Source of the DNA: Pectinatus cerevisiiphilus
GTDB lineage: Bacteria > Bacillota > Negativicutes > Selenomonadales > Selenomonadaceae
Reading direction: 5' to 3'
DNA length: 64,000 nucleotides
Assembly: GCF_004341685.1 (NCBI RefSeq)
Contig: NZ_SMAA01000006.1
Location: 62,001-126,000, forward strand
Under the pieces are notes generated by a model. The model did not search any database, was not told the origin of the DNA, and was given only the letters and a program-made list of their open reading frames with translations. Made by a program: the position numbers and the translations under genes. Of the stretch, positions 1 through 64,000 are shown one piece after another. Position 1 is the stretch's first letter; each line of letters opens with the position of its first letter.

Positions 1-404
1 GTATAATCCGTATTTTCCAGTATCAATTGTACCCCTTGAAGATTGTTTTGATTTATAATAACAGGGGCTAGCAAATTGGCTGTCGTTTTTTTAACGTCTC
101 CATCGTGTACTGTTAAAAATGAGAAGATTAACAGATCTTCCTGTTTTTCTATTTTTAGGGCTTCCATTACATCATCATTTATAGTAATTTCATAGTCTGC
201 AAAAAAAGCAAAGGGATTAACCATTAAAAATGCCAAATCAGGTGTTATAACTGATTGTAAGAATAAAAATGCCGTTTCCTCTCCATACGGAATAATTATA
301 AATTCATGTTCTGTTTCAAAAGCAGGAATTCCCTCCGTAAATTTAATTATCTTATTTTCATCAATATCGATACAGCCGAACCTAGTCGTGTCTATTTTCT
401 TCAA
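1..404 (-). CDS. fliW: Flagellar assembly factor FliW (3' end outside the window)
   Basis: FliW binds flagellin and antagonises the translational repressor CsrA, tying flagellin synthesis to filament assembly in the cytoplasm. The visible 134 codons start at a TTG preceded by GGAGGT with a 6-nt spacer. They read as the FliW fold: an N-terminal stretch with TRFGCIDID, then KFTEGIPAFE, a hydrophobic LFLQSV segment and FLMVNPFAFF. About 10-15 C-terminal residues are cut off by the window edge. The gene lies 14 bp downstream of the DUF6470 gene, as in the Bacillus flgK-flgL-yviE-fliW-csrA order, so csrA probably follows outside the window. The family call is strong; the TTG start is inferred from the ribosome binding site. 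Confidence 0.9.
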   Translation of the reverse strand, partial: MKKIDTTRFGCIDIDENKIIKFTEGIPAFETEHEFIIIPYGEETAFLFLQSVITPDLAFLMVNPFAFFADYEITINDDVMEALKIEKQEDLLIFSFLTVHDGDVKKTTANLLAPVIINQNNLQGVQLILENTDY

Positions 405-418
405 TTGAGAACCTCCAA

Positions 419-979
419 TTATGCGTAAGCATCATAATTATTTTGTGTAGTCCACATCTTTACAGATGCATATTGTTTTACAGAGATGTTAACTTTAGCC
501 GGAAGGTATTGTAATGTATACTTTCCTGGTGTGATTTCAATCGTTGAAATTCCTGGATCAATAGTTCCCTCTATCTTAGATGGTGTGACAGTAATTTGGG
601 GAGCTGGCATTGAACTTACCGTTAAACCTACTTGTTTAGGCATCATATTTTCGCGGCTTATATCAGCCAGAACATTTGTCAATGGACCGTTATTTCGAAC
701 TTCACGTCCTTCACGCATTCTTCTTGCGATGCCCTCACTGAGCCCTTCGGCACCTTGTGAGGCAAGTTTTTTTCCAAGTGCGGACACCGTATATAAGCCC
801 AGTGATTCTCTTGCAGCCGTAGAATTAATTTTAACACTTACCGGAATAATCTTCAAATTATTTTTTGGAGCTTCATATTTCCCTTTGCTTGTCGGTTCTG
901 GCATATTGGGATCCACTTTTCCCGGGTCAGCTTTCATTCCTAGTATGAAATTTGTCGTTCTTATATTTAATTGCAGCAT
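419..979 (-). CDS. DUF6470 family protein (YviE-like, flagellar operon)
   Basis: This protein of about 186 residues sits between flgL and fliW, the position of yviE in Bacillus. Its exact role is unknown; membership of the late flagellar operon is the only functional clue. The N-terminus MLQLNIRTTN and the C-terminal beta-rich part, with repeated short motifs such as VGLTVSSMPAPQITV and the closing VKMWTTQNNYDAYA, fit the family, which looks like a structural or assembly accessory protein rather than an enzyme. I chose the ATG at 979. A TTG six codons upstream (997) is in frame, but the GGAG near 992 overlaps it and serves the ATG better, although the spacing is long. No signal peptide or membrane segment is visible. 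Confidence 0.75.
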   Translation of the reverse strand: MLQLNIRTTNFILGMKADPGKVDPNMPEPTSKGKYEAPKNNLKIIPVSVKINSTAARESLGLYTVSALGKKLASQGAEGLSEGIARRMREGREVRNNGPLTNVLADISRENMMPKQVGLTVSSMPAPQITVTPSKIEGTIDPGISTIEITPGKYTLQYLPAKVNISVKQYASVKMWTTQNNYDAYA

Positions 980-1019
980 CCGTGCATCACACTCCAAAAT
1001 TGTTGAAAAACGAAGTTTA

Positions 1020-2474
1020 TCAGCTCAAATAATCTGCTATAGATTTAGGTAAAATGTTTTTACCCATTGCGATGGAAATATTATATATTGTCTGCGCGGT
1101 AAGTAGTTTGGTCATTACTTCTGCGGTATTTACACCATTAACATTATTTATATTATCCTTGATTACCACATTTTGATTCTGCATGGTATCAATTGCATTG
1201 GAATAAGCAAGTTGTCTTGAGGCAAGTGCTGTTTGTGACTTTTGAAGTGTTGTGACCGCATTATTTGCCAGGGTGATACCATCACTTGACAACCATGCCT
1301 GGTTACCACCGTCCATTTCTGCAACGACAGTTAATAGGTCATTTAAGGTAGCACTTCCATGTGATGTCCCAAAGATGTCACTTTCACCAAAAACATCTGT
1401 ACCGGTGAGATTGACACTGTCGCGGGTCTCATCTGCATCTCCGCTCAGCTTAACCATGGATATTTTATTGTCATCACCAGTATAGGAAACCACATATTGG
1501 CTTATTGTGTTAAAAGAAAAAGTAAGGCTGGAGCCATTAACGGCTTCTGTTATATTGCTACTACCCTTTAAAGCACCATTATTGGCATTGTCAAAATATT
1601 GATTAATAAAATCACTGCGTACATTGGTTGTAAGATTATTATAATCAGTTTGGCTGGCATATGTTGTGGCATTTAAATTGCCAGCTGATAATTCACTGGC
1701 ATTTGCTGGTAAGTCAGCTAAGGCTGATTTTGTGGTCAGAGTAATTCTGCCTACAGCATCAGCGGCGGTAACGCTAGTTTGGCCGGCGTTTATTTTATCC
1801 TTATAGCCATTTTGTACAAAATCCTTAGAGAAGATATAACCTGTACTTGGATCAAGATAGTATTCGCCACCATCACTGCCCTTTAGACTAAGCATTTGAT
1901 TTAAATTACCGACTTGGGTTCCGCCCTTTACTTTTGTATCTACACCATTTATTTTGACTGTTTTGCCAAAAAAGCTTGACTGATTTTCATCAAGGGTTTT
2001 TGTTAGTCCCCGTTCTACTTTTGTATCTGATAGCGTAAATGGTTGTGTTTTATCTTTCTGACCAGCAAAAAGATATCTGTTGCCGAGGTCTTGATTACCT
2101 TGACTGATGGTTTCCTGCAAAATGGCAAGCAGCTGACTAGCTGTAGCCGGATTGTCAGTTGTACCGTCATTGGTTCCGTTAGCAGCTTGGTTTACCTGTT
2201 CTACAAAAGTATCGAATTGACTTTTTATATTTGTCAAAGCATTGTCACTGGCCTTCATCCATGAGACACCATTTTGCGCGTTTTCGATATATTGTTGGTT
2301 TTCAACGTCATTATTTGTATATGATAAATATCTGGAATAATCTACGGGATCATCGGACGGTCTATTAAGTCGCTGCTGAGTAGCGTTTTGTTCTGTGAGC
2401 TTTGCCTGCTGCTCATAATTCCCGTTAACTGCGTTCATGTAATTTTGAAGCATCATTGTACTACTTACACGCAT
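1020..2474 (-). CDS. flgL: Flagellar hook-associated protein 3, FlgL
   Basis: FlgL is the second hook-filament junction protein and the adaptor on which flagellin polymerises; it is exported by the flagellar type III apparatus. The flagellin-like N-terminal coil starts MRVSSTMMLQNYMNAVNG and contains the typical RLNRPSDDPVDYSRYLSY region. The C-terminal coil (last ~90 residues, ending around NVVIKDNINNVNGVNTAEV) closes the D0/D1 helical bundle. At 484 residues it is clearly longer than the roughly 300-residue minimal FlgL, because of a large central surface domain (about residues 130-390). It starts 7 bp after the flgK stop, with a GGAAGGTGATG ribosome binding site overlapping that stop, so the two are translationally linked. 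Confidence 0.93.
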   Translation of the reverse strand: MRVSSTMMLQNYMNAVNGNYEQQAKLTEQNATQQRLNRPSDDPVDYSRYLSYTNNDVENQQYIENAQNGVSWMKASDNALTNIKSQFDTFVEQVNQAANGTNDGTTDNPATASQLLAILQETISQGNQDLGNRYLFAGQKDKTQPFTLSDTKVERGLTKTLDENQSSFFGKTVKINGVDTKVKGGTQVGNLNQMLSLKGSDGGEYYLDPSTGYIFSKDFVQNGYKDKINAGQTSVTAADAVGRITLTTKSALADLPANASELSAGNLNATTYASQTDYNNLTTNVRSDFINQYFDNANNGALKGSSNITEAVNGSSLTFSFNTISQYVVSYTGDDNKISMVKLSGDADETRDSVNLTGTDVFGESDIFGTSHGSATLNDLLTVVAEMDGGNQAWLSSDGITLANNAVTTLQKSQTALASRQLAYSNAIDTMQNQNVVIKDNINNVNGVNTAEVMTKLLTAQTIYNISIAMGKNILPKSIADYLS

Positions 2475-2481
2475 CTAATCA

Positions 2482-4209
2482 TCACCTTCCCACTGTTCCT
2501 GTGCTGTTTATAAGTTTATCTAACATTTCGTCCATAGTTGTTAAAACTCTAGTGCAGGCTGAATACCCCTGCTGAAATTTAATCATGTTCGTGAGTTCTT
2601 CGTTCCAGTTAACTCCGGAAATGGATTGTCTGGAATTGTCAACTTGTGTTACGATCGAGGTCATTTTGGTTACATTATCATCAGTAGTGGCTGAGGCAGT
2701 ACCTAATACAGCCATTGCGTCAGCATAATAGTCATTTAAAGATGAATTTCCGGTAGAACTTTGTTTTATTACATTTCCGTTGGCATCAAGTACTTGTCCT
2801 GCAGCGTTCCGTACAGTATCGCTGATAGCAGCCTCATTTAGTGATGTGTTAAAGAGTGTGCTTAAGGTTACAGCATTTGAACCATCTGCTTCATCAGCAG
2901 TTCCATTTTTAGTTGGGATCCTATCAGCATAATCAACTTTATTTCCTGATGCATCGGTGTAATAGGTTTTTCCATCAGCATCTGTGGTTTTATTTGCTCC
3001 CTTGGCAGCTATGTAATCTGTACCACCCTCAGCTGTTATTTTTTTGTTAACTGATAGTTCATTAATAAGGTTTATACCGCGCAATTTTTCGATACTACCA
3101 GTACTGTCAGTTTTTTCAACATAAGCTTTTTCGTAACCTTCAGCCAGACTATTTTTATCGTCTACCCAGTTGTAAGTATTTGTTGTATCCCCAAAAAAAT
3201 TGATATCAGTTGAGCCAGCACCGTTATTTGCACCGTCAATACCATATCCTTCTTTATGTTGGGCATTGAAGGTTGTAAGGAAGAAAGCAGAATAATCGGC
3301 AAGTTTATCAATGTAACTTTTATTTTCAGCAACGTTATCCTGCACAGCTTTCATTTCTCCGTCAGCAGGATTATAAATTGTTCCAGTTTCTTTGAATATC
3401 AGATTGTAATCAGTTATTCCATATTCTGAATTGTTTTCTGCTTGAAGACTTAGTGTAATTTTACTTTTACCATCGACTAAGGTACTGCCATTGCTGTTAA
3501 CAGTATAAGATCCGTCGCTTTGTATAATTACATCTGTTTTTACATATTTTGATAAATCATCAACAAGTTTATCTCTTTGATCACGTAAATCGTTTGCCAT
3601 GCCACCGTTGGCTTCCAGCTGCACGATATTCTTATTCAAAGACAATATTTGATCAGTAATTTTGTTGACGTCAGTTACATCTGCCTGCAATTGTCCATAG
3701 TTAGAAGTAATTTGTGACTGTACTTTAGAAGCCATGTCTTTTATCTTGTCAGTCATGGTTATAGCCATATCACGTACGTTAATACGGGTATCATTATCAC
3801 TGGCAGCCGTAGATAATTCTTGCCAAGAAGACCAAAAATCATTTATTGAACTTTTTAGTCCGACATCTTCACTATTTATTTGGGAATCATTAAAGATGTC
3901 TTCTATTGTCGTATAATTATTTTGTCGTTCTTCATAATACGATTTAGTAGAGTTTTCATTCCAATAATGTTTATCGGCAAAAATGTCACGGGCTCTTGTT
4001 ATTGAAGCTGCATTTACTCCAGTTCCTACATAACTGGTACCATATAATGTGCTTTGGTCTAATGCCTTTGTTGCCACCAAATTAACACTTTGGCGAGAAT
4101 AGCCTTCCGTGCTGTCATTGCTTAAATTTTGGCCAACGGTATCAAGTGCGAGCTGATGTGCTTGAATCCCACTGACCATTGTATTTAATCCTGAAAATGT
4201 CGATCTCAT
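2482..4209 (-). CDS. flgK: Flagellar hook-associated protein 1, FlgK
   Basis: FlgK forms the first ring of the hook-filament junction. The 575-residue protein opens with MRSTFSGLNTMVSGIQAHQL and VGQNLSNDSTEGYSRQ, the rod/hook/HAP N-terminal signature, and ends with the matching C-terminal helix (NWNEELTNMIKFQQGYSAC, then TMDEMLDKLINSTG). The middle, roughly residues 330-480, is a variable domain rich in Asp, Asn and Thr. It is exported without a cleavable signal peptide and should be chaperoned by the FlgN-type protein or proteins encoded just upstream. The gene is followed immediately by flgL and preceded by a 15-bp gap. Family assignment is very secure. Confidence 0.95.
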   Translation of the reverse strand: MRSTFSGLNTMVSGIQAHQLALDTVGQNLSNDSTEGYSRQSVNLVATKALDQSTLYGTSYVGTGVNAASITRARDIFADKHYWNENSTKSYYEERQNNYTTIEDIFNDSQINSEDVGLKSSINDFWSSWQELSTAASDNDTRINVRDMAITMTDKIKDMASKVQSQITSNYGQLQADVTDVNKITDQILSLNKNIVQLEANGGMANDLRDQRDKLVDDLSKYVKTDVIIQSDGSYTVNSNGSTLVDGKSKITLSLQAENNSEYGITDYNLIFKETGTIYNPADGEMKAVQDNVAENKSYIDKLADYSAFFLTTFNAQHKEGYGIDGANNGAGSTDINFFGDTTNTYNWVDDKNSLAEGYEKAYVEKTDSTGSIEKLRGINLINELSVNKKITAEGGTDYIAAKGANKTTDADGKTYYTDASGNKVDYADRIPTKNGTADEADGSNAVTLSTLFNTSLNEAAISDTVRNAAGQVLDANGNVIKQSSTGNSSLNDYYADAMAVLGTASATTDDNVTKMTSIVTQVDNSRQSISGVNWNEELTNMIKFQQGYSACTRVLTTMDEMLDKLINSTGTVGR

Positions 4210-4224
4210 TATTCATCATCCTTT

Positions 4225-4644
4225 TTATATGCTCTGATCAAACATCTTTATTTTTCTCGTACTGTTTGCTGTATCGCCATCAGGTTTATATGATGCACCA
4301 GCCACAGCTTGGGTCGCTACATTTATGTTAAACCTTATAAAGTCCATTCTATTTTTTAGCAACAGTGTATTAGCCGTATTGATTTTTTGAATATCTGCTG
4401 CTAGAGTTTTTATCTGCCCTAAAAACTGGTTAATAACAGCAGTATTTTCTTTGTCGGTATGTTCTTTTTTTATACTGCGGTCCAGTTTTTTTATTTCATT
4501 CATTAATGTTTCCATGTTATGGGTTTCTTCCTGGAAACTTTTGTCATTGAGTTCCGTAAGGTATGTCCTTTGCTGGGCAACACAGAGTTGCAATTGTTTA
4601 TAATTGTCAAGTTGCTGTTGATATTTATTTATTATGTCATCCAT
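4225..4644 (-). CDS. Second FlgN-like flagellar chaperone
   Basis: This predicted 139-residue, almost entirely helical protein lies between flgN and flgK. I read it as a FlgN/FliT-type export chaperone because it is a long coiled coil (about residues 5-110) followed by an NINVATQAVAGASYKPDG segment and a short C-terminal FDQSI. This mirrors the end of the preceding FlgN protein (MNINSLAGIKADPGYG, then FELKI). The shared C-terminal layout suggests an old tandem duplication, with each copy perhaps serving a different client (FlgK or FlgL). An alternative is a FliT-like FliD chaperone or an unrelated coiled coil. It starts 10 bp after the end of flgN and clearly belongs to the same transcript. 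Confidence 0.6.
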   Translation of the reverse strand: MDDIINKYQQQLDNYKQLQLCVAQQRTYLTELNDKSFQEETHNMETLMNEIKKLDRSIKKEHTDKENTAVINQFLGQIKTLAADIQKINTANTLLLKNRMDFIRFNINVATQAVAGASYKPDGDTANSTRKIKMFDQSI

Positions 4645-4653
4645 ATTGTATCC

Positions 4654-5139
4654 TCAAATTTTAAGTTCAAAATTTTTCTCATGGGGTGAAAAGTTTTGGG
4701 TTCCATTTTTCCCATAGCCGGGATCAGCTTTAATGCCTGCCAGAGAATTTATATTCATGTTAACGGCTGTCAAAGCACCTTGCATTAGAAGTTTGTTTGC
4801 TTCACTTATGGAAGAAACTTTTTGTACACTTGCTGACAAGTCATTGTTTACTTTTAGAAAACTATCTTTATATTCTTGTGGACAAAAATGCAGTAAATTT
4901 TTGACATTTGAATGTTCATTTATTGGCGAATTATTAACGGCCATTGTTTTTAAAATGTTTTTACGTGTTTGTTCTGCTGTAATTATAGAATTAATAATTG
5001 CTTGTTCTTCTTTTATAAGACCTTCCAAAGTATGCATATCTATGTCTAAAACAGCTTTACGTTTTTTTTCGTTAAGCACAAAGAGCTGCGCGTATATTTC
5101 TACAAGAGTTTGGATGATATCAATTAATTTTTGCCACAT
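4654..5139 (-). CDS. flgN: FlgN family flagellar export chaperone
   Basis: FlgN proteins keep FlgK and FlgL soluble and deliver them to the flagellar export gate. The 161-residue sequence is helical throughout: helix 1 begins MWQKLIDIIQTLVEIYAQL, followed by LDIDMHTLEGLIKEEQAIIN, where the family's conserved L-x-x-L-x-x-x-E-E pattern is visible. The C-terminal part (MNINSLAGIKADPGYGKNG) matches the glycine-containing tail typical of Firmicute FlgN. The gene sits in the canonical slot between flgM and flgK, 29 bp downstream of flgM. Only the identity of its client is inferred from family knowledge. Confidence 0.8.
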   Translation of the reverse strand: MWQKLIDIIQTLVEIYAQLFVLNEKKRKAVLDIDMHTLEGLIKEEQAIINSIITAEQTRKNILKTMAVNNSPINEHSNVKNLLHFCPQEYKDSFLKVNNDLSASVQKVSSISEANKLLMQGALTAVNMNINSLAGIKADPGYGKNGTQNFSPHEKNFELKI

Positions 5140-5168
5140 GACAGACTCCTTAATTTAATATTTAGACA

Positions 5169-5459
5169 TTAAAATAAAACATTATTTACAATATTATTTG
5201 CAAGTTTATCGGCATCTACCTGATAGTTATTATTGTTTATAAGTGTACGGTAATTTTTTACTAGATCATCCCTGACCTCTGGCATAGCCCTGAGTTTATT
5301 TAAAAACCCAGCAAAATCTTGTCCTTCATTGGATAGAACGATTTTATCACCGTCGGCATCACTTTCCCTGCTGTTTTCTGTTCTGGGATTAGTTTTGCTG
5401 ACATTGTTTACATATATATTGTTCACAACAGAGTGAATGTGACCACTGTTTGAAATCAT
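5169..5459 (-). CDS. flgM: Anti-sigma-28 factor FlgM
   Basis: FlgM binds and inhibits the flagellar sigma factor (FliA/SigD) until the hook is complete, when it is exported. The 96-residue protein shows the family's C-terminal sigma-binding region: DKIVLSNEGQDFAGFLN, then MPEVRDDLVKN, then the closing YQVDADKLANNIVNNVLF, very close to the Y-x-V-d-a-x-x-I-A pattern. I placed the start at the ATG at 5459 because a strong AGGAGGGG lies 7 nt upstream. The frame is open for another 19 codons upstream, but that part would encode a hairpin and promoter. It is likely to be transcribed both from the upstream operon and from its own sigma-28 promoter. Confidence 0.9.
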   Translation of the reverse strand: MISNSGHIHSVVNNIYVNNVSKTNPRTENSRESDADGDKIVLSNEGQDFAGFLNKLRAMPEVRDDLVKNYRTLINNNNYQVDADKLANNIVNNVLF

Positions 5460-5481
5460 TATATATCCCCTCCTAAAAAAA

Positions 5482-5517
5482 ATTGCCGATACTTTCTTAT
5501 AAAGTAATATCGGCAAT
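5482..5517 (-). terminator. Terminator-like hairpin directly in front of the flgM ribosome binding site
   Basis: Perfect 10-bp arms (ATTGCCGATA and TATCGGCAAT) enclose a partly paired loop. In the minus-strand direction the second arm is followed by a run of about eight T residues and then at once by the AGGAGGGG of flgM. This is the layout of an intrinsic terminator for transcripts coming from yvyF. Its 5' arm also contains the -10 element of a sigma-28 promoter, so transcripts starting there would lack the 5' arm and could not form the hairpin. Confidence 0.65.
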
Positions 5518-5533
5518 AACTTTGTTTAAATTA
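5507..5533 (-). promoter_or_regulatory. Sigma-28 (FliA/SigD) type promoter for flgM
   Basis: On the minus strand, TAAT (5533-5530), a 15-nt spacer and GCCGATAT (5514-5507) match the TAAA-N15-GCCGATAT consensus of flagellar sigma factors in Bacillus and relatives, with a perfect -10 octamer. The predicted start near 5500 is about 40 nt upstream of the flgM ATG. Autoregulation of flgM by sigma-28 is normal for the family. Confidence 0.7.
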
Positions 5534-5619
5534 AGGGACAATATCGGATAAATATAACTATTTTTCTCATCCAATATACTATTTTCGAAGATTTTCGTAT
5601 ATTTAGACAGCATGTTATT

Positions 5620-6030
5620 TTATTTCAGATACATGCCCCGGCTTTTTATGGAACCCTTACCTTGGTTTTCTTTTGCCTGTTTCCTTTGGTTCATAGTATC
5701 TTTTATTTTTTTTATGTCCGCTTTTAATTCTTGTGCGCATTTATTACAATAACGGCCTTCTTTAATCATTTTGCCGCATCTTTCACAAGGATAATTAATT
5801 TCACCTTTACCGACAAATCTTCCGGCCCGCAGCATACGCATAATAGTTTTTTCTTTTACACCGGTGTTTTCGTATATTTGCTTTATTGTACTGCCGGGAT
5901 TGTCACGCAGATAGCTGCAGACAACCACTTCATATTGCTCTTCCTTGCGCAAGCAGTCGTTGCACATGCCCGCTCCGGTGTCAATAAATATTTTTCCACA
6001 TTCGGGACAATTCCTCATTTTATTAGCCAT
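5620..6030 (-). CDS. yvyF: YvyF-like flagellar operon protein with two zinc fingers
   Basis: This 136-residue protein is a TIGR03826/YvyF-type flagellar operon protein of unknown molecular function, always found next to flgM in Firmicutes. It has an N-terminal four-cysteine knuckle (CPECGKIF, then CNDC), a central helix-turn-helix-like segment (GSTIKQIYENTGVKEKTIMR), a second zinc knuckle (CERCGKMI, then CNKC) and a basic C-terminal tail. The domain set suggests nucleic acid binding and regulation, but no target is known. The start at 6030 is supported by GGGGAGGG about 6 nt upstream; an in-frame start seven codons earlier lies ahead of that site. About 160 bp with the flgM promoter and hairpin separate it from flgM. 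Confidence 0.8.
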   Translation of the reverse strand: MANKMRNCPECGKIFIDTGAGMCNDCLRKEEQYEVVVCSYLRDNPGSTIKQIYENTGVKEKTIMRMLRAGRFVGKGEINYPCERCGKMIKEGRYCNKCAQELKADIKKIKDTMNQRKQAKENQGKGSIKSRGMYLK

Positions 6031-6121
6031 GATATTCCCTCCCCATAGCAACTGTCGTTGTTATTATTATAACTTAGCCGGTTAAATTTAACAATCTATA
6101 TTATGTACGCACAATAATTTT

Positions 6122-6769
6122 TTAAGCATCACTGGCCAGAACCAATCCGTATACCGTTGTGGCTCCGTTGTTGCGAAGGACAGCAGCACATGATTCGAGG
6201 GTTGCACCTGTAGTATAAATGTCGTCGAGGAGTAAAAAAGATTTTCTCTGGGCTGTAAAATTCTCTTTTAGGGAAAATGCTCCCTGTATATTTCGGAACC
6301 GTTCGTTTCTATTTAATTTATGCTGACGCTCCGTAAAATGAGTACGCTTGAGGTATTCTTCAAAGTGGCGGTTTTGGGTGTTAAGCCATTTTTTAAATAT
6401 CAATTCAGTTTGATTGAAACCTCTTTGCCGTAATCTTTTTTTATGCAGGGGGACACAGATTATATTGTCTATATCTGCTGGTAATGACAGCGATAATGAT
6501 ACAGTGTCTATGTATTTATGAATGCTATGCAGGGCACTTTTTTTCCCATTGTATTTTAAATTTATTATTAAGCTGCGCATCGTTCCATGATAGTTAGCCA
6601 AAGCCCAGACCTTGTCAAATATGGAATCAGGTGGAAGCGCTACCAAGTGGACATTCGTTTCTTTTTGCAGGCATGGCGTACACCAATCGCCTTCATGCTG
6701 TACATAGCTGTGGCATGAAGGGCAGCGCGGTGGGAAAAGTAATTCCATAAATGCGTTTAAGATATCCAT
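6122..6769 (-). CDS. comFC: ComF family phosphoribosyltransferase-like protein
   Basis: ComFC is a PRTase-fold protein required for DNA uptake in naturally competent bacteria; its biochemical activity is still debated. The 215-residue protein begins with a four-cysteine zinc finger (CPSCHSYVQ, then CTPC at about residues 16-33). It then shows the PRTase core and the PRPP-binding loop LLLDDIYTTGATLESC near residue 180. Its position between recD2 and the flagellar yvyF gene matches the comF-flagellar junction of Bacillus, though comFA is absent here. Translation probably starts at 6769, with GAGGT 11 nt upstream just beyond the recD2 stop. It is a single complete gene of normal length. Confidence 0.88.
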   Translation of the reverse strand: MDILNAFMELLFPPRCPSCHSYVQHEGDWCTPCLQKETNVHLVALPPDSIFDKVWALANYHGTMRSLIINLKYNGKKSALHSIHKYIDTVSLSLSLPADIDNIICVPLHKKRLRQRGFNQTELIFKKWLNTQNRHFEEYLKRTHFTERQHKLNRNERFRNIQGAFSLKENFTAQRKSFLLLDDIYTTGATLESCAAVLRNNGATTVYGLVLASDA

Positions 6770-6789
6770 AGTTTAATATTACCTCAAAT

Positions 6790-8949
6790 TTAATTTATGT
6801 TATGTGCCAGCCGTTCTGCCAGTAAAGTGTATCTTTTTTGTGTCCGGTTATTCTGCACAGCTGTGTATAAAGCTTTTTTGGAACCGAGCAGGATAACTTT
6901 TTCTTTTGCTCTTGTAACTGCTGTATATAAAAGATTGCGCTGGAGCATTATAAAATGTCCATTCGTAAGCGGTAATATAATAATTTTATATTCGCTCCCT
7001 TGGCTTTTATGGACACTCATGGCATATGCAAGCATTAATTGGTTGGTTTCAGCCTGTTGGTAATCTACACTATTTTCACCAAAAGTGACGGTGATTTTTT
7101 GCGGTGTTATTGCTTTTATAAAGCCTATGTCACCATTAAAGACATTTTTTTCGTAATTATTTTTTATTTGCATTATTTTATCGCCGCAACGAAAGGTCTG
7201 GGAGGCTGTTTTGTATTCGTTTTTTTCTGCTGAGGTACTATTTAAAGCATCCTGCAATAATTTATTTAGGTTGCTTACACCACAGGGAAGCCGATGCATT
7301 GGCGCAAGTACTTGTGCATCTGTAAGAGGATCAAAACCTGCGGCAGGCAGGTCGTTTTTACACAAAGAGACTATTTTTGCGGCTGTAGTTTCGTCATCTT
7401 CTATTTCCAAAAAAATAAAATCACTGCTTGAAGTATAGTCTGGCATTCTGCCGGCATTTATGGCATGGGCGTTATGGATTATTATACTTTCCTGTGCCTG
7501 ACGGAAAATTTCCTCAAGTCTTAATGAAGAAACAGCGCCCGAACGAAGCATGTCCTTTAATACGGCACCTGGGCCGACAGCGGGCAGTTGGTCGACATCA
7601 CCTACTAAAACAATACGGCAGCCGTTTGGTATTGCATTGAGAAAGTGTTGCATGAGCACTATGTCTACCATTGATACTTCATCAATTATGATGGCATCAG
7701 CTTCAAGTGGTTCATCACTGTCTTTGCCGAAGGTTGATTCGTCACCGGCTCTTATTCCTGTCGCTTCAAGCAGGCGATGGATAGTGCTGGCACTTTGTCC
7801 TGTCGATTCTGCCAATCTTTTGGCTGCCCGTCCGGTAGGCGCGCCTAATAGTACCTTTAAACCAAAATGCTGCAATACAAAAAGTATGCCTTGGATCACT
7901 GTTGTTTTTCCTGTACCAGGCCCACCGGTCAGGATGAACATGCCGTGTCGCAGCACAGCTTCGATAGCTTCCCTTTGTTTTTGCGCCAATTTTAATTGGC
8001 TGCCGGCTTCCCATTCGCTGGTCATCTTTGCCGCGTTTTCGAGAGGAAGCGGTTCGACACTGCTGTCAAGTTCTAAAATTCGCTGGGCAGTTTGTTTTTC
8101 CGCAAAATAAAGATAGGGCGGATAAATAAGCTGTTCACCGCCTATGTATTCCGTATATAGATGATCCTGGTCAATTTCTTGTTGTAATTTGGTATGGATG
8201 CTTTCTCTTCCTATATTTAAAAGCTTTGCTGTTTTAGTTACGATAAGGTTTTCCGGTGCACAGCAATGTCCATTTGTGGCTATTTGCAGTAATGCGAAAT
8301 TTATGCCGGCAATTATTCTGCTGTCATCGTTTTTTTCTACACCGAGCTGTGCAGCTACCTGATCTGCTGTTAAAAAACCGATACCGTCAATATCGTGTGC
8401 GAGCCGATAGGGATCATTTTCCATTATCTCAATGGCAAAAGAGCCATATTCTTCAAAGATGCGTCCGGCATAAGTGGAGGAAAGCCCATGTGTCTCCAGC
8501 CAGATCATAATTTCGCGCAGTTCGCCCTGTTCATTATACGATTCAAAAATTTTCTGCGCTGTTTTTTTACCAATACCGCTGACTTCACAGAGTTTGCCTG
8601 GTGAGTTTTCTATAATTTGCAATGTTTCTTTGCCGAACATGGCAACAATGCGTTTCGCCATAGCTGGGCCTATACCGGCAAGTGCCCCTGAAGACAAAAA
8701 GCGTTCAATGCCGTCAGAGCTGTCCGGTGCTGTTGCTTTCAGTTTAGCAGCTTTAAACTGTTGGCCGAAACGGGGATGGACTACCCAGCTGCCCTCTACA
8801 CAGACATTCTGTCCTACTAAAGGAGCGGGAAAACTGCAAGTGACTGTTATTGAAGTACTTTGTTGTTCTGGTTTCAAACGAAATACGCTAAAGCTGCCGG
8901 TAGCGTTGGTAAAAATCACCGCTTGGATACTGCCTTCAATCTTTTCCAT
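6790..8949 (-). CDS. recD2: ATP-dependent 5'-3' DNA helicase RecD2
   Basis: RecD2 is the RecBC-independent form of RecD, a superfamily 1B helicase involved in replication fork and mismatch processing. The 719-residue chain starts with the family's OB-like domain (residues 1-75). Two helix-hairpin-helix-like elements follow (AGIGPAMAKR near 91-100, VSGIGKKTA near 123-131), then a further IDGIGFLTAD near 190. The ATPase core has Walker A GGPGTGKTT at about 342-350 and the DEVSM box. The C-terminal motif VI region is VTRAKEKVIL, preceded by AYAMSVHKSQGSEY. The length matches full RecD2 proteins. It is followed at 20 bp by comFC. Confidence 0.95.
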   Translation of the reverse strand: MEKIEGSIQAVIFTNATGSFSVFRLKPEQQSTSITVTCSFPAPLVGQNVCVEGSWVVHPRFGQQFKAAKLKATAPDSSDGIERFLSSGALAGIGPAMAKRIVAMFGKETLQIIENSPGKLCEVSGIGKKTAQKIFESYNEQGELREIMIWLETHGLSSTYAGRIFEEYGSFAIEIMENDPYRLAHDIDGIGFLTADQVAAQLGVEKNDDSRIIAGINFALLQIATNGHCCAPENLIVTKTAKLLNIGRESIHTKLQQEIDQDHLYTEYIGGEQLIYPPYLYFAEKQTAQRILELDSSVEPLPLENAAKMTSEWEAGSQLKLAQKQREAIEAVLRHGMFILTGGPGTGKTTVIQGILFVLQHFGLKVLLGAPTGRAAKRLAESTGQSASTIHRLLEATGIRAGDESTFGKDSDEPLEADAIIIDEVSMVDIVLMQHFLNAIPNGCRIVLVGDVDQLPAVGPGAVLKDMLRSGAVSSLRLEEIFRQAQESIIIHNAHAINAGRMPDYTSSSDFIFLEIEDDETTAAKIVSLCKNDLPAAGFDPLTDAQVLAPMHRLPCGVSNLNKLLQDALNSTSAEKNEYKTASQTFRCGDKIMQIKNNYEKNVFNGDIGFIKAITPQKITVTFGENSVDYQQAETNQLMLAYAMSVHKSQGSEYKIIILPLTNGHFIMLQRNLLYTAVTRAKEKVILLGSKKALYTAVQNNRTQKRYTLLAERLAHNIN

Positions 8950-8978
8950 AATTTTACCCTGCCCACATCATGATATAG

Positions 8979-10919
8979 TTATTGCATAAGCTTGTCCCAC
9001 TCTTCGTATTTTGCATCGATTTCAGCCTGTTTGGCGGCATAGGCATTGGCTATTTTGGCGCTTTCCTGTGGATCTTGCTGGAGGCTGGGATCGTTCATCT
9101 GCATTTCTAAGGCTTTCAGTTCTGCTTCCAGCATAGCTATTTCCGCTTCACAGCGTTTCAAAACAAGTTGTTTTTTATCTTCACTAAATAAATTTTCTTT
9201 TTTATTTTTACTTTTATCTAGCTTATCTTTTACATAAGGTTTCTTTTCTTTTATTGCAGCGGGTTTAGCAGCAGTTTTATCTTTTTTGGCAGAAGGTTGT
9301 TTTTCTATAGGTGCAGATGCTTCGTCCAATTTTTTTTGCCGGTAATAGCTGTAATTGCCATCATATTGTTTAAGCTGTCCGTCTGTCATTTCATAAGTAC
9401 AGTTGGTAACCTTGTCTAAAAAGTACCGATCATGGGATACAACAAGGAAAGTTCCCGGAAAGGTCATCAAGGCTTTTTCTACGGCCTCGCGGGCAGGAAT
9501 ATCCAAATGGTTTGTCGGTTCATCTAAAATTATAAAATTAGCACCGTCCATCATCAGCTTTAGTAGTGCTAAACGTGCTTTTTCTCCGCCGGACAACTCA
9601 GCCACTATTTTGTAGACACTGTCACCTTTAAATAAGAATGCCCCTAGATAATTTCGTGCCTGTTCATCTGCAATACCGTAATTATAGGTTATTTCTGCCA
9701 ATACCGTATTCTGCCCGTTCAGTTCTTCATGGTGCTGGGAGAAATAACCTGTTTTTACACGATTGCCAAGCTTTATTCGTCCTTTATCTGCTTCAAGCTC
9801 ACCACAAATTAACCTGAGCAATGTTGTTTTACCTGTTCCGTTAGGCCCAATCAGGGCAATGCCATCTCCCTTATGCACTGTCATCGTCAGATGGTTGCAG
9901 ATTGGAACCGTATCAAAGGAAAAAGATAAATCTTCTATTTCCAACACTTTTTGCGCACATTCCAAGGGTGGATTAAATAGAAAATAATTAAAACCTGCCG
10001 GATCGGGGGGAAGTATTATCCTTTTTAATCTTTTTAGCTGTTTTTCCCTGCCGCGTGCCTGTTTTGATTTTATACCGGCTTTATATTTACGAATATATTC
10101 TTCCGTTTTTTTTATGTGTTCTTGTTGTTTAACGAAAGCGGACTCTAAAGCAGCGCGTCTATCGGCACGTACACGCATTGCCCTTGAATAATTGCCTTCA
10201 TAAATGTCTATTTTTTTATCAATTAGCTCTATTATAGAGGTTGTCACTTTATCAAGGAAAAAACGGTCATGCGATATCATTAAGATACCGCCTTTGTAGT
10301 TTTGCAAGAAATCTTCCAACCATTCTATCATTGTGACATCTAAATGGTTTGTCGGTTCATCGAGAAATAAAAAATCAGGTTCGCGCAAAAGTGCCTTCGC
10401 AAGACAAATACGTGTCTTTTGTCCGCCTGAAAAATGCAAGGGTGATTTTTGCAGGTCGGCATCACTGAAACCCAGGCCAAAAGCTATACGACGAATTTGG
10501 TTTTCATATTCGTAACCGCCCAGCCGTTCAAATTCCTCAGAAATTTTTGCATATTCATGCATCATAGCATCTATTTTTGACCGTTGTGTTTCTTGTGCCG
10601 TTTCTTTTTCAAGGGCAGTTTTTTTAGCGGCTAATTCCAGCAAATCAGCAAAAACGGTAAGCAATTCTTCATACAGCGTATTCCCAGTAAAACTAGCCTG
10701 CTGTTCGACATAACCGATTCTGTCCGCTGCATCCATTTTTACCGTACCACTGTCATAGTCCTCTTTTTCCATAATGCAGTTCATCAGAGTAGTCTTACCT
10801 GCACCGTTGGCACCAATAAGGCCAATCTTATCACCCTTAGTTATTTCGAAAGAAACATTGCTGAATAGTTCTCTGATACCATATGATTTTGCTATATTTT
10901 CAATACGCAGCAAGCTCAA
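8979..10919 (-). CDS. ABC-F family ATPase (Uup/YfmR-like)
   Basis: ABC-F proteins lack membrane domains and act on ribosomes or translation. Two nucleotide-binding domains are visible. The first has Walker A GANGAGKTT, signature FSGGQKTR and FLFLDEPTNHLD. The second has GPNGTGKTT, signature LSGGEKARLAL and FIILDEPTNHLD. They are joined by an arginine/lysine-rich linker (about residues 250-310). A charged C-terminal extension (about residues 540-646) ends in a coiled coil, as in Uup and YfmR. I prefer the TTG at 10919 (MSLLRIENIAKSYG), where homologues begin, over the in-frame TTG at 10934; neither has an ideal ribosome binding site. Which ABC-F subgroup it belongs to cannot be settled by eye, and there is no sign that it is a resistance determinant. 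Confidence 0.9.
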   Translation of the reverse strand: MSLLRIENIAKSYGIRELFSNVSFEITKGDKIGLIGANGAGKTTLMNCIMEKEDYDSGTVKMDAADRIGYVEQQASFTGNTLYEELLTVFADLLELAAKKTALEKETAQETQRSKIDAMMHEYAKISEEFERLGGYEYENQIRRIAFGLGFSDADLQKSPLHFSGGQKTRICLAKALLREPDFLFLDEPTNHLDVTMIEWLEDFLQNYKGGILMISHDRFFLDKVTTSIIELIDKKIDIYEGNYSRAMRVRADRRAALESAFVKQQEHIKKTEEYIRKYKAGIKSKQARGREKQLKRLKRIILPPDPAGFNYFLFNPPLECAQKVLEIEDLSFSFDTVPICNHLTMTVHKGDGIALIGPNGTGKTTLLRLICGELEADKGRIKLGNRVKTGYFSQHHEELNGQNTVLAEITYNYGIADEQARNYLGAFLFKGDSVYKIVAELSGGEKARLALLKLMMDGANFIILDEPTNHLDIPAREAVEKALMTFPGTFLVVSHDRYFLDKVTNCTYEMTDGQLKQYDGNYSYYRQKKLDEASAPIEKQPSAKKDKTAAKPAAIKEKKPYVKDKLDKSKNKKENLFSEDKKQLVLKRCEAEIAMLEAELKALEMQMNDPSLQQDPQESAKIANAYAAKQAEIDAKYEEWDKLMQ

Positions 10920-11005
10920 TTTTTCACATCCCAATTTTGTAATTTAGCTGATAATCTGTCTAATACGCACTAATATTTTATATCGTCTTGTTTGTATATT
11001 CATGC

Positions 11006-11036
11006 AAAATAGCGGAAATTCAATTTCCGCTATTTT
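11006..11036 (-). terminator. Bidirectional-looking terminator after the LCP gene
   Basis: Two perfect 15-nt arms around a single C (AAAATAGCGGAAATT and its complement) lie 6 bp beyond the stop of the LCP gene. The A/T ends supply the U-tract in either direction. Confidence 0.75.
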
Positions 11037-11041
11037 ACAGC

Positions 11042-12352
11042 TTACTTCTTAAAATCTTTGCCAATATTCAATACAGCCTGTTTTTCTCCGCTGCCGGTCA
11101 TTATTACACAAGGGAAAGGCATGCCGTAGAAAAGGCCAACTGCATTTTCATTTGTCATTATACGTGTTTTTTCGTTGGCAGAGGTGCGGCCTGTTTCCAC
11201 GCTGGATATTTTAAAACCCTTATTCATTAATATATCTGCCGCTGCAGCTCCCGCTCCATTTATACCACTCGAATTGATAACCATAACGGTAATATCCTGT
11301 GGTTTTACAGGTGCGGCTTTTTTCTCAACCGTCTTCGTTTCACTGTCGCTGTTCTGGTTGGTTTCTGTGGCATCTTCATTTAGCAGTTTCAAACCTTTAG
11401 GCAGGTCTTTGGCATATTCTGCTGCTGTTTTATCAGTATCTTGCTGCATCTGTGTTGTGACATTTAGGGACAGCATTTCAGCAATGTCCTGACGCAGTGC
11501 TTTTATATCAGGCAGCCAGTAACTGATATCGTCTATATAGGCTGCTTGGCCGGGAAGCATAGAAGAGGTTATTGTGCCGTCTTTTATTTTTGGAATCATT
11601 CCCGCGAATTTAAGCATGTCAGTAAACGGCATGTCAGTTTTTACTGTCGCACTCACTTCTTTTATTATCTCAGGTAATTTTGGTAGAACAGACGGCGTTA
11701 ATACTTTTTCCAAAACAGCCTTTAAAAAATGCTGCTGTCTTGCAACTCTGCCAATATCTCCTTCACCGTCACGAAAGCGGACATACTCTATTGCTTTTTT
11801 ACCATCCATATGCTGCATTCCCGGATAAAGGTCGATATGCAGCCCGCCGTTATCGTCCCAAGGATCATCGTAATACATCCTTTTTTCGACATCAATGTCT
11901 ATGCCACCGATAGCGTCAATAATATTTTCAAAAGATTTTATATCTATTAGTACATAATAATTGATTGGCACATCCAACAGGTTTTGCACTGTGTCCTTGC
12001 TCAGTTCATGGCCGCCGTAAGCGTAGGCATGATTTATCTTATCATAGCCGTGTCCCTTCATTTGCACTCTGGTATCACGTGGTATTGACATTACGGAAAC
12101 ATCGTCAGTCTTGGTGTCGACGTTAAACAACATCATTGTGTCGCTTCGCCCTACATCGTCGCTGCGACTGTCTATCCCCATGACCATAATAGTGTATTTA
12201 TCATCTAAGGAAACAGTTGGCTTTGCCGACGTGGCAGCAATACGTTTTGAAAAATTATATGCCAGTACTGTAGCGATAAAGACAAAAAAAACCAACCCTA
12301 TAATTATTATACGATGATAGCTTCTCTTATATTTTACTTTTTTTTGCTCCAA
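11042..12352 (-). CDS. LytR-CpsA-Psr (LCP) family cell-wall glycopolymer transferase
   Basis: LCP proteins transfer lipid-linked glycopolymers to peptidoglycan on the outer face of the membrane. The 436-residue protein has a basic cytoplasmic start, one membrane segment (IIIIGLVFFVFIATVLAY, about residues 13-32) and the LCP catalytic domain. The latter shows VMGIDSRSDDVGRSDTMML, SIPRDTRV, DKINHAYAYGG and a closing RFRDGEGDIGRVARQQ with the conserved Arg/Asp residues. A C-terminal LytR_C domain follows (ITVMVINSSGINGAG onward). The start is the TTG at 12352: GGAG lies 7 nt upstream, and a sigma-A promoter (12414-12442) lies inside the longer open frame, which excludes the upstream starts. It is monocistronic, between two terminators or promoters. 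Confidence 0.9.
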   Translation of the reverse strand: MEQKKVKYKRSYHRIIIIGLVFFVFIATVLAYNFSKRIAATSAKPTVSLDDKYTIMVMGIDSRSDDVGRSDTMMLFNVDTKTDDVSVMSIPRDTRVQMKGHGYDKINHAYAYGGHELSKDTVQNLLDVPINYYVLIDIKSFENIIDAIGGIDIDVEKRMYYDDPWDDNGGLHIDLYPGMQHMDGKKAIEYVRFRDGEGDIGRVARQQHFLKAVLEKVLTPSVLPKLPEIIKEVSATVKTDMPFTDMLKFAGMIPKIKDGTITSSMLPGQAAYIDDISYWLPDIKALRQDIAEMLSLNVTTQMQQDTDKTAAEYAKDLPKGLKLLNEDATETNQNSDSETKTVEKKAAPVKPQDITVMVINSSGINGAGAAAADILMNKGFKISSVETGRTSANEKTRIMTNENAVGLFYGMPFPCVIMTGSGEKQAVLNIGKDFKK

Positions 12353-12413
12353 TTTTATTCTCCATAAGTTATTTGCACAAAACATGGGCATAGCTACGCT
12401 GCATATGGCTTTT

Positions 12414-12442
12414 AGTATAACAAAAAACTTTATTATTTTCAA
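12414..12442 (-). promoter_or_regulatory. Sigma-A promoter of the LCP gene
   Basis: TTGAAA (12442-12437), a 17-nt spacer and TATACT (12419-12414) on the minus strand give a start about 55 nt upstream of the TTG start codon. Confidence 0.65.
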
Positions 12443-12534
12443 TTTTATTAGTATGGATAGCATTAAACATACAAAAGAACTGTAAGGGCAGGCGGTAGTC
12501 CAAATGCGGGAGATACACCGGAAATACAGTGTTA

Positions 12535-12563
12535 TTGCTAATCAATCTATTTTATTGTAGAAT
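12535..12563 (+). promoter_or_regulatory. Probable sigma-A promoter of the HAD phosphatase gene
   Basis: TTGCTA, a 17-nt spacer and TAGAAT lie about 40 bp ahead of the ATG at 12606. Confidence 0.5.
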
Positions 12564-12605
12564 ATTACATATATTTATATTTATTTGTGAAAGGATTAAA
12601 TAATA

Positions 12606-13427
12606 ATGGCAGTAAAGTTGATCGCTCTGGATATGGACGGCACTACGCTCAACGACGGACATATGGTATCTGACCAAAATCGCGCAGCAATAGATGAGGC
12701 TTTAAGAAGAAATATAGTAGTAACGGTTTGTACTGGAAGAAGCAACACTGAGTTAGCACCAATAATAGCAGTTCTTCCTGAAGTGCGATATTTTATAAAT
12801 GGCAATGGGTGCAAGATTTATGACAAAAAAATGGATAAGGTGATATTATCTGAACCGTTGTCCTTTTCTGCTGCCAATACTATTTACAGGATAGTGCGCG
12901 AGTATCCTGTTATGCTTGAAGTATATACAGATAATCAGATTTATACTTCAAAGTCCTGTTATGACCATGCGAATAAATACGTTCCTGCACAATTTCTCCA
13001 GCTTATTCTTGATACACGTACGCCGCTGGAAAATTTAAAAGCTCTTTTTCGGCCTGATTGGCAAAAATTAATTTATAAAATAAATATTTTTTATAATAAT
13101 GTAGAAAATTTTGAAGCCATTCGCGAAAGATGCAAAGATCTACCAGCGGAGATGACAGGTTCCACTGAGGCGAACTTGGAGTTTAACAGTTTGACAGCAA
13201 GTAAAGGACGCGCATTATCTAAACTTGCCAGTATTTTAAAAATTGATGCCAGCGAAGTCATGGCTATCGGCGATGGCAGTAATGATATATCAATGCTTAA
13301 ATATGCCGGTTATTCCATAGCTATGGAAAATGCCATCCCCGAGGCAAAAGCAGCGGCCAAATACCAGACCTTGAATAATAATGAAAATGGTGTAGCCGCG
13401 GCTATTAAAAAGTATGCCCTCTGCTGA
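12606..13427 (+). CDS. Cof-type HAD family sugar/nucleotide phosphatase
   Basis: This 273-residue protein is a class IIB haloacid dehalogenase hydrolase of the Cof/YkrA group, soluble Mg-dependent phosphatases acting on phosphosugars, pyridoxal phosphate or nucleotides. Motif I is ALDMDGTTLND (residues 7-17, catalytic Asp pair). Motif II is VTVCTGRS, motif III carries the lysine of ASKGRAL, and motif IV is AIGDGSNDISML, followed by the AMENA segment typical of the family. The cap domain lies between about residues 85 and 190. AAAGGA precedes the ATG at 12606. The substrate cannot be told from sequence, and the neighbours (LCP ligase, secreted SGNH hydrolase) give no clear hint. Confidence 0.9.
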   Translation: MAVKLIALDMDGTTLNDGHMVSDQNRAAIDEALRRNIVVTVCTGRSNTELAPIIAVLPEVRYFINGNGCKIYDKKMDKVILSEPLSFSAANTIYRIVREYPVMLEVYTDNQIYTSKSCYDHANKYVPAQFLQLILDTRTPLENLKALFRPDWQKLIYKINIFYNNVENFEAIRERCKDLPAEMTGSTEANLEFNSLTASKGRALSKLASILKIDASEVMAIGDGSNDISMLKYAGYSIAMENAIPEAKAAAKYQTLNNNENGVAAAIKKYALC

Positions 13428-13496
13428 TTTATTCATGACAGATGGCCAATGGGAATTTTGCACCGTGGTTCGTCTGGCTGTAAAGGAAGATATTTT

Positions 13497-14885
13497 ATGA
13501 AATACACTATCATACTCGTAGTATTAATCAATATTTTTATTTTATCTGGTGATGCTTATAGTTATAAACAGCTTTATCCTGCTCTTGAGGTAACAACTCA
13601 TTATACTACCAGTAATCCGGCTTCCGATGCACCACTTCTACGCTGGAGTGAAAATACGAAAGCCGTTTATTATGAGCTGGAAGTTTTTGATAAAATCCCA
13701 GATAAATTAAGCAACAATGCTATATCACCAGCGCATGTTTATTTTACAAACCAAGTATTTGTAAATGCATTTAACCTGCCAATGGCTGATATTGCCGGCA
13801 ATAAAGCAAAAACGCTGTATTGGCGTGTACGGGCAATGGATTTTGACAATAAACCCATTACCAATTTTTCTTCTTTGGAATCACTTTATACTGATGGGCA
13901 TCCGTCTTCAATTACTTCGCCTGTGCCCAATGCTGAATATAACAGTGGCAATGGTTCAGTTCTTTTGTATCCTGTTTACCAGTGGATTCCCAATGCAGGT
14001 GCAACGAAGTTTGAGGTAGAGGTCTTGTCTGCTCCACCGGAAAACCCCAATGGGGTAGAACCTTCCCAATATCGTGTCTTTTCTAACGTGATGGGTTTTT
14101 CCTGCGAATATTATGATCCGCAACCACGCATTGGTACGTATTACTGGCGGGTACGCGGCCTCGATGATAATGGGCAGCCTGTAGGCGTTTATTCAGATGC
14201 TAAAAAATTCAGCAATGAACCTTCGGCCGGTTATAAGGTCGGTATTTTTGGCGATAGTATAAGCCATGGTGGCGGACATTTATCTTATAGCCCTGCTGAT
14301 TTTGATTTCAGCTATGCCTCCTATTTAAAAACGCCCTCGATAAATCTTTCGGAGAGTGGCGATACCATCGAAAAGATGGTCAACCGTTTTGATAAGGATG
14401 TATTACCTTTTTCTCCTAAATATTTAATTATTATGGGTGCCAGTAACAGTCTGCGGGCAGGCGTCCCTGCCGACAAAGTGATAATAGGTTTGAAAATTCT
14501 TCAGCAAAAATGTCAGGAAAATGGAATAAAACCTATTCTTCTTACTTTACCGACGATAAATCCGTATAATATAAATAAAATTTTTGCGGAAGGTACTTCA
14601 CCGAACTGGGCGCATGAGTTCAACAAAGTTAATAATTATATCCGTACTTGTATCCATATAGATACAGCAGCCGATTTTCCCACTCCACCAGAAGTGCTGC
14701 CAACAGAGTTTGCCTTGGATGGGCTGCATCTTGATGATAATGGCAAAGCTATAATGGGGCACACGATAAATGATGGCTGGGATGAAGTAACTGAAGAACT
14801 GGCAAAAGAAGATGACGAAGATAAAATTGTTATTACGCCAGAGGAGTTGGAGTTATTTAAAAATACACCAGATGTTACGGATTAA
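13497..14885 (+). CDS. Secreted SGNH/GDSL hydrolase with N-terminal beta-sandwich repeats
   Basis: This 462-residue protein probably acts outside the membrane as an esterase or deacetylase on an unknown substrate. A signal peptide (KYTIILVVLINIFILSGDAYS, cleavage near residue 22) is followed by two fibronectin-III-like repeats, each ending in an almost identical YYWRVRGLDDNGQP / LYWRVRAMDFDNKP block (about residues 25-240). The C-terminal SGNH domain has block I GDSIS, a GDT element for block II, MGASNS for block III and LDGLHLDDNGKA for block V. An acidic tail closes the protein. The start at 13497 is preferred because AAGGAAG lies just upstream and the signal peptide begins there. Block III reads GASN rather than the usual G-x-N-D, so activity should be tested. 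No dedicated partner is seen nearby. Confidence 0.8.
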   Translation: MKYTIILVVLINIFILSGDAYSYKQLYPALEVTTHYTTSNPASDAPLLRWSENTKAVYYELEVFDKIPDKLSNNAISPAHVYFTNQVFVNAFNLPMADIAGNKAKTLYWRVRAMDFDNKPITNFSSLESLYTDGHPSSITSPVPNAEYNSGNGSVLLYPVYQWIPNAGATKFEVEVLSAPPENPNGVEPSQYRVFSNVMGFSCEYYDPQPRIGTYYWRVRGLDDNGQPVGVYSDAKKFSNEPSAGYKVGIFGDSISHGGGHLSYSPADFDFSYASYLKTPSINLSESGDTIEKMVNRFDKDVLPFSPKYLIIMGASNSLRAGVPADKVIIGLKILQQKCQENGIKPILLTLPTINPYNINKIFAEGTSPNWAHEFNKVNNYIRTCIHIDTAADFPTPPEVLPTEFALDGLHLDDNGKAIMGHTINDGWDEVTEELAKEDDEDKIVITPEELELFKNTPDVTD

Positions 14886-14963
14886 TGACGGCTGTCTGTA
14901 AATAGATGGTAAAGGGCAGCGAATAATATTGATTTTTATTGTATATAATATGTAACAGATTAA

Positions 14964-14992
14964 TTGTATCTATTAATTACTAGTGTTATAAT
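14964..14992 (+). promoter_or_regulatory. Sigma-A promoter of the flavodiiron gene
   Basis: TTGTAT, a 17-nt spacer and TATAAT lie 37 bp ahead of the ATG at 15029. Confidence 0.6.
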
Positions 14993-15028
14993 AATAATAG
15001 ATTATCTTGTAGAAGGGCAGGGACTATT

Positions 15029-16195
15029 ATGCAGGCAGTTGAAATAAAAAAAGGAATTTATTGGGTTGGTGTTATTGATTGGAATTTGCGAAATTTCCAT
15101 GGCTATCAGACTGGCAGAGGTTCTTCTTATAATGCTTATCTGATTATAGACGAAAAAATTACACTTATTGATACGGCAAAAGTAAATTTTAAAGATGAAA
15201 TTATGGAGCGTATATCGTCTATAATTGATCCTGCTAAAATTGATTATATAATTTGCAATCATCTCGAACAAGACCATTCTGGTTCAATTCCTACCATAAT
15301 GAAAAAATGTCCTAATGCACAAATCTTCACTTGTATGCCAAATGGTTTGAAGAACATCCCTAAGTTTTATGGTGACTTGGCCTATAAAGGCGTAAAAGCC
15401 GGAGATTCATTGAGCATTGGCAAAAGAACGCTGCAATTTATCCCTGTACCTATGCTGCATTGGCCGGACAGTATGTTTACCTATTGCCCAGAAGAAAAGA
15501 TTCTATTTTCTAATGATGGTTTTGGTCAGCATTTTGCGTCCACTGAACGTTTTGACGATCAGGTTGACTTTAGCACCCTGATGTATGAAGCAAAAAAATA
15601 TTATGCTAATATTTTAATGCTTTATGGGCGTCAGGCGAAAACAGCGCTTTCTGCATTAAAAGATATTGATGTGAAAATGATAGCTACTGGGCATGGTATA
15701 ATTTGGCGCAGCCATATTTCTGAAATTGTTGAAAATTATAGGAAGTGGTCTGAAGGAGAAACCTCTGATGAGGCTGTTGTCGTTTATGATACCATGTGGC
15801 ATTCAACGGAAAAAATGGCTAGAACTATTACGGAAGCTTTCGCACGCAGAAATATTCCCGCAAAGATGTATGATCTTAAGGAAAATCACATTTCCGATAT
15901 AATTACCGAAATACTTACTAAAAAATATTTGGCAGTTGGTTCACCTACGATCAATAATACTATAATGCCAACAGTTGCCTCTTTCCTTTGTTATTTAAGA
16001 GGACTCTCGCCTAAAGATAAGAACAGACTTGCTTTTGCTTTTGGCTCATATGGCTGGGGCGGCCAAAGTATCGGAGAAGTTGAAGATGAATTAAAGAAAG
16101 CCGGATTTACTATTTGGCTTGATAAAATAAGAATAAAAAACATTCCTTCTAAGGAAGAACTAGAAAATATTACAAAGCTTATTTTGGAAAAATAA
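15029..16195 (+). CDS. A-type flavoprotein, flavodiiron protein (FprA-like)
   Basis: Flavodiiron proteins reduce O2 to water and/or NO to N2O, protecting anaerobes. The 388-residue chain has the metallo-beta-lactamase-like diiron domain first, with the ligand motif HLEQDHSG (about residues 79-86) and further ligands in PMLHWPDSM, SNDGFGQHF and ATGHGIIW. The C-terminal flavodoxin domain starts near residue 250, with VVYDTMWHSTEKMA forming the FMN phosphate loop and GSYGWGGQS near residue 345. There is no rubredoxin extension, so electrons must come from a separate rubredoxin or oxidoreductase that is not in this window. The gene has its own promoter and terminator. Whether O2 or NO is the main substrate cannot be read from sequence. 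Confidence 0.93.
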   Translation: MQAVEIKKGIYWVGVIDWNLRNFHGYQTGRGSSYNAYLIIDEKITLIDTAKVNFKDEIMERISSIIDPAKIDYIICNHLEQDHSGSIPTIMKKCPNAQIFTCMPNGLKNIPKFYGDLAYKGVKAGDSLSIGKRTLQFIPVPMLHWPDSMFTYCPEEKILFSNDGFGQHFASTERFDDQVDFSTLMYEAKKYYANILMLYGRQAKTALSALKDIDVKMIATGHGIIWRSHISEIVENYRKWSEGETSDEAVVVYDTMWHSTEKMARTITEAFARRNIPAKMYDLKENHISDIITEILTKKYLAVGSPTINNTIMPTVASFLCYLRGLSPKDKNRLAFAFGSYGWGGQSIGEVEDELKKAGFTIWLDKIRIKNIPSKEELENITKLILEK

Positions 16196-16225
16196 GCTAA
16201 ACGATAAATAGAGGATAATAGAAAC

Positions 16226-16275
16226 ATTGCCGCTGATATTTGTATCTACGATACAATACCAGCGGCAATATTTTT
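16226..16275 (+). terminator. Intrinsic terminator after the flavodiiron gene
   Basis: ATTGCCGCTG pairs with CAGCGGCAAT (16226-16269), with further pairing inside, and is followed by ATTTTT. It lies 30 bp past the stop codon. Confidence 0.85.
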
Positions 16276-16367
16276 AACTTTTTCTAAAAAAATTATGGAC
16301 ATGGGTAAACTTTGGTTTATACTTTGTTTTGTGGAAGCTTAAAATTTGCTGGATAAAGTATATAAGG

Positions 16368-17294
16368 TTAATTCAAACTTTCATATATTTTGTCTAAGTC
16401 ATATTTTAAAACTGCAATGTAGTCCATACCATCAGGAATATCTTCAAGTGTATATATTTTTACAGCTTTGGCATTTACTTCATTTGCCAATGTTTCAGAA
16501 ACTTTAGGACTTACCATGTCTTCTACGAAAATCGTGGTGACATGATTTTCTTTGCAGTAGTCAGTTAATTCTTTTAACTTTTTGGCACTAGGTTCACCGG
16601 ACAGCAATGCATCTGATACACTGTTTTGCTGTAGGCCAAAATCTCTTGCCAGATAACCGAACGCAGCATGTCCTGTCACGAAATCTTTCCGTTTGGAGTT
16701 GGCAAATTTTGCAGCGTATTCTTGTTTTAACTGATCCATATCATTTTTTAAATTTTGGTAGTTCTTTTCGTAGTCATCTTTATTGGCAGGGTCAACTTGG
16801 ATCAAGGCATTTTTTATATTTTCTGCCTCTAATTCACCGCCCTCAATGCTTAACCAGATATGTGGGTCAGGCAGGCTTGTCCCATTGTCTGCTTTTTCAT
16901 CAAGCTGCAATGGTGTAGCTCCTTTTGATGCTTCTACTACGGTCAGTTCTTTTTTGTCAATCTTATCAGATACTGTAGAAAGTGATTTATCTAACCAAGA
17001 TTGTTCGAGGGAAAATCCATTATAAATGAATAATTTCGCATTTTGCAAAGTTGCCAGATTTTGTGCTGTTGGTTCAAAATTATGGGGTTCGCTGCCACTC
17101 GGAATGATGTTTTGTACATTGACATGGTCACCGCCGACAGCTTCCGTGATGGCTCTAATAGCATCAAATGAAACTACCACATTTAATTTTTGGCCGTCTG
17201 CATTTTGCTGTGCTTCTTTGTTAGTAGTGCCACAACCCCCCATTGTTAACAGAAAAAAGGAGAGGAGTAAATAAATAAGAAAATTTTTTTTCAT
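16368..17294 (-). CDS. znuA: Zinc ABC transporter substrate-binding lipoprotein, ZnuA family
   Basis: This is a cluster A-I solute-binding protein delivering zinc (or manganese) to the divergently encoded ZnuBC. A lipoprotein signal (LLSFFLLTMGGC, lipobox Cys near residue 21) anchors it. Metal-binding histidines are seen at SGSEPHNFEPT (about residue 72), LPDPHIWLS (about 146) and FVTGHAAFGYL (about 210), with the C-terminal acidic ligand region near FVEDMVSPK. There is only a short His/Asp-poor loop, unlike many ZnuA proteins. The pairing with a Fur-family gene in the partner operon favours zinc, but manganese cannot be excluded by eye. It is 308 residues, normal length, and transcribed away from znuC from a shared 180-bp control region. 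Confidence 0.88.
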   Translation of the reverse strand: MKKNFLIYLLLSFFLLTMGGCGTTNKEAQQNADGQKLNVVVSFDAIRAITEAVGGDHVNVQNIIPSGSEPHNFEPTAQNLATLQNAKLFIYNGFSLEQSWLDKSLSTVSDKIDKKELTVVEASKGATPLQLDEKADNGTSLPDPHIWLSIEGGELEAENIKNALIQVDPANKDDYEKNYQNLKNDMDQLKQEYAAKFANSKRKDFVTGHAAFGYLARDFGLQQNSVSDALLSGEPSAKKLKELTDYCKENHVTTIFVEDMVSPKVSETLANEVNAKAVKIYTLEDIPDGMDYIAVLKYDLDKIYESLN

Positions 17295-17331
17295 TGGAAC
17301 AGTGCCGCCTTTCTAAAATACACAAATAGAA

Positions 17332-17361
17332 ATTTTAGGTTTTATTTATACCTAGATGCAA
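17332..17361 (-). promoter_or_regulatory. Predicted promoter of znuA
   Basis: On the minus strand TTGCAT (17361-17356), an 18-nt spacer and TAAAAT (17337-17332). The -35 element adjoins the palindromic operator. Confidence 0.45.
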
Positions 17362-17380
17362 ATGCAAACTATTTGCATTT
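17360..17380. promoter_or_regulatory. Zur/Fur-type operator shared by znuA and znuCB-zur
   Basis: A perfect inverted repeat with arms AAATGCAAA and TTTGCATTT separated by CTA lies midway between the divergent genes. It overlaps the -35 element of the znuC promoter and touches that of znuA. An extra direct ATGCAA half-site is at 17356-17361. A Fur-family regulator is the last gene of the rightward operon, so autoregulated zinc repression is the natural reading. Confidence 0.7.
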
Positions 17381-17401
17381 AGAATAATATAAAGATATAA
17401 T
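17373..17401 (+). promoter_or_regulatory. Sigma-A promoter of znuC-znuB-zur
   Basis: TTGCAT (17373-17378), a 17-nt spacer and TATAAT (17396-17401). The -35 lies within the right arm of the operator. Confidence 0.65.
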
Positions 17402-17473
17402 AGTAAAGAGGAAATGTCAAGTCCGATATAAAAATATACTAATCAAAATGAGAGAAAATACACGGAGGTTATA

Positions 17474-18157
17474 ATGTTAAAAATAAAGCACTTATATTTT
17501 TCTTATAGTAATAAGCCTGAGCTTCTGAAAGATATAAATTTTTCAGTAAATAGGGGTGAATATATTTCGATAATCGGTTCCAATGGGTCCGGTAAGAGCA
17601 CTTTGGTGCGCTTGATTCTTGGTCTGCTTAAACCATCATCAGGCACTATTAGTAATTCTTTTCAAAATATGGCATATGTGCCGCAGCGGTTTAATCAGCT
17701 GAATACGCATTTTCCCATTACTGTAAAGGAGATATTGAACTGTTATAAAAATGTTCGGAAAAAACATATACATAAAGAAATAAAGGATGTTTTGACGCTA
17801 TTGCATATGCCGGAGGAGGAAAATACCTTGATCGGCCAGCTTTCTGGCGGACAATGCCAAAAGGTATTTATTGCCAGGGCACTTTTAGGTGATCCGGATT
17901 TGCTTATTTTGGATGAACCATCGAACGGCATAGATAGGCAGAGCCAAATTGATATATATAATTTTCTGGCCAATTTGAACAAGAATGAAAAGATGACAGT
18001 GATTTGCGTTGAACATAATTTACAGGCTGCATTGAAAAACTCGACATCATTTTACCATATTGAAAAGGGTAAGGGACATGTTTGTTTGCCAGAGAAATAC
18101 ATAAAGGAATATATTAAAAGTGATTTAGGAGAGAATACAGAGAATGTTTACTTATAA
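17474..18157 (+). CDS. znuC: Zinc ABC transporter ATP-binding protein ZnuC
   Basis: This 227-residue ATPase energises the zinc importer at the inner face of the membrane. Walker A is GSNGSGKST (about residues 36-44), the Q-loop lies in AYVPQRFNQ, the signature is LSGGQCQKVFIARAL and Walker B is DLLILDEPSNGID, followed by the switch histidine in CVEHN. GGAGG precedes the ATG by 5 nt. Its 3' end overlaps the znuB start by 14 bp, indicating translational coupling. It has normal length with no extra domain. Confidence 0.92.
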   Translation: MLKIKHLYFSYSNKPELLKDINFSVNRGEYISIIGSNGSGKSTLVRLILGLLKPSSGTISNSFQNMAYVPQRFNQLNTHFPITVKEILNCYKNVRKKHIHKEIKDVLTLLHMPEEENTLIGQLSGGQCQKVFIARALLGDPDLLILDEPSNGIDRQSQIDIYNFLANLNKNEKMTVICVEHNLQAALKNSTSFYHIEKGKGHVCLPEKYIKEYIKSDLGENTENVYL

Positions 18158-18959
18158 TTTTATGCAGAACGCATTTTTAATTTCTATTTTTATTGCGGCA
18201 TTATGTCCTGTTATTGGTATGTTCCTTGTGTTAAGACGATACTCAATGATGGGTGATACATTATCACATGCCTCTTTAGCCGGTATTGCCGTAGGCATGC
18301 TTTTTAACCAAAATCCTGTTTTGAGTGCATTTTTGATGGTTTCTTTTTTTAGTATTGCCATTGAGTGGCTCCGAAAACATTTTCGTACTTATGCCGAACT
18401 TATTTTGGTTATTATCTTGTCTCTTTCAATTGGTATAGCCATTACGCTTTTAAGTTCTGGCTTAGTTCATGCCAATATTGATTCATTGATGTTTGGCAGT
18501 GTTTTAACTGTCACACGTACGGATTTTTACTGGGTGCTATTTTTTAGTATCGTATCTTTATTTCTGGTATATAAGTTTTATTATGCCCTTGTGTTTATGG
18601 TCTTTGATGAAGAAGGAGCTGCTATTGCCGGAGTTAATATAAAGTTTATAAATTATCTTTTTGCGGTGATAGTAGCAGCGACTATTTCCATTTCCATTCG
18701 TATTGTAGGAATATTGGTCATAAGTTCACTTATTGCGCTGCCAATCGCCGCAGCACTCCAATTGGAGGTAGGTTTTAAAAAGACACTTTTATATGGTGTA
18801 TTATTCAGTTATATAGATATTTTTTCAGGGATAATTATTTCATATTGGATAAATGCTGCACCTGGCGGTATTATCGCGATAAATGCAGTATTATTGCTGT
18901 TATGTGTCCTCTTTTACAAACATAAAATTAAACATAGGGGGTCTGTTCAAAATGAATGA
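18144..18959 (+). CDS. znuB: Zinc ABC transporter permease ZnuB
   Basis: This 271-residue integral membrane protein of the ABC-3 family has about eight or nine hydrophobic segments. It shows LVLRRYSMMGDTLSHASLAGIA near the N-terminus (residues 27-50) and the family's GILVISSLIALPIAAALQL segment near residue 195. It overlaps znuC by 14 bp and zur by 8 bp, so the three genes form one tight operon. The C-terminus ends in a short basic tail. Confidence 0.92.
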   Translation: MFTYNFMQNAFLISIFIAALCPVIGMFLVLRRYSMMGDTLSHASLAGIAVGMLFNQNPVLSAFLMVSFFSIAIEWLRKHFRTYAELILVIILSLSIGIAITLLSSGLVHANIDSLMFGSVLTVTRTDFYWVLFFSIVSLFLVYKFYYALVFMVFDEEGAAIAGVNIKFINYLFAVIVAATISISIRIVGILVISSLIALPIAAALQLEVGFKKTLLYGVLFSYIDIFSGIIISYWINAAPGGIIAINAVLLLLCVLFYKHKIKHRGSVQNE

Positions 18960-19389
18960 ATGCGACAGTTATAAGCAATATCTGAACCAGCATGGCATGA
19001 AGAGTACAAAGCAGCGGAATTTACTGTTATTGATTCTGAAAAAGATACAGGAGCCGCAGACTGCAGAGAAGCTTTATCTGATAGCTAAGGAAACTGATTC
19101 GTCTATAAATTTATCTACGGTATATAGAGTTCTGGAGAAATTTACCGAAAAAAAAATAACAATACGCACGTCATTTTTAGATGACAAGTCGGTATATTCA
19201 CTTTATCCTAAGACGCACCAGCACCAATTGATTTGTCTCCGCTGCAAGAAAATCGTTCTGCTTGAGAATTGTCCGTTGGAGGCGTTTCAGCACAGTGTGG
19301 AAAAGTCTACAGATTTTTCCATAGTGAATCATCGGCTGGAATTATATGGATATTGCAGACAATGTCAAAAAATTATAGCAGCAAATTAA
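18952..19389 (+). CDS. zur: Fur-family metalloregulator, probably Zur
   Basis: This 145-residue DNA-binding repressor has the Fur winged helix (LNQHGMKSTKQRNLLLLILK, then SSINLSTVYRVLEKF with the recognition helix). The C-terminal dimerisation domain has a metal motif HQHQLICLRCKKIV and a second zinc pair CRQCQ. The start ATG at 18952 overlaps the znuB stop, and GGGGG lies about 10 nt upstream; the longer open frame runs through znuB and is not used. Its place at the end of znuCB and the palindromic operator upstream support zinc sensing. PerR- or Fur-type specificity is a formal alternative. Confidence 0.85.
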   Translation: MNECDSYKQYLNQHGMKSTKQRNLLLLILKKIQEPQTAEKLYLIAKETDSSINLSTVYRVLEKFTEKKITIRTSFLDDKSVYSLYPKTHQHQLICLRCKKIVLLENCPLEAFQHSVEKSTDFSIVNHRLELYGYCRQCQKIIAAN

Positions 19390-19437
19390 CAGCAAGTTAA
19401 TTTTATATTAATATGTATACAGAAATGAAAATTAGCG

Positions 19438-19466
19438 TTGCATTTTATATTTTTTAGTGATAAGAT
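19438..19466 (+). promoter_or_regulatory. Sigma-A promoter of the M-box transcript
   Basis: TTGCAT, a 17-nt spacer and TAAGAT. The predicted start near 19473 lies just ahead of the riboswitch core. Confidence 0.6.
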
Positions 19467-19487
19467 TGTCCAGTAAACAATTGTATA

Positions 19488-19653
19488 AGGTTTTGTTAGG
19501 TGAGGTTCCTGCAATAAACATAGGCTATTGCCCGGAAACATCGAGAGATGCCAATGGGTAGGACAGGTTTTATCGAAATAAGGTATTACCCGAGATAGCT
19601 GAGTATTTATACTCTACGTTATGCAGTGCTAAAACTTGGACGATTAAAAGATT
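19488..19653 (+). promoter_or_regulatory. M-box (ykoK) magnesium-sensing riboswitch
   Basis: The conserved core of the M-box is directly readable: GTTAGGTGAGGTTCCT (19495-19510), GGCTATTGCCC, then GCCAATGGGT (19550-19559) with GACAGG, ATAAGGT, and the 3' element TATGCAGTGCTAAA followed by GGACGATT. The blocks occur in the same order and spacing as in the Bacillus mgtE M-box. In that RNA, bound Mg2+ compacts the fold and lets a downstream terminator form. Here an intrinsic terminator follows 20 nt later (19671-19710), so high Mg2+ should stop transcription before the ABC transporter genes. The assignment is by sequence pattern only; no folding was computed. Confidence 0.92.
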
Positions 19654-19670
19654 ACTATATTTTGCGCTTT

Positions 19671-19710
19671 CGAACCCTCCTGATTTTATATTGGGAGGGT
19701 TTATTTTTTT
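19671..19710 (+). terminator. Riboswitch-controlled terminator
   Basis: AACCCTCC (19673-19680) pairs with GGAGGGTT (19694-19701) and is followed by TATTTTTTT. It is the expression platform of the M-box and lies about 95 bp before the permease start. Confidence 0.88.
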
Positions 19711-19748
19711 GCAAAATACTATTTAAACGTATTGGGGAGGTGGTAAGT

Positions 19749-19952
19749 ATGGATGATGGCGAGGGACTGGAAAAGAGAATTAAAAATTTATTTTTAGGAG
19801 GAAACCATGGAAGTATTTACCAAATCTTTAGCGAAAAGAAAATTTTCGCTTACGGACGTAATAATAATTGCAGTTATTTTTGTTATTTTATATGCTATTT
19901 TAAAATTAAGTGCAGGCATGAATATTCCCTTTACGCAGGGAGACAGGCTTGA
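19749..19952 (+). CDS. Possible leader ORF overlapping the permease start
   Basis: A 67-codon frame begins at ATG 19749 behind a near-perfect GGGGAGG with 8-nt spacing, stronger than most in the window. It starts MDDGEGLEKRIKNLF, runs out of frame across the permease start (19807) and stops 146 nt inside it. The codons beyond 19807 are probably only a shadow of the permease gene. Only the well-placed ribosome binding site and the acidic first residues argue that it is translated. No homologue is recognised. Confidence 0.3.
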   Translation: MDDGEGLEKRIKNLFLGGNHGSIYQIFSEKKIFAYGRNNNCSYFCYFICYFKIKCRHEYSLYAGRQA

Positions 19953-21549
19953 GATAGATCTTTCTCCGCTAATGCTGCCTTATTATGCGGGGCGGTCACT
20001 GCTGCGCATGTTTATAGCATTTTTCTTTTCCCTTTTGTTTACCTTTATATATGGTTATGTTGCGGCAAAAGTGAAAGCGGCAGGAGCTATAATGATACCT
20101 GTCTTGGATATTTTGCAATCTATTCCGGTTCTGGGTTTTTTATCAGCGACCATAATAGCTTTTATGGCAGCTTTTCCCAACAGTCTCATGGGGGTGGAGT
20201 GTGCTTCTATTTTTGCTATTTTTACAGGACAGGCTTGGAACATGACTTTTAGTTTCTATCATTCCTTAATAACTATTCCCCAAGATTTGGAAGAGGCAGG
20301 GCAGATACTGCATTTTAATCCTTGGCGTAGATTTATTAGCATAGAACTGCCTATTTCGGCTATCGGCCTTATTTGGAATGGGATGATGTCATTTGGCGGT
20401 GGTTGGTTTTTCCTTGCGGCCAGTGAAGCTATTAGTGTTTTAGGAGAAGATATACATTTGCCGGGAATTGGTTCATATCTTGCTGTTGCAGTAGAGTCAG
20501 GCAATGTGCAGGCAATGCTGTATGCTATGCTGGCAATGCTGATTATGATTTTACTGGTCGACCAACTTTTTTGGCGGCCGCTCGTGGTATGGGGCCAGCG
20601 TTTTAAGCTGGAACTTTCTGAAGCTGGTGAACAACCTACTTCCTTTGTTTATGATGTCTTGTATAAATCGTATGTAATGCATTGGTTATACCATCATTTA
20701 TTGTCACCGTTGGGAGGATTTCTTAATAGCAATATTTTAAAATTCTTTGATGGCGTAGAAAGTAGATCGCAAAAATATCTATATGTGAATAAGAGAAATT
20801 ATTTAGTAGAAGTATGTAAAATTTTTATCATAATCGTTGTTTTATATAAGCTTTATGCTCCTGCTAAGGAAGCTGCGTTGCTGCTTTATAATATGGGATT
20901 ACAGGATTTGTCGCAAGCCTTTATGCTGGGCATATATACTGCGGGGCGTGTAATTGCCGCCCTCTTTTTAGGAGCTCTCTGGACTATACCGGTAGGCGTA
21001 TGGATAGGACTTAATCCAAAGCTGTCAGCAAAGCTGCAACCAGTGATCCAAATAGCGGCTTCATTTCCGGCCAATATGCTTTTCCCATTTTTTACGATAT
21101 TATTTATTAATTATCATGTTAATTTTGAATATGGGTCTATTTTATTGATGATGCTTGGCACACAATGGTATATTCTTTTTAATGTTATTGCTGGCACTAT
21201 GAGTATTCCTAATGATCTGCTTGAAGCCACAAATATTTTTGAGCTGAGAGGCTGGAAAAAATGGAAGACTTTGATATTGCCGGGTATTTTCCCTTATTTA
21301 GTGACGGGGTTTATTACTGCTTCGGGCGGTGCCTGGAATGCGAGCATAATCTCCGAAATCGTCAGCTGGAAGGAACATACGCTTACTGCTTCGGGTATAG
21401 GTGCCTATATTAGTGAAGCTACTATTGCTGGTAATTGGAATGAAATCTTGGTGGGTATAACTGTAATGTGTATACTAGTAGTCTTTATAAACCGCTTCGT
21501 ATGGCACAAATTATATTATATGGCGCAGACGAAATATCATATGGATTAA
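19807..21549 (+). CDS. Fused two-domain ABC transporter permease under M-box control
   Basis: This 580-residue membrane protein consists of two binding-protein-dependent transport domains in tandem, of the nitrate/taurine/bicarbonate superfamily. Each half has about six hydrophobic segments and an EAA loop that contacts the ATPase: LEEAGQILHFNPWRRF near residue 160, and LLEATNIFELRGWKKW near 470. A hydrophilic linker (about residues 270-345) joins them. The start has TAGGAGG 5 nt upstream. The ATPase gene follows 18 bp later, but no substrate-binding protein is encoded on either side. Databases usually label such proteins as nitrate or sulfonate permeases; the upstream magnesium riboswitch instead suggests a divalent cation or an Mg-linked substrate. 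That function is inference. Confidence 0.85.
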   Translation: MEVFTKSLAKRKFSLTDVIIIAVIFVILYAILKLSAGMNIPFTQGDRLEIDLSPLMLPYYAGRSLLRMFIAFFFSLLFTFIYGYVAAKVKAAGAIMIPVLDILQSIPVLGFLSATIIAFMAAFPNSLMGVECASIFAIFTGQAWNMTFSFYHSLITIPQDLEEAGQILHFNPWRRFISIELPISAIGLIWNGMMSFGGGWFFLAASEAISVLGEDIHLPGIGSYLAVAVESGNVQAMLYAMLAMLIMILLVDQLFWRPLVVWGQRFKLELSEAGEQPTSFVYDVLYKSYVMHWLYHHLLSPLGGFLNSNILKFFDGVESRSQKYLYVNKRNYLVEVCKIFIIIVVLYKLYAPAKEAALLLYNMGLQDLSQAFMLGIYTAGRVIAALFLGALWTIPVGVWIGLNPKLSAKLQPVIQIAASFPANMLFPFFTILFINYHVNFEYGSILLMMLGTQWYILFNVIAGTMSIPNDLLEATNIFELRGWKKWKTLILPGIFPYLVTGFITASGGAWNASIISEIVSWKEHTLTASGIGAYISEATIAGNWNEILVGITVMCILVVFINRFVWHKLYYMAQTKYHMD

Positions 21550-21567
21550 GCGGAAGGGGAGAAAAAC

Positions 21568-22845
21568 ATGAGAAATTTATTGGAATTAAAAGATATTAAA
21601 AAGACATTTAAAATAAAGGATGCCTCTGATTCTGTAGTTTTAGAAGGTATTAATTTACAGGTAAAAGAAGGAGAGTTTTTGGCTGTGCTAGGCCCTTCCG
21701 GTTCTGGTAAATCCACGTTGCTGCGCATTATTGCAGGGCTTATACCAAGTTCGGGCGGAACGGTTTCTTATCTGGGAAAAGAAATTCACGGTGTCAATCC
21801 GGGTGTGGCCATGGTCTTTCAATCTTTTGCGTTGTTTCCTTGGCTGACAGTTTTGGAAAATGTTATGCTGGGCTTAGAAAGAAAGAAGATGTCTGCGGCG
21901 GATAAAAAAGAAAAATCCATGCAGGTATTGGATATTGTGGGGCTGGATGGTTTTGAAAATGCCTATCCGAAGGAGCTTTCCGGCGGGATGCGACAACGTG
22001 TGGGAATTGGCAGAGCGCTTGTCAGTGAACCGGATATCTTACTTATGGATGAAGCTTTTTCGGCACTTGATGTCCTTACGGCTGAAAACCTGCGTCGTGA
22101 TTTATTGGAACTATGGTTGGATAAAAAAATACCTACCAAATCGATTGTACTGATTACGCATGGTATTGAAGAAGCCGTTTATATGGCAGACAGGGCTGTG
22201 ATTTTATCTTCAGGGCCGGCTACGATAATTAAAAATATCAATATAGACTTGCCCCGTTGGCGTAATAGGAAAACACCGGAATTTTTGGCATACGTTGATG
22301 AAATATATTCTATTATGACGAAGAGAAAAACCTCTGTTACTGAACAATTGGTACAGGTTAAAAAGAATTTGATTATTCCACCCGTTTCAGCAGGAGCTTT
22401 GACAGGTTTTTTGGAATTATTGGAGGATCTTAATGAAAAAATAGATTTGTATAAACTGGCTAATCGTTTTCTCATGGACATGGAGGATTTTTTACCCTTG
22501 ATAGAAGCTTCATCCTTATTGGAATTTACAAAGGTTACCGAAGGGGATATTGAACTTACTGCGCATGGTGTGGAATTTGCAAGGGCAACTGTATTGGAAA
22601 GAAAAAAATTGTTTTGCCAGCAACTTTTAGCGCATATTCCTTTTGTGCAGAAAATGATAAATATCTTACGCTCTAAATCCAATAGACAAATGAATATAGA
22701 ATTTTTCGAAGAACTGCTATCGCATATTTTCGGTGAAGAAACAGCAAAAAAGCAATTAGATTTGCTGATTAGCTGGGAACGGTATGCGGAGCTTATCGAA
22801 TATGATGATAATAAGGAAATAATTTATTTGGAACAATCCAGGTAA
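21568..22845 (+). CDS. ABC transporter ATPase with C-terminal AAA-associated domain
   Basis: This 425-residue partner ATPase of the fused permease has Walker A GPSGSGKST (about residues 42-50), a Q-loop in VFQSFALFPW, signature LSGGMRQRVGIGRAL, Walker B ILLMDEAFSALD and the switch histidine in VLITHGIEEA. Beyond residue 265 it carries an extra domain of about 160 residues, helical and charged, that resembles the C-terminal AAA-associated domain found in some uncharacterised ABC ATPases. Such a domain could sense substrate or regulate transport, much as cytoplasmic domains do in other importers. It is the last gene of the M-box transcript and ends at a bidirectional terminator. Confidence 0.85.
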   Translation: MRNLLELKDIKKTFKIKDASDSVVLEGINLQVKEGEFLAVLGPSGSGKSTLLRIIAGLIPSSGGTVSYLGKEIHGVNPGVAMVFQSFALFPWLTVLENVMLGLERKKMSAADKKEKSMQVLDIVGLDGFENAYPKELSGGMRQRVGIGRALVSEPDILLMDEAFSALDVLTAENLRRDLLELWLDKKIPTKSIVLITHGIEEAVYMADRAVILSSGPATIIKNINIDLPRWRNRKTPEFLAYVDEIYSIMTKRKTSVTEQLVQVKKNLIIPPVSAGALTGFLELLEDLNEKIDLYKLANRFLMDMEDFLPLIEASSLLEFTKVTEGDIELTAHGVEFARATVLERKKLFCQQLLAHIPFVQKMINILRSKSNRQMNIEFFEELLSHIFGEETAKKQLDLLISWERYAELIEYDDNKEIIYLEQSR

Positions 22846-22903
22846 CGGAATATGGTGAGAACCCCAAAAGATTTTATTAATTATAAAATTAACCGGATAT
22901 AAG

Positions 22904-22957
22904 AAACTGCCCTCTATAGATTAGATTTTAAGTCTAATTTTATAGAGGGCAGTTTTT
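22904..22957. terminator. Bidirectional terminator between the ABC operon and leuS
   Basis: AAACTGCCCTCTATA (22904-22918) pairs perfectly with the complement at 22941-22955, with TTAGA/TCTAA pairing inside the loop. T-tracts occur in both directions, serving the rightward ABC operon and the leftward leuS. Confidence 0.88.
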
Positions 22958-22975
22958 GTATAGGATGGTCTTATA

Positions 22976-25447
22976 TTATTTTATAACGATGTTTACCAAT
23001 TTTTGCGGCACACAAATTATTTTAATAATATTTTTGCCATTGGTAAGTTCTTTTATATGTGGTAATTCACTTGCCTGTTTCTTTAAGTCATCACGGCTGG
23101 TCTGGGAGGAAATCTTAAGCTTGTCACGTACTTTGCCATTTACTTGGACAACTATTTCGATTTCATCGGCGACGGTGGCACTATGGTCGCATTTTGGCCA
23201 AGCAGCTTTATGGATACTGCCGGTTTTACCAAGCTTATGCCAAAGTTCTTCTGTTATATGTGGTGAGAAAGGAGCCAGTAACAGTAAAAGATCAGTAGCC
23301 GTTTCATTGATCAGGCCGGCTTGCAAATGTTCATCCCTTGATGTATAAAAGGCATTGACCAGTTCCATGATAGAGCTTATGGCTGTATTGAAATTGGAGC
23401 GCGCTGCTATATCATCGGTAACCTTTTGTATTGTCAAATGAAGAACGCGGCGCAGTTCTTTTTCCTTGGCTGTCAGCAGAGAAACGTCAGTGGTTTTGTT
23501 TTCTTTTATTTCTTCGGCAAAATGGAGAATTATGCGCCAAACACGGTTTAAAAAGCGCCATGCACCTTCTACTCCCTGGTCACTCCATTCAAGGTCACGT
23601 TCCGGCGGAGCGGCAAAAAGAATAAACAGACGTGCCGTATCAGCACCGTATTTACCGATTATTTCTTCAGGCGAGACTACGTTGCCGAGGGACTTACTCA
23701 TTTTGGAGCCGTCCTTGATGACCATGCCCTGTGTCAGGAGGTTTGTAAATGGTTCATCAAAATTTATTAAACCGGCATCTTTTAATACTTTAGTAAAGAA
23801 TCTGGAATATAAAAGATGCAGGATAGCATGTTCTATGCCGCCGATATATTGATCAACGGGCAGCCAGCTGTCAACAATATCTTTGTCAAAAGGTGCTTTA
23901 TCATTTTTGGCATCAGCATAGCGCATATAATACCAAGAGGAGCATATAAAGGTGTCCATTGTATCTGTTTCACGTTTAGCGGGACCGCCGCATTTTGGAC
24001 AGGTACAGTTTACAAATGATTCACTATGCGCAAGCGGAGAAACGACACCAGGATCAAATTTTACATCTTTTGGCAATCTTACAGGCAAATCTTTTTCGGG
24101 AACAAGGACGGTGCCGCATTTTTCACAGTAAATGACAGGAATAGGTGCGCCCCAGTAACGCTGGCGAGAAATTAACCAGTCACGCAGGCGATAATTGATA
24201 CGGCGCTTACCACATTTATTTTTTTCCAGCCAGTCGATCATAGCGGGGATTGCTTTACGGTTGTTCATTCCACTAAATTCGCCGGAATTTACTAGCACAC
24301 CATCATCTACATAAGCATCTGTCATTGCGTCCAGTGTGAGCTTGCCTTCTTTATCTGTTATAACGATTTTTTTGTCAAGCCCATATTTGCCAGCGAACAT
24401 CCAGTCACGGCTGTCATGTGTAGGGACGCCCATTACAGCGCCGGTTCCGTATTCAAACAGTACATAGTTGGCTATCCAGATCGGAATTTTTGCGCCGTTG
24501 AAAGGATTGATGGCATAGGCACCAGTGAACATGCCTTCTTTTTCGGATTTATCTGAGGTCCGTTCGATTTCACTTTGGTTATGTACACGCTTGATGAAGT
24601 CACGTATTTGTGCTTCGTCTGGGCGGCCTTTGATAAGCTTGTCGACAAGTGGATGTTCTGCAGCCAAAACCATGTAAGTTATGCCAAAGGCTGTGTCTGG
24701 GCGTGTAGTATATACTGTTACATTTTCCTTAAAGTTCGGAATGTTAAAGATGATTTCAGCACCTTCACTGCGGCCTATCCAGTTGTGCTGCATTGTTTTA
24801 ACGCGATTTGGCCAGCCTGGCAGCTTGTCGAGGTCTTTGAGCAGGGTATCGGCATAATCAGTTATCTTGAGGAACCACTGGGCCAGGTCTTTTTTGATTA
24901 CGGGTGAATCACAACGCCAGCAGCGTCCTTCGATGACCTGTTCATTGGCTAGAACTGTTTTACAGGAATCACACCAATTGGCAGTAGCTTTTTTCTTATA
25001 GGCTAGTCCTTTTTTGTAAAAGACTTCAAATAAGTACTGCGTCCAACGATAGTAATCGGGATGACAGGTTTGGACGAGTCTGTTCCAATCATAAGAAAGA
25101 CCCATTTGTTTTTGTTGGCGAATCATGTTATCCATGTTGGCATAAGTCCAGTCAGCTGGTTTTACATTATGCTTAATGGCAGCATTTTCGGCGGGCATAC
25201 CAAATGCGTCAAAGCCCATTGGATGAAGGACATTAAAACCTTGCATCCTCTTGAAACGCGCGATCACATCGCCGATCGAATAATTTCTTACATGTCCCAT
25301 GTGCAGATTTCCCGAAGGGTAAGGGAACATTTCCAAGACATAGTATTTTTTTTGGCCAGGCACATTATTAATAGTAGTATAAATGCCATCTTTATCCCAT
25401 TGTTCCTGCCATTTTTTTTCAAGTTCCTGAGGGCAATATTTCTCCAT
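22976..25447 (-). CDS. leuS: Leucyl-tRNA synthetase
   Basis: Class I aminoacyl-tRNA synthetase charging tRNA-Leu. The 823-residue chain shows the HIGH-type motif in [18 protein letters not shown] (about residues 38-55). A CP1 editing domain follows, with TTRPDTAFG and GVPTHDSRD. Two zinc-like cysteine pairs are present (CDSCKTV, and CEKCGTVLV with CPKCGG). The KMSKS loop is [11 protein letters not shown] near residue 580, and the anticodon-binding and C-terminal LSD regions complete the protein. Expression is controlled by the T-box leader upstream, whose specifier reads CTC (Leu). The gene is complete and of normal length. Confidence 0.97.
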
Positions 25448-25469
25448 TGAGATTTCTCCTCCTTAAAAT

Positions 25470-25500
25470 AAAAAAAGCCCCTGGCGTAAAAGCCAAGGAC
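25470..25500 (-). terminator. T-box terminator of leuS
   Basis: On the minus strand GTCCTTGGC pairs with GCCAGGGGC across a 6-nt loop and is followed by seven T residues. It ends about 25 bp before the leuS ATG and is the alternative to the T-box antiterminator. Confidence 0.88.
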
Positions 25501-25708
25501 GATAATATCGCGGTACCACCCTGATTAGCAGCAATGCTGCCCACTCAAAGATATTAACGCTATCAACGCCGTTATGCGGAAGTCTCCGCAGCGAGTTCAA
25601 AACGGGTATATGCCGATTCACATCAACCACCGGCTTTCTGTAAAATATCCCCTAATTTTTACTATTCTGCATCATAAACTGTTAAAGTATTATTTTTTTA
25701 AACTGTTT
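25470..25708 (-). promoter_or_regulatory. T-box leader sensing uncharged tRNA-Leu
   Basis: The T-box sequence GGGTGGTACCGCG is present on the minus strand at 25521-25509, upstream of the intrinsic terminator. The stem I region (about 25690-25575) contains GAACTCGC, in which CTC (25595-25593) is the likely specifier codon for leucine, in agreement with the downstream gene. Uncharged tRNA-Leu should stabilise the antiterminator and allow leuS transcription. Confidence 0.9.
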
Positions 25709-25711
25709 TTT

Positions 25712-25740
25712 ATTATACTGGCTGCTTTCCGTAAAGTCAA
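25712..25740 (-). promoter_or_regulatory. Sigma-A promoter of the leuS T-box transcript
   Basis: TTGACT (25740-25735), a 17-nt spacer and TATAAT (25717-25712) on the minus strand, close to consensus. Confidence 0.8.
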
Positions 25741-25826
25741 GATAAGTACGAAGGCGGTTTTCTAATGAGGGGGGATATGATAAAATGTTCATATAGAGAA
25801 TAAAGGAATTAGAGGTAAAGGAGTAA

Positions 25827-28800
25827 ATGCAGGAAATAAAAACACAGAATCAGTTTGTGCATTTGCATGTGCATACTGAATACAGCTTGCTGGACGGTGC
25901 AAACCGTATTGAAAAATTGGTGGAAAAGGCAAAAGCTTTGGGAATGCCTGCGATAGCGATAACGGATCACGGCAATATGTATGGAGCTGTAGAATTTTAT
26001 AAGGCAGCTAAAGCCGCGGGTATTAAACCGATTATCGGCTGTGAGGTCTATGTGGCACCACGTGACCGCCATGAAAATTTTGAAGTAAACGGTGTGAGAT
26101 ATCACCATTTGATTTTGTTGGCAGAAAACGAAACGGGTTATAAAAATCTGGTCAAGCTTGTTTCTTTAGCTAATATTGAAGGTATGTATTATAAACCACG
26201 GGTGGATAAAGCCCTGCTGCATCAATACCACGAAGGGATAATTGCCCTGAGTGCTTGTATCGCTGGTGAAATACCGCATTCTATATTGTATGGGGAAATG
26301 GCTGATACAGAGAAAATATTAAATGAATATGTATCAATTTTTGGGAAAGAAAATTTTTTCCTTGAATTGCAGAACCATGGTCTTGAGGAAGAACGAAAAG
26401 TAAACAGTGTTCTCATTGAACTGGCAGAAAAACACGGGCTGGAGCTTATTGCCACCAATGATGCCCATTATTTGGAAAAAAGTGACAGTGAGTTTCATGA
26501 TGTGCTTTTATGTATACAAATGGGAAAAATTTTGACAGACACTGATCGTATGAAATTTTCCAGTGATGAATATTATTTGAAGTCGGCGGAGGAAATGCAA
26601 GCTCTTTTTTCTGCGGTACCTTCAGCTATTACTAATTCTTTAAAAATTGCCGAACGCTGCAATGTTGAGTTTGAATTTGGCCATTTGCATTTACCTAATT
26701 TCCCTCTGCCGGAAGGTGTTACCGATAAGCAGTATTTGCGTGATTTATGCGAAAAAAACCTGCCGCTGCGGTATAAGGAGATAACAGATAAAGTACGGAA
26801 ACGGCTGGAATATGAGCTGAGTATAATTAACCGGATGGGGTATGACAGTTATTTCCTGATTGTTTGGGATTTTATTAATTTTGCACGCAGTAGTAAGATT
26901 GTTGTCGGCCCTGGACGAGGTTCAGCCGCAGGAAGCATTGTAGCGTTTTTGTTGGGCATAACGGATATTGACCCGCTGGCCTATGATCTGCTGTTTGAAA
27001 GGTTTTTAAACCCAGAACGTGTGACGATGCCGGATATAGACATTGATTTTTGCTATATCAGAAGAGAAGAAGTTATCGAGTATGTTAAGCGCCGGTATGG
27101 AGAGGACCATGTCGCGCAGATAATCACTTTTGGTACGATGGCAGCACGCGGTGCTATACGCGATGTAGGCCGTGTCATGGATGTTCCTTATAATGATGTG
27201 GATAAAGTGGCGAAAATGGTACCGACGGAACTGGGAATGACTTTGGATAAGGCTTTAAAGGATTCCCGTGATCTGCGCCATATTTATGAAAATGACCCAA
27301 TCATTCACCGCATGATTAATTTTGCCAGGGATATTGAAGGAATGCCTCGCCATTCTTCTACCCATGCTGCCGGTGTTGTGATAGCAAGGCATCCGTTGAC
27401 AGATTATGTGCCTGTGCAGTTGTCGGAAGGAACGCTGGTAACACAATACGATAAAGATTATGTGGAACAGCTCGGCCTTTTGAAAATGGATTTTTTGGGA
27501 CTGCGTACTTTGACGGTAATCAGTGATGCGGTAAAGAATATTAAGGAAAATACGGGAGTTAGTATCGATATAGGGAAAATACCATTAAATGATGAGGAAA
27601 CAGCAAAAATGCTTTGCCGTGGTGAAACTTGCGGAGTATTTCAGATGGAATCATCGGGTATGACTACATTGGTTAAGGAACTGCAACCGGAAGGATTCGC
27701 TGACCTGATTCCACTTGTAGCCCTTTATCGGCCAGGGCCTTTGGGCAGTGGCATGGTAACAGACTTTATAAACGGGCGGCATGGCAAAAAAAAGGTTACT
27801 TATATGCATCCATTGCTCGAACCTATCTTGCGGGAAACTTTTGGTGTTGTCTTATATCAGGAACAGGTTATGCAGATAGTGCAGGTGCTGGCCGGTTTTA
27901 CTTTGGGGCAGGCAGATATTTTACGCAGGGCAATGGGAAAGAAAAAGCACGATGTCCTGCTGGCGCAGAAAGAAAATTTTTTGCGTGGAACAGCCGCTAA
28001 AAATATAGATAAGAGTCTTGCTGAGAAAATATTTGATTTGCTGGTAAATTTTGCTGACTATGGTTTCAATAAATCACATAGTGCTGCTTATGCCCTTGTT
28101 GCCTACCAAACGGCATATTTAAAAGCGCATTATCCGCATGAATATATGGCAGCCATGCTGACCAGTTTTATGACAAATGCCGATAAGATTAAGAGTTATA
28201 TAGAGCAGTGCCAGCATATAGGCATAAAAATATTGCCGCCGGATATAAATCTTTCGGGGGCGGCATTTACCGCTGATCCTAAGCGAAATGGAATAAGATT
28301 TGGCTTGGCGGCAATAAAAAATGTCGGTGGCACGGCAATGCATGACATTATTGAAATACGTAAAGAGGGGGGACCTTTTTCCTCAGTCATGGATTTTTGC
28401 TGTCGTGTTGATAACCGTGTACTCAATAAGCGTGTTCTGGAATATTTGATACGCGCAGGTGCTTTTGATTCATTCGGTAATAAACGCTCACAATTGCTCA
28501 ATGTTATTGACCAGTTTGTAGAGACTGCCTTAATAAAAAGAAAAGATGCTGACAGTGGACAGTTGTCCTTATTCGGTGAAGCTTCACCGGAACAGGATGA
28601 TATTGTTCTGCCAGATATACCTGAACTGCCTTTTATGGAACTACTCAATTCAGAAAAAGAAATAACGGGATTTTATATTACAGGCCATCCGCTTGATCTA
28701 TACAGGGATAAATTGAAAAACATGAAATCCTTGGCTGAACTAGCGGAAGAAAATGTCAGGGACGGTTCTTATGTAAAATTTGCCGGCCTGATAGCCGGTG

Positions 28801-29243
28801 TAAAAAAGATGACAACACGCAAGGGTGACACCATGTGTGTATTGCAAGTTGAAGACTTCACACATACAGTAGAAGTTGTTGTTTTTCCCAATGTATTTTA
28901 TGAATCAGTAAATATCATAATGCCGGAAGCCGCTGTTGTCGTGTCTGGTAAGGTTAATCTGCTCGATAATGGGTTTAAGGTAATTGCGGGTAAATTAATG
29001 GCGCTTGCTGATTATAAAGAAACTTTTTGGATACAAATAAATGCCATGCAGGAAAAACAGGATGTTTTGAAGGAATTAAAAGATATACTCATTAAGCACC
29101 ATGGCCAGTATGTTGTTTGTTTTTATTTTATAACGAGCAATAAAAAAATAAAAGCACAGGAAAAATATTGGCTAGACGGCAGCAAGGAAGCGATTGAGCA
29201 GATTGAAGCACTGCTGGGCAAAAATTCGGTTAAGACCAATTAA
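25827..29243 (+). CDS. dnaE: DNA polymerase III alpha subunit, DnaE1-type
   Basis: Catalytic C-family replicative polymerase of 1138 residues. The N-terminal PHP domain starts HLHVHTEYSLLDGANRI, with ITDHGNMYG and further metal-ligand histidines. The polymerase core shows GPGRGSAAGSIVAF and the catalytic PDIDIDF near residue 400. HhH and OB-fold regions follow towards the C-terminus (YVKFAGLIAGVKKMTTRKGD at about 980). The absence of an internal exonuclease and the full PHP-Pol3-HhH-OB order mark it as the DnaE1 kind rather than PolC. AAAGGAG precedes the ATG. It stands alone between the leuS T-box region and the beta-CASP gene, with only a weak promoter-like TATGATAAAAT at 25776. Confidence 0.95.
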   Translation: MQEIKTQNQFVHLHVHTEYSLLDGANRIEKLVEKAKALGMPAIAITDHGNMYGAVEFYKAAKAAGIKPIIGCEVYVAPRDRHENFEVNGVRYHHLILLAENETGYKNLVKLVSLANIEGMYYKPRVDKALLHQYHEGIIALSACIAGEIPHSILYGEMADTEKILNEYVSIFGKENFFLELQNHGLEEERKVNSVLIELAEKHGLELIATNDAHYLEKSDSEFHDVLLCIQMGKILTDTDRMKFSSDEYYLKSAEEMQALFSAVPSAITNSLKIAERCNVEFEFGHLHLPNFPLPEGVTDKQYLRDLCEKNLPLRYKEITDKVRKRLEYELSIINRMGYDSYFLIVWDFINFARSSKIVVGPGRGSAAGSIVAFLLGITDIDPLAYDLLFERFLNPERVTMPDIDIDFCYIRREEVIEYVKRRYGEDHVAQIITFGTMAARGAIRDVGRVMDVPYNDVDKVAKMVPTELGMTLDKALKDSRDLRHIYENDPIIHRMINFARDIEGMPRHSSTHAAGVVIARHPLTDYVPVQLSEGTLVTQYDKDYVEQLGLLKMDFLGLRTLTVISDAVKNIKENTGVSIDIGKIPLNDEETAKMLCRGETCGVFQMESSGMTTLVKELQPEGFADLIPLVALYRPGPLGSGMVTDFINGRHGKKKVTYMHPLLEPILRETFGVVLYQEQVMQIVQVLAGFTLGQADILRRAMGKKKHDVLLAQKENFLRGTAAKNIDKSLAEKIFDLLVNFADYGFNKSHSAAYALVAYQTAYLKAHYPHEYMAAMLTSFMTNADKIKSYIEQCQHIGIKILPPDINLSGAAFTADPKRNGIRFGLAAIKNVGGTAMHDIIEIRKEGGPFSSVMDFCCRVDNRVLNKRVLEYLIRAGAFDSFGNKRSQLLNVIDQFVETALIKRKDADSGQLSLFGEASPEQDDIVLPDIPELPFMELLNSEKEITGFYITGHPLDLYRDKLKNMKSLAELAEENVRDGSYVKFAGLIAGVKKMTTRKGDTMCVLQVEDFTHTVEVVVFPNVFYESVNIIMPEAAVVVSGKVNLLDNGFKVIAGKLMALADYKETFWIQINAMQEKQDVLKELKDILIKHHGQYVVCFYFITSNKKIKAQEKYWLDGSKEAIEQIEALLGKNSVKTN

Positions 29244-29293
29244 TAGCTTAGTTTTTGCTATTATTGGATAATATACTAAAAGGGGGAGTTCAT

Positions 29294-30910
29294 ATGAACT
29301 TACAATTTTTCGGTGCTGCGCATACTGTCACAGGTTCCTGTTACTTATTAGAAGTAAATAATAAGAACATAATGATTGATTGCGGAATGTTTCAGGGAGG
29401 GCGGCAGTTACGGGACTTGAACTACAAGCCGTTTTCTTTTGCTCCCAAGCAGATAGATGCGGTATTGCTGACACATGCCCATGTAGACCATTGCGGCCTT
29501 ATTCCGAAGCTCTGCAAAGATGGTTTTAGCGGCAGTATCTATGCTACTAAAGCTACCTGTGATTTGGTGGGAATTATGCTGCCTGATAGTGCCCATATCC
29601 AGGAAAGTGATGCTGAGATAACAAATCGCAAAGGACTGCGTACAGGCAGAATACCGGTTGCCCCCTTGTATACAGTAGAAGATGCCCAGAAATCGTTGAC
29701 ACAGTTTGTGCCGTTGCAATATGGTGACAGGATAGACCTGACTCCGGAGGTAAGTGCGGTTTTTCGTGATGCCGGCCATATTTTAGGATCGTCTATCATT
29801 GAAGTGTATGTACATGAAACTGGGAAAAAACCTGTTAAGATTGTTTTTTCTGGTGATATTGGACAGCCTGATCAGCCAATAGTAAAAGATCCAGAATTTA
29901 TAAGTGATGCAGATTGTTTGGTTATCGAGTCAACATATGGTGATAGGGTTCATCAGATTTATGATAAGGAAACCGCGTTGGCCGAGATAATTAACGACAC
30001 AATGGATCGTGGCGGGAATTTGATTATTCCTGCTTTTGCAGTGGGGCGTACACAGACACTGCTTTATTACTTGTATCGTTTATGGAAGACGCACCGCATT
30101 GATGATATTCCTATTATTCTTGATAGCCCTTTGGCAATAGCAGCTACCAGAATTTTTGCAGAAAATATGAAAATTTTTGACGAAGAATCCATGGCAATAC
30201 TACAGGAAAATGGCAGACTGCCAGCTATGCCGCAAATAAAAATTTGCAGAACGGCGGAAGAATCGAAAGCCTTGAACAGCAGTGAAGGTTCTGCTATAAT
30301 TCTTTCTGCCAGTGGTATGTGTGATGCAGGGAGAATACTGCACCATTTAAAGCACAATCTTTGGCGTCCTGAATCAACGGTACTGTTTGTCGGTTATCAA
30401 GCGGAAGGTTCATTGGGGCGGCGCCTTATTGACGGAGTCAAAAGGGTGAAGATACTCGGTGAAGAAATTGCAGTACGTGCGCGTATAGCGCAATTAGACG
30501 GTTTTTCTGCGCATGCGGATTACAAGCAGATACTTGATTGGTTGGGACATGTAAATTTACAAGGCCCTAAACAAATATTTTTAGTGCACGGCGAATCAAT
30601 GGCGATAAAATCACTTGCCGATAAAATTAAAGAGACCTATGAGTGCAACGTGTACGCACCGTTTTATGCCGATACTGCACATATTGATGCAAATAATTGT
30701 GAAATAGTGCCGGCGGATATTCCGCAGGTTGCAGTCGAAAAAGAAATGGAAGAATTCTTGCAGCTGCTTGATGCGGATTATAGACAGTGGCGTAAGAGAT
30801 TGCTGCTGGCAGTTATTAGGGATCCGCAAATAATGGAAAGCGCAATAAGACAGGCAGAAAAAGGCTGGCGGTATGTAAAGCGTATGTTTAAGGATTTCGG
30901 CATAAATTAA
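29294..30910 (+). CDS. Beta-CASP metallo-beta-lactamase protein (RNA-processing exonuclease-like)
   Basis: This 538-residue MBL-fold protein is of the CPSF/YsaH-like beta-CASP group, usually zinc-dependent nucleases acting on RNA. The MBL motif is LTHAHVDHCG (about residues 56-65). Other motifs are GHILGSSIIEV, FSGDIGQPDQP, VIESTYGDR and the beta-CASP block with AFAVGRTQT, SASGMCDAGRI and VGYQAEGSLGRR. The RNA-specific ending FSAHADYKQIL and VHGE is present. The start is the ATG at 29294 behind GGGGGAG, not the frame opening 13 codons upstream. A C-terminal tail of about 80 residues is rich in Arg and aromatic residues. Substrate is unknown. Confidence 0.85.
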   Translation: MNLQFFGAAHTVTGSCYLLEVNNKNIMIDCGMFQGGRQLRDLNYKPFSFAPKQIDAVLLTHAHVDHCGLIPKLCKDGFSGSIYATKATCDLVGIMLPDSAHIQESDAEITNRKGLRTGRIPVAPLYTVEDAQKSLTQFVPLQYGDRIDLTPEVSAVFRDAGHILGSSIIEVYVHETGKKPVKIVFSGDIGQPDQPIVKDPEFISDADCLVIESTYGDRVHQIYDKETALAEIINDTMDRGGNLIIPAFAVGRTQTLLYYLYRLWKTHRIDDIPIILDSPLAIAATRIFAENMKIFDEESMAILQENGRLPAMPQIKICRTAEESKALNSSEGSAIILSASGMCDAGRILHHLKHNLWRPESTVLFVGYQAEGSLGRRLIDGVKRVKILGEEIAVRARIAQLDGFSAHADYKQILDWLGHVNLQGPKQIFLVHGESMAIKSLADKIKETYECNVYAPFYADTAHIDANNCEIVPADIPQVAVEKEMEEFLQLLDADYRQWRKRLLLAVIRDPQIMESAIRQAEKGWRYVKRMFKDFGIN

Positions 30911-30921
30911 AGGAGCAGAAT

Positions 30922-31245
30922 ATGAGTGATAATTATAAAGAACCAACAATAGAGTTTGATGAAGATAATATTATTGAGATGATTGATGAGGATGGAGAAA
31001 CGCATTACTTTTATGAAGAAATGCAATTTGAAGCTGATGGCAATCGTTATGCTATTTTGAGCTTTTTTAACACAGATGAAAAGAATCCAACCAATGAAGA
31101 AGATGTTTTGAATGAAAACGAAACGACACTTGCTAAAATAGTAAAGGGAGAAGATGGCGAGGATGAATATCTGACGCCTACTGACGAAGAATTTACCACT
31201 GCTGTGGAAGCTTATGAGAAATTTGATGAAAGTGATTTTGAATAA
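30922..31245 (+). CDS. DUF1292 domain protein
   Basis: Small, strongly acidic 107-residue protein of the DUF1292 family, common in Firmicutes, no known function. The hallmark is the N-terminal IIEMIDEDGETHYFYEEMQFEADGN-type strand pattern (residues 13-37), here continuing to YAILSFF. The C-terminal half is Glu/Asp-rich. It follows the beta-CASP gene by 11 bp with its own AAAGGAG, so the two are probably co-transcribed. Confidence 0.82.
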   Translation: MSDNYKEPTIEFDEDNIIEMIDEDGETHYFYEEMQFEADGNRYAILSFFNTDEKNPTNEEDVLNENETTLAKIVKGEDGEDEYLTPTDEEFTTAVEAYEKFDESDFE

Positions 31246-31253
31246 AAAACAGG

Positions 31254-32510
31254 TTAAATAAGGCTGTCATCCCAATAAAAGGGAGAGGTGCAAAAATCTC
31301 TCCCGGCCGGCCTTATCTTATTGTAAGAAAGTGCATGCAGATCAGTAGCGAGAATATCGTAGAATAACATTTGCTGCAAAGCATCTCCTGTTTTTCGCCA
31401 AAATTGTTTTTGCGTAGTAAAATTAGTCGTTTTGAGTATAACCGGGAGCGAAGAAGTCGTTTTAAGTTTTTTTAGTATCTTTCTTCCGTTTCGATTGAAG
31501 GCAAGTACGCGGATATATGAGGGACCTTGGTGGTCAAAATTGTCGAGGACTGGCTTATTTAAATCCAGCAGGATGTGCAGCAGGCTGCGTTGTAATCTGC
31601 TGTAATGGTAATGTCTGCTTTTGATCGTATTGAGCAGGGCGGCAAGGTTGTCAGCCTGTCCGGCGGCCTGCAAAATCTTATACTCCAAGCCATTGTTGAT
31701 GCCGTTAAAACTTCTGAGCCTATCTATGGAGAGTGACCTAAGCTTGAGTAATAAGCTGCGCGTAAGGTTTTCAGTAAAAGCTATGTCATTGGAACTTTTA
31801 CATATACTTTGCATATAAAAATAGCAGTTAGCTGGGATGGCAGATGCTATCTTTTGTAAAGCTGTATTTCTTTGGCCTGCCCGGAGTAACTTTCTGATGG
31901 AAGATGCACTTGAAAAAAGACCAGTAAATGTACTATTATTATGAAGTGCTTTTTTCCTGTTTATGCTTATAGCAGAAAAATTTGCCTGTGCTCTTTCTAT
32001 TGCTCTCAAATATTCGATAGCCAGTATTGTATTGGGAGCTTTCAAGGAAAAACCTGACTGTGGCATATGTTCAGCAAGGATTTCCTCCACTGCCGCTGCA
32101 TAGGGAATTCCTGTCTTTATCTTTTCTCGCAGTATATTATGGTTTAATTGGTGGTTTAAAATATGTGCAGCTTCTTGCAAGGTGTCAAGGTTACTATTTT
32201 CACTGCCAAAGCAGAGCATATCTACACAGCCAAGGTTTTGCAATAGGGATATGGCACCATGTGCAAATCCTTCTGCACTTCTGACAGCAAAAACAGTTGG
32301 CAGCTCCAGTACGAGATCTACACCGCCAAGTACAGCTAAATGGGCGCGCTGCCATTTGTCAAAGACAGCCGCATCACCGCGCTGCATAAAGCTGCCACTC
32401 ATTACGGCAATAAAGGCGGCATCCTGATATTTTTCCCTTATTGAATCCAGAAGGTATTTATGGCCATTATGGAATGGATTGAATTCAGCAATTACGGCAA
32501 ATATTTTCAT
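31254..32510 (-). CDS. tmcAL: tRNA(Met) cytidine acetate ligase TmcAL (YlbM family)
   Basis: TmcAL activates acetate with ATP and acetylates the wobble cytidine of elongator tRNA-Met. The 418-residue protein opens with the nucleotidyltransferase motif VIAEFNPFHNGHKYLL (H-x-G-H at residues 15-18). It then shows VMSGSFMQRGDAA, LELPTVFAVRSAEGFA and FGSENSNLDTL, all typical of the family. AAAGG 7 nt upstream supports the ATG at 32510 over a longer start. The gene converges on DUF1292 with only 8 bp between the stop codons. Normal length and complete. Confidence 0.9.
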   Translation of the reverse strand: MKIFAVIAEFNPFHNGHKYLLDSIREKYQDAAFIAVMSGSFMQRGDAAVFDKWQRAHLAVLGGVDLVLELPTVFAVRSAEGFAHGAISLLQNLGCVDMLCFGSENSNLDTLQEAAHILNHQLNHNILREKIKTGIPYAAAVEEILAEHMPQSGFSLKAPNTILAIEYLRAIERAQANFSAISINRKKALHNNSTFTGLFSSASSIRKLLRAGQRNTALQKIASAIPANCYFYMQSICKSSNDIAFTENLTRSLLLKLRSLSIDRLRSFNGINNGLEYKILQAAGQADNLAALLNTIKSRHYHYSRLQRSLLHILLDLNKPVLDNFDHQGPSYIRVLAFNRNGRKILKKLKTTSSLPVILKTTNFTTQKQFWRKTGDALQQMLFYDILATDLHALSYNKIRPAGRDFCTSPFYWDDSLI

Positions 32511-32635
32511 GTAATAACCTTTCGTAAACATATAATATTATCTATTATATGATGAAAGTATTCTTTATGCCAAAAAATAAAACTAATTTGACAAAATATA
32601 TGGTGCCCGCTATAATAAGTTGAGGTTGTTGTCTT

Positions 32636-33136
32636 ATGATGAAAATAAAATTATCCGATGTAAACAATGCTAGTGGTGGAAAATACAAATTTGCTTTTGT
32701 TATGCCTGCTGGCGAATTTGATTTTCCTACTGACAATTACCGTATTGATGGCACGATAAAAGTGAACGGTACAATTGAAAATACGGGTGCAGGTTATCAC
32801 GTTGAAGGCAGTATAAATTGTCACAGGTGTTTTATCTGCGATCGTTGTCTGGAAAATGCAGCAGAGGATCAATTGCACACTTTTGATGAGGTTTACGAGA
32901 CAGAGGATTCTACTGTACAGGACGCGGACGCAGTTGGCAGTGATTCAATTGATATTGCTGATTTGGTGCGCGATATTATCATTGCTGGACAGCCGATAAG
33001 TAATATTTGCAAGCCTGACTGTAAAGGCTTGTGTCCTAAGTGCGGCATAAATCTCAATAAAAGTGAATGCGACTGTGACCGTACAGTAATTGATGTACGG
33101 TTGGCAGTATTAAAAAATCTGCTGAAAAAAAATTAG
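32636..33136 (+). CDS. DUF177 (YceD) family protein
   Basis: YceD/DUF177 proteins are encoded next to rpmF in most bacteria and are linked to 23S rRNA or ribosome assembly; the mechanism is not established in Firmicutes. The 166-residue protein shows CHRCFICDRCLE (about residues 62-73) and a C-terminal cysteine cluster (CKPDCKGLCPKCGINLN, then CDCD) that should bind zinc. The gene lies 33 bp upstream of rpmF. It starts with two consecutive ATG codons behind GAGGT; which is used does not matter. Confidence 0.88.
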   Translation: MMKIKLSDVNNASGGKYKFAFVMPAGEFDFPTDNYRIDGTIKVNGTIENTGAGYHVEGSINCHRCFICDRCLENAAEDQLHTFDEVYETEDSTVQDADAVGSDSIDIADLVRDIIIAGQPISNICKPDCKGLCPKCGINLNKSECDCDRTVIDVRLAVLKNLLKKN

Positions 33137-33169
33137 CTTAGTATTGGGTCTTTTAAGGAGGTGTTTTTG

Positions 33170-33346
33170 ATGGCAGTACCAAAGCGTAAGATGTCTAAAG
33201 CTCGCCGTGATAAGCGCCGTGCTAATTGGAAGCTGGAAGCTCCGGGTTTTGTAGCATGCCCGCAGTGCCATGAACCTAAAATGCCACATCATGTTTGTAC
33301 AGAATGTGGTTATTATGATGGTAAAGAAGTAATTTCTGCGGAATAA
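33170..33346 (+). CDS. rpmF: 50S ribosomal protein L32
   Basis: Ribosomal protein L32, 58 residues: [20 protein letters not shown] at the N-terminus and a zinc ribbon [18 protein letters not shown]. All four cysteines are present, so this is the zinc-containing form. The ATG at 33170 has AAGGAGGTG 7 nt upstream; the upstream in-frame GTG belongs to that site. A terminator follows 12 bp after the stop. Confidence 0.97.
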
Positions 33347-33357
33347 TAATTTCTATC

Positions 33358-33396
33358 GAGCAAGGTATAATGTTGACTATATCTTGCTCATTTTTT
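33358..33396 (+). terminator. Terminator after rpmF
   Basis: GAGCAAGGTATA pairs with TATATCTTGCTC (one G-U) and is followed by ATTTTTTTATTT. It separates the DUF177-rpmF transcript from the lipid genes. The next 160 bp up to the plsX promoter are AT-rich and hold nothing else I can name. Confidence 0.85.
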
Positions 33397-33556
33397 TATT
33401 TAAATATTTTACGGCTGGAATGTTTTTCAGCCTTTAAAAAATAAATGCTTTTAGTGATACAAAAATTGTGTTTTAAATATCTTTAATGTTTCTGCTTTAG
33501 AAGAAAAGCAAGGCCAATTTTAATAATGTACATTATGGATATTTTTAAGCTTTTAC

Positions 33557-33585
33557 TTGATATTTTATTTTAAAGCCAGTATAAT
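33557..33585 (+). promoter_or_regulatory. Sigma-A promoter of the plsX-fab operon
   Basis: TTGATA, a 17-nt spacer and TATAAT, about 60 bp before plsX. An imperfect inverted stretch (GATTCAATC and ATCGAT near 33599-33612) lies just past the predicted start and could be an operator, but it matches neither the FapR nor the FabT consensus that I know. Confidence 0.7.
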
Positions 33586-33643
33586 AACAAAACGAATGAT
33601 TCAATCGATTATTATACTTTAACAAGCAATAGGGAGGCTGGAC

Positions 33644-34669
33644 ATGAGAATAGCGCTGGATGCAATGGGGGGAGATTATGCCCCTGAACAGATAGTTGCT
33701 GGTGCGATTGATGCTGCCCGAGAATTTGGCTGTGAAATAGTGCTTGTCGGAGATCAAGAGAAAATATATAGAGAATTAAATAAATACCCTGACTGGAACA
33801 AATTGAAAATTTCAGTACATCATGCTACTGAAGTTATTGAAATGGGTGAACATCCTGTCGCAGCAGTGCGAAAGAAGAAGGACTCTTCACTGGTAGTAGC
33901 AGCGCAGCTTGCCAAAAAAGGTGAGTGTGATGCTGTTATTTCAGCCGGCAGCACAGGTGCTGCTGTCACGTCAGCGCTTTTTACATTGGGACGTATTGCG
34001 GGAATTGATAGACCTACTATAGCTACACCTATTCCCACCGGCCATGGTGTTACACTTCTCATGGATTCTGGCGCAAATGTGGATAGTAAACCACGGCATC
34101 TCGTGCAAAGTGCACTTATGGGTTCAATTTACTCCGAATGTGTTTTCGGTATCAAAAAACCGCGCGTAGGTTTATTGAACATTGGGGAAGAAGCAACCAA
34201 GGGAAATGAACAGGTTTTGAACACATATCCTCTTCTTAATCAAATGCACACAATTAATTTTAAGGGCAATGCTGAAGGCAGGGATATCACGGGCGGTTCT
34301 TTTGACGTAGTGGTCTGTGATGGCTTTGTGGGCAATATAGTTTTGAAATTTGCCGAAGGCTTGGCAAAGACACTGCTGAAACTTATGCGGGAAGCTATAA
34401 TGAAAGGTGGCTTACTGGCTAAGGTCGGTGCACTGCTTTTATCGCCTACTTTAAAGAAGTTTGCCCAGCAGATAGATTATGCTGAATATGGTGGAGCACC
34501 TTTGCTTGGCGTTGATGGATGCTATATAATAGCACATGGGAGTTCTAATGCAAAGGCAATAAAGAGCGCCATAGGTGTGGCTTGTGAATATGTCAAGCAG
34601 GACGTGGTAAGCCGCATACGAGAAAATATAGAGAAAGAGGAGATGCTGGCTGATGACAGGGAGAAATAG
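33644..34669 (+). CDS. plsX: Phosphate acyltransferase PlsX
   Basis: PlsX makes acyl-phosphate from acyl-ACP, the first step of the PlsX-PlsY phospholipid pathway. The 341-residue protein starts MRIALDAMGGDYAPEQIVAG, the diagnostic N-terminus, with VISAGSTGAAVTSAL near residue 100 and VVCDGFVGNIVLK near 225. GGGAGG precedes the ATG. The gene opens the fatty acid cluster and overlaps fabH by 17 bp. Unlike Bacillus there is no fapR in front of it. PlsY is not in this window. Confidence 0.96.
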   Translation: MRIALDAMGGDYAPEQIVAGAIDAAREFGCEIVLVGDQEKIYRELNKYPDWNKLKISVHHATEVIEMGEHPVAAVRKKKDSSLVVAAQLAKKGECDAVISAGSTGAAVTSALFTLGRIAGIDRPTIATPIPTGHGVTLLMDSGANVDSKPRHLVQSALMGSIYSECVFGIKKPRVGLLNIGEEATKGNEQVLNTYPLLNQMHTINFKGNAEGRDITGGSFDVVVCDGFVGNIVLKFAEGLAKTLLKLMREAIMKGGLLAKVGALLLSPTLKKFAQQIDYAEYGGAPLLGVDGCYIIAHGSSNAKAIKSAIGVACEYVKQDVVSRIRENIEKEEMLADDREK

Positions 34670-35654
34670 CGCCGGTATACTCGGTACGGGCTTTTGCCTG
34701 CCAGAGAAGAAGATGACTAATTTTGATCTTGAAAAAATAGTCAATACCAGTGATGACTGGATAGTAGGACGGACGGGAATACACGAACGGCGTATAGCAC
34801 CAGAAGGAACAGCTACTTCAGATATAGCGTTTGGAGCAGCAAAAATGGCGCTAAAAGATGCCAATGTTAAACCGGAAGATCTTGATCTAATAATCGTGGC
34901 AACCATATCTTCAGACCGCATAATACCTTCTACTGCTTGTGTGCTGCAGGATATGCTTGGTGCCAGTCATGCAGGGGCTTTTGATCTGACGGCGGCTTGT
35001 TCGGGATTTATATACGCTTCATCCATTGCTGTCCAATTTATCGAATCAGGTGTATATAAAAAAATTCTGGTAATAGGTGCGGAAGCTTTATCAAGATTTG
35101 TTGACTGGCAGGATCGCAATACTTGTGTTATTTTTGGTGATGGTGCCGGTGCAGCAGTGTATGGGCAAGTAGACGATGGTTATGGTATGCTTTCTTTTGA
35201 ACTTGGTTCTGACGGAAGCGGCGGTAATAGTCTCGACATTCCAGGCGGAGGAAGCCTGCATCCCGCGTCGCTGGATACGGTCAAAAACAGGCTGCATTAT
35301 TTACATATGAACGGTAAGGAAGTTTTCCGTTTTTCTGTAAAGATTATGGGAGAAACAGTTTTAAATTCATTGAAAAAAGCAGGCATGCAGATAGAAGATA
35401 TTGACTGGCTTGTTCCGCATCAGGCTAATATCCGTATTATCCAGACAGGGGCAAAACGCTTGCATTTATCAATGGACAAGGTCATTGTAAATATAGGTAA
35501 ATACGGAAATACTTCTGCGGCATCTATTCCTATAGCACTGGCCGAAGCAGCTCATAATAAAACTTTTAAAAGAGGCGATATATTAGCTTTTTCTGGATTT
35601 GGTGCAGGGCTTACATGGGCATCGTGCATCATGAAATGGGCTAAGGAGGAATAG
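34653..35654 (+). CDS. fabH: 3-oxoacyl-ACP synthase III (FabH)
   Basis: FabH condenses acetyl-CoA or branched acyl-CoA with malonyl-ACP to start fatty acid synthesis. The 333-residue protein has the N-terminal GILGTGFCLPE, WIVGRTGIHERRIA, the catalytic cysteine in LTAACSGFIY (about residue 114), histidine in VPHQANIRI and asparagine in GKYGNTSAAS, completing the Cys-His-Asn triad. Its start lies inside plsX. The fabK start follows only 2 bp after its stop. Confidence 0.96.
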   Translation: MTGRNSAGILGTGFCLPEKKMTNFDLEKIVNTSDDWIVGRTGIHERRIAPEGTATSDIAFGAAKMALKDANVKPEDLDLIIVATISSDRIIPSTACVLQDMLGASHAGAFDLTAACSGFIYASSIAVQFIESGVYKKILVIGAEALSRFVDWQDRNTCVIFGDGAGAAVYGQVDDGYGMLSFELGSDGSGGNSLDIPGGGSLHPASLDTVKNRLHYLHMNGKEVFRFSVKIMGETVLNSLKKAGMQIEDIDWLVPHQANIRIIQTGAKRLHLSMDKVIVNIGKYGNTSAASIPIALAEAAHNKTFKRGDILAFSGFGAGLTWASCIMKWAKEE

Positions 35655-35655
35655 T

Positions 35656-36603
35656 ATGTTTGAAAAAAATAAATTATGTAAATTACTCAATATACAATAT
35701 CCGATATTTCAAGGCGGCATGGCATGGATAGGGACTGCTGAACTTGCTTCTGCTGTTTCTAATGCCGGCGGACTGGGAATTATAGGAGCAGGACATATGC
35801 CTCCGGATATGCTTCGCACGGAAATACAAAAAACCAAAAAATGGACGAAGAAACCTTTTGGTGTAAATATTATGTTAATGTCACCGTTTGTAAAAGAAGT
35901 CATGCAGGTCGTTTTAGAAGAACGTGTCCCTGTTATTACAACCGGTGCGGGTAATCCAGGAGAATATATTCCGGCGATGAAGGAAATTGGCAGTAAGGTT
36001 ATTCCTGTTGTCGCTTCTGTAGCATTGGCGAAAAGACTTGTGCGGACAGGTGTCGATGCAGTCATTGCAGAAGGCCTTGAAAGCAGAGGGCATATAGGGG
36101 AAATAACGACTATGTCCTTAGTACCACAGATAGTTGATGCTGTAGATGTCCCTGTTATAGCAGCCGGTGGTATAGGCGATGCAAGGGGCGTTTTGGCAGC
36201 TTTTGCTTTAGGTGCTGTCGGTGTCCAGATGGGAACGCGATTTGTTTTGTCGGATGAATGTATTGCCCACGAAAATTATAAAAAATTAGTTTTAAAAGCC
36301 AGAGATAGATCCACCGTGGTTACGGGTAGATCGACAGGCCACCCTGTACGTGTCTTGGCAAATAAATTGACAAGAAAATTTGAAGAACTGGAAAAAGCTG
36401 GTACGGCTCCAGAAGAATTGGAAAAGCTTGGTGCTGGAAAACTCAACCTGGCTACGCATAAAGGTGACGTGGTAAATGGTTCAGTTATGATCGGCCAAAT
36501 CAGCGGTATGTTAAATGAAATAAAACCGGTTAAACAAATTATTACAGATATAGTTTCACAGATAGATGGTGAACTTAATAGAATTGAAAATAGTTGCAAA
36601 TAG
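35656..36603 (+). CDS. fabK: Enoyl-ACP reductase II (FabK), FMN-dependent
   Basis: FabK is the FMN-dependent, triclosan-insensitive enoyl-ACP reductase of many Firmicutes. The 315-residue TIM-barrel shows IQYPIFQGGMAWIGTAELA at the start and GLESRGHIGEITTM with the catalytic-site histidine. FMN phosphate loops are at VIAAGGIGDARG and GAVGVQMGTRF. The C-terminal GAGKLNLATHKGDVVNGSV closely follows streptococcal FabK, which supports a true FabK rather than a nitronate monooxygenase. It has its own AAGGAGG. A second, more distant paralogue is encoded 2.2 kb downstream. No FabI is seen. Confidence 0.9.
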   Translation: MFEKNKLCKLLNIQYPIFQGGMAWIGTAELASAVSNAGGLGIIGAGHMPPDMLRTEIQKTKKWTKKPFGVNIMLMSPFVKEVMQVVLEERVPVITTGAGNPGEYIPAMKEIGSKVIPVVASVALAKRLVRTGVDAVIAEGLESRGHIGEITTMSLVPQIVDAVDVPVIAAGGIGDARGVLAAFALGAVGVQMGTRFVLSDECIAHENYKKLVLKARDRSTVVTGRSTGHPVRVLANKLTRKFEELEKAGTAPEELEKLGAGKLNLATHKGDVVNGSVMIGQISGMLNEIKPVKQIITDIVSQIDGELNRIENSCK

Positions 36604-36633
36604 ATATTTATTGGCATTATTAATAGATAAGAT

Positions 36634-36662
36634 TTGAACGTTGTGTATTTTTCCCATTATAT
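36634..36662 (+). promoter_or_regulatory. Possible internal promoter ahead of fabD
   Basis: TTGAAC, a 17-nt spacer and TTATAT lie in the 146-bp gap between fabK and fabD. This is the widest gap in the cluster, so a secondary promoter is reasonable, but the -10 is poor. Confidence 0.3.
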
Positions 36663-36749
36663 TTAAAAGAGGAAAAAGCGGGATAATCGTAAGATAAATT
36701 ATTACTTATATAAATATTTTAGTAAGATGATGAAGGGACGTCGTTCTTT

Positions 36750-38439
<1,690 letters not shown>

Positions 38440-38485
38440 TATTGGCATTTATTGAGTTTATTATAGGGGAGGAGGTGAACAACAT

Positions 38486-38716
38486 ATGTCGACATTCGAA
38501 AAAGTTAGAGATATTGTTGTAGAACAATTGGGTGTAGAAGCAGATGAGGTCAAAATTGATTCCACTTTTATTGACGATTTAGGAGCTGACTCACTGGATA
38601 TTGTTGAATTGATCATGGCTTTTGAAGAAGAATTTGGTATTGAAATTCCAGATGAAGCTGCTGAAAAAATCAAGACGGTTCAAGATGTTGTAACCTATAT
38701 AGACCAGAACAAATAA
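38486..38716 (+). CDS. acpP: Acyl carrier protein
   Basis: Acidic 76-residue carrier with the phosphopantetheine serine in [15 protein letters not shown] (Ser near residue 37). GGGGAGGAGGTG precedes the ATG, one of the strongest ribosome binding sites in the window, matching the high abundance of ACP. It sits in the middle of the fab operon. Confidence 0.97.
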
Positions 38717-38725
38717 GACTCTTAG

Positions 38726-38757
38726 TCGGTTTAGAGGGCGATCGCCTTCTAAGCCGA
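38726..38757 (+). other. Strong hairpin between acpP and the second fabK-like gene
   Basis: TCGGTTTAGA and TCTAAGCCGA flank GGCGATCGCC, giving a nearly continuous 15-bp stem with almost no loop. There is no T-tract after it, so it is more likely an mRNA stabiliser or processing site than a terminator. Confidence 0.55.
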
Positions 38758-38786
38758 TAAAAGCGGAAGTGATAGGAGGAGTTATT

Positions 38787-39731
38787 TTGAAACTTCCGGA
38801 GCTGAAGATTGGCGATAAAATCGCAAAAGTACCGATCGTTCAGGGAGGTATGGCAATAAGATTGTCAACAGCCCGTCTTGCTGCGGCAGTGGCAAATGAA
38901 GGCGGTATAGGTTTGATCGCTGCGTCCGGTATGACAAATGACGAATTGAGATATGAAATTCGCTTGGCCCGTTCTTTGACATCTGGGATTATTGGTATCA
39001 ATATAATGGTAGCTGCTAAAAAATTTAGCGAATTAATGAAGACTGCTATTAAGGAAGGTATAGATCTGGTAGTTGCGGGAGCAGGTTTTTCTCGTGATAT
39101 GTTTGGGATAGGCAGAGAATCAGGAACGCCTATCGTACCAATTGTATCTTCTGCTAAACTGGCGAAAATTTCCCAACATCTTGGCGCAGCTGCTGTAGTA
39201 GTGGAAGGCACGGAAGCAGGCGGACATTTAGGGACAAATATTTCCATAAAAACATTAATCCCAGAAGTCCGTAATGCGGTCAGCTTACCTGTTATTGCGG
39301 CAGGTGGTATATTAACCGGTCAGGATATTGTTGATTTTATAAAAATGGGCGCCAACGGTGTCCAAATGGGGTCTAGATTTGCTGCAAGCGAAGAATCAAA
39401 TGCAGCACCTGCTTTAAAAGATTTTTATTTGAAGGCTAATCCTAAAGATATAGTTGTGATACAGAGTCCGGTAGGGCTTCCGGGTCGTGCCGTACGCAAT
39501 CCGTTTTCAGAAAGAATAATGCAGGGACCGGTTCCGATTGAACATTGTGACAATTGTCTAAAAAATTGTAAACATAATTTCTGTATTATAAAAGCTTTAG
39601 AAAGAGCCCAACAGGGTGATGTTGAGACCGGATTGGTTTTTGCTGGTGAATATATTCATAAAATAAAAGAAATATTGCCAGTCAAGGAAATATTTGCGCG
39701 GCTGAAACAACAAGCTGCCGAAGCAAATTAA
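38787..39731 (+). CDS. Second FabK-like / nitronate monooxygenase-type flavoprotein with Cys cluster
   Basis: This 314-residue FMN-binding TIM-barrel protein belongs to the same superfamily as FabK but is clearly divergent. KVPIVQGGMAIRLSTARLAA lies at the N-terminus, EGTEAGGHLGTN carries the active-site histidine, and the FMN loops are VIAAGGILTGQD and GANGVQMGSRF. The C-terminal fifth differs from FabK: it has PVGLPGRAVRNPF and a cysteine cluster CDNCLKNCKHNFC (about residues 254-266) that could bind a metal or Fe-S centre. The TTG start at 38787 has AGGAGG 7 nt upstream. It may be a second enoyl reductase or another oxidoreductase; its place between acpP and fabF argues for a role in lipid synthesis. 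Confidence 0.75.
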   Translation: MKLPELKIGDKIAKVPIVQGGMAIRLSTARLAAAVANEGGIGLIAASGMTNDELRYEIRLARSLTSGIIGINIMVAAKKFSELMKTAIKEGIDLVVAGAGFSRDMFGIGRESGTPIVPIVSSAKLAKISQHLGAAAVVVEGTEAGGHLGTNISIKTLIPEVRNAVSLPVIAAGGILTGQDIVDFIKMGANGVQMGSRFAASEESNAAPALKDFYLKANPKDIVVIQSPVGLPGRAVRNPFSERIMQGPVPIEHCDNCLKNCKHNFCIIKALERAQQGDVETGLVFAGEYIHKIKEILPVKEIFARLKQQAAEAN

Positions 39732-39746
39732 GGCGAGGTGTATATT

Positions 39747-40988
39747 TTGGCAGACAGAGTAGTTATTACCGGTCTAGGTGCAGTTACACCTATTGGTATT
39801 GGCAAAGATAAATTTTGGGAAAATCTATTAGCTGGAAAATCAGGTATAGGCAAGATTACACATTTTGATGCTACCGAATTTAAAGCTCAGATTGCTGGAC
39901 AGGTTAATGATTTTGAAGCAACTGATTTCATAGATAAAAAAGAAGCCAGAAGAATGGATAGGTATACGCAATTTGCTATTGCCGCTACCAGAATGGCTTT
40001 TGAAGATGCTAAAATTGATTTATCAAAAGAAGATAAAGAACGTATCGGTGTATTTATTGGAACAGGCATTGGCGGTATCGAAACGATGCATGAACAGTAC
40101 ACCGTTTTGTTGGCAAAGGGACCAAATAGAATAAGTCCTTTTTGCGTACCAATGATGATTGCTAACATGGCAACAGGACAGACCTCTATTACCTTTGGTT
40201 TGCAAGGGCCTAGTTGCTGTCCAATTACAGCATGTGCTACTGGTACTAATGCTATAGGTGATGCTATGCGCGTCATCCAGAGAGGCGAAGCAGACGTCAT
40301 GGTAGCTGGTGGAACAGAAGCTTGTATTTCACCTTTGCCAGTGGCTGGTTTCGCTTCCATGAAAGCTTTATGCACCAATATGAATGATAATCCAGAAAAG
40401 GCTTCACGTCCGTTTGATAAAAACCGTAGTGGTTTTGTAATGGGTGAAGGTTCTGGGATTGTCGTGTTGGAAAGTTTGACTCATGCTTTGAAACGCGGAG
40501 CTGAAATTTATGCTGAAGTTTCCGGTTATGCAGCTACTTCAGATGCTTATCATATAACTAGTCCGGCACCGGCGGCAATTCAGCCGGCAAGATGTTTCTC
40601 ATTGGCGATAAAGGATGCGGGACTTCAACCGGAAGATATTGATTATATAAACGCGCATGGTACTTCAACACAATTGAACGAAAGAACAGAAACAGCTGCT
40701 ATTAAAAAAGCTTTCGGTGCCCACGCTTACAAATTGGCTATCAGTTCGATCAAATCAATGATCGGCCATCTTTTAGGTGCTGCCGGCGGAATAGAATGTA
40801 TAGCCACAGCATTGACTGTGAAAAATGATATGATACCAGCCACTATAAATCTGGAAACACCTGATGAAAACTTAGATCTGGATTATGTACCTAATATAGC
40901 CAGAAAAAAAGTTGTCAATGCGGCAATTTCTGATTCCTTAGGATTTGGCGGGCATAACGCGACAATTCTTCTGAAAAAATTTAAATAA
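39747..40988 (+). CDS. fabF: 3-oxoacyl-ACP synthase II (FabF)
   Basis: Elongating condensing enzyme of 413 residues. VVITGLGAVTPIG opens the protein, the catalytic cysteine lies in ITACATGTNAIGDA (about residue 163), and the two histidines are in NAHGTSTQLNE and SMIGHLLGAAGG. The C-terminal FGFGGHNATI-type end reads SLGFGGHNATILL. The TTG start at 39747 is preferred because GAGGTG sits 6 nt upstream. The gene follows the FabK-like gene by 15 bp and precedes rnc by 13 bp. Confidence 0.96.
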   Translation: MADRVVITGLGAVTPIGIGKDKFWENLLAGKSGIGKITHFDATEFKAQIAGQVNDFEATDFIDKKEARRMDRYTQFAIAATRMAFEDAKIDLSKEDKERIGVFIGTGIGGIETMHEQYTVLLAKGPNRISPFCVPMMIANMATGQTSITFGLQGPSCCPITACATGTNAIGDAMRVIQRGEADVMVAGGTEACISPLPVAGFASMKALCTNMNDNPEKASRPFDKNRSGFVMGEGSGIVVLESLTHALKRGAEIYAEVSGYAATSDAYHITSPAPAAIQPARCFSLAIKDAGLQPEDIDYINAHGTSTQLNERTETAAIKKAFGAHAYKLAISSIKSMIGHLLGAAGGIECIATALTVKNDMIPATINLETPDENLDLDYVPNIARKKVVNAAISDSLGFGGHNATILLKKFK

Positions 40989-41001
40989 GCCGGGTTTAAA
41001 A

Positions 41002-41709
41002 ATGAGTATTTCAAAAGAGCGTAAAGAAAATTTATTACTTTTATCCTCATGTCTCGGAGTTGTTTTCAAAGATTTAGCTCTATTGGATACGGCTCTTACA
41101 CATACTTCATATGCCAATGAAGCTAAAAATGGGATAATTCATAATGAACGCTTAGAATTTCTTGGTGATGCTGTACTGGAACTGGCGTGCAGTACATATC
41201 TGTTCAATAGATTTCCCCAGATGCCAGAAGGAGAAATGACAAAGGCACGTGCCTCTGTGGTTTGTGAGACAACGTTGGCAGATTTGTCTGCACAGCTGGG
41301 GGTTGGTAAGTATCTTCTGCTGGGCAAAGGCGAACGCTTAACAGGTGGCAGTAAAAGACCATCTATTTTAGCCGATACTTTTGAAGCTGTAATCGGCGCA
41401 ATATATCTTGACCAAGGTTGGCAGACCGCCAATAAATATATTCTTGCTAAGTTGCACAGCGCACTTGTCGCTGTCGAGCAGGGGTATAATTTGAAAGATT
41501 ATAAAACAATTTTGCAGGAACTCGTCCAAAGCCAGGGCACCTGCATTGAATATAAACTGATAAACGAAACAGGGCCTGACCATGCTAAATGTTTTTGCTT
41601 TGCTGCTGTAGTGAACGGTGAACGAAAGGGATCTGGTAGTGGCAGCAGTAAAAAAGAGGCTGAACAGCATGCGGCTTTTGAAGCTTTAAAAGGGTATGGC
41701 GTTTTATAA
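41002..41709 (+). CDS. rnc: Ribonuclease III
   Basis: Double-strand-specific endoribonuclease for rRNA and mRNA processing, 235 residues. The signature NERLEFLGDAVLELA (about residues 49-63) carries the acidic catalytic residues. ADTFEAVIGAIYLD supplies the second set near residue 118-131, and a dsRNA-binding domain fills the last 75 residues (GSGSSKKEAEQHAAFEAL). It is the last gene of the fab cluster, the common Firmicute arrangement acpP-fabF-rnc. Confidence 0.96.
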   Translation: MSISKERKENLLLLSSCLGVVFKDLALLDTALTHTSYANEAKNGIIHNERLEFLGDAVLELACSTYLFNRFPQMPEGEMTKARASVVCETTLADLSAQLGVGKYLLLGKGERLTGGSKRPSILADTFEAVIGAIYLDQGWQTANKYILAKLHSALVAVEQGYNLKDYKTILQELVQSQGTCIEYKLINETGPDHAKCFCFAAVVNGERKGSGSGSSKKEAEQHAAFEALKGYGVL

Positions 41710-41750
41710 TTTAGATTCTAGCACTTGTATTTTAATTATGTTAAACTCAA

Positions 41751-41800
41751 AATAACCACAAGAAAGAGCAGGGGATCCCATGCTTTTTCTTGTGGTTATT
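41751..41800. terminator. Long palindromic hairpin after rnc
   Basis: Two 20-nt arms (AATAACCACAAGAAAGAGCA and its complement with one G-T) flank GGGGATCCCA, itself nearly palindromic. It separates rnc from the convergent small gene at 41821 and can end transcripts from both sides; on the minus strand a TTTT follows. Confidence 0.75.
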
Positions 41801-41820
41801 GTAGTATTATTAATAAAACA

Positions 41821-42171
41821 TCAGGTATTTTTGGCTATTACAGCACCCAGTACAGCAGCAACGATAGCAGTGGTCGTTAATTCTCCGGTAGAATGTCCCT
41901 TATCATCATTATTATCTTGGTCCTTTTTATCTACATCTCTTTTATGATGCCAGTCTTTATTATGGTCGTCTTTATGATCCTTTTTGTAATCAGCATTGTG
42001 GTCACGGTCACCCCTATGATCTCTTCTGTGGTCAAAATGTGAAGGCGCGTTGTTAGGGTTAGGTGGCGCATTTAGTGGTTGTGCGCTCGCAACAGCTGTT
42101 CCCAAGACGGTCATCAACATAAAGGATTAAAGAACAAAAGCTGTTATTTTTTTCAATTTGTGTTTAAACAT
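41821..42171 (-). pseudogene. His/Asp-rich small secreted protein with an in-frame stop in the signal peptide
   Basis: From ATG 42171 (AAGGAG about 11 nt upstream) the frame reads MFKHKLKKITAFVL, then TAA at 42129-42127. It continues in the same frame as SFMLMTVLGTAVASAQP and a 75-residue mature part. Together the two pieces make a standard signal peptide with cleavage after ASA, so the stop appears to be a nonsense mutation or a sequencing error. The remaining open frame from ATG 42120 (99 residues) would lack the basic n-region. The mature part is extremely rich in His, Asp and Lys (for example HFDHRRDHRGDRDH) and ends with a hydrophobic TTTAIVAAVLGAVIA segment. Metal binding is possible; no family is recognised. 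Confidence 0.65.
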
Positions 42172-42292
42172 ATTCTTTACACTCTCCTTGTTAGTAATTA
42201 TTTATTTACTATTCATGTAAGATATTATACTATTATATTGATGGGTATTTGTGTCATTAGTATGACATTTTATGTAACAAAAAATTAAAAAT

Positions 42293-42324
42293 AAAAAGGC
42301 GATCCAAAACAGGACCGTCTTTTT
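42293..42324 (-). terminator. Terminator of clpB
   Basis: On the minus strand an imperfect stem AAAAAGACGGTCC / GGATCGCCTTTTT lies 14 bp past the clpB stop and ends in a T-run. Confidence 0.7.
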
Positions 42325-42337
42325 ATTGCTAGTCAGC

Positions 42338-44911
42338 TTATACAGCAGAAAAAGTGAATTCACCATTTTCGATACCTATTTTTGCCGTATTGCCTTCTTT
42401 AATAGTTCCTTTGATTATTTCCTTACTGAGTTCGGTTTCAATCGTATGTGTTAATAACCGCCGTAATGGACGTGCGCCAAAATGGGGATCGAAGCCATTT
42501 GCCGCTAATTTGGCAAGAACTTCATCAGACCATACAAGGCTAATTTTTACTTGTTTTTGTAAACGCTTATTAAGATTTTCAAGTAATATTGCCGCGATTT
42601 TTTTGACTTGTTCTCTATCCAAACCTTTAAATACGATGATGTCATCAATTCTGTTGAGGAATTCAGGACGGAAATAATTTTTCAGCAGTTCAAAAACATC
42701 TTTCTTGGCTTTGGAAAAATCGGTTTCTTCCAGTATTTCGTGGGAACCGAGATTGGAAGTCATAATAATGACGGTATTTTTGAAGTTTACCACACGTCCC
42801 TTACCATCGGTAAGACGTCCATCATCAAGTATTTGCAGTAAAACATTGAAAATATCAGCATGTGCTTTTTCAATTTCATCGAGCAAAATTACGCTGTAAG
42901 GACGACGCCGTACGGCTTCGGTAAGCTGTCCACCTTCGTCATAGCCGACGTAGCCGGGAGGCGCACCGATAAGACGCGATACAGAATGCTTTTCCATGTA
43001 TTCGGACATATCAATACGAATCATTGAACGTTCATCATCAAATAAGGATTCTGCCAATGTTTTTGCCAATTCAGTTTTACCAACACCTGTAGGTCCGAGG
43101 AAAATAAATGAACCGATAGGTCTGTTAGGATCCTTGATACCAGCACGGGCTCTGAGAATAGATTCACTGACTGCTTTTACAGCTTCATCTTGGCCGATGA
43201 CACGTTTATGCAGTTCATCTTCCAGATGCATAAGTTTTTCTCTTTCTCCGGTCATCATCTTTGATACTGGAATTCCTGTCCAGCGACTGACTACTTGGGC
43301 TATATCTTCTTCGCCCACTTCTTCTTTAAGCAGACGTGAGTCCTTGTTTTCTGCCAATGTTTTTTCTTGTTCAGTCAATTCCTGCTGCAATGCAGGTAAT
43401 TTGCCGTATCTGAGTTCCGATGCTTTTGTCAAATCACCATCACGTTCGGCTTTTGCCATTTCATTTTTTATATTGTCAATTTCTTGTTTTATGCCACGAG
43501 TACGTGTAATGAGTTGTTTTTCATGTTCCCACTGTTTTTTCCAGCCTGCTTCTTCAGTTTCAGCAGTCTTGATTTCTTCTGTGAGTTTTTGCAAACGTTC
43601 TTTGGAAGCATCATCAGTTTCTTTAGTCAGAGCCTGTTGTTCTATTTTCAGCTGTAAAATTTTTCTGCGGATTTCATCGAGTGGAGCAGGCATTGATTCA
43701 ATTTCAGTACGAAGTTTAGCGGCTGCTTCATCTACTAAGTCGATTGCTTTATCAGGCAGGAATCTGTCAGATATGTAGCGGTCGGAAAGGACTGCGGCAG
43801 AGATCAGCGCATTGTCACGGATTCTTACACCATGATGTACTTCATAACGTTCTTTCAAGCCACGCAGGATGGAGATCGTATCTTCTACACTTGGTTCGCC
43901 TACCATTACAGGTTGGAAACGACGTTCCAGTGCAGTGTCTTTTTCAATATATTTACGATATTCATTTAAAGTGGTCGCACCGATACAACGTAATTCACCA
44001 CGAGCCAGCATTGGTTTTAAGATATTTCCGGCATCCATGGCACCTTCAGCAGCTCCGGCACCAACAACGGTATGCACTTCATCAATGAAGAGAAGAATTT
44101 GTCCATCTGATTTAGCTATTTCATTAAGAACAGCCTTCAAACGTTCTTCAAATTCACCACGGAATTTAGCACCGGCGACCAAGGAACCCAGATCAAGTGA
44201 ATACAATGTTTTATTTTTTAATGATTCCGGTACATCACCAGCTACGATACGACGTGCCAAACCTTCGACGATAGCTGTTTTCCCTACACCAGGTTCACCG
44301 ATGAGGACAGGATTGTTCTTGGTACGGCGGGAAAGAATTTCGATTGTACGGCGAATTTCTTCATCACGGCCTATAACTGGGTCAAGTTTGCCGCGGCGTG
44401 CCGCTTCTGTGAGATCCCGACCATATTTTTGTAATGATTTATATTCGCTTTCCGGGTTATCGGAATTGACATTATTTTTTCTGTTCTTTTTAATTATAGA
44501 TTCTATTTTTGCTTTATTAAGACCAAAGTCCCTGCATAATTTCTGACAATCTTCGTCAGCATCTTCAACAATTGCAAGCAGTAAATGTTCTGTGCTGATA
44601 TATTCATCTTTCATAGAGTCGGCGATCTGCCGTGCCCGTCCTAAAACACGAGCTAATTCCACACTCATAGAAAGTCTATCCTGTCCTTTTACGGAAGGAA
44701 TTTTATTTAAAATTTGTTCCAAACGCACTTTCAACATTGGTAAATCTGTTTTGCATTCATCAAAGATTGTTGCTAAAAGACCTTCTGGTTCTTTAGCGAG
44801 AGATAAGAGAACATGAGCCGAGGTAATTTCTTGATGATAGTGCAACGCAGCATTTTGTTGGGCATTTTGTAGTGCGGTTAAGACTTTTTGTGTATATTTT
44901 TCGTCTGCCAT
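42338..44911 (-). CDS. clpB: ATP-dependent disaggregase ClpB
   Basis: Hsp100 chaperone that rescues aggregated proteins with DnaK. The 857-residue protein has the N-domain (residues 1-145), first AAA+ module with [15 protein letters not shown] (about 207) and [20 protein letters not shown], and the coiled-coil M-domain (about 410-525, the mark of ClpB over ClpC). The second AAA+ module has [15 protein letters not shown] (about 605) and [13 protein letters not shown]. The end shows the sensor-2 [16 protein letters not shown] lies 8 nt before the ATG. It is monocistronic, with a promoter embedded in a large inverted repeat. Confidence 0.97.
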
Positions 44912-44979
44912 AGTATATACCTCCTGATTTAGAAGTTATTAATTCTTAGTTTATTTGTATCAATTAAGATTACATTGTT

Positions 44980-45008
44980 ATTATAATGACAAAAAGTCAA
45001 AAAGTCAA
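44980..45008 (-). promoter_or_regulatory. Sigma-A promoter of clpB
   Basis: TTGACT (45008-45003), a 17-nt spacer and TATAAT (44985-44980) on the minus strand; very close to consensus and about 70 bp upstream of the start codon. Confidence 0.8.
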
Positions 45009-45035
45009 ATAAAAAATTAGACTTTTTGACTTTTT
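44991..45035. promoter_or_regulatory. Inverted repeat with tandem AAAAAGTC motifs over the clpB promoter
   Basis: Two perfect 16-nt arms, each made of two AAAAAGTC units (44991-45006) or their complement (45020-45035), surround a 13-nt AT spacer. The left arm overlaps the -35 and spacer of the clpB promoter, so it is probably an operator for a heat-shock repressor. The units resemble CtsR heptads (RGTCAAA), but the spacing is 8 nt rather than the usual 10, and it is not a CIRCE element. Confidence 0.6.
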
Positions 45036-45039
45036 ATCA

Positions 45040-45143
45040 AAAAAACTTTCTCTACGCTTATTTTATTGACACAGCCAATGGGTGTCAAGTCCGTTCTTGA
45101 GACTGTGGGTCTGCTTTATGGGGAGATCCGCTTGTATTAGTGG
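45040..45143. other. Unexplained structured intergenic segment
   Basis: Between the clpB and mug promoters lie an inverted repeat TTGACAC / GTGTCAA (45069-45091) and GGGTCT / AGATCC (45108-45128) around an 11-nt loop. This part is visibly more GC-rich than its surroundings. No open frame or known RNA family is recognised. Confidence 0.3.
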
Positions 45144-45172
45144 TTTTGAGCGTATTGCATAAAATTTATAAT
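45144..45172 (+). promoter_or_regulatory. Probable promoter of the DNA glycosylase gene
   Basis: TTTTGA, a 17-nt spacer and TATAAT end 18 bp before the ATG; the -10 is perfect and the -35 weak. Confidence 0.45.
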
Positions 45173-45190
45173 AGATAAAGGAGATTTGAA

Positions 45191-45694
45191 ATGTCATTAT
45201 GTAAAGGTTTTGCCCCTGTAGTAAAAAATGATGCAGAAATTTTAATATTGGGTTCTATGCCAAGTGTAGCTTCGCTTGCCCATGAACAATACTATGCCCA
45301 TCCGCAAAATAGGTTTTGGCGGCTCATGGCAAAATTGTTAGGGTATGCGAAAATGCCGGAAAATTATCCTGAAAAATTAAAAATGCTTATGGACAACCAT
45401 ATTGCTTTGTGGGATGCCATTGCCTCTTGTGAAAGAGAAGGCAGCCTTGATTCGGCAATACATCGTGAAATCCCCAATGATTTTAGCGAATTTCTTTCTA
45501 AATATACGAAGATAAACACAGTTTGCTTTAATGGAGGAAAAGCATATCAATGTTTCAAAAAATATAATAAAAATATTCTCACCAACGATAAGTATAGATT
45601 TTATTCTATGCCTTCTACAAGTCCGGCCAATGCCCGCTTTAAAATAGGAATGCTGGAAGATAAATGGAAGGTTATGCTGTCTGCTCCCAAATAA
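45191..45694 (+). CDS. DNA-deoxyinosine glycosylase (uracil-DNA glycosylase family 6)
   Basis: Base-excision repair enzyme of 167 residues removing hypoxanthine (deaminated adenine), of the Hdg/family 6 group of the UDG superfamily. It shows LILGSMPSVASLAHEQYYAHPQNRFW near the N-terminus (residues 18-43), where GSMPS replaces the usual water-activating motif, HIALWDAI in the middle, and the C-terminal MPSTSPANARF motif. AAAGGAG lies 7 nt before the ATG. It stands alone. Confidence 0.85.
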   Translation: MSLCKGFAPVVKNDAEILILGSMPSVASLAHEQYYAHPQNRFWRLMAKLLGYAKMPENYPEKLKMLMDNHIALWDAIASCEREGSLDSAIHREIPNDFSEFLSKYTKINTVCFNGGKAYQCFKKYNKNILTNDKYRFYSMPSTSPANARFKIGMLEDKWKVMLSAPK

Positions 45695-45785
45695 CTTCAA
45701 GCAAATAATAGGACATAATTACTCCCTAAATATTTGATAGCTATAGATATTTCCAAAGAAAATTTCCGAGGCAAAATAAGCTGTA

Positions 45786-47576
45786 TTATTTTTTAGCAAT
45801 AGTATTTTTTTGCAGAGGAAAAGATATCGTAAATGTTGTTCCCACGCCCAATTCACTGCTGGCAAATATCCTACCGCTAAATAATTCTACGAGAAATTTG
45901 ACTAAAGACAGGCCAATACCAGAACCGCCTATATCTTGTCTGGCACGTGATTTGTCGCTTCGGTAAAATCTGTCAAATATAAAGGGCAGATCTGCTTTAG
46001 CAATGCCCACACCAGTATCCTTTATGATAAAAATAGCATTCTCCTCATTTTTACTGCACGATAAAGAAATTTTTCCTTTACCAGGTGTATATTTTACTGC
46101 ATTTTCGAGTAAATTGATAAAAATCTGCTTAAACAGTTCAGGGTTGGCTTTTATGAATATTTCTTTTACCATAAAAGTAGTTTCTAAGGACTGTTTGTTC
46201 TGGTTTAGTAAAGGCGTTATCGTTTTTATTATTTTTTCGAGTGTTTCTGTGCAATTTATATTGGTCATGGCAATTTGTTTTTTGTAGTCGGTGCTGTTTA
46301 ATTTTGCTAATTGCAGCAGGTTTTTTACCAGATATTGCATGCGGCAGCTTTCATCATAAATGATTTTCAAAAAATGGCGAGTTGTTTCCGCTTCTGTCAG
46401 GTCGCCGTCCAATAAAGTTTCACTAAAGCCTTTAATTGAAGTCAACGGTGTAGACAGTTCATGGGCCGCATTGGCAACAAAAATATTTTGTCTATCTGTT
46501 ATTTCCTGCATCAGTGAGATATCATGAAATACACATACAATGCTCTGCTTGGCTTCACTTGTAAAGGGGGCAAAAAAGACAATAAAGGTTTTTTCGGTAT
46601 TGCCCAGCTTGATGCGAAGCGTTATTTTTTTATTCTTATTTTCCTGGGCGCAGTTTTTTGCTGTATTGCTTATGACTGTACTGCCTATACAATTGATGCT
46701 GTATGTTTTTATAATATTAGGGGTTATTTTGAAAATATCTTTTGCTTGTTTATTGGCTTCTGTAATAAGACCATTTTCATTCAACAGGATGACGGCATTA
46801 TCCATATTATCTAATATTAAAGACAAAGTATGGGCCTTTGCCCGTGAATCATTGATTTTACGAAGTAAACGGCTGGTCAATTTGTTGATGGCCGCAGCGA
46901 GAAATTCTAATTCGTCAGCAGTATTTATGCGCATACGGGTATTGAGATCACCGTTGATTATTTTTTGCGCGTCCACAGTCATTTGCCTTATCGGATTAGT
47001 AAAACGTCTGGTGAGGATGATGCCGATACTTATAGCTATAATTGTGACTGCAAAAAAGATAAATAAAATATTATTGCGCATATCATCGTATGATTTTTCC
47101 AAGGGCGCAATATTGAGTGCTGTGCGGCTAACACCAAGCAATGTACCATTATCATATACAGGAACAGCTACATAAAGCAGATTCTTTTGCAAGGTATCAC
47201 TGTATCTTATTGATGAACCTGTACCTGCTTGCAGGGCATTTTGGATTTCCGGTCGGGTTTCATGGTTATCCATTGATTCGGTATCATGGGAAGAATCATA
47301 GATCACTTCACCTGATGCATTTACTAATGTTATGCGCAGGCCCGTATCGGCACTGATCGATTGTAAAAGGGAAGCATCGGCATTGTCTTCTTCTTGAAAA
47401 TATATATGTGAGATGGCTGCCACAGTTTTTGCCTGATTTTCTAAGGAACTGGTCTTATCCTGGATGTTTATTTTATAAAAATAATCCACCATATATATGC
47501 TGCAAATTAAAAGAGGAAGTATTATCAGGAATAATGAATATATTGTCAAACGTCTGCTGATGCTTGATTTTAGCAT
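45786..47576 (-). CDS. phoR: Phosphate regulon sensor histidine kinase PhoR-like
   Basis: Membrane sensor kinase of 596 residues, probably partner of the PhoB response regulator. Segment order: membrane helix 1 (about residues 10-32), an extracytoplasmic sensor of about 140 residues, membrane helix 2 (about 178-200), HAMP (FTNPIRQMTVDAQKI), PAS (about 250-360), dimerisation domain with the phospho-accepting histidine in NAAHELSTPLTSIKG, and an ATPase domain with NLLENAVKYTPG, DTGVGIAKADLPFIFDRF and GGSGIGLSLVK. GGAAGG 6 nt before the ATG at 47576 fixes the start. It lies downstream of the terminator that ends pstB-phoU, separated from phoB by four genes, so pairing with PhoB is inferred from context and domain order. 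Confidence 0.85.
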   Translation of the reverse strand: MLKSSISRRLTIYSLFLIILPLLICSIYMVDYFYKINIQDKTSSLENQAKTVAAISHIYFQEEDNADASLLQSISADTGLRITLVNASGEVIYDSSHDTESMDNHETRPEIQNALQAGTGSSIRYSDTLQKNLLYVAVPVYDNGTLLGVSRTALNIAPLEKSYDDMRNNILFIFFAVTIIAISIGIILTRRFTNPIRQMTVDAQKIINGDLNTRMRINTADELEFLAAAINKLTSRLLRKINDSRAKAHTLSLILDNMDNAVILLNENGLITEANKQAKDIFKITPNIIKTYSINCIGSTVISNTAKNCAQENKNKKITLRIKLGNTEKTFIVFFAPFTSEAKQSIVCVFHDISLMQEITDRQNIFVANAAHELSTPLTSIKGFSETLLDGDLTEAETTRHFLKIIYDESCRMQYLVKNLLQLAKLNSTDYKKQIAMTNINCTETLEKIIKTITPLLNQNKQSLETTFMVKEIFIKANPELFKQIFINLLENAVKYTPGKGKISLSCSKNEENAIFIIKDTGVGIAKADLPFIFDRFYRSDKSRARQDIGGSGIGLSLVKFLVELFSGRIFASSELGVGTTFTISFPLQKNTIAKK

Positions 47577-47654
47577 GGTAGACCTTCCTTTCATACATAA
47601 ATAAGTTTTGTTAAGTCATTTCATTTTAGCATACTATACGTATGGATAAAATGT

Positions 47655-47690
47655 AAAAAACCCCAGCACATTTATGTACTGAGGTTTTTT
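47655..47690 (-). terminator. Terminator after phoU
   Basis: AAAAAACCYCAG arms around TACATAAATGTGC make a stem flanked by A and T runs on both sides, 14 bp beyond the phoU stop. Confidence 0.82.
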
Positions 47691-47703
47691 ACCAAGAAAA
47701 GCA

Positions 47704-48360
47704 TTATATTTTCTTCGTTTTGCGTATGCGTTCAGCTGTTTCCAAGTATATAACCCATTCTGCAATATTTGTCGCATGGTCGCCTATTCTTTCTAGGTAA
47801 CGCGAGGTGAAAACAAATTCAGGCATTGTGTTGATCGATGTTTGGTTGGAGATTTCTGTCAAGGTTTTGGCAAAAAGGGAGTCTGCGTTATCATCTTCGA
47901 TGCAGACTTTCTCAGCCAAGTTTACATCGGCATTTTTATAGGCTTTAATGGACATATTAATCATGGAGATAGCACAATCAGCTAAAGCCTTTATATGGGA
48001 ATCTTGGAAATCAAAGGCTTTTTTTAAATTGTAAGTAATTTTTGCTATATCAAAGGCGTGGTCACCGATGCGTTCCAGATCTGTAGAGATTTTAAACGAG
48101 GTAGCTATAACCCGTAGGTCATGGGCAATAGGCTGCTGCTTGGCAATAAGTAGGATACATGAGTCTTCGATTTCAATCAGTAGTTTATCAATGATATCGT
48201 CACTTTCCATAACTTGTGCAGCCAATTTCTTGTCAAAAGTCAACAGTGCCTTTATTGAATTTTTGGCAGCTGTTTCTGCCGCTATCCCCATTTCGACAAT
48301 TTTCTCTTGTATTCTAGCCAGATCTTCAATATAAGCTTTTCTTGTTACTTGATTTTCCAT
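47704..48360 (-). CDS. phoU: Phosphate signalling protein PhoU
   Basis: PhoU couples the Pst transporter to PhoR and dampens phosphate uptake. The 218-residue all-helical protein has the two repeated three-helix bundles, with the metal-binding signatures ESDDIIDKLLIEIEDSCI (first) and EDDNADSLFAK (second), and LERIGDHAFDIA / LERIGDHATNIAEWV, the paired hallmark of the family. It starts 14 bp after pstB, in the same transcript. Confidence 0.95.
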   Translation of the reverse strand: MENQVTRKAYIEDLARIQEKIVEMGIAAETAAKNSIKALLTFDKKLAAQVMESDDIIDKLLIEIEDSCILLIAKQQPIAHDLRVIATSFKISTDLERIGDHAFDIAKITYNLKKAFDFQDSHIKALADCAISMINMSIKAYKNADVNLAEKVCIEDDNADSLFAKTLTEISNQTSINTMPEFVFTSRYLERIGDHATNIAEWVIYLETAERIRKTKKI

Positions 48361-48374
48361 TACAAGCTCCTTTC

Positions 48375-49130
48375 TTAACCGAAGCGTCCAGATATATAAT
48401 CTTCGGTTTGTTTGTCGGCGGGATTAGTAAATATTACGTCCGTTATATCATGTTCAACTAATTTACCATTGAGGAAGAAGGCTGTGTAATCAGATACACG
48501 TGCTGCCTGTTGCATATTATGCGTTACCATTACAATTGTGTAATTTTTCTTCAATTCAGCCACAAGTTCTTCTATTTTCATGGTAGAAATAGGATCAAGT
48601 GCGGAACATGGCTCATCCATGAGGATTACTTCTGGTTCAACAGCAAGAACGCGGGCGATACAAAGGCGTTGCTGCTGCCCACCGGACATACCCATTGCCG
48701 AATCAGTGAGACGGTCTTTTACTTCATCCCATAAAGCAGCGCTGCGAAGGCTTTTTTCGACGACTTCGTTCAGTTTGTTTTTATTTTTTAAACCATGAAC
48801 ACGGGGTCCATAGGCGATGTTTTCATAAATGGACATCGGAAATGGATTTGGACGCTGAAAAACCATTCCGACACGTTTACGTAGATACACTATGTCTGTA
48901 TCAGGGGCATATATGTCATTTCCATCTAAGAATATATCACCGTCAATGTGTACGCTTTCGATCAGATCATTCATACGGTTAAGTGTTTTGAGGAAGGTGG
49001 ATTTACCGCATCCGGAAGGACCTATTAAAGCGACGACTTTGTTTGTTGGTACGTTTAGTGAGATGTTATATAGAGCTTGCTTACTGCCATAGTATAAATT
49101 TAGATTTTTGGCCTGCATTTTGTATTGCAT
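48375..49130 (-). CDS. pstB: Phosphate ABC transporter ATP-binding protein PstB
   Basis: ATPase of the high-affinity phosphate importer, 251 residues. Walker [10 protein letters not shown] (about residues 37-45), [16 protein letters not shown] and [15 protein letters not shown] are the PstB-type motifs, with [19 protein letters not shown] matching the phosphate subfamily exactly. GGGAGG 7 nt upstream supports ATG 49130. It is unusual in being encoded apart from pstSCA, behind its own Pho box. Confidence 0.96.
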
Positions 49131-49186
49131 TTTATTTCCTCCCGCTACATCTTCGTGAAAAATATAGCATATAAAGAGCAGCTGAT

Positions 49187-49214
49187 TGTTAGTTAAATGT
49201 TAATTTTTTGTAAA
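49187..49214 (-). promoter_or_regulatory. Pho box upstream of pstB-phoU
   Basis: On the minus strand TTTACA (49214), TTAACA (49203) and CTAACA (49192) recur at an exact 11-bp period, the pattern bound by PhoB/PhoP dimers. A TATATT -10-like element follows about 20 nt later. Confidence 0.75.
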
Positions 49215-49299
49215 TAAAAAGCATAAACGCATTATTTTGCAAAGAATTAACATAAATTATGCTGTATACAAAAAGACACGAAAGAGCATTTCTAAATGC

Positions 49300-51354
49300 T
49301 TAGTCTGTATATTTTTCTAAAAAAAATGCCTGGCTGTCCAATCGTGGCAGTTTCGCAGAAAATTTTTCGTAGTCACCATCTCTGTTGAGAAAACGGGCTT
49401 TTACCGTATCACGCCACATGATAAGTAAACTTTGGTAGATGCTTTCTTTTAGGTCAAGATCATAAATCGGGCATGCTATTTCTACACGGTGTTCGGTGTT
49501 TCTGGTCATCCAGTCAGCTGAGGATATATATATCTTGGCAGTTTCTCCGCTGCCGAAGCAGAAAATCCGTGAGTGTTCCAAAAATCTACCGACTATACTT
49601 ATAACTTTTATATTTTCGGTTTTTCCCTTTATTCCCGGTTTGATGCAGCAAATGCCGCGAATAATCATTTTTATTTTAACGCCGGCTTGTGATGCCGTTG
49701 CTAAGGCATCAATAAGATCACGGTCTGTGAGTGAATTCATCTTGAGCAGGATATGTGATACTTTGCCCGCTAAGGCATGTTCTCTCTGTTCATTTATAAG
49801 GCGTAGTAAATCGGGTTTTAAGCTGTTCGGGGCAGATAAGAAAGAATTGTAATTGCCCTGCAAATTATCTGTGCCCATGTTCTGAAAAAATTGCACAGCA
49901 TCAAGGCCAATATCATCCGAAGCGGTGAAGAAGGACAGGTCTGTATAAAGTTTTGCCGTTTGGGCATTATAATTGCCAGTACCAATCTGTGTGATATATT
50001 CTATTTTGTTGTTTTTGCGGCGCATTATAAGACATATCTTGGCGTGTACCTTGTAGCCTTCTACGCCGTATATTACCTTGCAGCCAGCATCTTGCAGCAT
50101 TTCTGCCCAATTTATGTTATTGGCTTCATCAAAACGGGCGCGCAATTCCATTAAGACCGTGACATCTTTGCCAAGCTCTGCTGCCATTGACAGCAGCTGG
50201 ATCAGCTTGGCCTTTCTCTTCCCTATCCGGTATATTGTGATTTTGATGGCGAAAACAGAATCATCATAAACGGCTTCTTTAAGTAGCTGTAAAAATAAAT
50301 CAAAGCTCTGGTACGGGTAGTTCAGCAGTAAATCTTTGTGGCCTATATATTCAATCATACTAGTATCTTGGGGAATATGACATTTAGAGGAGGGAATAAA
50401 CGGCGGGTACATCAACGTGCTTTTTTGCTCAACCGTCATTCTTTCATCAAGGGAGAGCAGGTAAGATAGATTTATCGGTGTACGGCAGGTGAAAACCTGT
50501 TCTTTTTTTATGTTTAAATGCTCCAGCAGATAAGTGAACATGGAGGAACAGGTTTCCCCATTTATTTCCAGGCGCACTGCGGCAAGTTTTCCCCGTCTTT
50601 TAAGGCTTTTCCGCATGTGCTGCAAATAGTCTTCACCGAGTTCAAAGTCTTCGTCGTCAAGGCTTATATCAGCATTGCGGGTCACGCTGATTACTGCTTT
50701 TTTTTCGACGGTGTAAAGATTAAAGATTTTTTCGGCATAATGAAGGACTATATCTTCAAGAAGTATATATTTATTTTTTCGGCCAGGCAGGTAAAGCAGC
50801 TTGGGGAGGTTTTCGGGAATAGGAATGATGCCCAGTATATCATTCTTTTTTTCCTTTAAAGAAACGGCAATATAAAGTGCTTTGTTTTGCAAGTGCGGGA
50901 AAGGATGGCGGACGTTGATCACGAGTGGGGATAATAGAGGCATTATTTGTGTACGGAAATAGTCTTTTACAAATGCTGTTTCTCTTTTTCCCAGTTTTTC
51001 AGATTTCTTCCGCTGTATGCCAGCAGCATGGCAGACTCGTTCTAGTCTGGCAGCGAGCACATCTCTTTTCTTATACAATATTTTTGTCGCGGCAAATATT
51101 TTTTCTAATTGCTGGGTGGGTGTTAAGAAACTTTTATTATCAAATTTTAATGATTTTTCCAAGGACAGATCATAGAGACTGCCCACACGTATCATGTAAA
51201 ATTCGTCTAAGTTACTGTTGAAAATAGCCAAAAACTTCAACCTTTCATATAATGGAACAGTTTCGTCTTCAGCTTCTTCTAAAACTCGTTCATTAAACTT
51301 GAGCCATGATAATTCACGGTTTTGAGTATATATGGGGTTGATTTTTTTAATCAT
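49300..51354 (-). CDS. ppk: Polyphosphate kinase 1
   Basis: PPK1 polymerises the gamma phosphate of ATP into polyphosphate at the membrane. The 684-residue protein has the N-terminal helical domain beginning NRELSWLKFNERVLEEA and NLDEFYMIRVGSL. The two phospholipase D-like catalytic domains include GYKVHAKICLI (autophosphorylated histidine, about residue 435) and IGTGNYNAQTAKLYTDLS. WMTRNTEHRVEIACP lies near the end. It begins 4 bp after the ppx stop and is probably co-transcribed from phoB. Confidence 0.96.
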   Translation of the reverse strand: MIKKINPIYTQNRELSWLKFNERVLEEAEDETVPLYERLKFLAIFNSNLDEFYMIRVGSLYDLSLEKSLKFDNKSFLTPTQQLEKIFAATKILYKKRDVLAARLERVCHAAGIQRKKSEKLGKRETAFVKDYFRTQIMPLLSPLVINVRHPFPHLQNKALYIAVSLKEKKNDILGIIPIPENLPKLLYLPGRKNKYILLEDIVLHYAEKIFNLYTVEKKAVISVTRNADISLDDEDFELGEDYLQHMRKSLKRRGKLAAVRLEINGETCSSMFTYLLEHLNIKKEQVFTCRTPINLSYLLSLDERMTVEQKSTLMYPPFIPSSKCHIPQDTSMIEYIGHKDLLLNYPYQSFDLFLQLLKEAVYDDSVFAIKITIYRIGKRKAKLIQLLSMAAELGKDVTVLMELRARFDEANNINWAEMLQDAGCKVIYGVEGYKVHAKICLIMRRKNNKIEYITQIGTGNYNAQTAKLYTDLSFFTASDDIGLDAVQFFQNMGTDNLQGNYNSFLSAPNSLKPDLLRLINEQREHALAGKVSHILLKMNSLTDRDLIDALATASQAGVKIKMIIRGICCIKPGIKGKTENIKVISIVGRFLEHSRIFCFGSGETAKIYISSADWMTRNTEHRVEIACPIYDLDLKESIYQSLLIMWRDTVKARFLNRDGDYEKFSAKLPRLDSQAFFLEKYTD

Positions 51355-51358
51355 TTTC

Positions 51359-52294
51359 CTACACCTCGATATCGTCGAATTCTTTTAATATGATTTTCGC
51401 CAAATATCCTTCACGCACACCTGCCCGGCTTATCAAGATCGTTTTTACTTTGAAAAGGTCAACAAGTGTTTCTAAAATAATCATTCCCGGTAAAATAGTA
51501 CGAATACGGTCGGGAACTATGTCAAGCAATGTGTCAAGAGTGTGCCGATCAATATGGGTCTTGTCTTTTTTGTTTAGAAATTGTTTTATAATGCCACTGA
51601 TGCTTTCAGCACGGATGCTTTTGTTTCGTGGGCTAAGGCCAAAAAGTGAATTATATACATCTTTGGTAGAGCGTATTGTTCCGCCTACTCCGCAGACATC
51701 TTGATAATTTGGGGCGAAATCCTGATAATCTTGTTTTTCTAGTAAATGTAAAACTTTTTTTCTGATTTTTTGCTGTTCTATTTTATTAGGAAAGAAGTGA
51801 TTGACATATTTACTGTAAGCACTCAGTGAACCTATGGGCAGGCTGACAGCCTGTTTTATTTTCATGTTTTCATAAGCAACCAGTTCTGTACTGGCTCCGC
51901 CTATATCAATAAGAAGGCCGCTTTTTAAATTTACGGTTCGGGCAGCGCCGATAAAATCTAATTTGGCTTCTACTTTTCCACTTATGACATGTATTTTTAA
52001 GCCTGTTTTTTCTTCAATTTCTTTTACTGCCTGGTCGCTATTCGTAACATTTCTTAGAGCTGCCGTAGCAAAAGCGTAAATGTTTTCTATGCCAAGATCA
52101 AGTGCTATTTTTTTCAGCGGCAGTAGGGCATGACAAGCTTTTTCGATACCGGCTGCGCTCATCATCCGATCGTTGACGTAGGAGGCAAGTGCGGCCATTT
52201 CTTTCTTATTGAGAAGAATGTTATATGAACCTTTATCTACTTTATAAATTACGAGTCTAATGGTATTGGAGCCAATATCTATTACTGCGTACAT
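51359..52294 (-). CDS. ppx: Exopolyphosphatase / guanosine pentaphosphatase family (Ppx/GppA)
   Basis: This 311-residue protein is an ASKHA-fold phosphatase that degrades polyphosphate or pppGpp. The phosphate-1 loop is VIDIGSNTIRLVIYK, and phosphate-2 is LLIDIGGASTELVAYE (about residues 125-140). Only the core two domains are present, without the C-terminal HD region of longer enzymes. The ATG at 52294 has GAGGCG 8 nt upstream. Ppx beside Ppk in a PhoB operon suggests phosphate storage and recovery. Confidence 0.9.
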   Translation of the reverse strand: MYAVIDIGSNTIRLVIYKVDKGSYNILLNKKEMAALASYVNDRMMSAAGIEKACHALLPLKKIALDLGIENIYAFATAALRNVTNSDQAVKEIEEKTGLKIHVISGKVEAKLDFIGAARTVNLKSGLLIDIGGASTELVAYENMKIKQAVSLPIGSLSAYSKYVNHFFPNKIEQQKIRKKVLHLLEKQDYQDFAPNYQDVCGVGGTIRSTKDVYNSLFGLSPRNKSIRAESISGIIKQFLNKKDKTHIDRHTLDTLLDIVPDRIRTILPGMIILETLVDLFKVKTILISRAGVREGYLAKIILKEFDDIEV

Positions 52295-52356
52295 TAAAAA
52301 TCGCCTCACTTGTTTTAAAATTTATATAAAAGTAATAAAGAAGAAAAAGGAGAAAA

Positions 52357-53040
52357 CTATTTCGTAAAGCGGTAACCAACACCACGAACTGTTTTGATGC
52401 CGTCACTTATTGAAGGGGCAGCTTGCAATTTAGCACGCAAATGCCGTACATGCACATCAACGGTTCTGGTGTCACCATAATATTCATAGCCCCAAACTTT
52501 TTCTAAAAGCTCATCGCGGGAAAAAGCTTTTCCTTCATTAGTTACAAATAATTTAAGCAGGTCATATTCTTTTGGTGTAAGCATGAGCTGTTCATTATTG
52601 AGAAAGGCAGTATAGGCATTAAAATTAATTTTGAGAGGACCTATGACCAATTCACCTTCTGGTTGGTCTTTGGTATTGCTGCGTCTCAGAACGGCTTTGA
52701 TGCGCGCCATTAACTCACGCATACTGAATGGTTTGGTGGTATAGTCGTCGGCACCGAGTTCTAAGCCAAGTACTTTATCAATTTCTTCATCTTTAGCCGT
52801 TATCATGATTATCGGGATTTTAGATGTTGCTTTATTCTGTTTGAGCCGCCGGCATACTTCAAAACCATCTATCTGCGGCAGCATGATATCCAGCAGAATC
52901 AAGGCAACATCTTCATCTTTGGCAGTTTCCAATGCTGTTAAGCCATTGTCGGCAGTCACGGTATCGTAGCCATTCTTTTGTAAATTAAATACCAGTAATT
53001 CACGAATAGGGGCTTCATCATCAACAACTAAAATCTTCAT
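52357..53040 (-). CDS. phoB: Phosphate response regulator PhoB/PhoP
   Basis: OmpR-family response regulator of 227 residues. The receiver domain has the acidic pair DDEAP, the phosphorylated aspartate in LILLDIMLPQIDGFE (about residue 53), MITAKDE and the lysine in DDYTTKPFSMRELMA. The C-terminal winged helix has LTPKEYDLLKLF, SRDELLEKVWGYEYYGDTRTVDVH and VRGVGYRF. It is transcribed divergently from pstS and heads a probable operon with ppx and ppk. Its targets should be the two Pho boxes of the window. Confidence 0.92.
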   Translation of the reverse strand: MKILVVDDEAPIRELLVFNLQKNGYDTVTADNGLTALETAKDEDVALILLDIMLPQIDGFEVCRRLKQNKATSKIPIIMITAKDEEIDKVLGLELGADDYTTKPFSMRELMARIKAVLRRSNTKDQPEGELVIGPLKINFNAYTAFLNNEQLMLTPKEYDLLKLFVTNEGKAFSRDELLEKVWGYEYYGDTRTVDVHVRHLRAKLQAAPSISDGIKTVRGVGYRFTK

Positions 53041-53127
53041 TTAAATTCTCCATTACCATTTAATTTAAGTTGAACTTACATAATACTTTCGCTAAAATTT
53101 GTAAATATCCTATTCGCAAATAATAAT

Positions 53128-53187
53128 TCAACAAACACTTAACAAAACCTTAACAAATACGTAACAAGAGACTACAGCAGATAAGAT
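53128..53187 (+). promoter_or_regulatory. Pho box and promoter of pstSCA
   Basis: Four hexamers (TCAACA 53128, TTAACA 53139, TTAACA 53150, GTAACA 53161) follow each other at exactly 11 bp, and a TAAGAT -10 element lies at 53182-53187. There is no good -35, as expected for a PhoB-activated promoter. The remaining 150 bp to pstS carry only a short CTGGA/TCCAG hairpin near 53260. Confidence 0.82.
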
Positions 53188-53336
53188 AAAATGAACATAA
53201 AGCAGCAGGCCATTAGGTAAATAAAATACAGTTGCTATTTGGTAATAGTCTACTGCGGCTGGAAAGGGTCATACTCCAGTAATGTTTATGTTATTGGATT
53301 TTAGAATCATATAAAATTTATTTTGGAGGTTTTAAA

Positions 53337-54215
53337 ATGCTTTTTAGCGGAAAGAAAAAATTATTGGCTGTTTTAGGAACTATGGTAGTAAGCACTATGC
53401 TCTTCGCAGGCTGCGGAAGCAGCGATAATCAAGCGGCTTCGAGCGGAGGTGATAAGGCTGCTAGTACACTTGAAGGCAAGGTATCAGCTTCTGGTTCTAC
53501 GGCATTACTGCCAATGTTAAAACCGGCACAGGAAGCTTTTGAACAAAAGAATGAAAAAGTTACTGTAAACATTGCTGGCGGCGGTTCTTTCACAGGCATG
53601 AACCAAGTAGCTGAAGGTGCAGTTGATATAGGAAATTCAGATGTCGACTTACCTGATGAATATAAAGATAAAGGTCTCGTAGACCATAAAGTGGCTGTTG
53701 CCCCGTTTGTTCTTATCACAAGCCCTGATAATAAAGTTGCTAATTTGTCTATACAGCAGGCTGCTGACATATTTACCGGTAAAATCACTAACTGGAAAGA
53801 AGTCGGCGGGGATGACCAAGCTATTACCATTATCCATCGTGCTAAATCTTCTGGTTCACGTGCTATTATTACAGCTACTATCCTCAAGGGACAGGAATTT
53901 ACCGATAATGCATCTATTCAGGATTCAAACGGTGCCGTATTAAAAGGTGTAGCAACAACACCTGGTTCTATTGGTTACGTAGATGCAGCTTACGCAGATA
54001 AAACCGTAAAAACATTTTCTCTCGATGGCGTTCCTTTCTCTGCACAGGCAGTTATTGATGGCAAATATCCAGTTTTTGGTTATGAACATATGTATACAAA
54101 GGGAGAACCTAAAGATGCTGTAAAAGCATTTATTGATTATGTGATGAGTGATGAATTCCAGAATTCACAAGTAGAAAAATTAGGATTCATTCCTGTTAGT
54201 AAAATGCAAAAATAA
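53337..54215 (+). CDS. pstS: Phosphate-binding lipoprotein PstS
   Basis: Solute-binding protein of the Pst importer, 292 residues, a lipoprotein with lipobox LFAGC (Cys near residue 26). The phosphate-binding signatures are SASGSTALLPML, IAGGGSFTGMNQVAEGAVDIGNSD and the loop RAKSSGSRAII (about residue 165). It is the first gene of pstS-pstC-pstA and should be strongly induced on phosphate starvation through the upstream Pho box. GGAGG lies 8 nt before the ATG. Confidence 0.95.
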   Translation: MLFSGKKKLLAVLGTMVVSTMLFAGCGSSDNQAASSGGDKAASTLEGKVSASGSTALLPMLKPAQEAFEQKNEKVTVNIAGGGSFTGMNQVAEGAVDIGNSDVDLPDEYKDKGLVDHKVAVAPFVLITSPDNKVANLSIQQAADIFTGKITNWKEVGGDDQAITIIHRAKSSGSRAIITATILKGQEFTDNASIQDSNGAVLKGVATTPGSIGYVDAAYADKTVKTFSLDGVPFSAQAVIDGKYPVFGYEHMYTKGEPKDAVKAFIDYVMSDEFQNSQVEKLGFIPVSKMQK

Positions 54216-54233
54216 TTTATAAGGATAAAAAAT

Positions 54234-55118
54234 ATGGAAAAAGGGTTTAATCATCAACGAAAATTAATATATGATCGATATGTGCGGTATTTATTTATCG
54301 CTTGTGCAGCATTGATGACCATAATAATTTTTTCCATTATATTTTTTGTCGGTAAACAAGGGCTGATGACTTTTCATGATGTCAGCCCTATTGAATTTTT
54401 CTTAACCGATAAATGGGCTCCTTCTATGAATAAATATGGAGCCTTAAGTTTTATATTAGGGTCGGTGGCAGTGACAATGCTGGCTATAATCATAGGAACG
54501 CCTATAGGTCTTCTCGGTGCCATTTTTATGTCTAAGATAGCGCCGCAGCGATTGCGGTCTTTAATGCGCCCCGCAGTTGATCTTTATGTGGCTATTCCTT
54601 CTGTAGTTTATGGTTATATAGGACTTACCGTGATGATTCCGTTCATACGAAACTTTTTTTCTGTAAGTATGGGATATGGTGTTTTCGTCACGGCAGTAAT
54701 ATTGGCAATCATGATTTTACCGACAATAATCAGTATTAGTGAGGATGCCTTGAACGGTGTGCCCAAAACACTTGAAGAAGCATCGTTAGCTTTGGGCGCC
54801 ACGTATTGGCAAACCTTGTACAAAGTCGTTGTTCCCTCGGCTGCACCGGGGATATTGACAGCGATAGTTTTGGCAATGGCGAGGGCTATAGGGGAAACAA
54901 TGGCTGTCCAGATGGTCATAGGCAACACACCACTTTTACCCCTCAGCTTATTTTCACCGACAGCAACTTTAACCAGTGATATTGTCATTGAAATGGGTAA
55001 TACTCCTTTTGGTTCTGTATGGGGTAATGCGTTGTTCTTGATGGCACTCGTTCTGCTGGTCGTATCATTATTGATGATACTGCTGATAAAACGCATCGGT
55101 GCCAGGAGGTATGCATAA
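54234..55118 (+). CDS. pstC: Phosphate ABC transporter permease PstC
   Basis: Integral membrane subunit of 294 residues with about six hydrophobic segments. The N-terminal periplasmic loop FHDVSPIEFFLTDKWAPS and the EAA loop TLEEASLALGATYWQT (about residue 183) are typical of PstC. The stop overlaps the pstA start by one base (TAATG), indicating coupled translation. Confidence 0.94.
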   Translation: MEKGFNHQRKLIYDRYVRYLFIACAALMTIIIFSIIFFVGKQGLMTFHDVSPIEFFLTDKWAPSMNKYGALSFILGSVAVTMLAIIIGTPIGLLGAIFMSKIAPQRLRSLMRPAVDLYVAIPSVVYGYIGLTVMIPFIRNFFSVSMGYGVFVTAVILAIMILPTIISISEDALNGVPKTLEEASLALGATYWQTLYKVVVPSAAPGILTAIVLAMARAIGETMAVQMVIGNTPLLPLSLFSPTATLTSDIVIEMGNTPFGSVWGNALFLMALVLLVVSLLMILLIKRIGARRYA

Positions 55119-55975
55119 TGAACGCCAAAGTTGTAAATAAAATGGCTATATGTATATTATGGCTGACAGGTTTCTTTATTTTATTGTTATTATTTACATT
55201 TCTCGGGTATATTTTATACAAAGGGTTACCAGTGCTTTCTGCTCACTTTATATCAAGCAAGTCGAGTGATATATCAGCAGGCGGCGGAGTTGGCGGCCAA
55301 TTTTTCAATTCATTTTATCTGCTTTTCCTATCGCTTCTAATATCGGTGCCGATAGCAGTTGGTGCAGGTATATATTTGGCTGAATACGCAAAGAATAATT
55401 TGCTGACAAAGATCATCAGATTGAGTACAGAAAGCTTGGCTACTGTTCCCTCCATCGTATTGGGGCTATTTGGGATGATTATATTTGTCAATAAAATGGG
55501 ATTGGGTTTTAGTATATTAAGTGGTACGTTTACATTGGTTCTTTTAAATTTACCTCTTTTGGTACGCGTTACAGAAGAATCTATTAAATTAGTACCTAAA
55601 TCATATCGGGAAGCGAGTCTAGCAATGGGAGCGACGAAATGGCAGACTATTTCTAAGGTGGTTCTGCCATCCGCATTAGCAGGAATCATTACGGGCATCA
55701 TATTGACAGCAGGACGTGCGCTGGGTGAAACAGCTATTTTGATATTTACCGCAGGTACTACTGTTTCAAGGCATATGTTTGACACTGATGTCATGGCAGC
55801 AGGAGAGACTTTAGCAGTTCATATGTGGTATTTGATGTCGGTCGGCCTAGTTCCTGATAGGGATGTCATCGCTAATGGAATCGGCGCACTACTCATAATA
55901 GTTATCCTGCTTTTCAATTTGATATTGACTATTCCGCTTAGAATTATTCAAAAACGCACAGGTATTATTAAGTAA
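55118..55975 (+). CDS. pstA: Phosphate ABC transporter permease PstA
   Basis: Second membrane subunit of 285 residues: about six hydrophobic segments, GGVGGQFFNSFYLL in the first loop, the STESLATVPSIVLGLFG block and the EAA loop SYREASLAMGATKWQT (about residue 166), followed by GRALGETAILIFTAG. It ends the operon; its ATPase partner PstB is encoded 6 kb away on the opposite strand. Confidence 0.94.
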   Translation: MNAKVVNKMAICILWLTGFFILLLLFTFLGYILYKGLPVLSAHFISSKSSDISAGGGVGGQFFNSFYLLFLSLLISVPIAVGAGIYLAEYAKNNLLTKIIRLSTESLATVPSIVLGLFGMIIFVNKMGLGFSILSGTFTLVLLNLPLLVRVTEESIKLVPKSYREASLAMGATKWQTISKVVLPSALAGIITGIILTAGRALGETAILIFTAGTTVSRHMFDTDVMAAGETLAVHMWYLMSVGLVPDRDVIANGIGALLIIVILLFNLILTIPLRIIQKRTGIIK

Positions 55976-56033
55976 ATGAGTTTAATGGGTAAAAATTTAG
56001 ATGGCTGGACTTAAAGGCTGGGCAAGATATTAT

Positions 56034-56076
56034 AAAAGAGCTGGTGTACATCAATAAAATGTGCACCAGCTCTTTT
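56034..56076. terminator. Bidirectional terminator between pstA and the aminotransferase gene
   Basis: AAAAGAGCTGGTGTACAT and ATGTGCACCAGCTCTTTT form an 18-bp stem (one G-T) with A/T runs on both sides. Confidence 0.88.
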
Positions 56077-56102
56077 GTAATATCTATACAGTTTGTACGG
56101 TA

Positions 56103-57173
56103 TTAAACTTCTGTTACGAATTCAGTAAAGTTATGGGTATCTTTTTCTGCGCCACATTGTACTCCAGTTACATAATCAAACATCTTCTGGGCAAATGGGC
56201 CGATTTGATTGTCATTGATGACCATATCTTCACCCTTATAGCCTAAAACACCTACAGGGGAAATTACGGCCGCTGTACCGGAACCAAATACTTCTTCAAG
56301 GACTCCTTTTTTGTACGCGTCTTTTATTTCATCTATGGAGATACGACGTTCCGAAACAGGATAGCCCCATTCCTTAGCTACCTGAAGCACTGTACGGCGA
56401 GTAATGCCGCTAAGGATACTGCCATCAAGTTCAGGGGTTACTATTTCACCGTTTATCTTAAAGAGAATATTCATGGAACCGACTTCTTCGATGTATTTCC
56501 GTTCTACACCGTCCAACCAAAGTGTCTGGTCATAACCTTTTTGATGGGCAACAAGGCCAGCATGTAAGCTTGCCGCATAATTGGCAGGAGTCTTTGCTTC
56601 ACCAAGTCCGCCCTTAGTTGCCCTTACATAAGTATCTTCTACCATGATGTTTACAGGAGCAAAACCGTGCGCATAATAAGCAGCAACAGGGGATAAAATT
56701 ATATACATTTTATATGATTTGCCGACGCTCACGCCCAAGAACCCATCATCGGCATAAATGAACGGACGAATATAAAGACTTTGGCCGCGCTTGTTAGGAA
56801 CCCAGTCCTTTTCAATCGTTATTAATTGTCTAAGTGCATTATGTACAAGCTCAATATCGACTGGGGGAATATCAAGTATACGTGCAGAATTATTTAAACG
56901 CTTGAGATGGTCTAGCGGACGAAAAATAACAACTTTATTTCCCTGCCGAAAAGCTTTCATCCCTTCGAAAATTGCCTGCCCGTAATGAATTGTAGCATTA
57001 GCTGGACTTATGGAAATATTATTATATGGTATGATTTGCGGATCATGCCAACCTTTTCCTGTAGTATAAGTCATTTCGAACATATGATCTGTAAAATGTG
57101 TACCAAAACCAATTTTGGATACGTCCGGTTTTTCTTTTAAAGTAGGGGCTTTCACAAATTTAACAGTAGTCAA
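56103..57173 (-). CDS. ilvE: Branched-chain amino acid aminotransferase
   Basis: PLP enzyme (fold type IV) interconverting leucine, isoleucine and valine with their 2-oxo acids. The 356-residue length and layout fit the longer (type II) BCAT group: MTYTTGKGWHDPQIIPYNNI near residue 35, GQAIFEGMKAFRQG, the active-site segment KTPANYAASLHAG with the likely PLP lysine, YIEEVGSMNILF, SILSGITRRTVLQVA and GSGTAAVISPVG. The TTG start at 57173 has AGGAGA 11 nt upstream and a good promoter 35 bp further. It is monocistronic. Confidence 0.95.
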   Translation of the reverse strand: MTTVKFVKAPTLKEKPDVSKIGFGTHFTDHMFEMTYTTGKGWHDPQIIPYNNISISPANATIHYGQAIFEGMKAFRQGNKVVIFRPLDHLKRLNNSARILDIPPVDIELVHNALRQLITIEKDWVPNKRGQSLYIRPFIYADDGFLGVSVGKSYKMYIILSPVAAYYAHGFAPVNIMVEDTYVRATKGGLGEAKTPANYAASLHAGLVAHQKGYDQTLWLDGVERKYIEEVGSMNILFKINGEIVTPELDGSILSGITRRTVLQVAKEWGYPVSERRISIDEIKDAYKKGVLEEVFGSGTAAVISPVGVLGYKGEDMVINDNQIGPFAQKMFDYVTGVQCGAEKDTHNFTEFVTEV

Positions 57174-57206
57174 TATAATTATCTCCTATCATTGTAGAAT
57201 GAATAC

Positions 57207-57235
57207 ATTATACACCCCCCGCTTTTTAAACGCAA
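57207..57235 (-). promoter_or_regulatory. Sigma-A promoter of the aminotransferase gene
   Basis: TTGCGT (57235-57230), a 17-nt spacer containing a G-run, and TATAAT (57212-57207) on the minus strand. Confidence 0.6.
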
Positions 57236-57340
57236 GGCAAAAATTTACAAAGTTACATTCGCATAAATAAAGTAAATAACATTATGTGGTATGATATCTA
57301 AAATTTATGAGCAATATCTGATAGTATGAAACAGTAAATA

Positions 57341-57377
57341 AAAAGACACTATGGTTGAAAATGCCTTAGTGTCTTTT
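57341..57377 (-). terminator. Terminator after efp
   Basis: AAAAGACACTA and TAGTGTCTTTT (with inner GG/CC pairing) form the stem 12 bp past the efp stop; A/T runs make it usable both ways. Confidence 0.82.
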
Positions 57378-57388
57378 CCATGATGTTC

Positions 57389-57946
57389 TTAAGCGCGTTC
57401 GATATAATTACCAGTACGGGTATCTATACGGAGCTTGTCACCGTCATTGACGAAAAGGGGAACACGCACTTCATAGCCTGTTTCAGTTTTTGCCATTTTG
57501 GTAGCACCGGTGGCAGTGTCACCTTTAACACTTGGTTCACATTCTACAACGTTCAACACTACGGAATTAGGTAAAGAAATACCAATGATTTTACCTTTAT
57601 AGGTCTGAAGGCTGATATCCATGTTTTCCTTTAAGAAGTTGAGGGCATTACCAAGTTGTTCTTTACTGAGTTCAGTCTGTTCAAAAGTTTCATTATCCAT
57701 AAAAGTGTACATTCCGTCACTTTCATATAGATATTGCATTTGATTGGTTTCAAGATGAGCGGCTGGCAATTTTTCATTAGGGTTAAAGGTACGTTCGACC
57801 ACGGCGCCAGTCTGTATGTTTTTTATTTTTGTACGTACAAAAGCTGCACCTTTTCCTGGTTTGACATGTTGGAAATCGACAATCTGCCATACGCCGTTGT
57901 CTATCTCCAGAGTAAGACCTGTGCGAAAATCACTACTTGAAATCAT
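57389..57946 (-). CDS. efp: Translation elongation factor P
   Basis: EF-P relieves ribosome stalling at polyproline stretches. The 185-residue protein has three beta-barrel domains. The domain I loop HVKPGKGAAFVRTK (about residues 27-40) carries the lysine that is modified in some lineages. SISLPNSVVLNV-type text and the C-terminal VPLFVNDGDKLRIDTRTGNY close the family signature. GGAGG lies before the ATG. The preceding gene is a Xaa-Pro peptidase, the common Firmicute order aroQ-pepQ-efp. Confidence 0.97.
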   Translation of the reverse strand: MISSSDFRTGLTLEIDNGVWQIVDFQHVKPGKGAAFVRTKIKNIQTGAVVERTFNPNEKLPAAHLETNQMQYLYESDGMYTFMDNETFEQTELSKEQLGNALNFLKENMDISLQTYKGKIIGISLPNSVVLNVVECEPSVKGDTATGATKMAKTETGYEVRVPLFVNDGDKLRIDTRTGNYIERA

Positions 57947-57980
57947 TAAAAATAAACCTCCAAATTAATATTTTGTATTT

Positions 57981-58009
57981 ATTTTATCCACATAAGATAC
58001 TCTTATCAA
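57981..58009 (-). promoter_or_regulatory. Probable efp promoter
   Basis: TTGATA (58009-58004), a 17-nt spacer and TAAAAT (57986-57981) on the minus strand, within the 197-bp gap after the peptidase gene. Confidence 0.5.
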
Positions 58010-58143
58010 AAGGATATTGATAAATAATATCTAGCCGCTTATGCTTCACGCATGTCATATTAACCAGCCAGCCTATTGTATAGCTGCTGAAGCTCTTGGA
58101 TAACTTTTTCCTTAGATGTAAAATTAATGTAAATCTTTTTTTA

Positions 58144-59211
58144 TTAAAGTTCTATTAGTTCCTTACGGCTTTTTGTCAGAGGTGTGGCACCATTTTCATC
58201 AACTAAAGTAGTATCTTCTATGCGCACACCACCAAAATCAGGAACATATATTCCTGGTTCAACAGTTACAAGCATATGCTGCTTTATGATTATATCCTGT
58301 GCCATGGGTGAAAGACGGGGTAATTCATGTATTTCCAGTCCGACGCCATGTCCTAAGCCGTGGCCATAATTATTACCATAGCCCATATCTTTTATGAATT
58401 TACGCGAAGGGGCATCTATTGTCTTGCCATCGGTATTCGGTTTAATGCTTGCGATGCCTAAAAGCTGCGCTTTGGCAACAATAGCGTAAAGTTCCTTTTG
58501 TTTTTCTGAGGCCTTACCTACACAAACAGTGCGGGTAATATCCGAATGATATCCCTTGTAAACAGCACCAAAATCCATTGTAACAAATTCTCCGTCAACA
58601 ATCAACTTTTCTGTTGCTGTTCCGTGTGGAAGACTGCCTCTTTTTCCCGAAGCCACAATAGTAGTAAACGCAGGTCTTTCACTACCAAGCTTGCGCATGG
58701 TATGTTCTAACTCAGCGGCTACATCTATTTCAGAAAGACCGGGTTTAATGTATGCAAGAATATGTTCAAAAGCCTTGTCACTTATGGCAACAGCTTTCTT
58801 GATAAGTTCTATTTCTGCTTTTTCCTTTTGGATACGTAATCCATCTAAATTGAGCGGTACGGAAAAATTGACGTTTGGCAGCATTTGGCGTAAAGCGGCA
58901 TAGGAAGCATACATGAGCGCATTCGTTTCAAAGGCCAAATTTTTTGCCTTTTCTGCTTCAATTAACTCACTAATTTTAGTGAGCAGCCCTTTTTTCTGCT
59001 CAACAAGGGGGAATTTGCTTTGCTGCGCGGCCTGTTCCAGATAACGCGAATCGGTGATAAGGTATTCTTTATCTGGAGTTATTACAAGTGCCGAATCATC
59101 ACCGTAAAAACCGCTGAAATAATGAACATTTTCATTTTTATTTATAACGATGGCATCTGCGTGTTTTTGTGCAAGCAGCTGTCTTAAGCGGAAAAGTCTG
59201 TTATTTTCCAT
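58144..59211 (-). CDS. pepQ: Xaa-Pro aminopeptidase/dipeptidase, M24B family
   Basis: Cytoplasmic metallopeptidase of 355 residues that cleaves peptides next to proline. After a creatinase-like N-terminal domain (residues 1-125), the pita-bread domain shows the dimetal ligands: VTMDFGAVYKGYHSDITR (two Asp), HGLGHGVGLEIHE (His), VTVEPGIYVP (Glu) and GVRIEDT (Glu). AAGGAG lies before ATG 59211, which falls inside the last codons of aroQ (11-bp overlap). Whether it is an aminopeptidase or a dipeptidase cannot be decided by eye. Confidence 0.93.
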   Translation of the reverse strand: MENNRLFRLRQLLAQKHADAIVINKNENVHYFSGFYGDDSALVITPDKEYLITDSRYLEQAAQQSKFPLVEQKKGLLTKISELIEAEKAKNLAFETNALMYASYAALRQMLPNVNFSVPLNLDGLRIQKEKAEIELIKKAVAISDKAFEHILAYIKPGLSEIDVAAELEHTMRKLGSERPAFTTIVASGKRGSLPHGTATEKLIVDGEFVTMDFGAVYKGYHSDITRTVCVGKASEKQKELYAIVAKAQLLGIASIKPNTDGKTIDAPSRKFIKDMGYGNNYGHGLGHGVGLEIHELPRLSPMAQDIIIKQHMLVTVEPGIYVPDFGGVRIEDTTLVDENGATPLTKSRKELIEL

Positions 59212-59653
59212 TGCTTTCGGCTCCTTTTAATGTAGTAATAATATAATGCAGGGCTGCCGTATAGCTGCCTGCCCCCAAACCGCAGATCTGTCCTACAACA
59301 ACTGGTGCAATTACCGAATTGTTGCGAAATTCTTCCCGTTTATGGATATTTGATAAATGCACTTCAATTACAGGTGTCTGTACGGAAGCGATAGCATCGC
59401 GCAGAGCAATACTGTAATGTGTAAAGGCTCCCGCGTTTAAGATAATATAAGCATAAGCCGACGATTGTTGGATTGCTTCTATTAAGTCGCCTTCATAATT
59501 ACTTTGCTTAAAGCTGATATCAATACCGGCTTCATCAGCATCTTTTTGTAACAGGCAATTTATATCGTCTAATGTCATTGAGCCGTATATTTCTGGTTCA
59601 CGTGTGCCTAAAAGATTGAGATTAGGTCCATGCAGAACAAGAATTTTTTTCAT
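59201..59653 (-). CDS. aroQ: 3-dehydroquinate dehydratase, type II
   Basis: Shikimate pathway enzyme of 150 residues, dodecameric type II form. LHGPNLNLLGTREPEIYGSM contains the active-site Arg and Tyr, INAGAFTHYSIALRDAI the next conserved block, and VEVHLSNIHKREEFR the histidine and arginine. It starts 37 bp after the acylphosphatase gene and overlaps pepQ. Confidence 0.96.
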   Translation of the reverse strand: MKKILVLHGPNLNLLGTREPEIYGSMTLDDINCLLQKDADEAGIDISFKQSNYEGDLIEAIQQSSAYAYIILNAGAFTHYSIALRDAIASVQTPVIEVHLSNIHKREEFRNNSVIAPVVVGQICGLGAGSYTAALHYIITTLKGAESNGK

Positions 59654-59690
59654 TATAAACCACTATCCATTTGTGTATTTTAAGCTACTC

Positions 59691-59963
59691 TTAATATTTT
59701 ATATCAAAACCGTTGTCACCGTCTACAATATTTATAGATTTTGTATCTATTCTGGCAACTTTTATAAATACATTTCCCTTTTTTATTTCGGCGAAGAGAC
59801 TATCCAGTTTTGGTGCATCACCTTGGACTTCCATAGTTACACTACCATCACTCATGTTTTTAACCCAACCAGATAAACCGTATTTTTTCGCGGCAGACTG
59901 GACAAAATAACGAAATCCCACACCTTGTACACGGCCATAAGCCTGAGCAAAAAGTCTTTTCAT
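59691..59963 (-). CDS. acyP: Acylphosphatase
   Basis: Small 90-residue hydrolase of acyl phosphates. The signature GRVQGVGFRYFVQ (catalytic Arg near residue 19) and the second motif GWVKNMSDGSVTMEVQG (catalytic Asn near 37) are both intact. AAGGAGGAA precedes the ATG. It shares the direction of the U32 peptidase gene upstream but has 54 bp between them. Confidence 0.94.
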   Translation of the reverse strand: MKRLFAQAYGRVQGVGFRYFVQSAAKKYGLSGWVKNMSDGSVTMEVQGDAPKLDSLFAEIKKGNVFIKVARIDTKSINIVDGDNGFDIKY

Positions 59964-60017
59964 AAAAATTCCTCCTTAATCATAAGAAATTCTACATTAT
60001 TGGATTTTATTAAAACA

Positions 60018-61244
60018 TTATATGATATCACGCCGCAGTATAGAATATGGTTCTACTGGATGCTCCATCTGCATTTTTATTATTTGCTGTGGATGTGGGG
60101 CAGTTTCTATAATTTCGCCGTCTTCGTCTATCATTTTGCCTATTTGCTGGTAGTATGATGGCATATTCGGCTGAAATACTTCGATCTGCTGTCCTGTCTT
60201 CATATTATTACGCTGCTCTATTGTGGCAAATCCCGTACGGGAGTTGTAATCTAAAACTACTCCTACAAAATCAGCCGTTTGGGTGTAGGCTGAGGTGTCA
60301 TATACGTGGCTGTCAGCTCCCGGTGTACCAAAGAGAAATCCTGTAGTGTATTTTCTATGCGATATTTTCCCTAAGTCGCTGCGCCATTTTTCCTGCAAGG
60401 TATGCCAGAGGTTTGGTTTTTGGTAATAAGTATCAATAGCTTCCCTATAGGCTTTAACGACACCTGCCACATAATAGACGCTCTTCATGCGGCCTTCGAT
60501 TTTCAGGCTGTTTACACCGCTTTCGATTACACTGTCCAAATATGGCAAGAGACACATATCCTTTGAGTTGAAAATGTAACTACCCCTGCTGTCCTCTTCT
60601 ATTGGGTAATATTCACCAGGTCTTTTTTCTTCAACGAGAGAATATTTCCAACGGCATGCTTGTGCACAAGCACCTCGGTTAGAATCGCGGCCAGTCATAT
60701 AATTACTCATGACGCAACGTCCCGAATAGGAGATACACATGGCACCGTGTACAAACATTTCCAGCTCGACGTCTGTTTTATTGCGGATAGCCTTTGTCTC
60801 TTTAAGGGAAAGTTCCCGAGCCAACACTACCCTTTGTGCCCCCATAGAAGCCCATGCATTCACTGCCGCCCAATTTGTCGAGTTGGCCTGCGTGCTTATA
60901 TGTAATGGGACATTAGGGATTGTTTGGCGTGCTATGGCAAATATGCCCGGGTCAGAGATGAGGATGCCGTCTACGGTTAACTGCTCAAGACTGCGCAAGT
61001 AATCGGGGAGATCGTCTAAATCATCATTGTGGGCGAAAATATTGACTGTCACATAAACTTTTTTCCCTCTGCTATGGGCAAATTCCACACCTGCTTGCAT
61101 TTCCTGTATTGAAAAATTACCGCCGTAAGAGCGCAGGCCAAATTTCTTGCCTCCCAGGTAGACAGCGTCAGCACCATATAAAATAGCCATTTTTAGTTTC
61201 TCTAAATTTCCTGCTGGAGCCAATAATTCAACCTTTTTATTCAT
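60018..61244 (-). CDS. U32 family peptidase / tRNA or quinone hydroxylation-type protein
   Basis: This 408-residue protein is of the peptidase U32 family (YrrN/YrrO, RlhA, TrhP and UbiU relatives), some of which are Fe-S proteins for RNA or quinone hydroxylation rather than proteases. It begins VELLAPAGNLEKLKMAI and GADAVYLGGKKFG. It carries the U32 signature ELEMFVHGAMCISYSGRCVMS followed by CAQACRWKY, giving a conserved four-cysteine set, and ends in a small beta domain (from about residue 320). The ATG at 61244 follows the methyltransferase stop by one base without a clear ribosome binding site, so translation is probably coupled. In Bacillus the YrrM-YrrN-YrrO order links this pair to tRNA hydroxyuridine, which is the most likely role. 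Confidence 0.85.
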   Translation of the reverse strand: MNKKVELLAPAGNLEKLKMAILYGADAVYLGGKKFGLRSYGGNFSIQEMQAGVEFAHSRGKKVYVTVNIFAHNDDLDDLPDYLRSLEQLTVDGILISDPGIFAIARQTIPNVPLHISTQANSTNWAAVNAWASMGAQRVVLARELSLKETKAIRNKTDVELEMFVHGAMCISYSGRCVMSNYMTGRDSNRGACAQACRWKYSLVEEKRPGEYYPIEEDSRGSYIFNSKDMCLLPYLDSVIESGVNSLKIEGRMKSVYYVAGVVKAYREAIDTYYQKPNLWHTLQEKWRSDLGKISHRKYTTGFLFGTPGADSHVYDTSAYTQTADFVGVVLDYNSRTGFATIEQRNNMKTGQQIEVFQPNMPSYYQQIGKMIDEDGEIIETAPHPQQIIKMQMEHPVEPYSILRRDII

Positions 61245-61245
61245 T

Positions 61246-61848
61246 TTAAAACTGTTTTTCGGAAACAGCCAATCCATCTCCTTCATAGTAGATTTTAGTA
61301 GACCATTGTTTGCTTTCACTTATTTCTTTGATATATTCCCGTAGTCTTTTAACTATTGTTTTATAACGGCGTGGTGGTTTTTCCGGACTTTCTACGTAAC
61401 CGCGGAAAAGCACATTGTCTGAAACAATAAGTCCATGAGTGGAAATCAATGGTAAAACTGCATGTAAATACCGGGGGTATTGTCCTTTGGCCGCGTCAAT
61501 AAAAACAAAATCAAATTGACCTGACAATGTTTTTAATGTTTCGGCAGCATCGCCGTTTAGTAGGTGTATATTATTCTGGTAAGGCGATCTGGCCCAAAAA
61601 GATTTTGCAGTCTTTATTCTTTCTTCATCTATTTCTAACGTAGTAATGCACGTATCAGAGCAGCTGTTATCTGCCAAAAGCAATGCGGAGTAACCAATGG
61701 CTGTCCCTATTTCCAGAATGCGGCTTGGTTTTTTTTCAGCGGCAATCCGACATAAAATTTTGGCCGCTTGGTCACGTATGATAGGGACATGATGTTTCTC
61801 AGCATATTCACGCATTTCGCGTAATAAATTTTCCACTTTAAAATCCAA
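61246..61848 (-). CDS. O-methyltransferase, family 3 (YrrM/TrmR-like)
   Basis: SAM-dependent methyltransferase of 200 residues with the Rossmann motif RILEIGTAIGYSALLLA (about residues 39-55). LEIDEERIKTAKSFW lies near 72, and VFIDAAKGQYPRYL near 110 holds the metal-binding Asp of catechol-type enzymes, followed by SDNVLFRGYV. Immediately followed by a U32 peptidase and preceded by mltG, it matches the yrrL-yrrM-yrrN cluster, where YrrM (TrmR) methylates 5-hydroxyuridine in tRNA wobble positions. The same function is likely here but is inferred from order and family. Confidence 0.85.
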   Translation of the reverse strand: MDFKVENLLREMREYAEKHHVPIIRDQAAKILCRIAAEKKPSRILEIGTAIGYSALLLADNSCSDTCITTLEIDEERIKTAKSFWARSPYQNNIHLLNGDAAETLKTLSGQFDFVFIDAAKGQYPRYLHAVLPLISTHGLIVSDNVLFRGYVESPEKPPRRYKTIVKRLREYIKEISESKQWSTKIYYEGDGLAVSEKQF

Positions 61849-61855
61849 TCTGAAA

Positions 61856-63043
61856 TTATTCTATATTATTAATTGTATCAAGATGTTCTGTATATGTCCG
61901 GTTATAGTGATTGTGGCCTTGGTTGTCAGCTACAAAGTATAGATAATCGTTTGCCTGCGGATACAAAACAGCTTTTATGGAGGCAAGACCGGGATTATCT
62001 ACGGCGCTTGGCGGAAGACCATAGTGTATATAAGTATTATAAGGAGAATCTATTTTAGTGTCATCTATAGATATGTTTTCTTTACGTTTACGCATCGCGT
62101 ACTGAATGGTTGTATCTGATTGCAAGGGCATATTTATATCCAGCCGGTTAAAGAAAACCTGCGCGATAATAGGTCTATCTTCATCAAATTTCGCTTCAGC
62201 TTCGACTAGTGATGCCAAGACAATAAGATCGTGGATGGATAAATCCTTTTCTTTTGCCTGTTCACGAAGGTCGTTGTTGAGTTTTTTATCAAATTCACCG
62301 GTCATTGTATCTATTATTTTTTTGGCTGGAGAACCCTTGACGAATTCATATGTATCAGGGAAAAGATAGCCTTCTAATTTATATTTTACATTTGGGTCAT
62401 TATTTTGCATATATTCATAGGGAATATATTTTTGTGCTAAATTTAAAAAATCATGTTTGGTTGTGACCTGTTTTTTTTCAAGGAGGTCAGCTATTTGTTC
62501 TACTGTATATCCTTCTGGAATAGTTACTTTGACAATAATATTCTGTGGGCCTTTAAGCAGTTCATCCATTACTTCATCGTTGCTCATGGCAGGATGCAGT
62601 ACATATTCGCCACCCTTTAGCTCTTTGTCGAGGCCTCTCAATTTGGCGAGTAATTCAAAAAATGTGTCGTGGTATATTATGTCTTTATCTTTTAGTAACT
62701 TTGCTATTTCAGCGGTCTGCATACCAGGTTTAATCTCTATGACTATTGGACGGTTATCCTTCGGGGCAATGGAGTGAAAGCCAATAAACACAGCAACTAA
62801 AAATAAAAAAAGACTACCCATTATGTACTTTACGGGAATATTAAATAGTTTGTTGTTCTTTATAGTAGAAAAAAGACTGGATAGTTTATTGTCTTTTAGA
62901 AAAGAGAAGTTGAAGAAATTGTTGGTTTTAAAATTAAAGAAACTGTTGTTTTTTATAAAAGAAGGGTCAAAATATTTTATATTTTTTATATATGAAAAAA
63001 TTTTTTGACTGTATTTTTTTATAACTTGCAGGGCATAAGACAA
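61856..63043 (-). CDS. mltG: Endolytic transglycosylase MltG with an unusual N-terminal extension
   Basis: Membrane-bound enzyme of 395 residues that cuts nascent peptidoglycan glycan strands. The single membrane helix (GSLFLFLVAVFIGFHS) lies near residues 75-90, and the LysM-like and YceG catalytic domains follow. The catalytic glutamate sits in VLASLVEAEAKFDEDRP, with YNTYIHYGLPPSAVDNPG and YLYFVADNQGHNHY near the end. The first 70 or so residues are rich in Lys, Asn and Phe and repetitive, whereas MltG usually has only a short tail here. The TTG start at 63043 is chosen because GGAGGG is 6 nt upstream; the ATG two codons earlier would be too close to it. Confidence 0.85.
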   Translation of the reverse strand: MSYALQVIKKYSQKIFSYIKNIKYFDPSFIKNNSFFNFKTNNFFNFSFLKDNKLSSLFSTIKNNKLFNIPVKYIMGSLFLFLVAVFIGFHSIAPKDNRPIVIEIKPGMQTAEIAKLLKDKDIIYHDTFFELLAKLRGLDKELKGGEYVLHPAMSNDEVMDELLKGPQNIIVKVTIPEGYTVEQIADLLEKKQVTTKHDFLNLAQKYIPYEYMQNNDPNVKYKLEGYLFPDTYEFVKGSPAKKIIDTMTGEFDKKLNNDLREQAKEKDLSIHDLIVLASLVEAEAKFDEDRPIIAQVFFNRLDINMPLQSDTTIQYAMRKRKENISIDDTKIDSPYNTYIHYGLPPSAVDNPGLASIKAVLYPQANDYLYFVADNQGHNHYNRTYTEHLDTINNIE

Positions 63044-63154
63044 AATCATCCCTCCGTACAAATTAAAGTTACCATTTATTTATGACTAATGGCTATATTA
63101 TGCTATATAAAACCTTTTTATGCAAATCTTTTATTTTATGCTATAACCGCAATA

Positions 63155-64000
63155 TTAAACATCTTTTCTATATTCATGCGGAATAGTTTCAATAAATCTG
63201 CTTCTGGTATTCTTTTTCCCATGTTCACTTATACGGCTCCAGCTTAAATAAAGATTGTTTTTCGCACGGGTTACAGCTACATAAAAGAGTCTTTTTTCTT
63301 CTTCCAGGCTGCCCTCTTTTAAAGCTAAGTATGATGGGAATATACCATCCTGCATACCTGCAAGGAAAACATAAGCAAATTCTGACCCTTTAGCTTGATG
63401 GACGGTAATTATAGGGATTCGATCAACGGCGGAAATTATGCGATCCATTTCATTGTTGGATAATGCTGTAGTTTTAAGCAGTTTGGCAAGTGCATCCCGC
63501 GGATTGGTGCTGGAATCATCATTATATTTGGCTATAAGGTAAAATTCCCTGATACGATTAATTCTTTCTGGCTGCTTATTATAAAATTCTTTTATTTTTG
63601 TTACATTCATTATCTTCGCAATAAGCTCATATGGCCTGAGCAGAAAACTATTTTCAATTAGTTCATTTATTTTCACAGCCATCCAGCGAAATTGGTCAAT
63701 ATGTTTTTCTATATATTTTTTCCGTGTTGTCGCTGTAGGTATGATATCTTTTTCTATTATATATTTCAATAAAGCGGCAGTAGCCATAACATCATCCAAA
63801 GCATTATGGGTAGGTTTTTCTTCTATAGAGAAATAGTCACTTAAAAAGGAAAGTTTGTGGTTTTGTAAATTAGGATAGAAACGTCTAAACATATCCAGGG
63901 TATCATAGCTTGTAGAAAAAGCCGGACCTGGCAGACCCATTCTGGCTGACTGGCTGCGAAGAATACTTATATCATAGCTTACGTTATGGCCGACGATTAC
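63155..64000 (-). CDS. Exonuclease-helicase fusion: DEDDh domain plus UvrD C-terminal domain (5' end outside the window)
   Basis: 281 codons of a longer gene are visible. The first part reads VGHNVSYDISILRSQSARM (Exo II motif of a DEDDh exonuclease) and THNALDDVMATAALLKYI (Exo III motif with His and Asp). After a helical stretch of about 110 residues come the UvrD/Rep motifs V and VI: PIITVHQAKGSEFAYVFLAG and RLFYVAVTRAKNNLYLSWS. The polypeptide therefore joins a proofreading-type 3'-5' exonuclease to helicase domain 2A; whether the exonuclease is inserted in, or appended to, the helicase needs the missing 5' part. It is the last gene on this strand before mltG, with 110 bp of AT-rich spacer. 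Confidence 0.8.
   Translation of the reverse strand, partial: VIVGHNVSYDISILRSQSARMGLPGPAFSTSYDTLDMFRRFYPNLQNHKLSFLSDYFSIEEKPTHNALDDVMATAALLKYIIEKDIIPTATTRKKYIEKHIDQFRWMAVKINELIENSFLLRPYELIAKIMNVTKIKEFYNKQPERINRIREFYLIAKYNDDSSTNPRDALAKLLKTTALSNNEMDRIISAVDRIPIITVHQAKGSEFAYVFLAGMQDGIFPSYLALKEGSLEEEKRLFYVAVTRAKNNLYLSWSRISEHGKKNTRSRFIETIPHEYRKDV

Follow-up and report, generated by a model that had tools for sequence, protein, structure and literature searches.

An ABC transporter of Bifidobacterium breve, Bbr_0406-07, is among the closest described systems: one sentence reports an M-box in the 5'-UTR ahead of its COG4986 permease, and a role in metal homeostasis is suggested there (PMC5746004). 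The sequence-only reading of the present locus knew of no described case and is corrected by that report. The Bifidobacterium account concerns one locus, in a passage that presents neither comparisons nor structural or functional analysis and is silent on a missing binding protein, neighbouring Mg genes or an upstream open reading frame (uORF). In Ca. Liberibacter asiaticus, CLIBASIA_02415/02420 likewise join a two-TMD permease to a PF09821 ATPase, with no binding protein detected; they were termed 'a possible novel ABC system', Nrt/Ssu/Tau-like and with no specific substrate, and the passages on them differ in giving no M-box or Mg2+ link and in considering a possible oxoacid ion as substrate (PMC3688454). 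NrmT provides the precedent of an M-box before a gene whose family has another presumed substrate, and it proved to be an Mg2+ importer (PMC4072509); however, it is an Nramp-related carrier and not an ABC protein, and its function was shown by experiment, whereas for the ABC pair we infer it. The sequence-only reading listed MgtE, CorA and MgtA/MgtC as the established M-box targets, a list that was incomplete, as NrmT is also a target (PMC4072509).

Leader and ABC pair

The window analysed is a stretch of 64,000 nucleotides from Pectinatus cerevisiiphilus (contig NZ_SMAA01000006.1, positions 62,001 to 126,000). Features of the operon, in window coordinates, were as follows.

19438-19466 (+), weak promoter-like pair TTGCAT-17-TAAGAT, read in the sequence
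19483-19508 (+), predicted 5' strand of an antiterminator, within the aptamer's 5' side (constrained fold)
19485-19655 (+), M-box (Mg2+-I / ykoK) riboswitch aptamer (RF00380 and an own covariance model)
19672-19710 (+), intrinsic terminator with a stem of 13 pairs and a T tract (terminator scan and fold)
19749-19952 (+), short uORF of 67 codons, start MDDGEG, own SD GGGGAGGTGGTAAGT, read with its SD in the leader
19807-21549 (+), ABC permease, 580 aa, two fused BPD_transp_1 domains (PF00528 in two stretches, 71.9 bits)
21568-22845 (+), ABC ATPase with C-terminal AAA_assoc_C, 425 aa (PF00005 (ABC_tran), 113.6 bits; PF09821, 122.4 bits)
22450-22806 (+), AAA_assoc_C domain, ATPase residues 295-413 (PF09821)
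22904-22957 (+), long inverted repeat with a terminal T run, read in the sequence and absent from the terminator scan

The M-box, placed at 19488-19653 by the sequence-only reading, was recovered on the forward strand with the Rfam covariance model RF00380 (full model, 1-169; E = 3.1e-33) at 146.4 bits; the gathering score is 44 bits, so the leader belongs to this family. A second, own covariance model, whose alignment includes this leader, gave 141.4 bits. The match is the sole M-box in the genome, and chance was dropped as an explanation because the Rfam score is too high. The intrinsic terminator read after the M-box was also found by the scan, as a terminator-like stem at 19672-19702 with the T tract next to it; across the region such matches were no commoner than in shuffles (2 vs 3.2). 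With the 3' arm blocked in a constrained fold, the terminator 5' arm (19672-19691) paired with 19483-19508, and this predicted antiterminator excludes the terminator, which would put the terminator under the control of the aptamer's own strand. In other M-boxes the mechanism is established: the RNA folds at high Mg2+, the terminator forms and the gene is off. The promoter at 19438-19466, suggested by the start coordinate of the sequence-only reading, is considered unproven because its -35 is poor, it is absent from the promoter scan list, and promoter-like matches across the scanned region were at shuffle level (12 vs 12.4).

The two genes behind the leader, separated by 18 bases, encode the fused double-domain permease, which we take to be COG4986-like, and the ATPase with a C-terminal AAA-associated domain that had been read from the sequence (structure model pLDDT 87.6 and 89.3, respectively). 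Also as read, the operon genes include no solute-binding protein (ORFs and Pfam profile search of the locus); a profile search gave no PF09084 or PF13379 match on the contig of the pair, and the genome's NMT1-type binding proteins (10 PF09084 matches) are all encoded on other contigs. By its BPD_transp_1 permease and ABC_tran ATPase the pair falls within the NitT/TauT subgroup, but the cognate solute-binding protein of NrtABCD, CmpABCD and SsuABC is missing from the locus, and the curated NCBIfam families ntrB, TauC, SsuC and SaoA all scored under cut-off (e.g. ntrB, 67.4 of 209). Pfam searches gave ABC-transporter domains and P-loop relatives only, with no homology to CorA, MgtE, MgtA or NrmT.

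Type I importers normally require a binding protein; NrtBCD/CmpBCD work with NrtA/CmpA, and FbpBC works with FbpA. By sequence, the closest solved relatives of the permease are CmpB/NrtB, and the substrates of these nearest relatives are anions. By fold, its best PDB match, over 578 columns, is FbpBC (9j4r; E = 1.5e-7), an importer of a metal ion (ferric) whose permease likewise has two domains, but with TM 0.50, rmsd 10.4 and 14% identity; CmpB and NrtB rank after it. The ATPase is closest by fold to that of NrtBCD/CmpBCD among the matches listed (Foldseek). NrtBCD/CmpBCD differ in having one-domain permeases with an Arg in LRTVP, whose place is taken here by Gln104 in domain 1 and by Ala in domain 2; three residues before Gln104, Asp101 replaces Gln. 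Both D101 and Q104 are conserved without exception across 51 aligned permeases and in another alignment of 20, in which loops that we take to be EAA-like were read in both permease halves. AAA_assoc_C, which has a gene of its own in coded families f16 and f92, was not placed among solved domains: the sequence search gave no credible match, and the whole-ATPase Foldseek matches listed were ATPase subunits or ATPase-bearing chains. A winged helix is predicted for it in PMC3688454.

The operon is flanked by znuC-like, znuB-like and fur-like genes at 17474-19389, with a znuA-like gene at 16368-17294 (-), and by a large minus-strand ORF, presumably leuS, that has a T-box upstream; the inverted repeat at 22904-22957 may serve both the operon and the convergent gene as a terminator. 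A Zn2+ role suggested by the znu-like neighbours was dropped because the znu-side neighbourhood varies while the M-box stays constant: an ABC ATPase lies upstream in loci L011 and L014 and not in L012, L013 or L015.

Recurrence of the array and association with magnesium genes

The sequence-only reading proposed a survey of the genes downstream of M-boxes, and in it the ABC array recurred. In 398 phylum genomes, 15 of the 28 AAA_assoc_C (PF09821) matches had the M-box-permease-ATPase array upstream, most of them from one coded family (f16, 11; f24, 2; f1, 1; f92, 1); random placement would put about 0.002 M-boxes within 600 bases of a permease start. M-box linkage was absent from 9 of the 24 clear ABC genomes of the phylum sample. 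In G344 and G548 the M-box of the genome lies before an NrmT-like gene and not the ABC pair, and in G414 before an ORF truncated where the contig stops. Eight M-boxes were found in 189 genomes, six before the ABC pair, one before an NrmT-like gene and one before mgtC with an Mg2+ P-type ATPase.

Among 80 ABC loci of named genomes, a sense M-box lay upstream in 11 (Bacillota, Chloroflexota and Actinomycetota), all confirmed by Rfam; the permease was the next long gene in 9, and mgtC intervened in 2. For the 52 loci scanned with Rfam the M-box was the only riboswitch upstream in sense, with no other in the 40 scanned loci of M-box-less relatives, and 10 M-box-less phylum loci gave no Rfam match. 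At L115 a SAM riboswitch lies on the other strand. The remaining 69 of the 80 relatives have no sense M-box upstream; many of them belong to phyla where M-boxes are uncommon. On a permease tree (n = 100; FastTree, which warned of long branches that meet), 9 changes of the M-box label are required, and starred branches force 6 of these. No binding protein was recognised beside the ABC pair in the window or the mapped M-box loci (ORFs read by eye).

Genes resembling mgtA, mgtC, corA or NrmT lay within about 4.5 kb in 11 of the 80 named-genome loci, including 9 of the 16 from actinobacteria, and these were all of the loci with Mg genes when flanks were searched in 110 sources; the counts stand without a random-locus baseline, and two queries came from searched loci (L111, L148). 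Of the neighbours scanned, all 3 MgtA and both CorA scored over cut-off, and MgtC passed Pfam's cut-off in L162; mgtA-mgtC-ABC arrays occur among the loci. This neighbourhood is evidence independent of the riboswitch. MgtE over cut-off was found in 3 of 24 ABC genomes vs 237 of 374 others (P = 9e-7; PF09821 genomes G336 and G371, both weak, and G426, partial, left out of the 24) and, by genus, in 4 of 14 with the ABC vs 172 of 253 (P = 0.004), kinship being ignored in both counts; the ABC pair and MgtE thus show a tendency to avoid co-occurrence. Genomes of the same coded families without the ABC carry the M-box before MgtE-, CorA- or NrmT-like genes. In G502 (99% complete) no CorA, MgtE, Nramp or MgtA scored over cut-off, which leaves its ABC pair, itself without an M-box, as the only Mg2+-importer candidate among the families tested. 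The genome studied here also encodes CorA, so it has a possible Mg2+ importer besides the ABC pair.

Acidic-start uORFs in M-box leaders

In E. coli and Salmonella, MgtL is a short uORF with an acidic/proline start before an Mg2+ importer gene; its action is Rho-dependent and experimentally shown, and the MgtL passages report no position behind an M-box (PMC11282234, PMC11552253). The uORF at 19749-19952 extends across the permease start, having 146 bases in common with that gene, and shares the MgtL-type features, being short, with an SD and an acidic start, before a candidate Mg2+ transport gene. By this resemblance it may act as a second Mg2+ sensor, although, in contrast to MgtL, it is known from sequence alone.

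A uORF with D/E at residue 2 occurred in 64 of 97 M-box leaders, the present one included, vs 2.8 in shuffles, and in 39 of the 97 the uORF also had Pro in residues 2-7. Under one acidic-uORF criterion, positives numbered 41 among the 97 M-box leaders, 3 among 69 ABC loci lacking an M-box and 3 among 317 control genes; acidic uORFs therefore go with the M-box, and the possibility that they are a trait of the ABC genes themselves was rejected. The 97 leaders remained from 109 gathered (part of the 145 phylum M-boxes, one below cut-off, plus some from other scans) after removal of 3 without a main ORF, 8 with a gap of <80 bases and 1 duplicate. Main genes, which were identified only in part, were taken to begin at the furthest upstream start, a choice that can mask uORFs.

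Substrate and significance

Linkage to the M-box in three phyla, Mg-gene neighbours and MgtE avoidance support the candidate ABC-type magnesium transporter put forward from the sequence, and the locus is probably an ABC importer operon, induced by Mg2+ starvation, that would import Mg2+ without a binding protein. It is unlikely that the pair serves the Mg2+-starvation response with other cargo, such as K+, a polyamine, a divalent ion other than Mg2+ or a complex of Mg2+ with an organic acid. Regulation and neighbourhood do reveal a condition and not a substrate, solved relatives carry small anions or, by fold, Fe3+, and MgtC is Mg2+-regulated yet not itself an Mg2+ importer; against these points, the genes behind M-boxes or near the ABC are mostly of known Mg2+ transporter families or MgtC, MgtE is rare alongside the ABC, and the same coded families without it place the M-box before MgtE-, CorA- or NrmT-like genes.

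Considerably less credible is an ordinary NitT/TauT oxyanion importer driven by an M-box through happenstance, with its binding protein unlinked. The M-box association requires several gains or losses on the tree, mgtA-mgtC-ABC arrays occur, the LRTVP Arg is missing from the permease, and no binding protein was recognised beside the ABC in the window or mapped M-box loci; on the other side, the NMT1-type proteins elsewhere in the genome make an unlinked partner conceivable, and the NCBIfam matches, all below cut-offs, include nitrate, taurine and sulfonate systems. That the pair exports Mg2+, or acts as a non-transporting sensor, is very improbable, even if some Mg2+-regulated genes, such as MgtC, are not importers: the fold is that of a type I importer, with an EAA-like loop in both halves. 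The exporter reading was dropped because M-box control has the wrong sense, M-boxes turning genes off at high Mg2+ (PMC4072509).

For the preferred reading, an Mg2+ importer, the predicted folds suggest that with plentiful Mg2+ the M-box would fold, the terminator form and the operon be off, and that at low Mg2+ the aptamer 5' strand would pair with the terminator 5' arm and transcription continue. By analogy with MgtL, ribosomes at low Mg2+ may drop off the acidic uORF, so that the permease start would no longer be occluded. The two-domain permease and two ATPase copies would import Mg2+ or an Mg2+ complex with no dedicated binding protein, and AAA_assoc_C is a probable regulatory domain, mediating, for example, feedback inhibition by cytosolic Mg2+.

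A wider proposal is made tentatively, at slightly less than even confidence: that the pair is the founding member of a widespread and so far unrecognised class of primary-active Mg2+ importers (type I, binding-protein-free, with relatives in Bacillota, Cyanobacteria, Actinomycetota and Pseudomonadota), and that M-box leaders in general hold a second, MgtL-type peptide Mg2+ sensor in a short acidic/proline-start uORF, with Mg2+ read within one leader by the aptamer at transcription and by the nascent chain at translation. If true, the ABC importer would be a new class of Mg2+ importer and an unusual type I importer that functions without a binding protein, and a large family now called nitrate/sulfonate/bicarbonate transporters would receive a new label. 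The acidic uORFs directly predict a double reading, by RNA and by nascent peptide, for many of the Mg2+ genes under riboswitch control.

M-box leader and ABC operon in the window

The sequence-only reading had placed an M-box at 19488-19653, followed by an intrinsic terminator, a double-domain permease and an ATPase with an AAA-associated domain. All of these elements were recovered, and inspection of the genes of the operon likewise found no binding-protein gene among them, as had been claimed.

Leader and operon features (window coordinates)
19485-19655 (+): M-box, full-length Rfam match, 146.4 bits
19672-19702 plus T tract (+): terminator, from a scan of the region
ATG at 19749 (+): upstream ORF (uORF) between terminator and permease, strong Shine-Dalgarno-like site (SD), MDDGEGLEKRIK..., with a 146-base overlap into the permease gene's start
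19807-21549 (+): permease downstream of the terminator, 580 aa, two BPD_transp_1 domains
21568-22845 (+): ATPase 18 bases after the permease, 425 aa, AAA_assoc_C domain

The M-box was the only one in the window and in the source genome (Rfam model scan). A constrained fold predicted that 19672-19691 pairs with 19483-19508 once the terminator 3' arm is blocked; the terminator and the aptamer 5' strand are predicted to be mutually exclusive, an arrangement that would be the usual M-box off-switch layout. Elsewhere in the window, a T-box leader (25492-25684 (-), 106.8 bits) lies upstream of a leuS-like ORF, and at 16368-19389 a znuA-like gene diverges from znuC-, znuB- and fur-like genes, resembling an ordinary zinc uptake set.

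Linkage of the ABC pair to M-boxes and Mg2+ genes

The gene family behind related M-boxes, which the sequence-only reading had left to a wider search, is repeatedly the ABC pair. M-boxes were found in 7 of 189 genomes of the order sample (8 in total); 6, the window's among them, precede the ABC pair, one an NrmT-like gene, and one mgtC with a P-type ATPase above the Mg2+-ATPase cut-off. In the phylum sample (398 genomes), M-boxes were found in 134 genomes (145 matches) and AAA_assoc_C (PF09821) in 27 (28 matches at E <=0.001, one below cut-off). A same-strand M-box lies upstream of 15 of the 28 (coded families f16, n = 11; f24, n = 2; f1 and f92, n = 1 each), and in all 15 the order is M-box, permease, ATPase; the G209 ATPase was masked by an antisense ORF in one ORF map and visible in another. 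Among the 13 matches not co-located with an M-box, the two in G336 and the one in G371 are weak, and that in G426 is partial. The M-box of genomes G344 and G548 precedes an NrmT-like gene, and that of G414 an ORF truncated by the contig end. In genome G044 the permease frame is disrupted (L015:6717-8541; two overlapping ORFs, X in translation), perhaps by assembly error, and a second M-box precedes mgtC and mgtA.

AAA_assoc_C is a separate ORF of ~160 aa in f16 and f92. Other genes intervene between it and the ATPase in several f16 genomes (loci such as L077, L079 and L081), and in G550 it lies ~10 kb beyond the ATPase; this arrangement suggests that the domain either acts in trans or does something else.

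When GTDB genomes with named records were scanned with a profile, at least 592 related stretches were obtained, of which the best 80 were kept as loci. Our own M-box covariance model had 13 matches in 12 of these 80, all 13 confirmed by Rfam, and 11 loci carried an upstream M-box in sense: Pelosinus, a Bacillota MAG (to judge by its contig, already counted in the phylum sample as G252), three Paenibacillus, two Clostridium, an anaerolinean, a ktedonobacterium and two Nocardia. In the Nocardia loci mgtC lies between M-box and ABC pair; in the other 9 no long gene separates the M-box from the permease. Two M-boxes flank the pair in Streptomyces orinoci (L148; 3751-3924 (-) and 7688-7861 (+)), one preceding an NrmT-like gene directly after the pair, the other pointing away from it toward ORFs with no recognised Mg2+ gene. 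On a permease tree (100 sequences, 25 with M-box) the M-box label required 9 changes, of which starred branches force 6; this indicates several gains or losses of the M-box. Where the best 80 loci were scanned with Rfam (52 of them), no other riboswitch was found upstream in the sense orientation. In Alicyclobacillus a SAM riboswitch (L115:4171-4286 (-)) lies on the opposite strand, immediately before the ABC permease.

Neighbouring Mg2+ genes offer evidence that does not depend on the riboswitch. They were searched by tblastn in the window, five loci of the order, 24 of the phylum and the 80 named ones, 110 sources in all; the CorA, MgtE, NrmT-like, MgtA and MgtC queries were drawn from the genomes and loci under study. 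Eleven sources had a flanking Mg2+ gene, all among the best 80 named loci and 9 of them actinobacterial (16 actinobacterial loci in total).

Mg2+ genes flanking the ABC pair
L111, L147: corA; both above the NCBIfam CorA cut-off
L142, L148: NrmT-like gene; both slightly below the NCBIfam Nramp_1 cut-off
L154: mgtA-mgtC-ABC
L157, L166: mgtA-ABC
L161: divergent mgtA-mgtC, tblastn alone
L162, L183: mgtC-ABC
L180: CorA-like match ~2.8 kb away, tblastn alone

The L111 and L148 hits are self-matches, as one CorA and one NrmT query originate there; L148 was also matched by another NrmT-like query. The ATPases of L154, L157 and L166 exceeded the NCBIfam Mg2+-ATPase cut-off; MgtC matches were below NCBIfam cut-offs in L154 and L183 and above the Pfam cut-off in L162. 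A partial P-type ATPase match in L111 was discounted. In two genomes an NMT1-type binding protein and a distant Nramp homologue lie ~2 kb apart (G000:C5:152876-156621 and G045:C3:189707-193469).

Of the 398 phylum genomes, 240 had MgtE above cut-off, but only 3 of the 24 with a clear ABC pair did (p = 9e-7, kinship ignored); by genus, the counts were 4/14 with ABC vs 172/253 others (p = 0.004, kinship ignored). In f16, f24 and f92 genomes without the pair, the M-box instead precedes CorA (G530) or MgtE-like genes (G354, G385, G479, G520, G560 and others); G354 shares its genus with two ABC genomes. The family-model scan of the source genome gave one CorA and three Nramp matches (two strong, one distant), with no MgtE or MgtA above cut-off. 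Five ABC genomes (G252, G392, G486, G502, G548) had neither CorA nor MgtE above cut-off, and G502 had none of CorA, MgtE, Nramp and MgtA.

Acidic-start uORFs in M-box leaders

The start of the window's uORF is kept in relatives (MDDGES, MEDGET, MDDGSG, MDDSDS, MDSDSS; MDADPGPQLD and MDADPEPQMD in f24) and the remainder of the peptide varies. Similar starts occur in M-box leaders of other genes (MgtE- and CorA-like included; not all identified). The count covered 97 M-box leaders (from L044-L073, L209-L268 and other loci) whose gap measured 80 bases or more. In 64 of them an ATG preceded by an SD opens a uORF whose residue 2 is D/E, 41 had at least two acidic residues in positions 2-7, and 39 had Pro there; 100 dinucleotide shuffles gave means of 2.8, 1.1 and 0.6 and maxima of 7, 4 and 3, respectively. 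The reverse complement gave 10 SD-preceded ATG uORFs, 0 with D/E at residue 2. D/E starts followed 67 of 121 SD-preceded ATGs vs 30 of 202 without SD. Acidic starts persisted with one leader per genus (41/65) and by family (28/43), and under a common criterion the uORF was present in 41/97 M-box leaders, 3/69 M-box-less ABC loci and 3/317 control genes. The start motif is M-D-x-[GD]-P/S; acidic/proline starts seen include MDxDP, MDDP, MDAGP and MESEE. Residue-2 codons were mixed (GAC 34, GAT 19, GAA 9, GAG 2) and all four Pro codons occurred, which points to the peptide, not the RNA.

An acidic/proline-start uORF appears to be a common M-box feature. Outside Bacillota it was seen in L181 (Chloroflexota; MDAGPSSSRPP) and in the NrmT-like leader of L148 (MDGSSCSSP), whereas L145 lacked one and the two Nocardia loci had no clear example. 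Paenibacillus starts were weak (MDSCS, MDSSS), and in four f16/f92 ABC loci with gaps of 52-72 bases no acidic start was seen. A Selenomonas MAG (L110:4440-4500) has no M-box before the ABC genes, yet an acidic uORF, MDAGADGSRDDE, with strong SD. In E. coli MgtL, an EPDP motif destabilises ribosomes at low Mg2+, controlling mgtA (PMC11282234, PMC11552253), and an M. tuberculosis uORF behind an M-box has a conserved N-terminus and unclear role (PMC12810186). PMC4072509 does not mention a uORF, peptide or leader peptide.

Permease structure and role of the ABC pair

The permease structure model was good (pLDDT 87.6). Its best Foldseek match was FbpBC (TM 0.50, rmsd 10.4 over 578 columns), a ferric importer whose permease also has two domains, followed by CmpB and NrtB. 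In the model a short beta hairpin follows the conserved Glu of each half (E207, E517), and this loop is ~5 residues longer than in CmpB/NrtB. Where NrtB has its LRTVP motif, domain 1 of the permease has LQSIP, preceded by Asp101 at a distance of three residues; in domain 2 the sequence aligned to the CmpB motif is AASFP. This change would fit a cation path. D101, Q104, E207, N511 and E517 were invariant in 51 aligned permeases.

The sequence-only reading knew of no described case. A single sentence in PMC5746004 links an M-box to ABC genes in B. breve, and PMC3688454 describes the permease-ATPase pair as possibly novel; no characterised ABC Mg2+ importer was found among the papers listed from open-licence PMC, four of which contain phrases like 'magnesium ABC transporter'. 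The leader and ABC elements are present and recurrently linked to Mg2+ genes. Of the proposed ABC magnesium transporter, a role of the pair in Mg2+ homeostasis is well supported and very probable; Mg2+ itself is probably the substrate, and would be imported without a binding protein.
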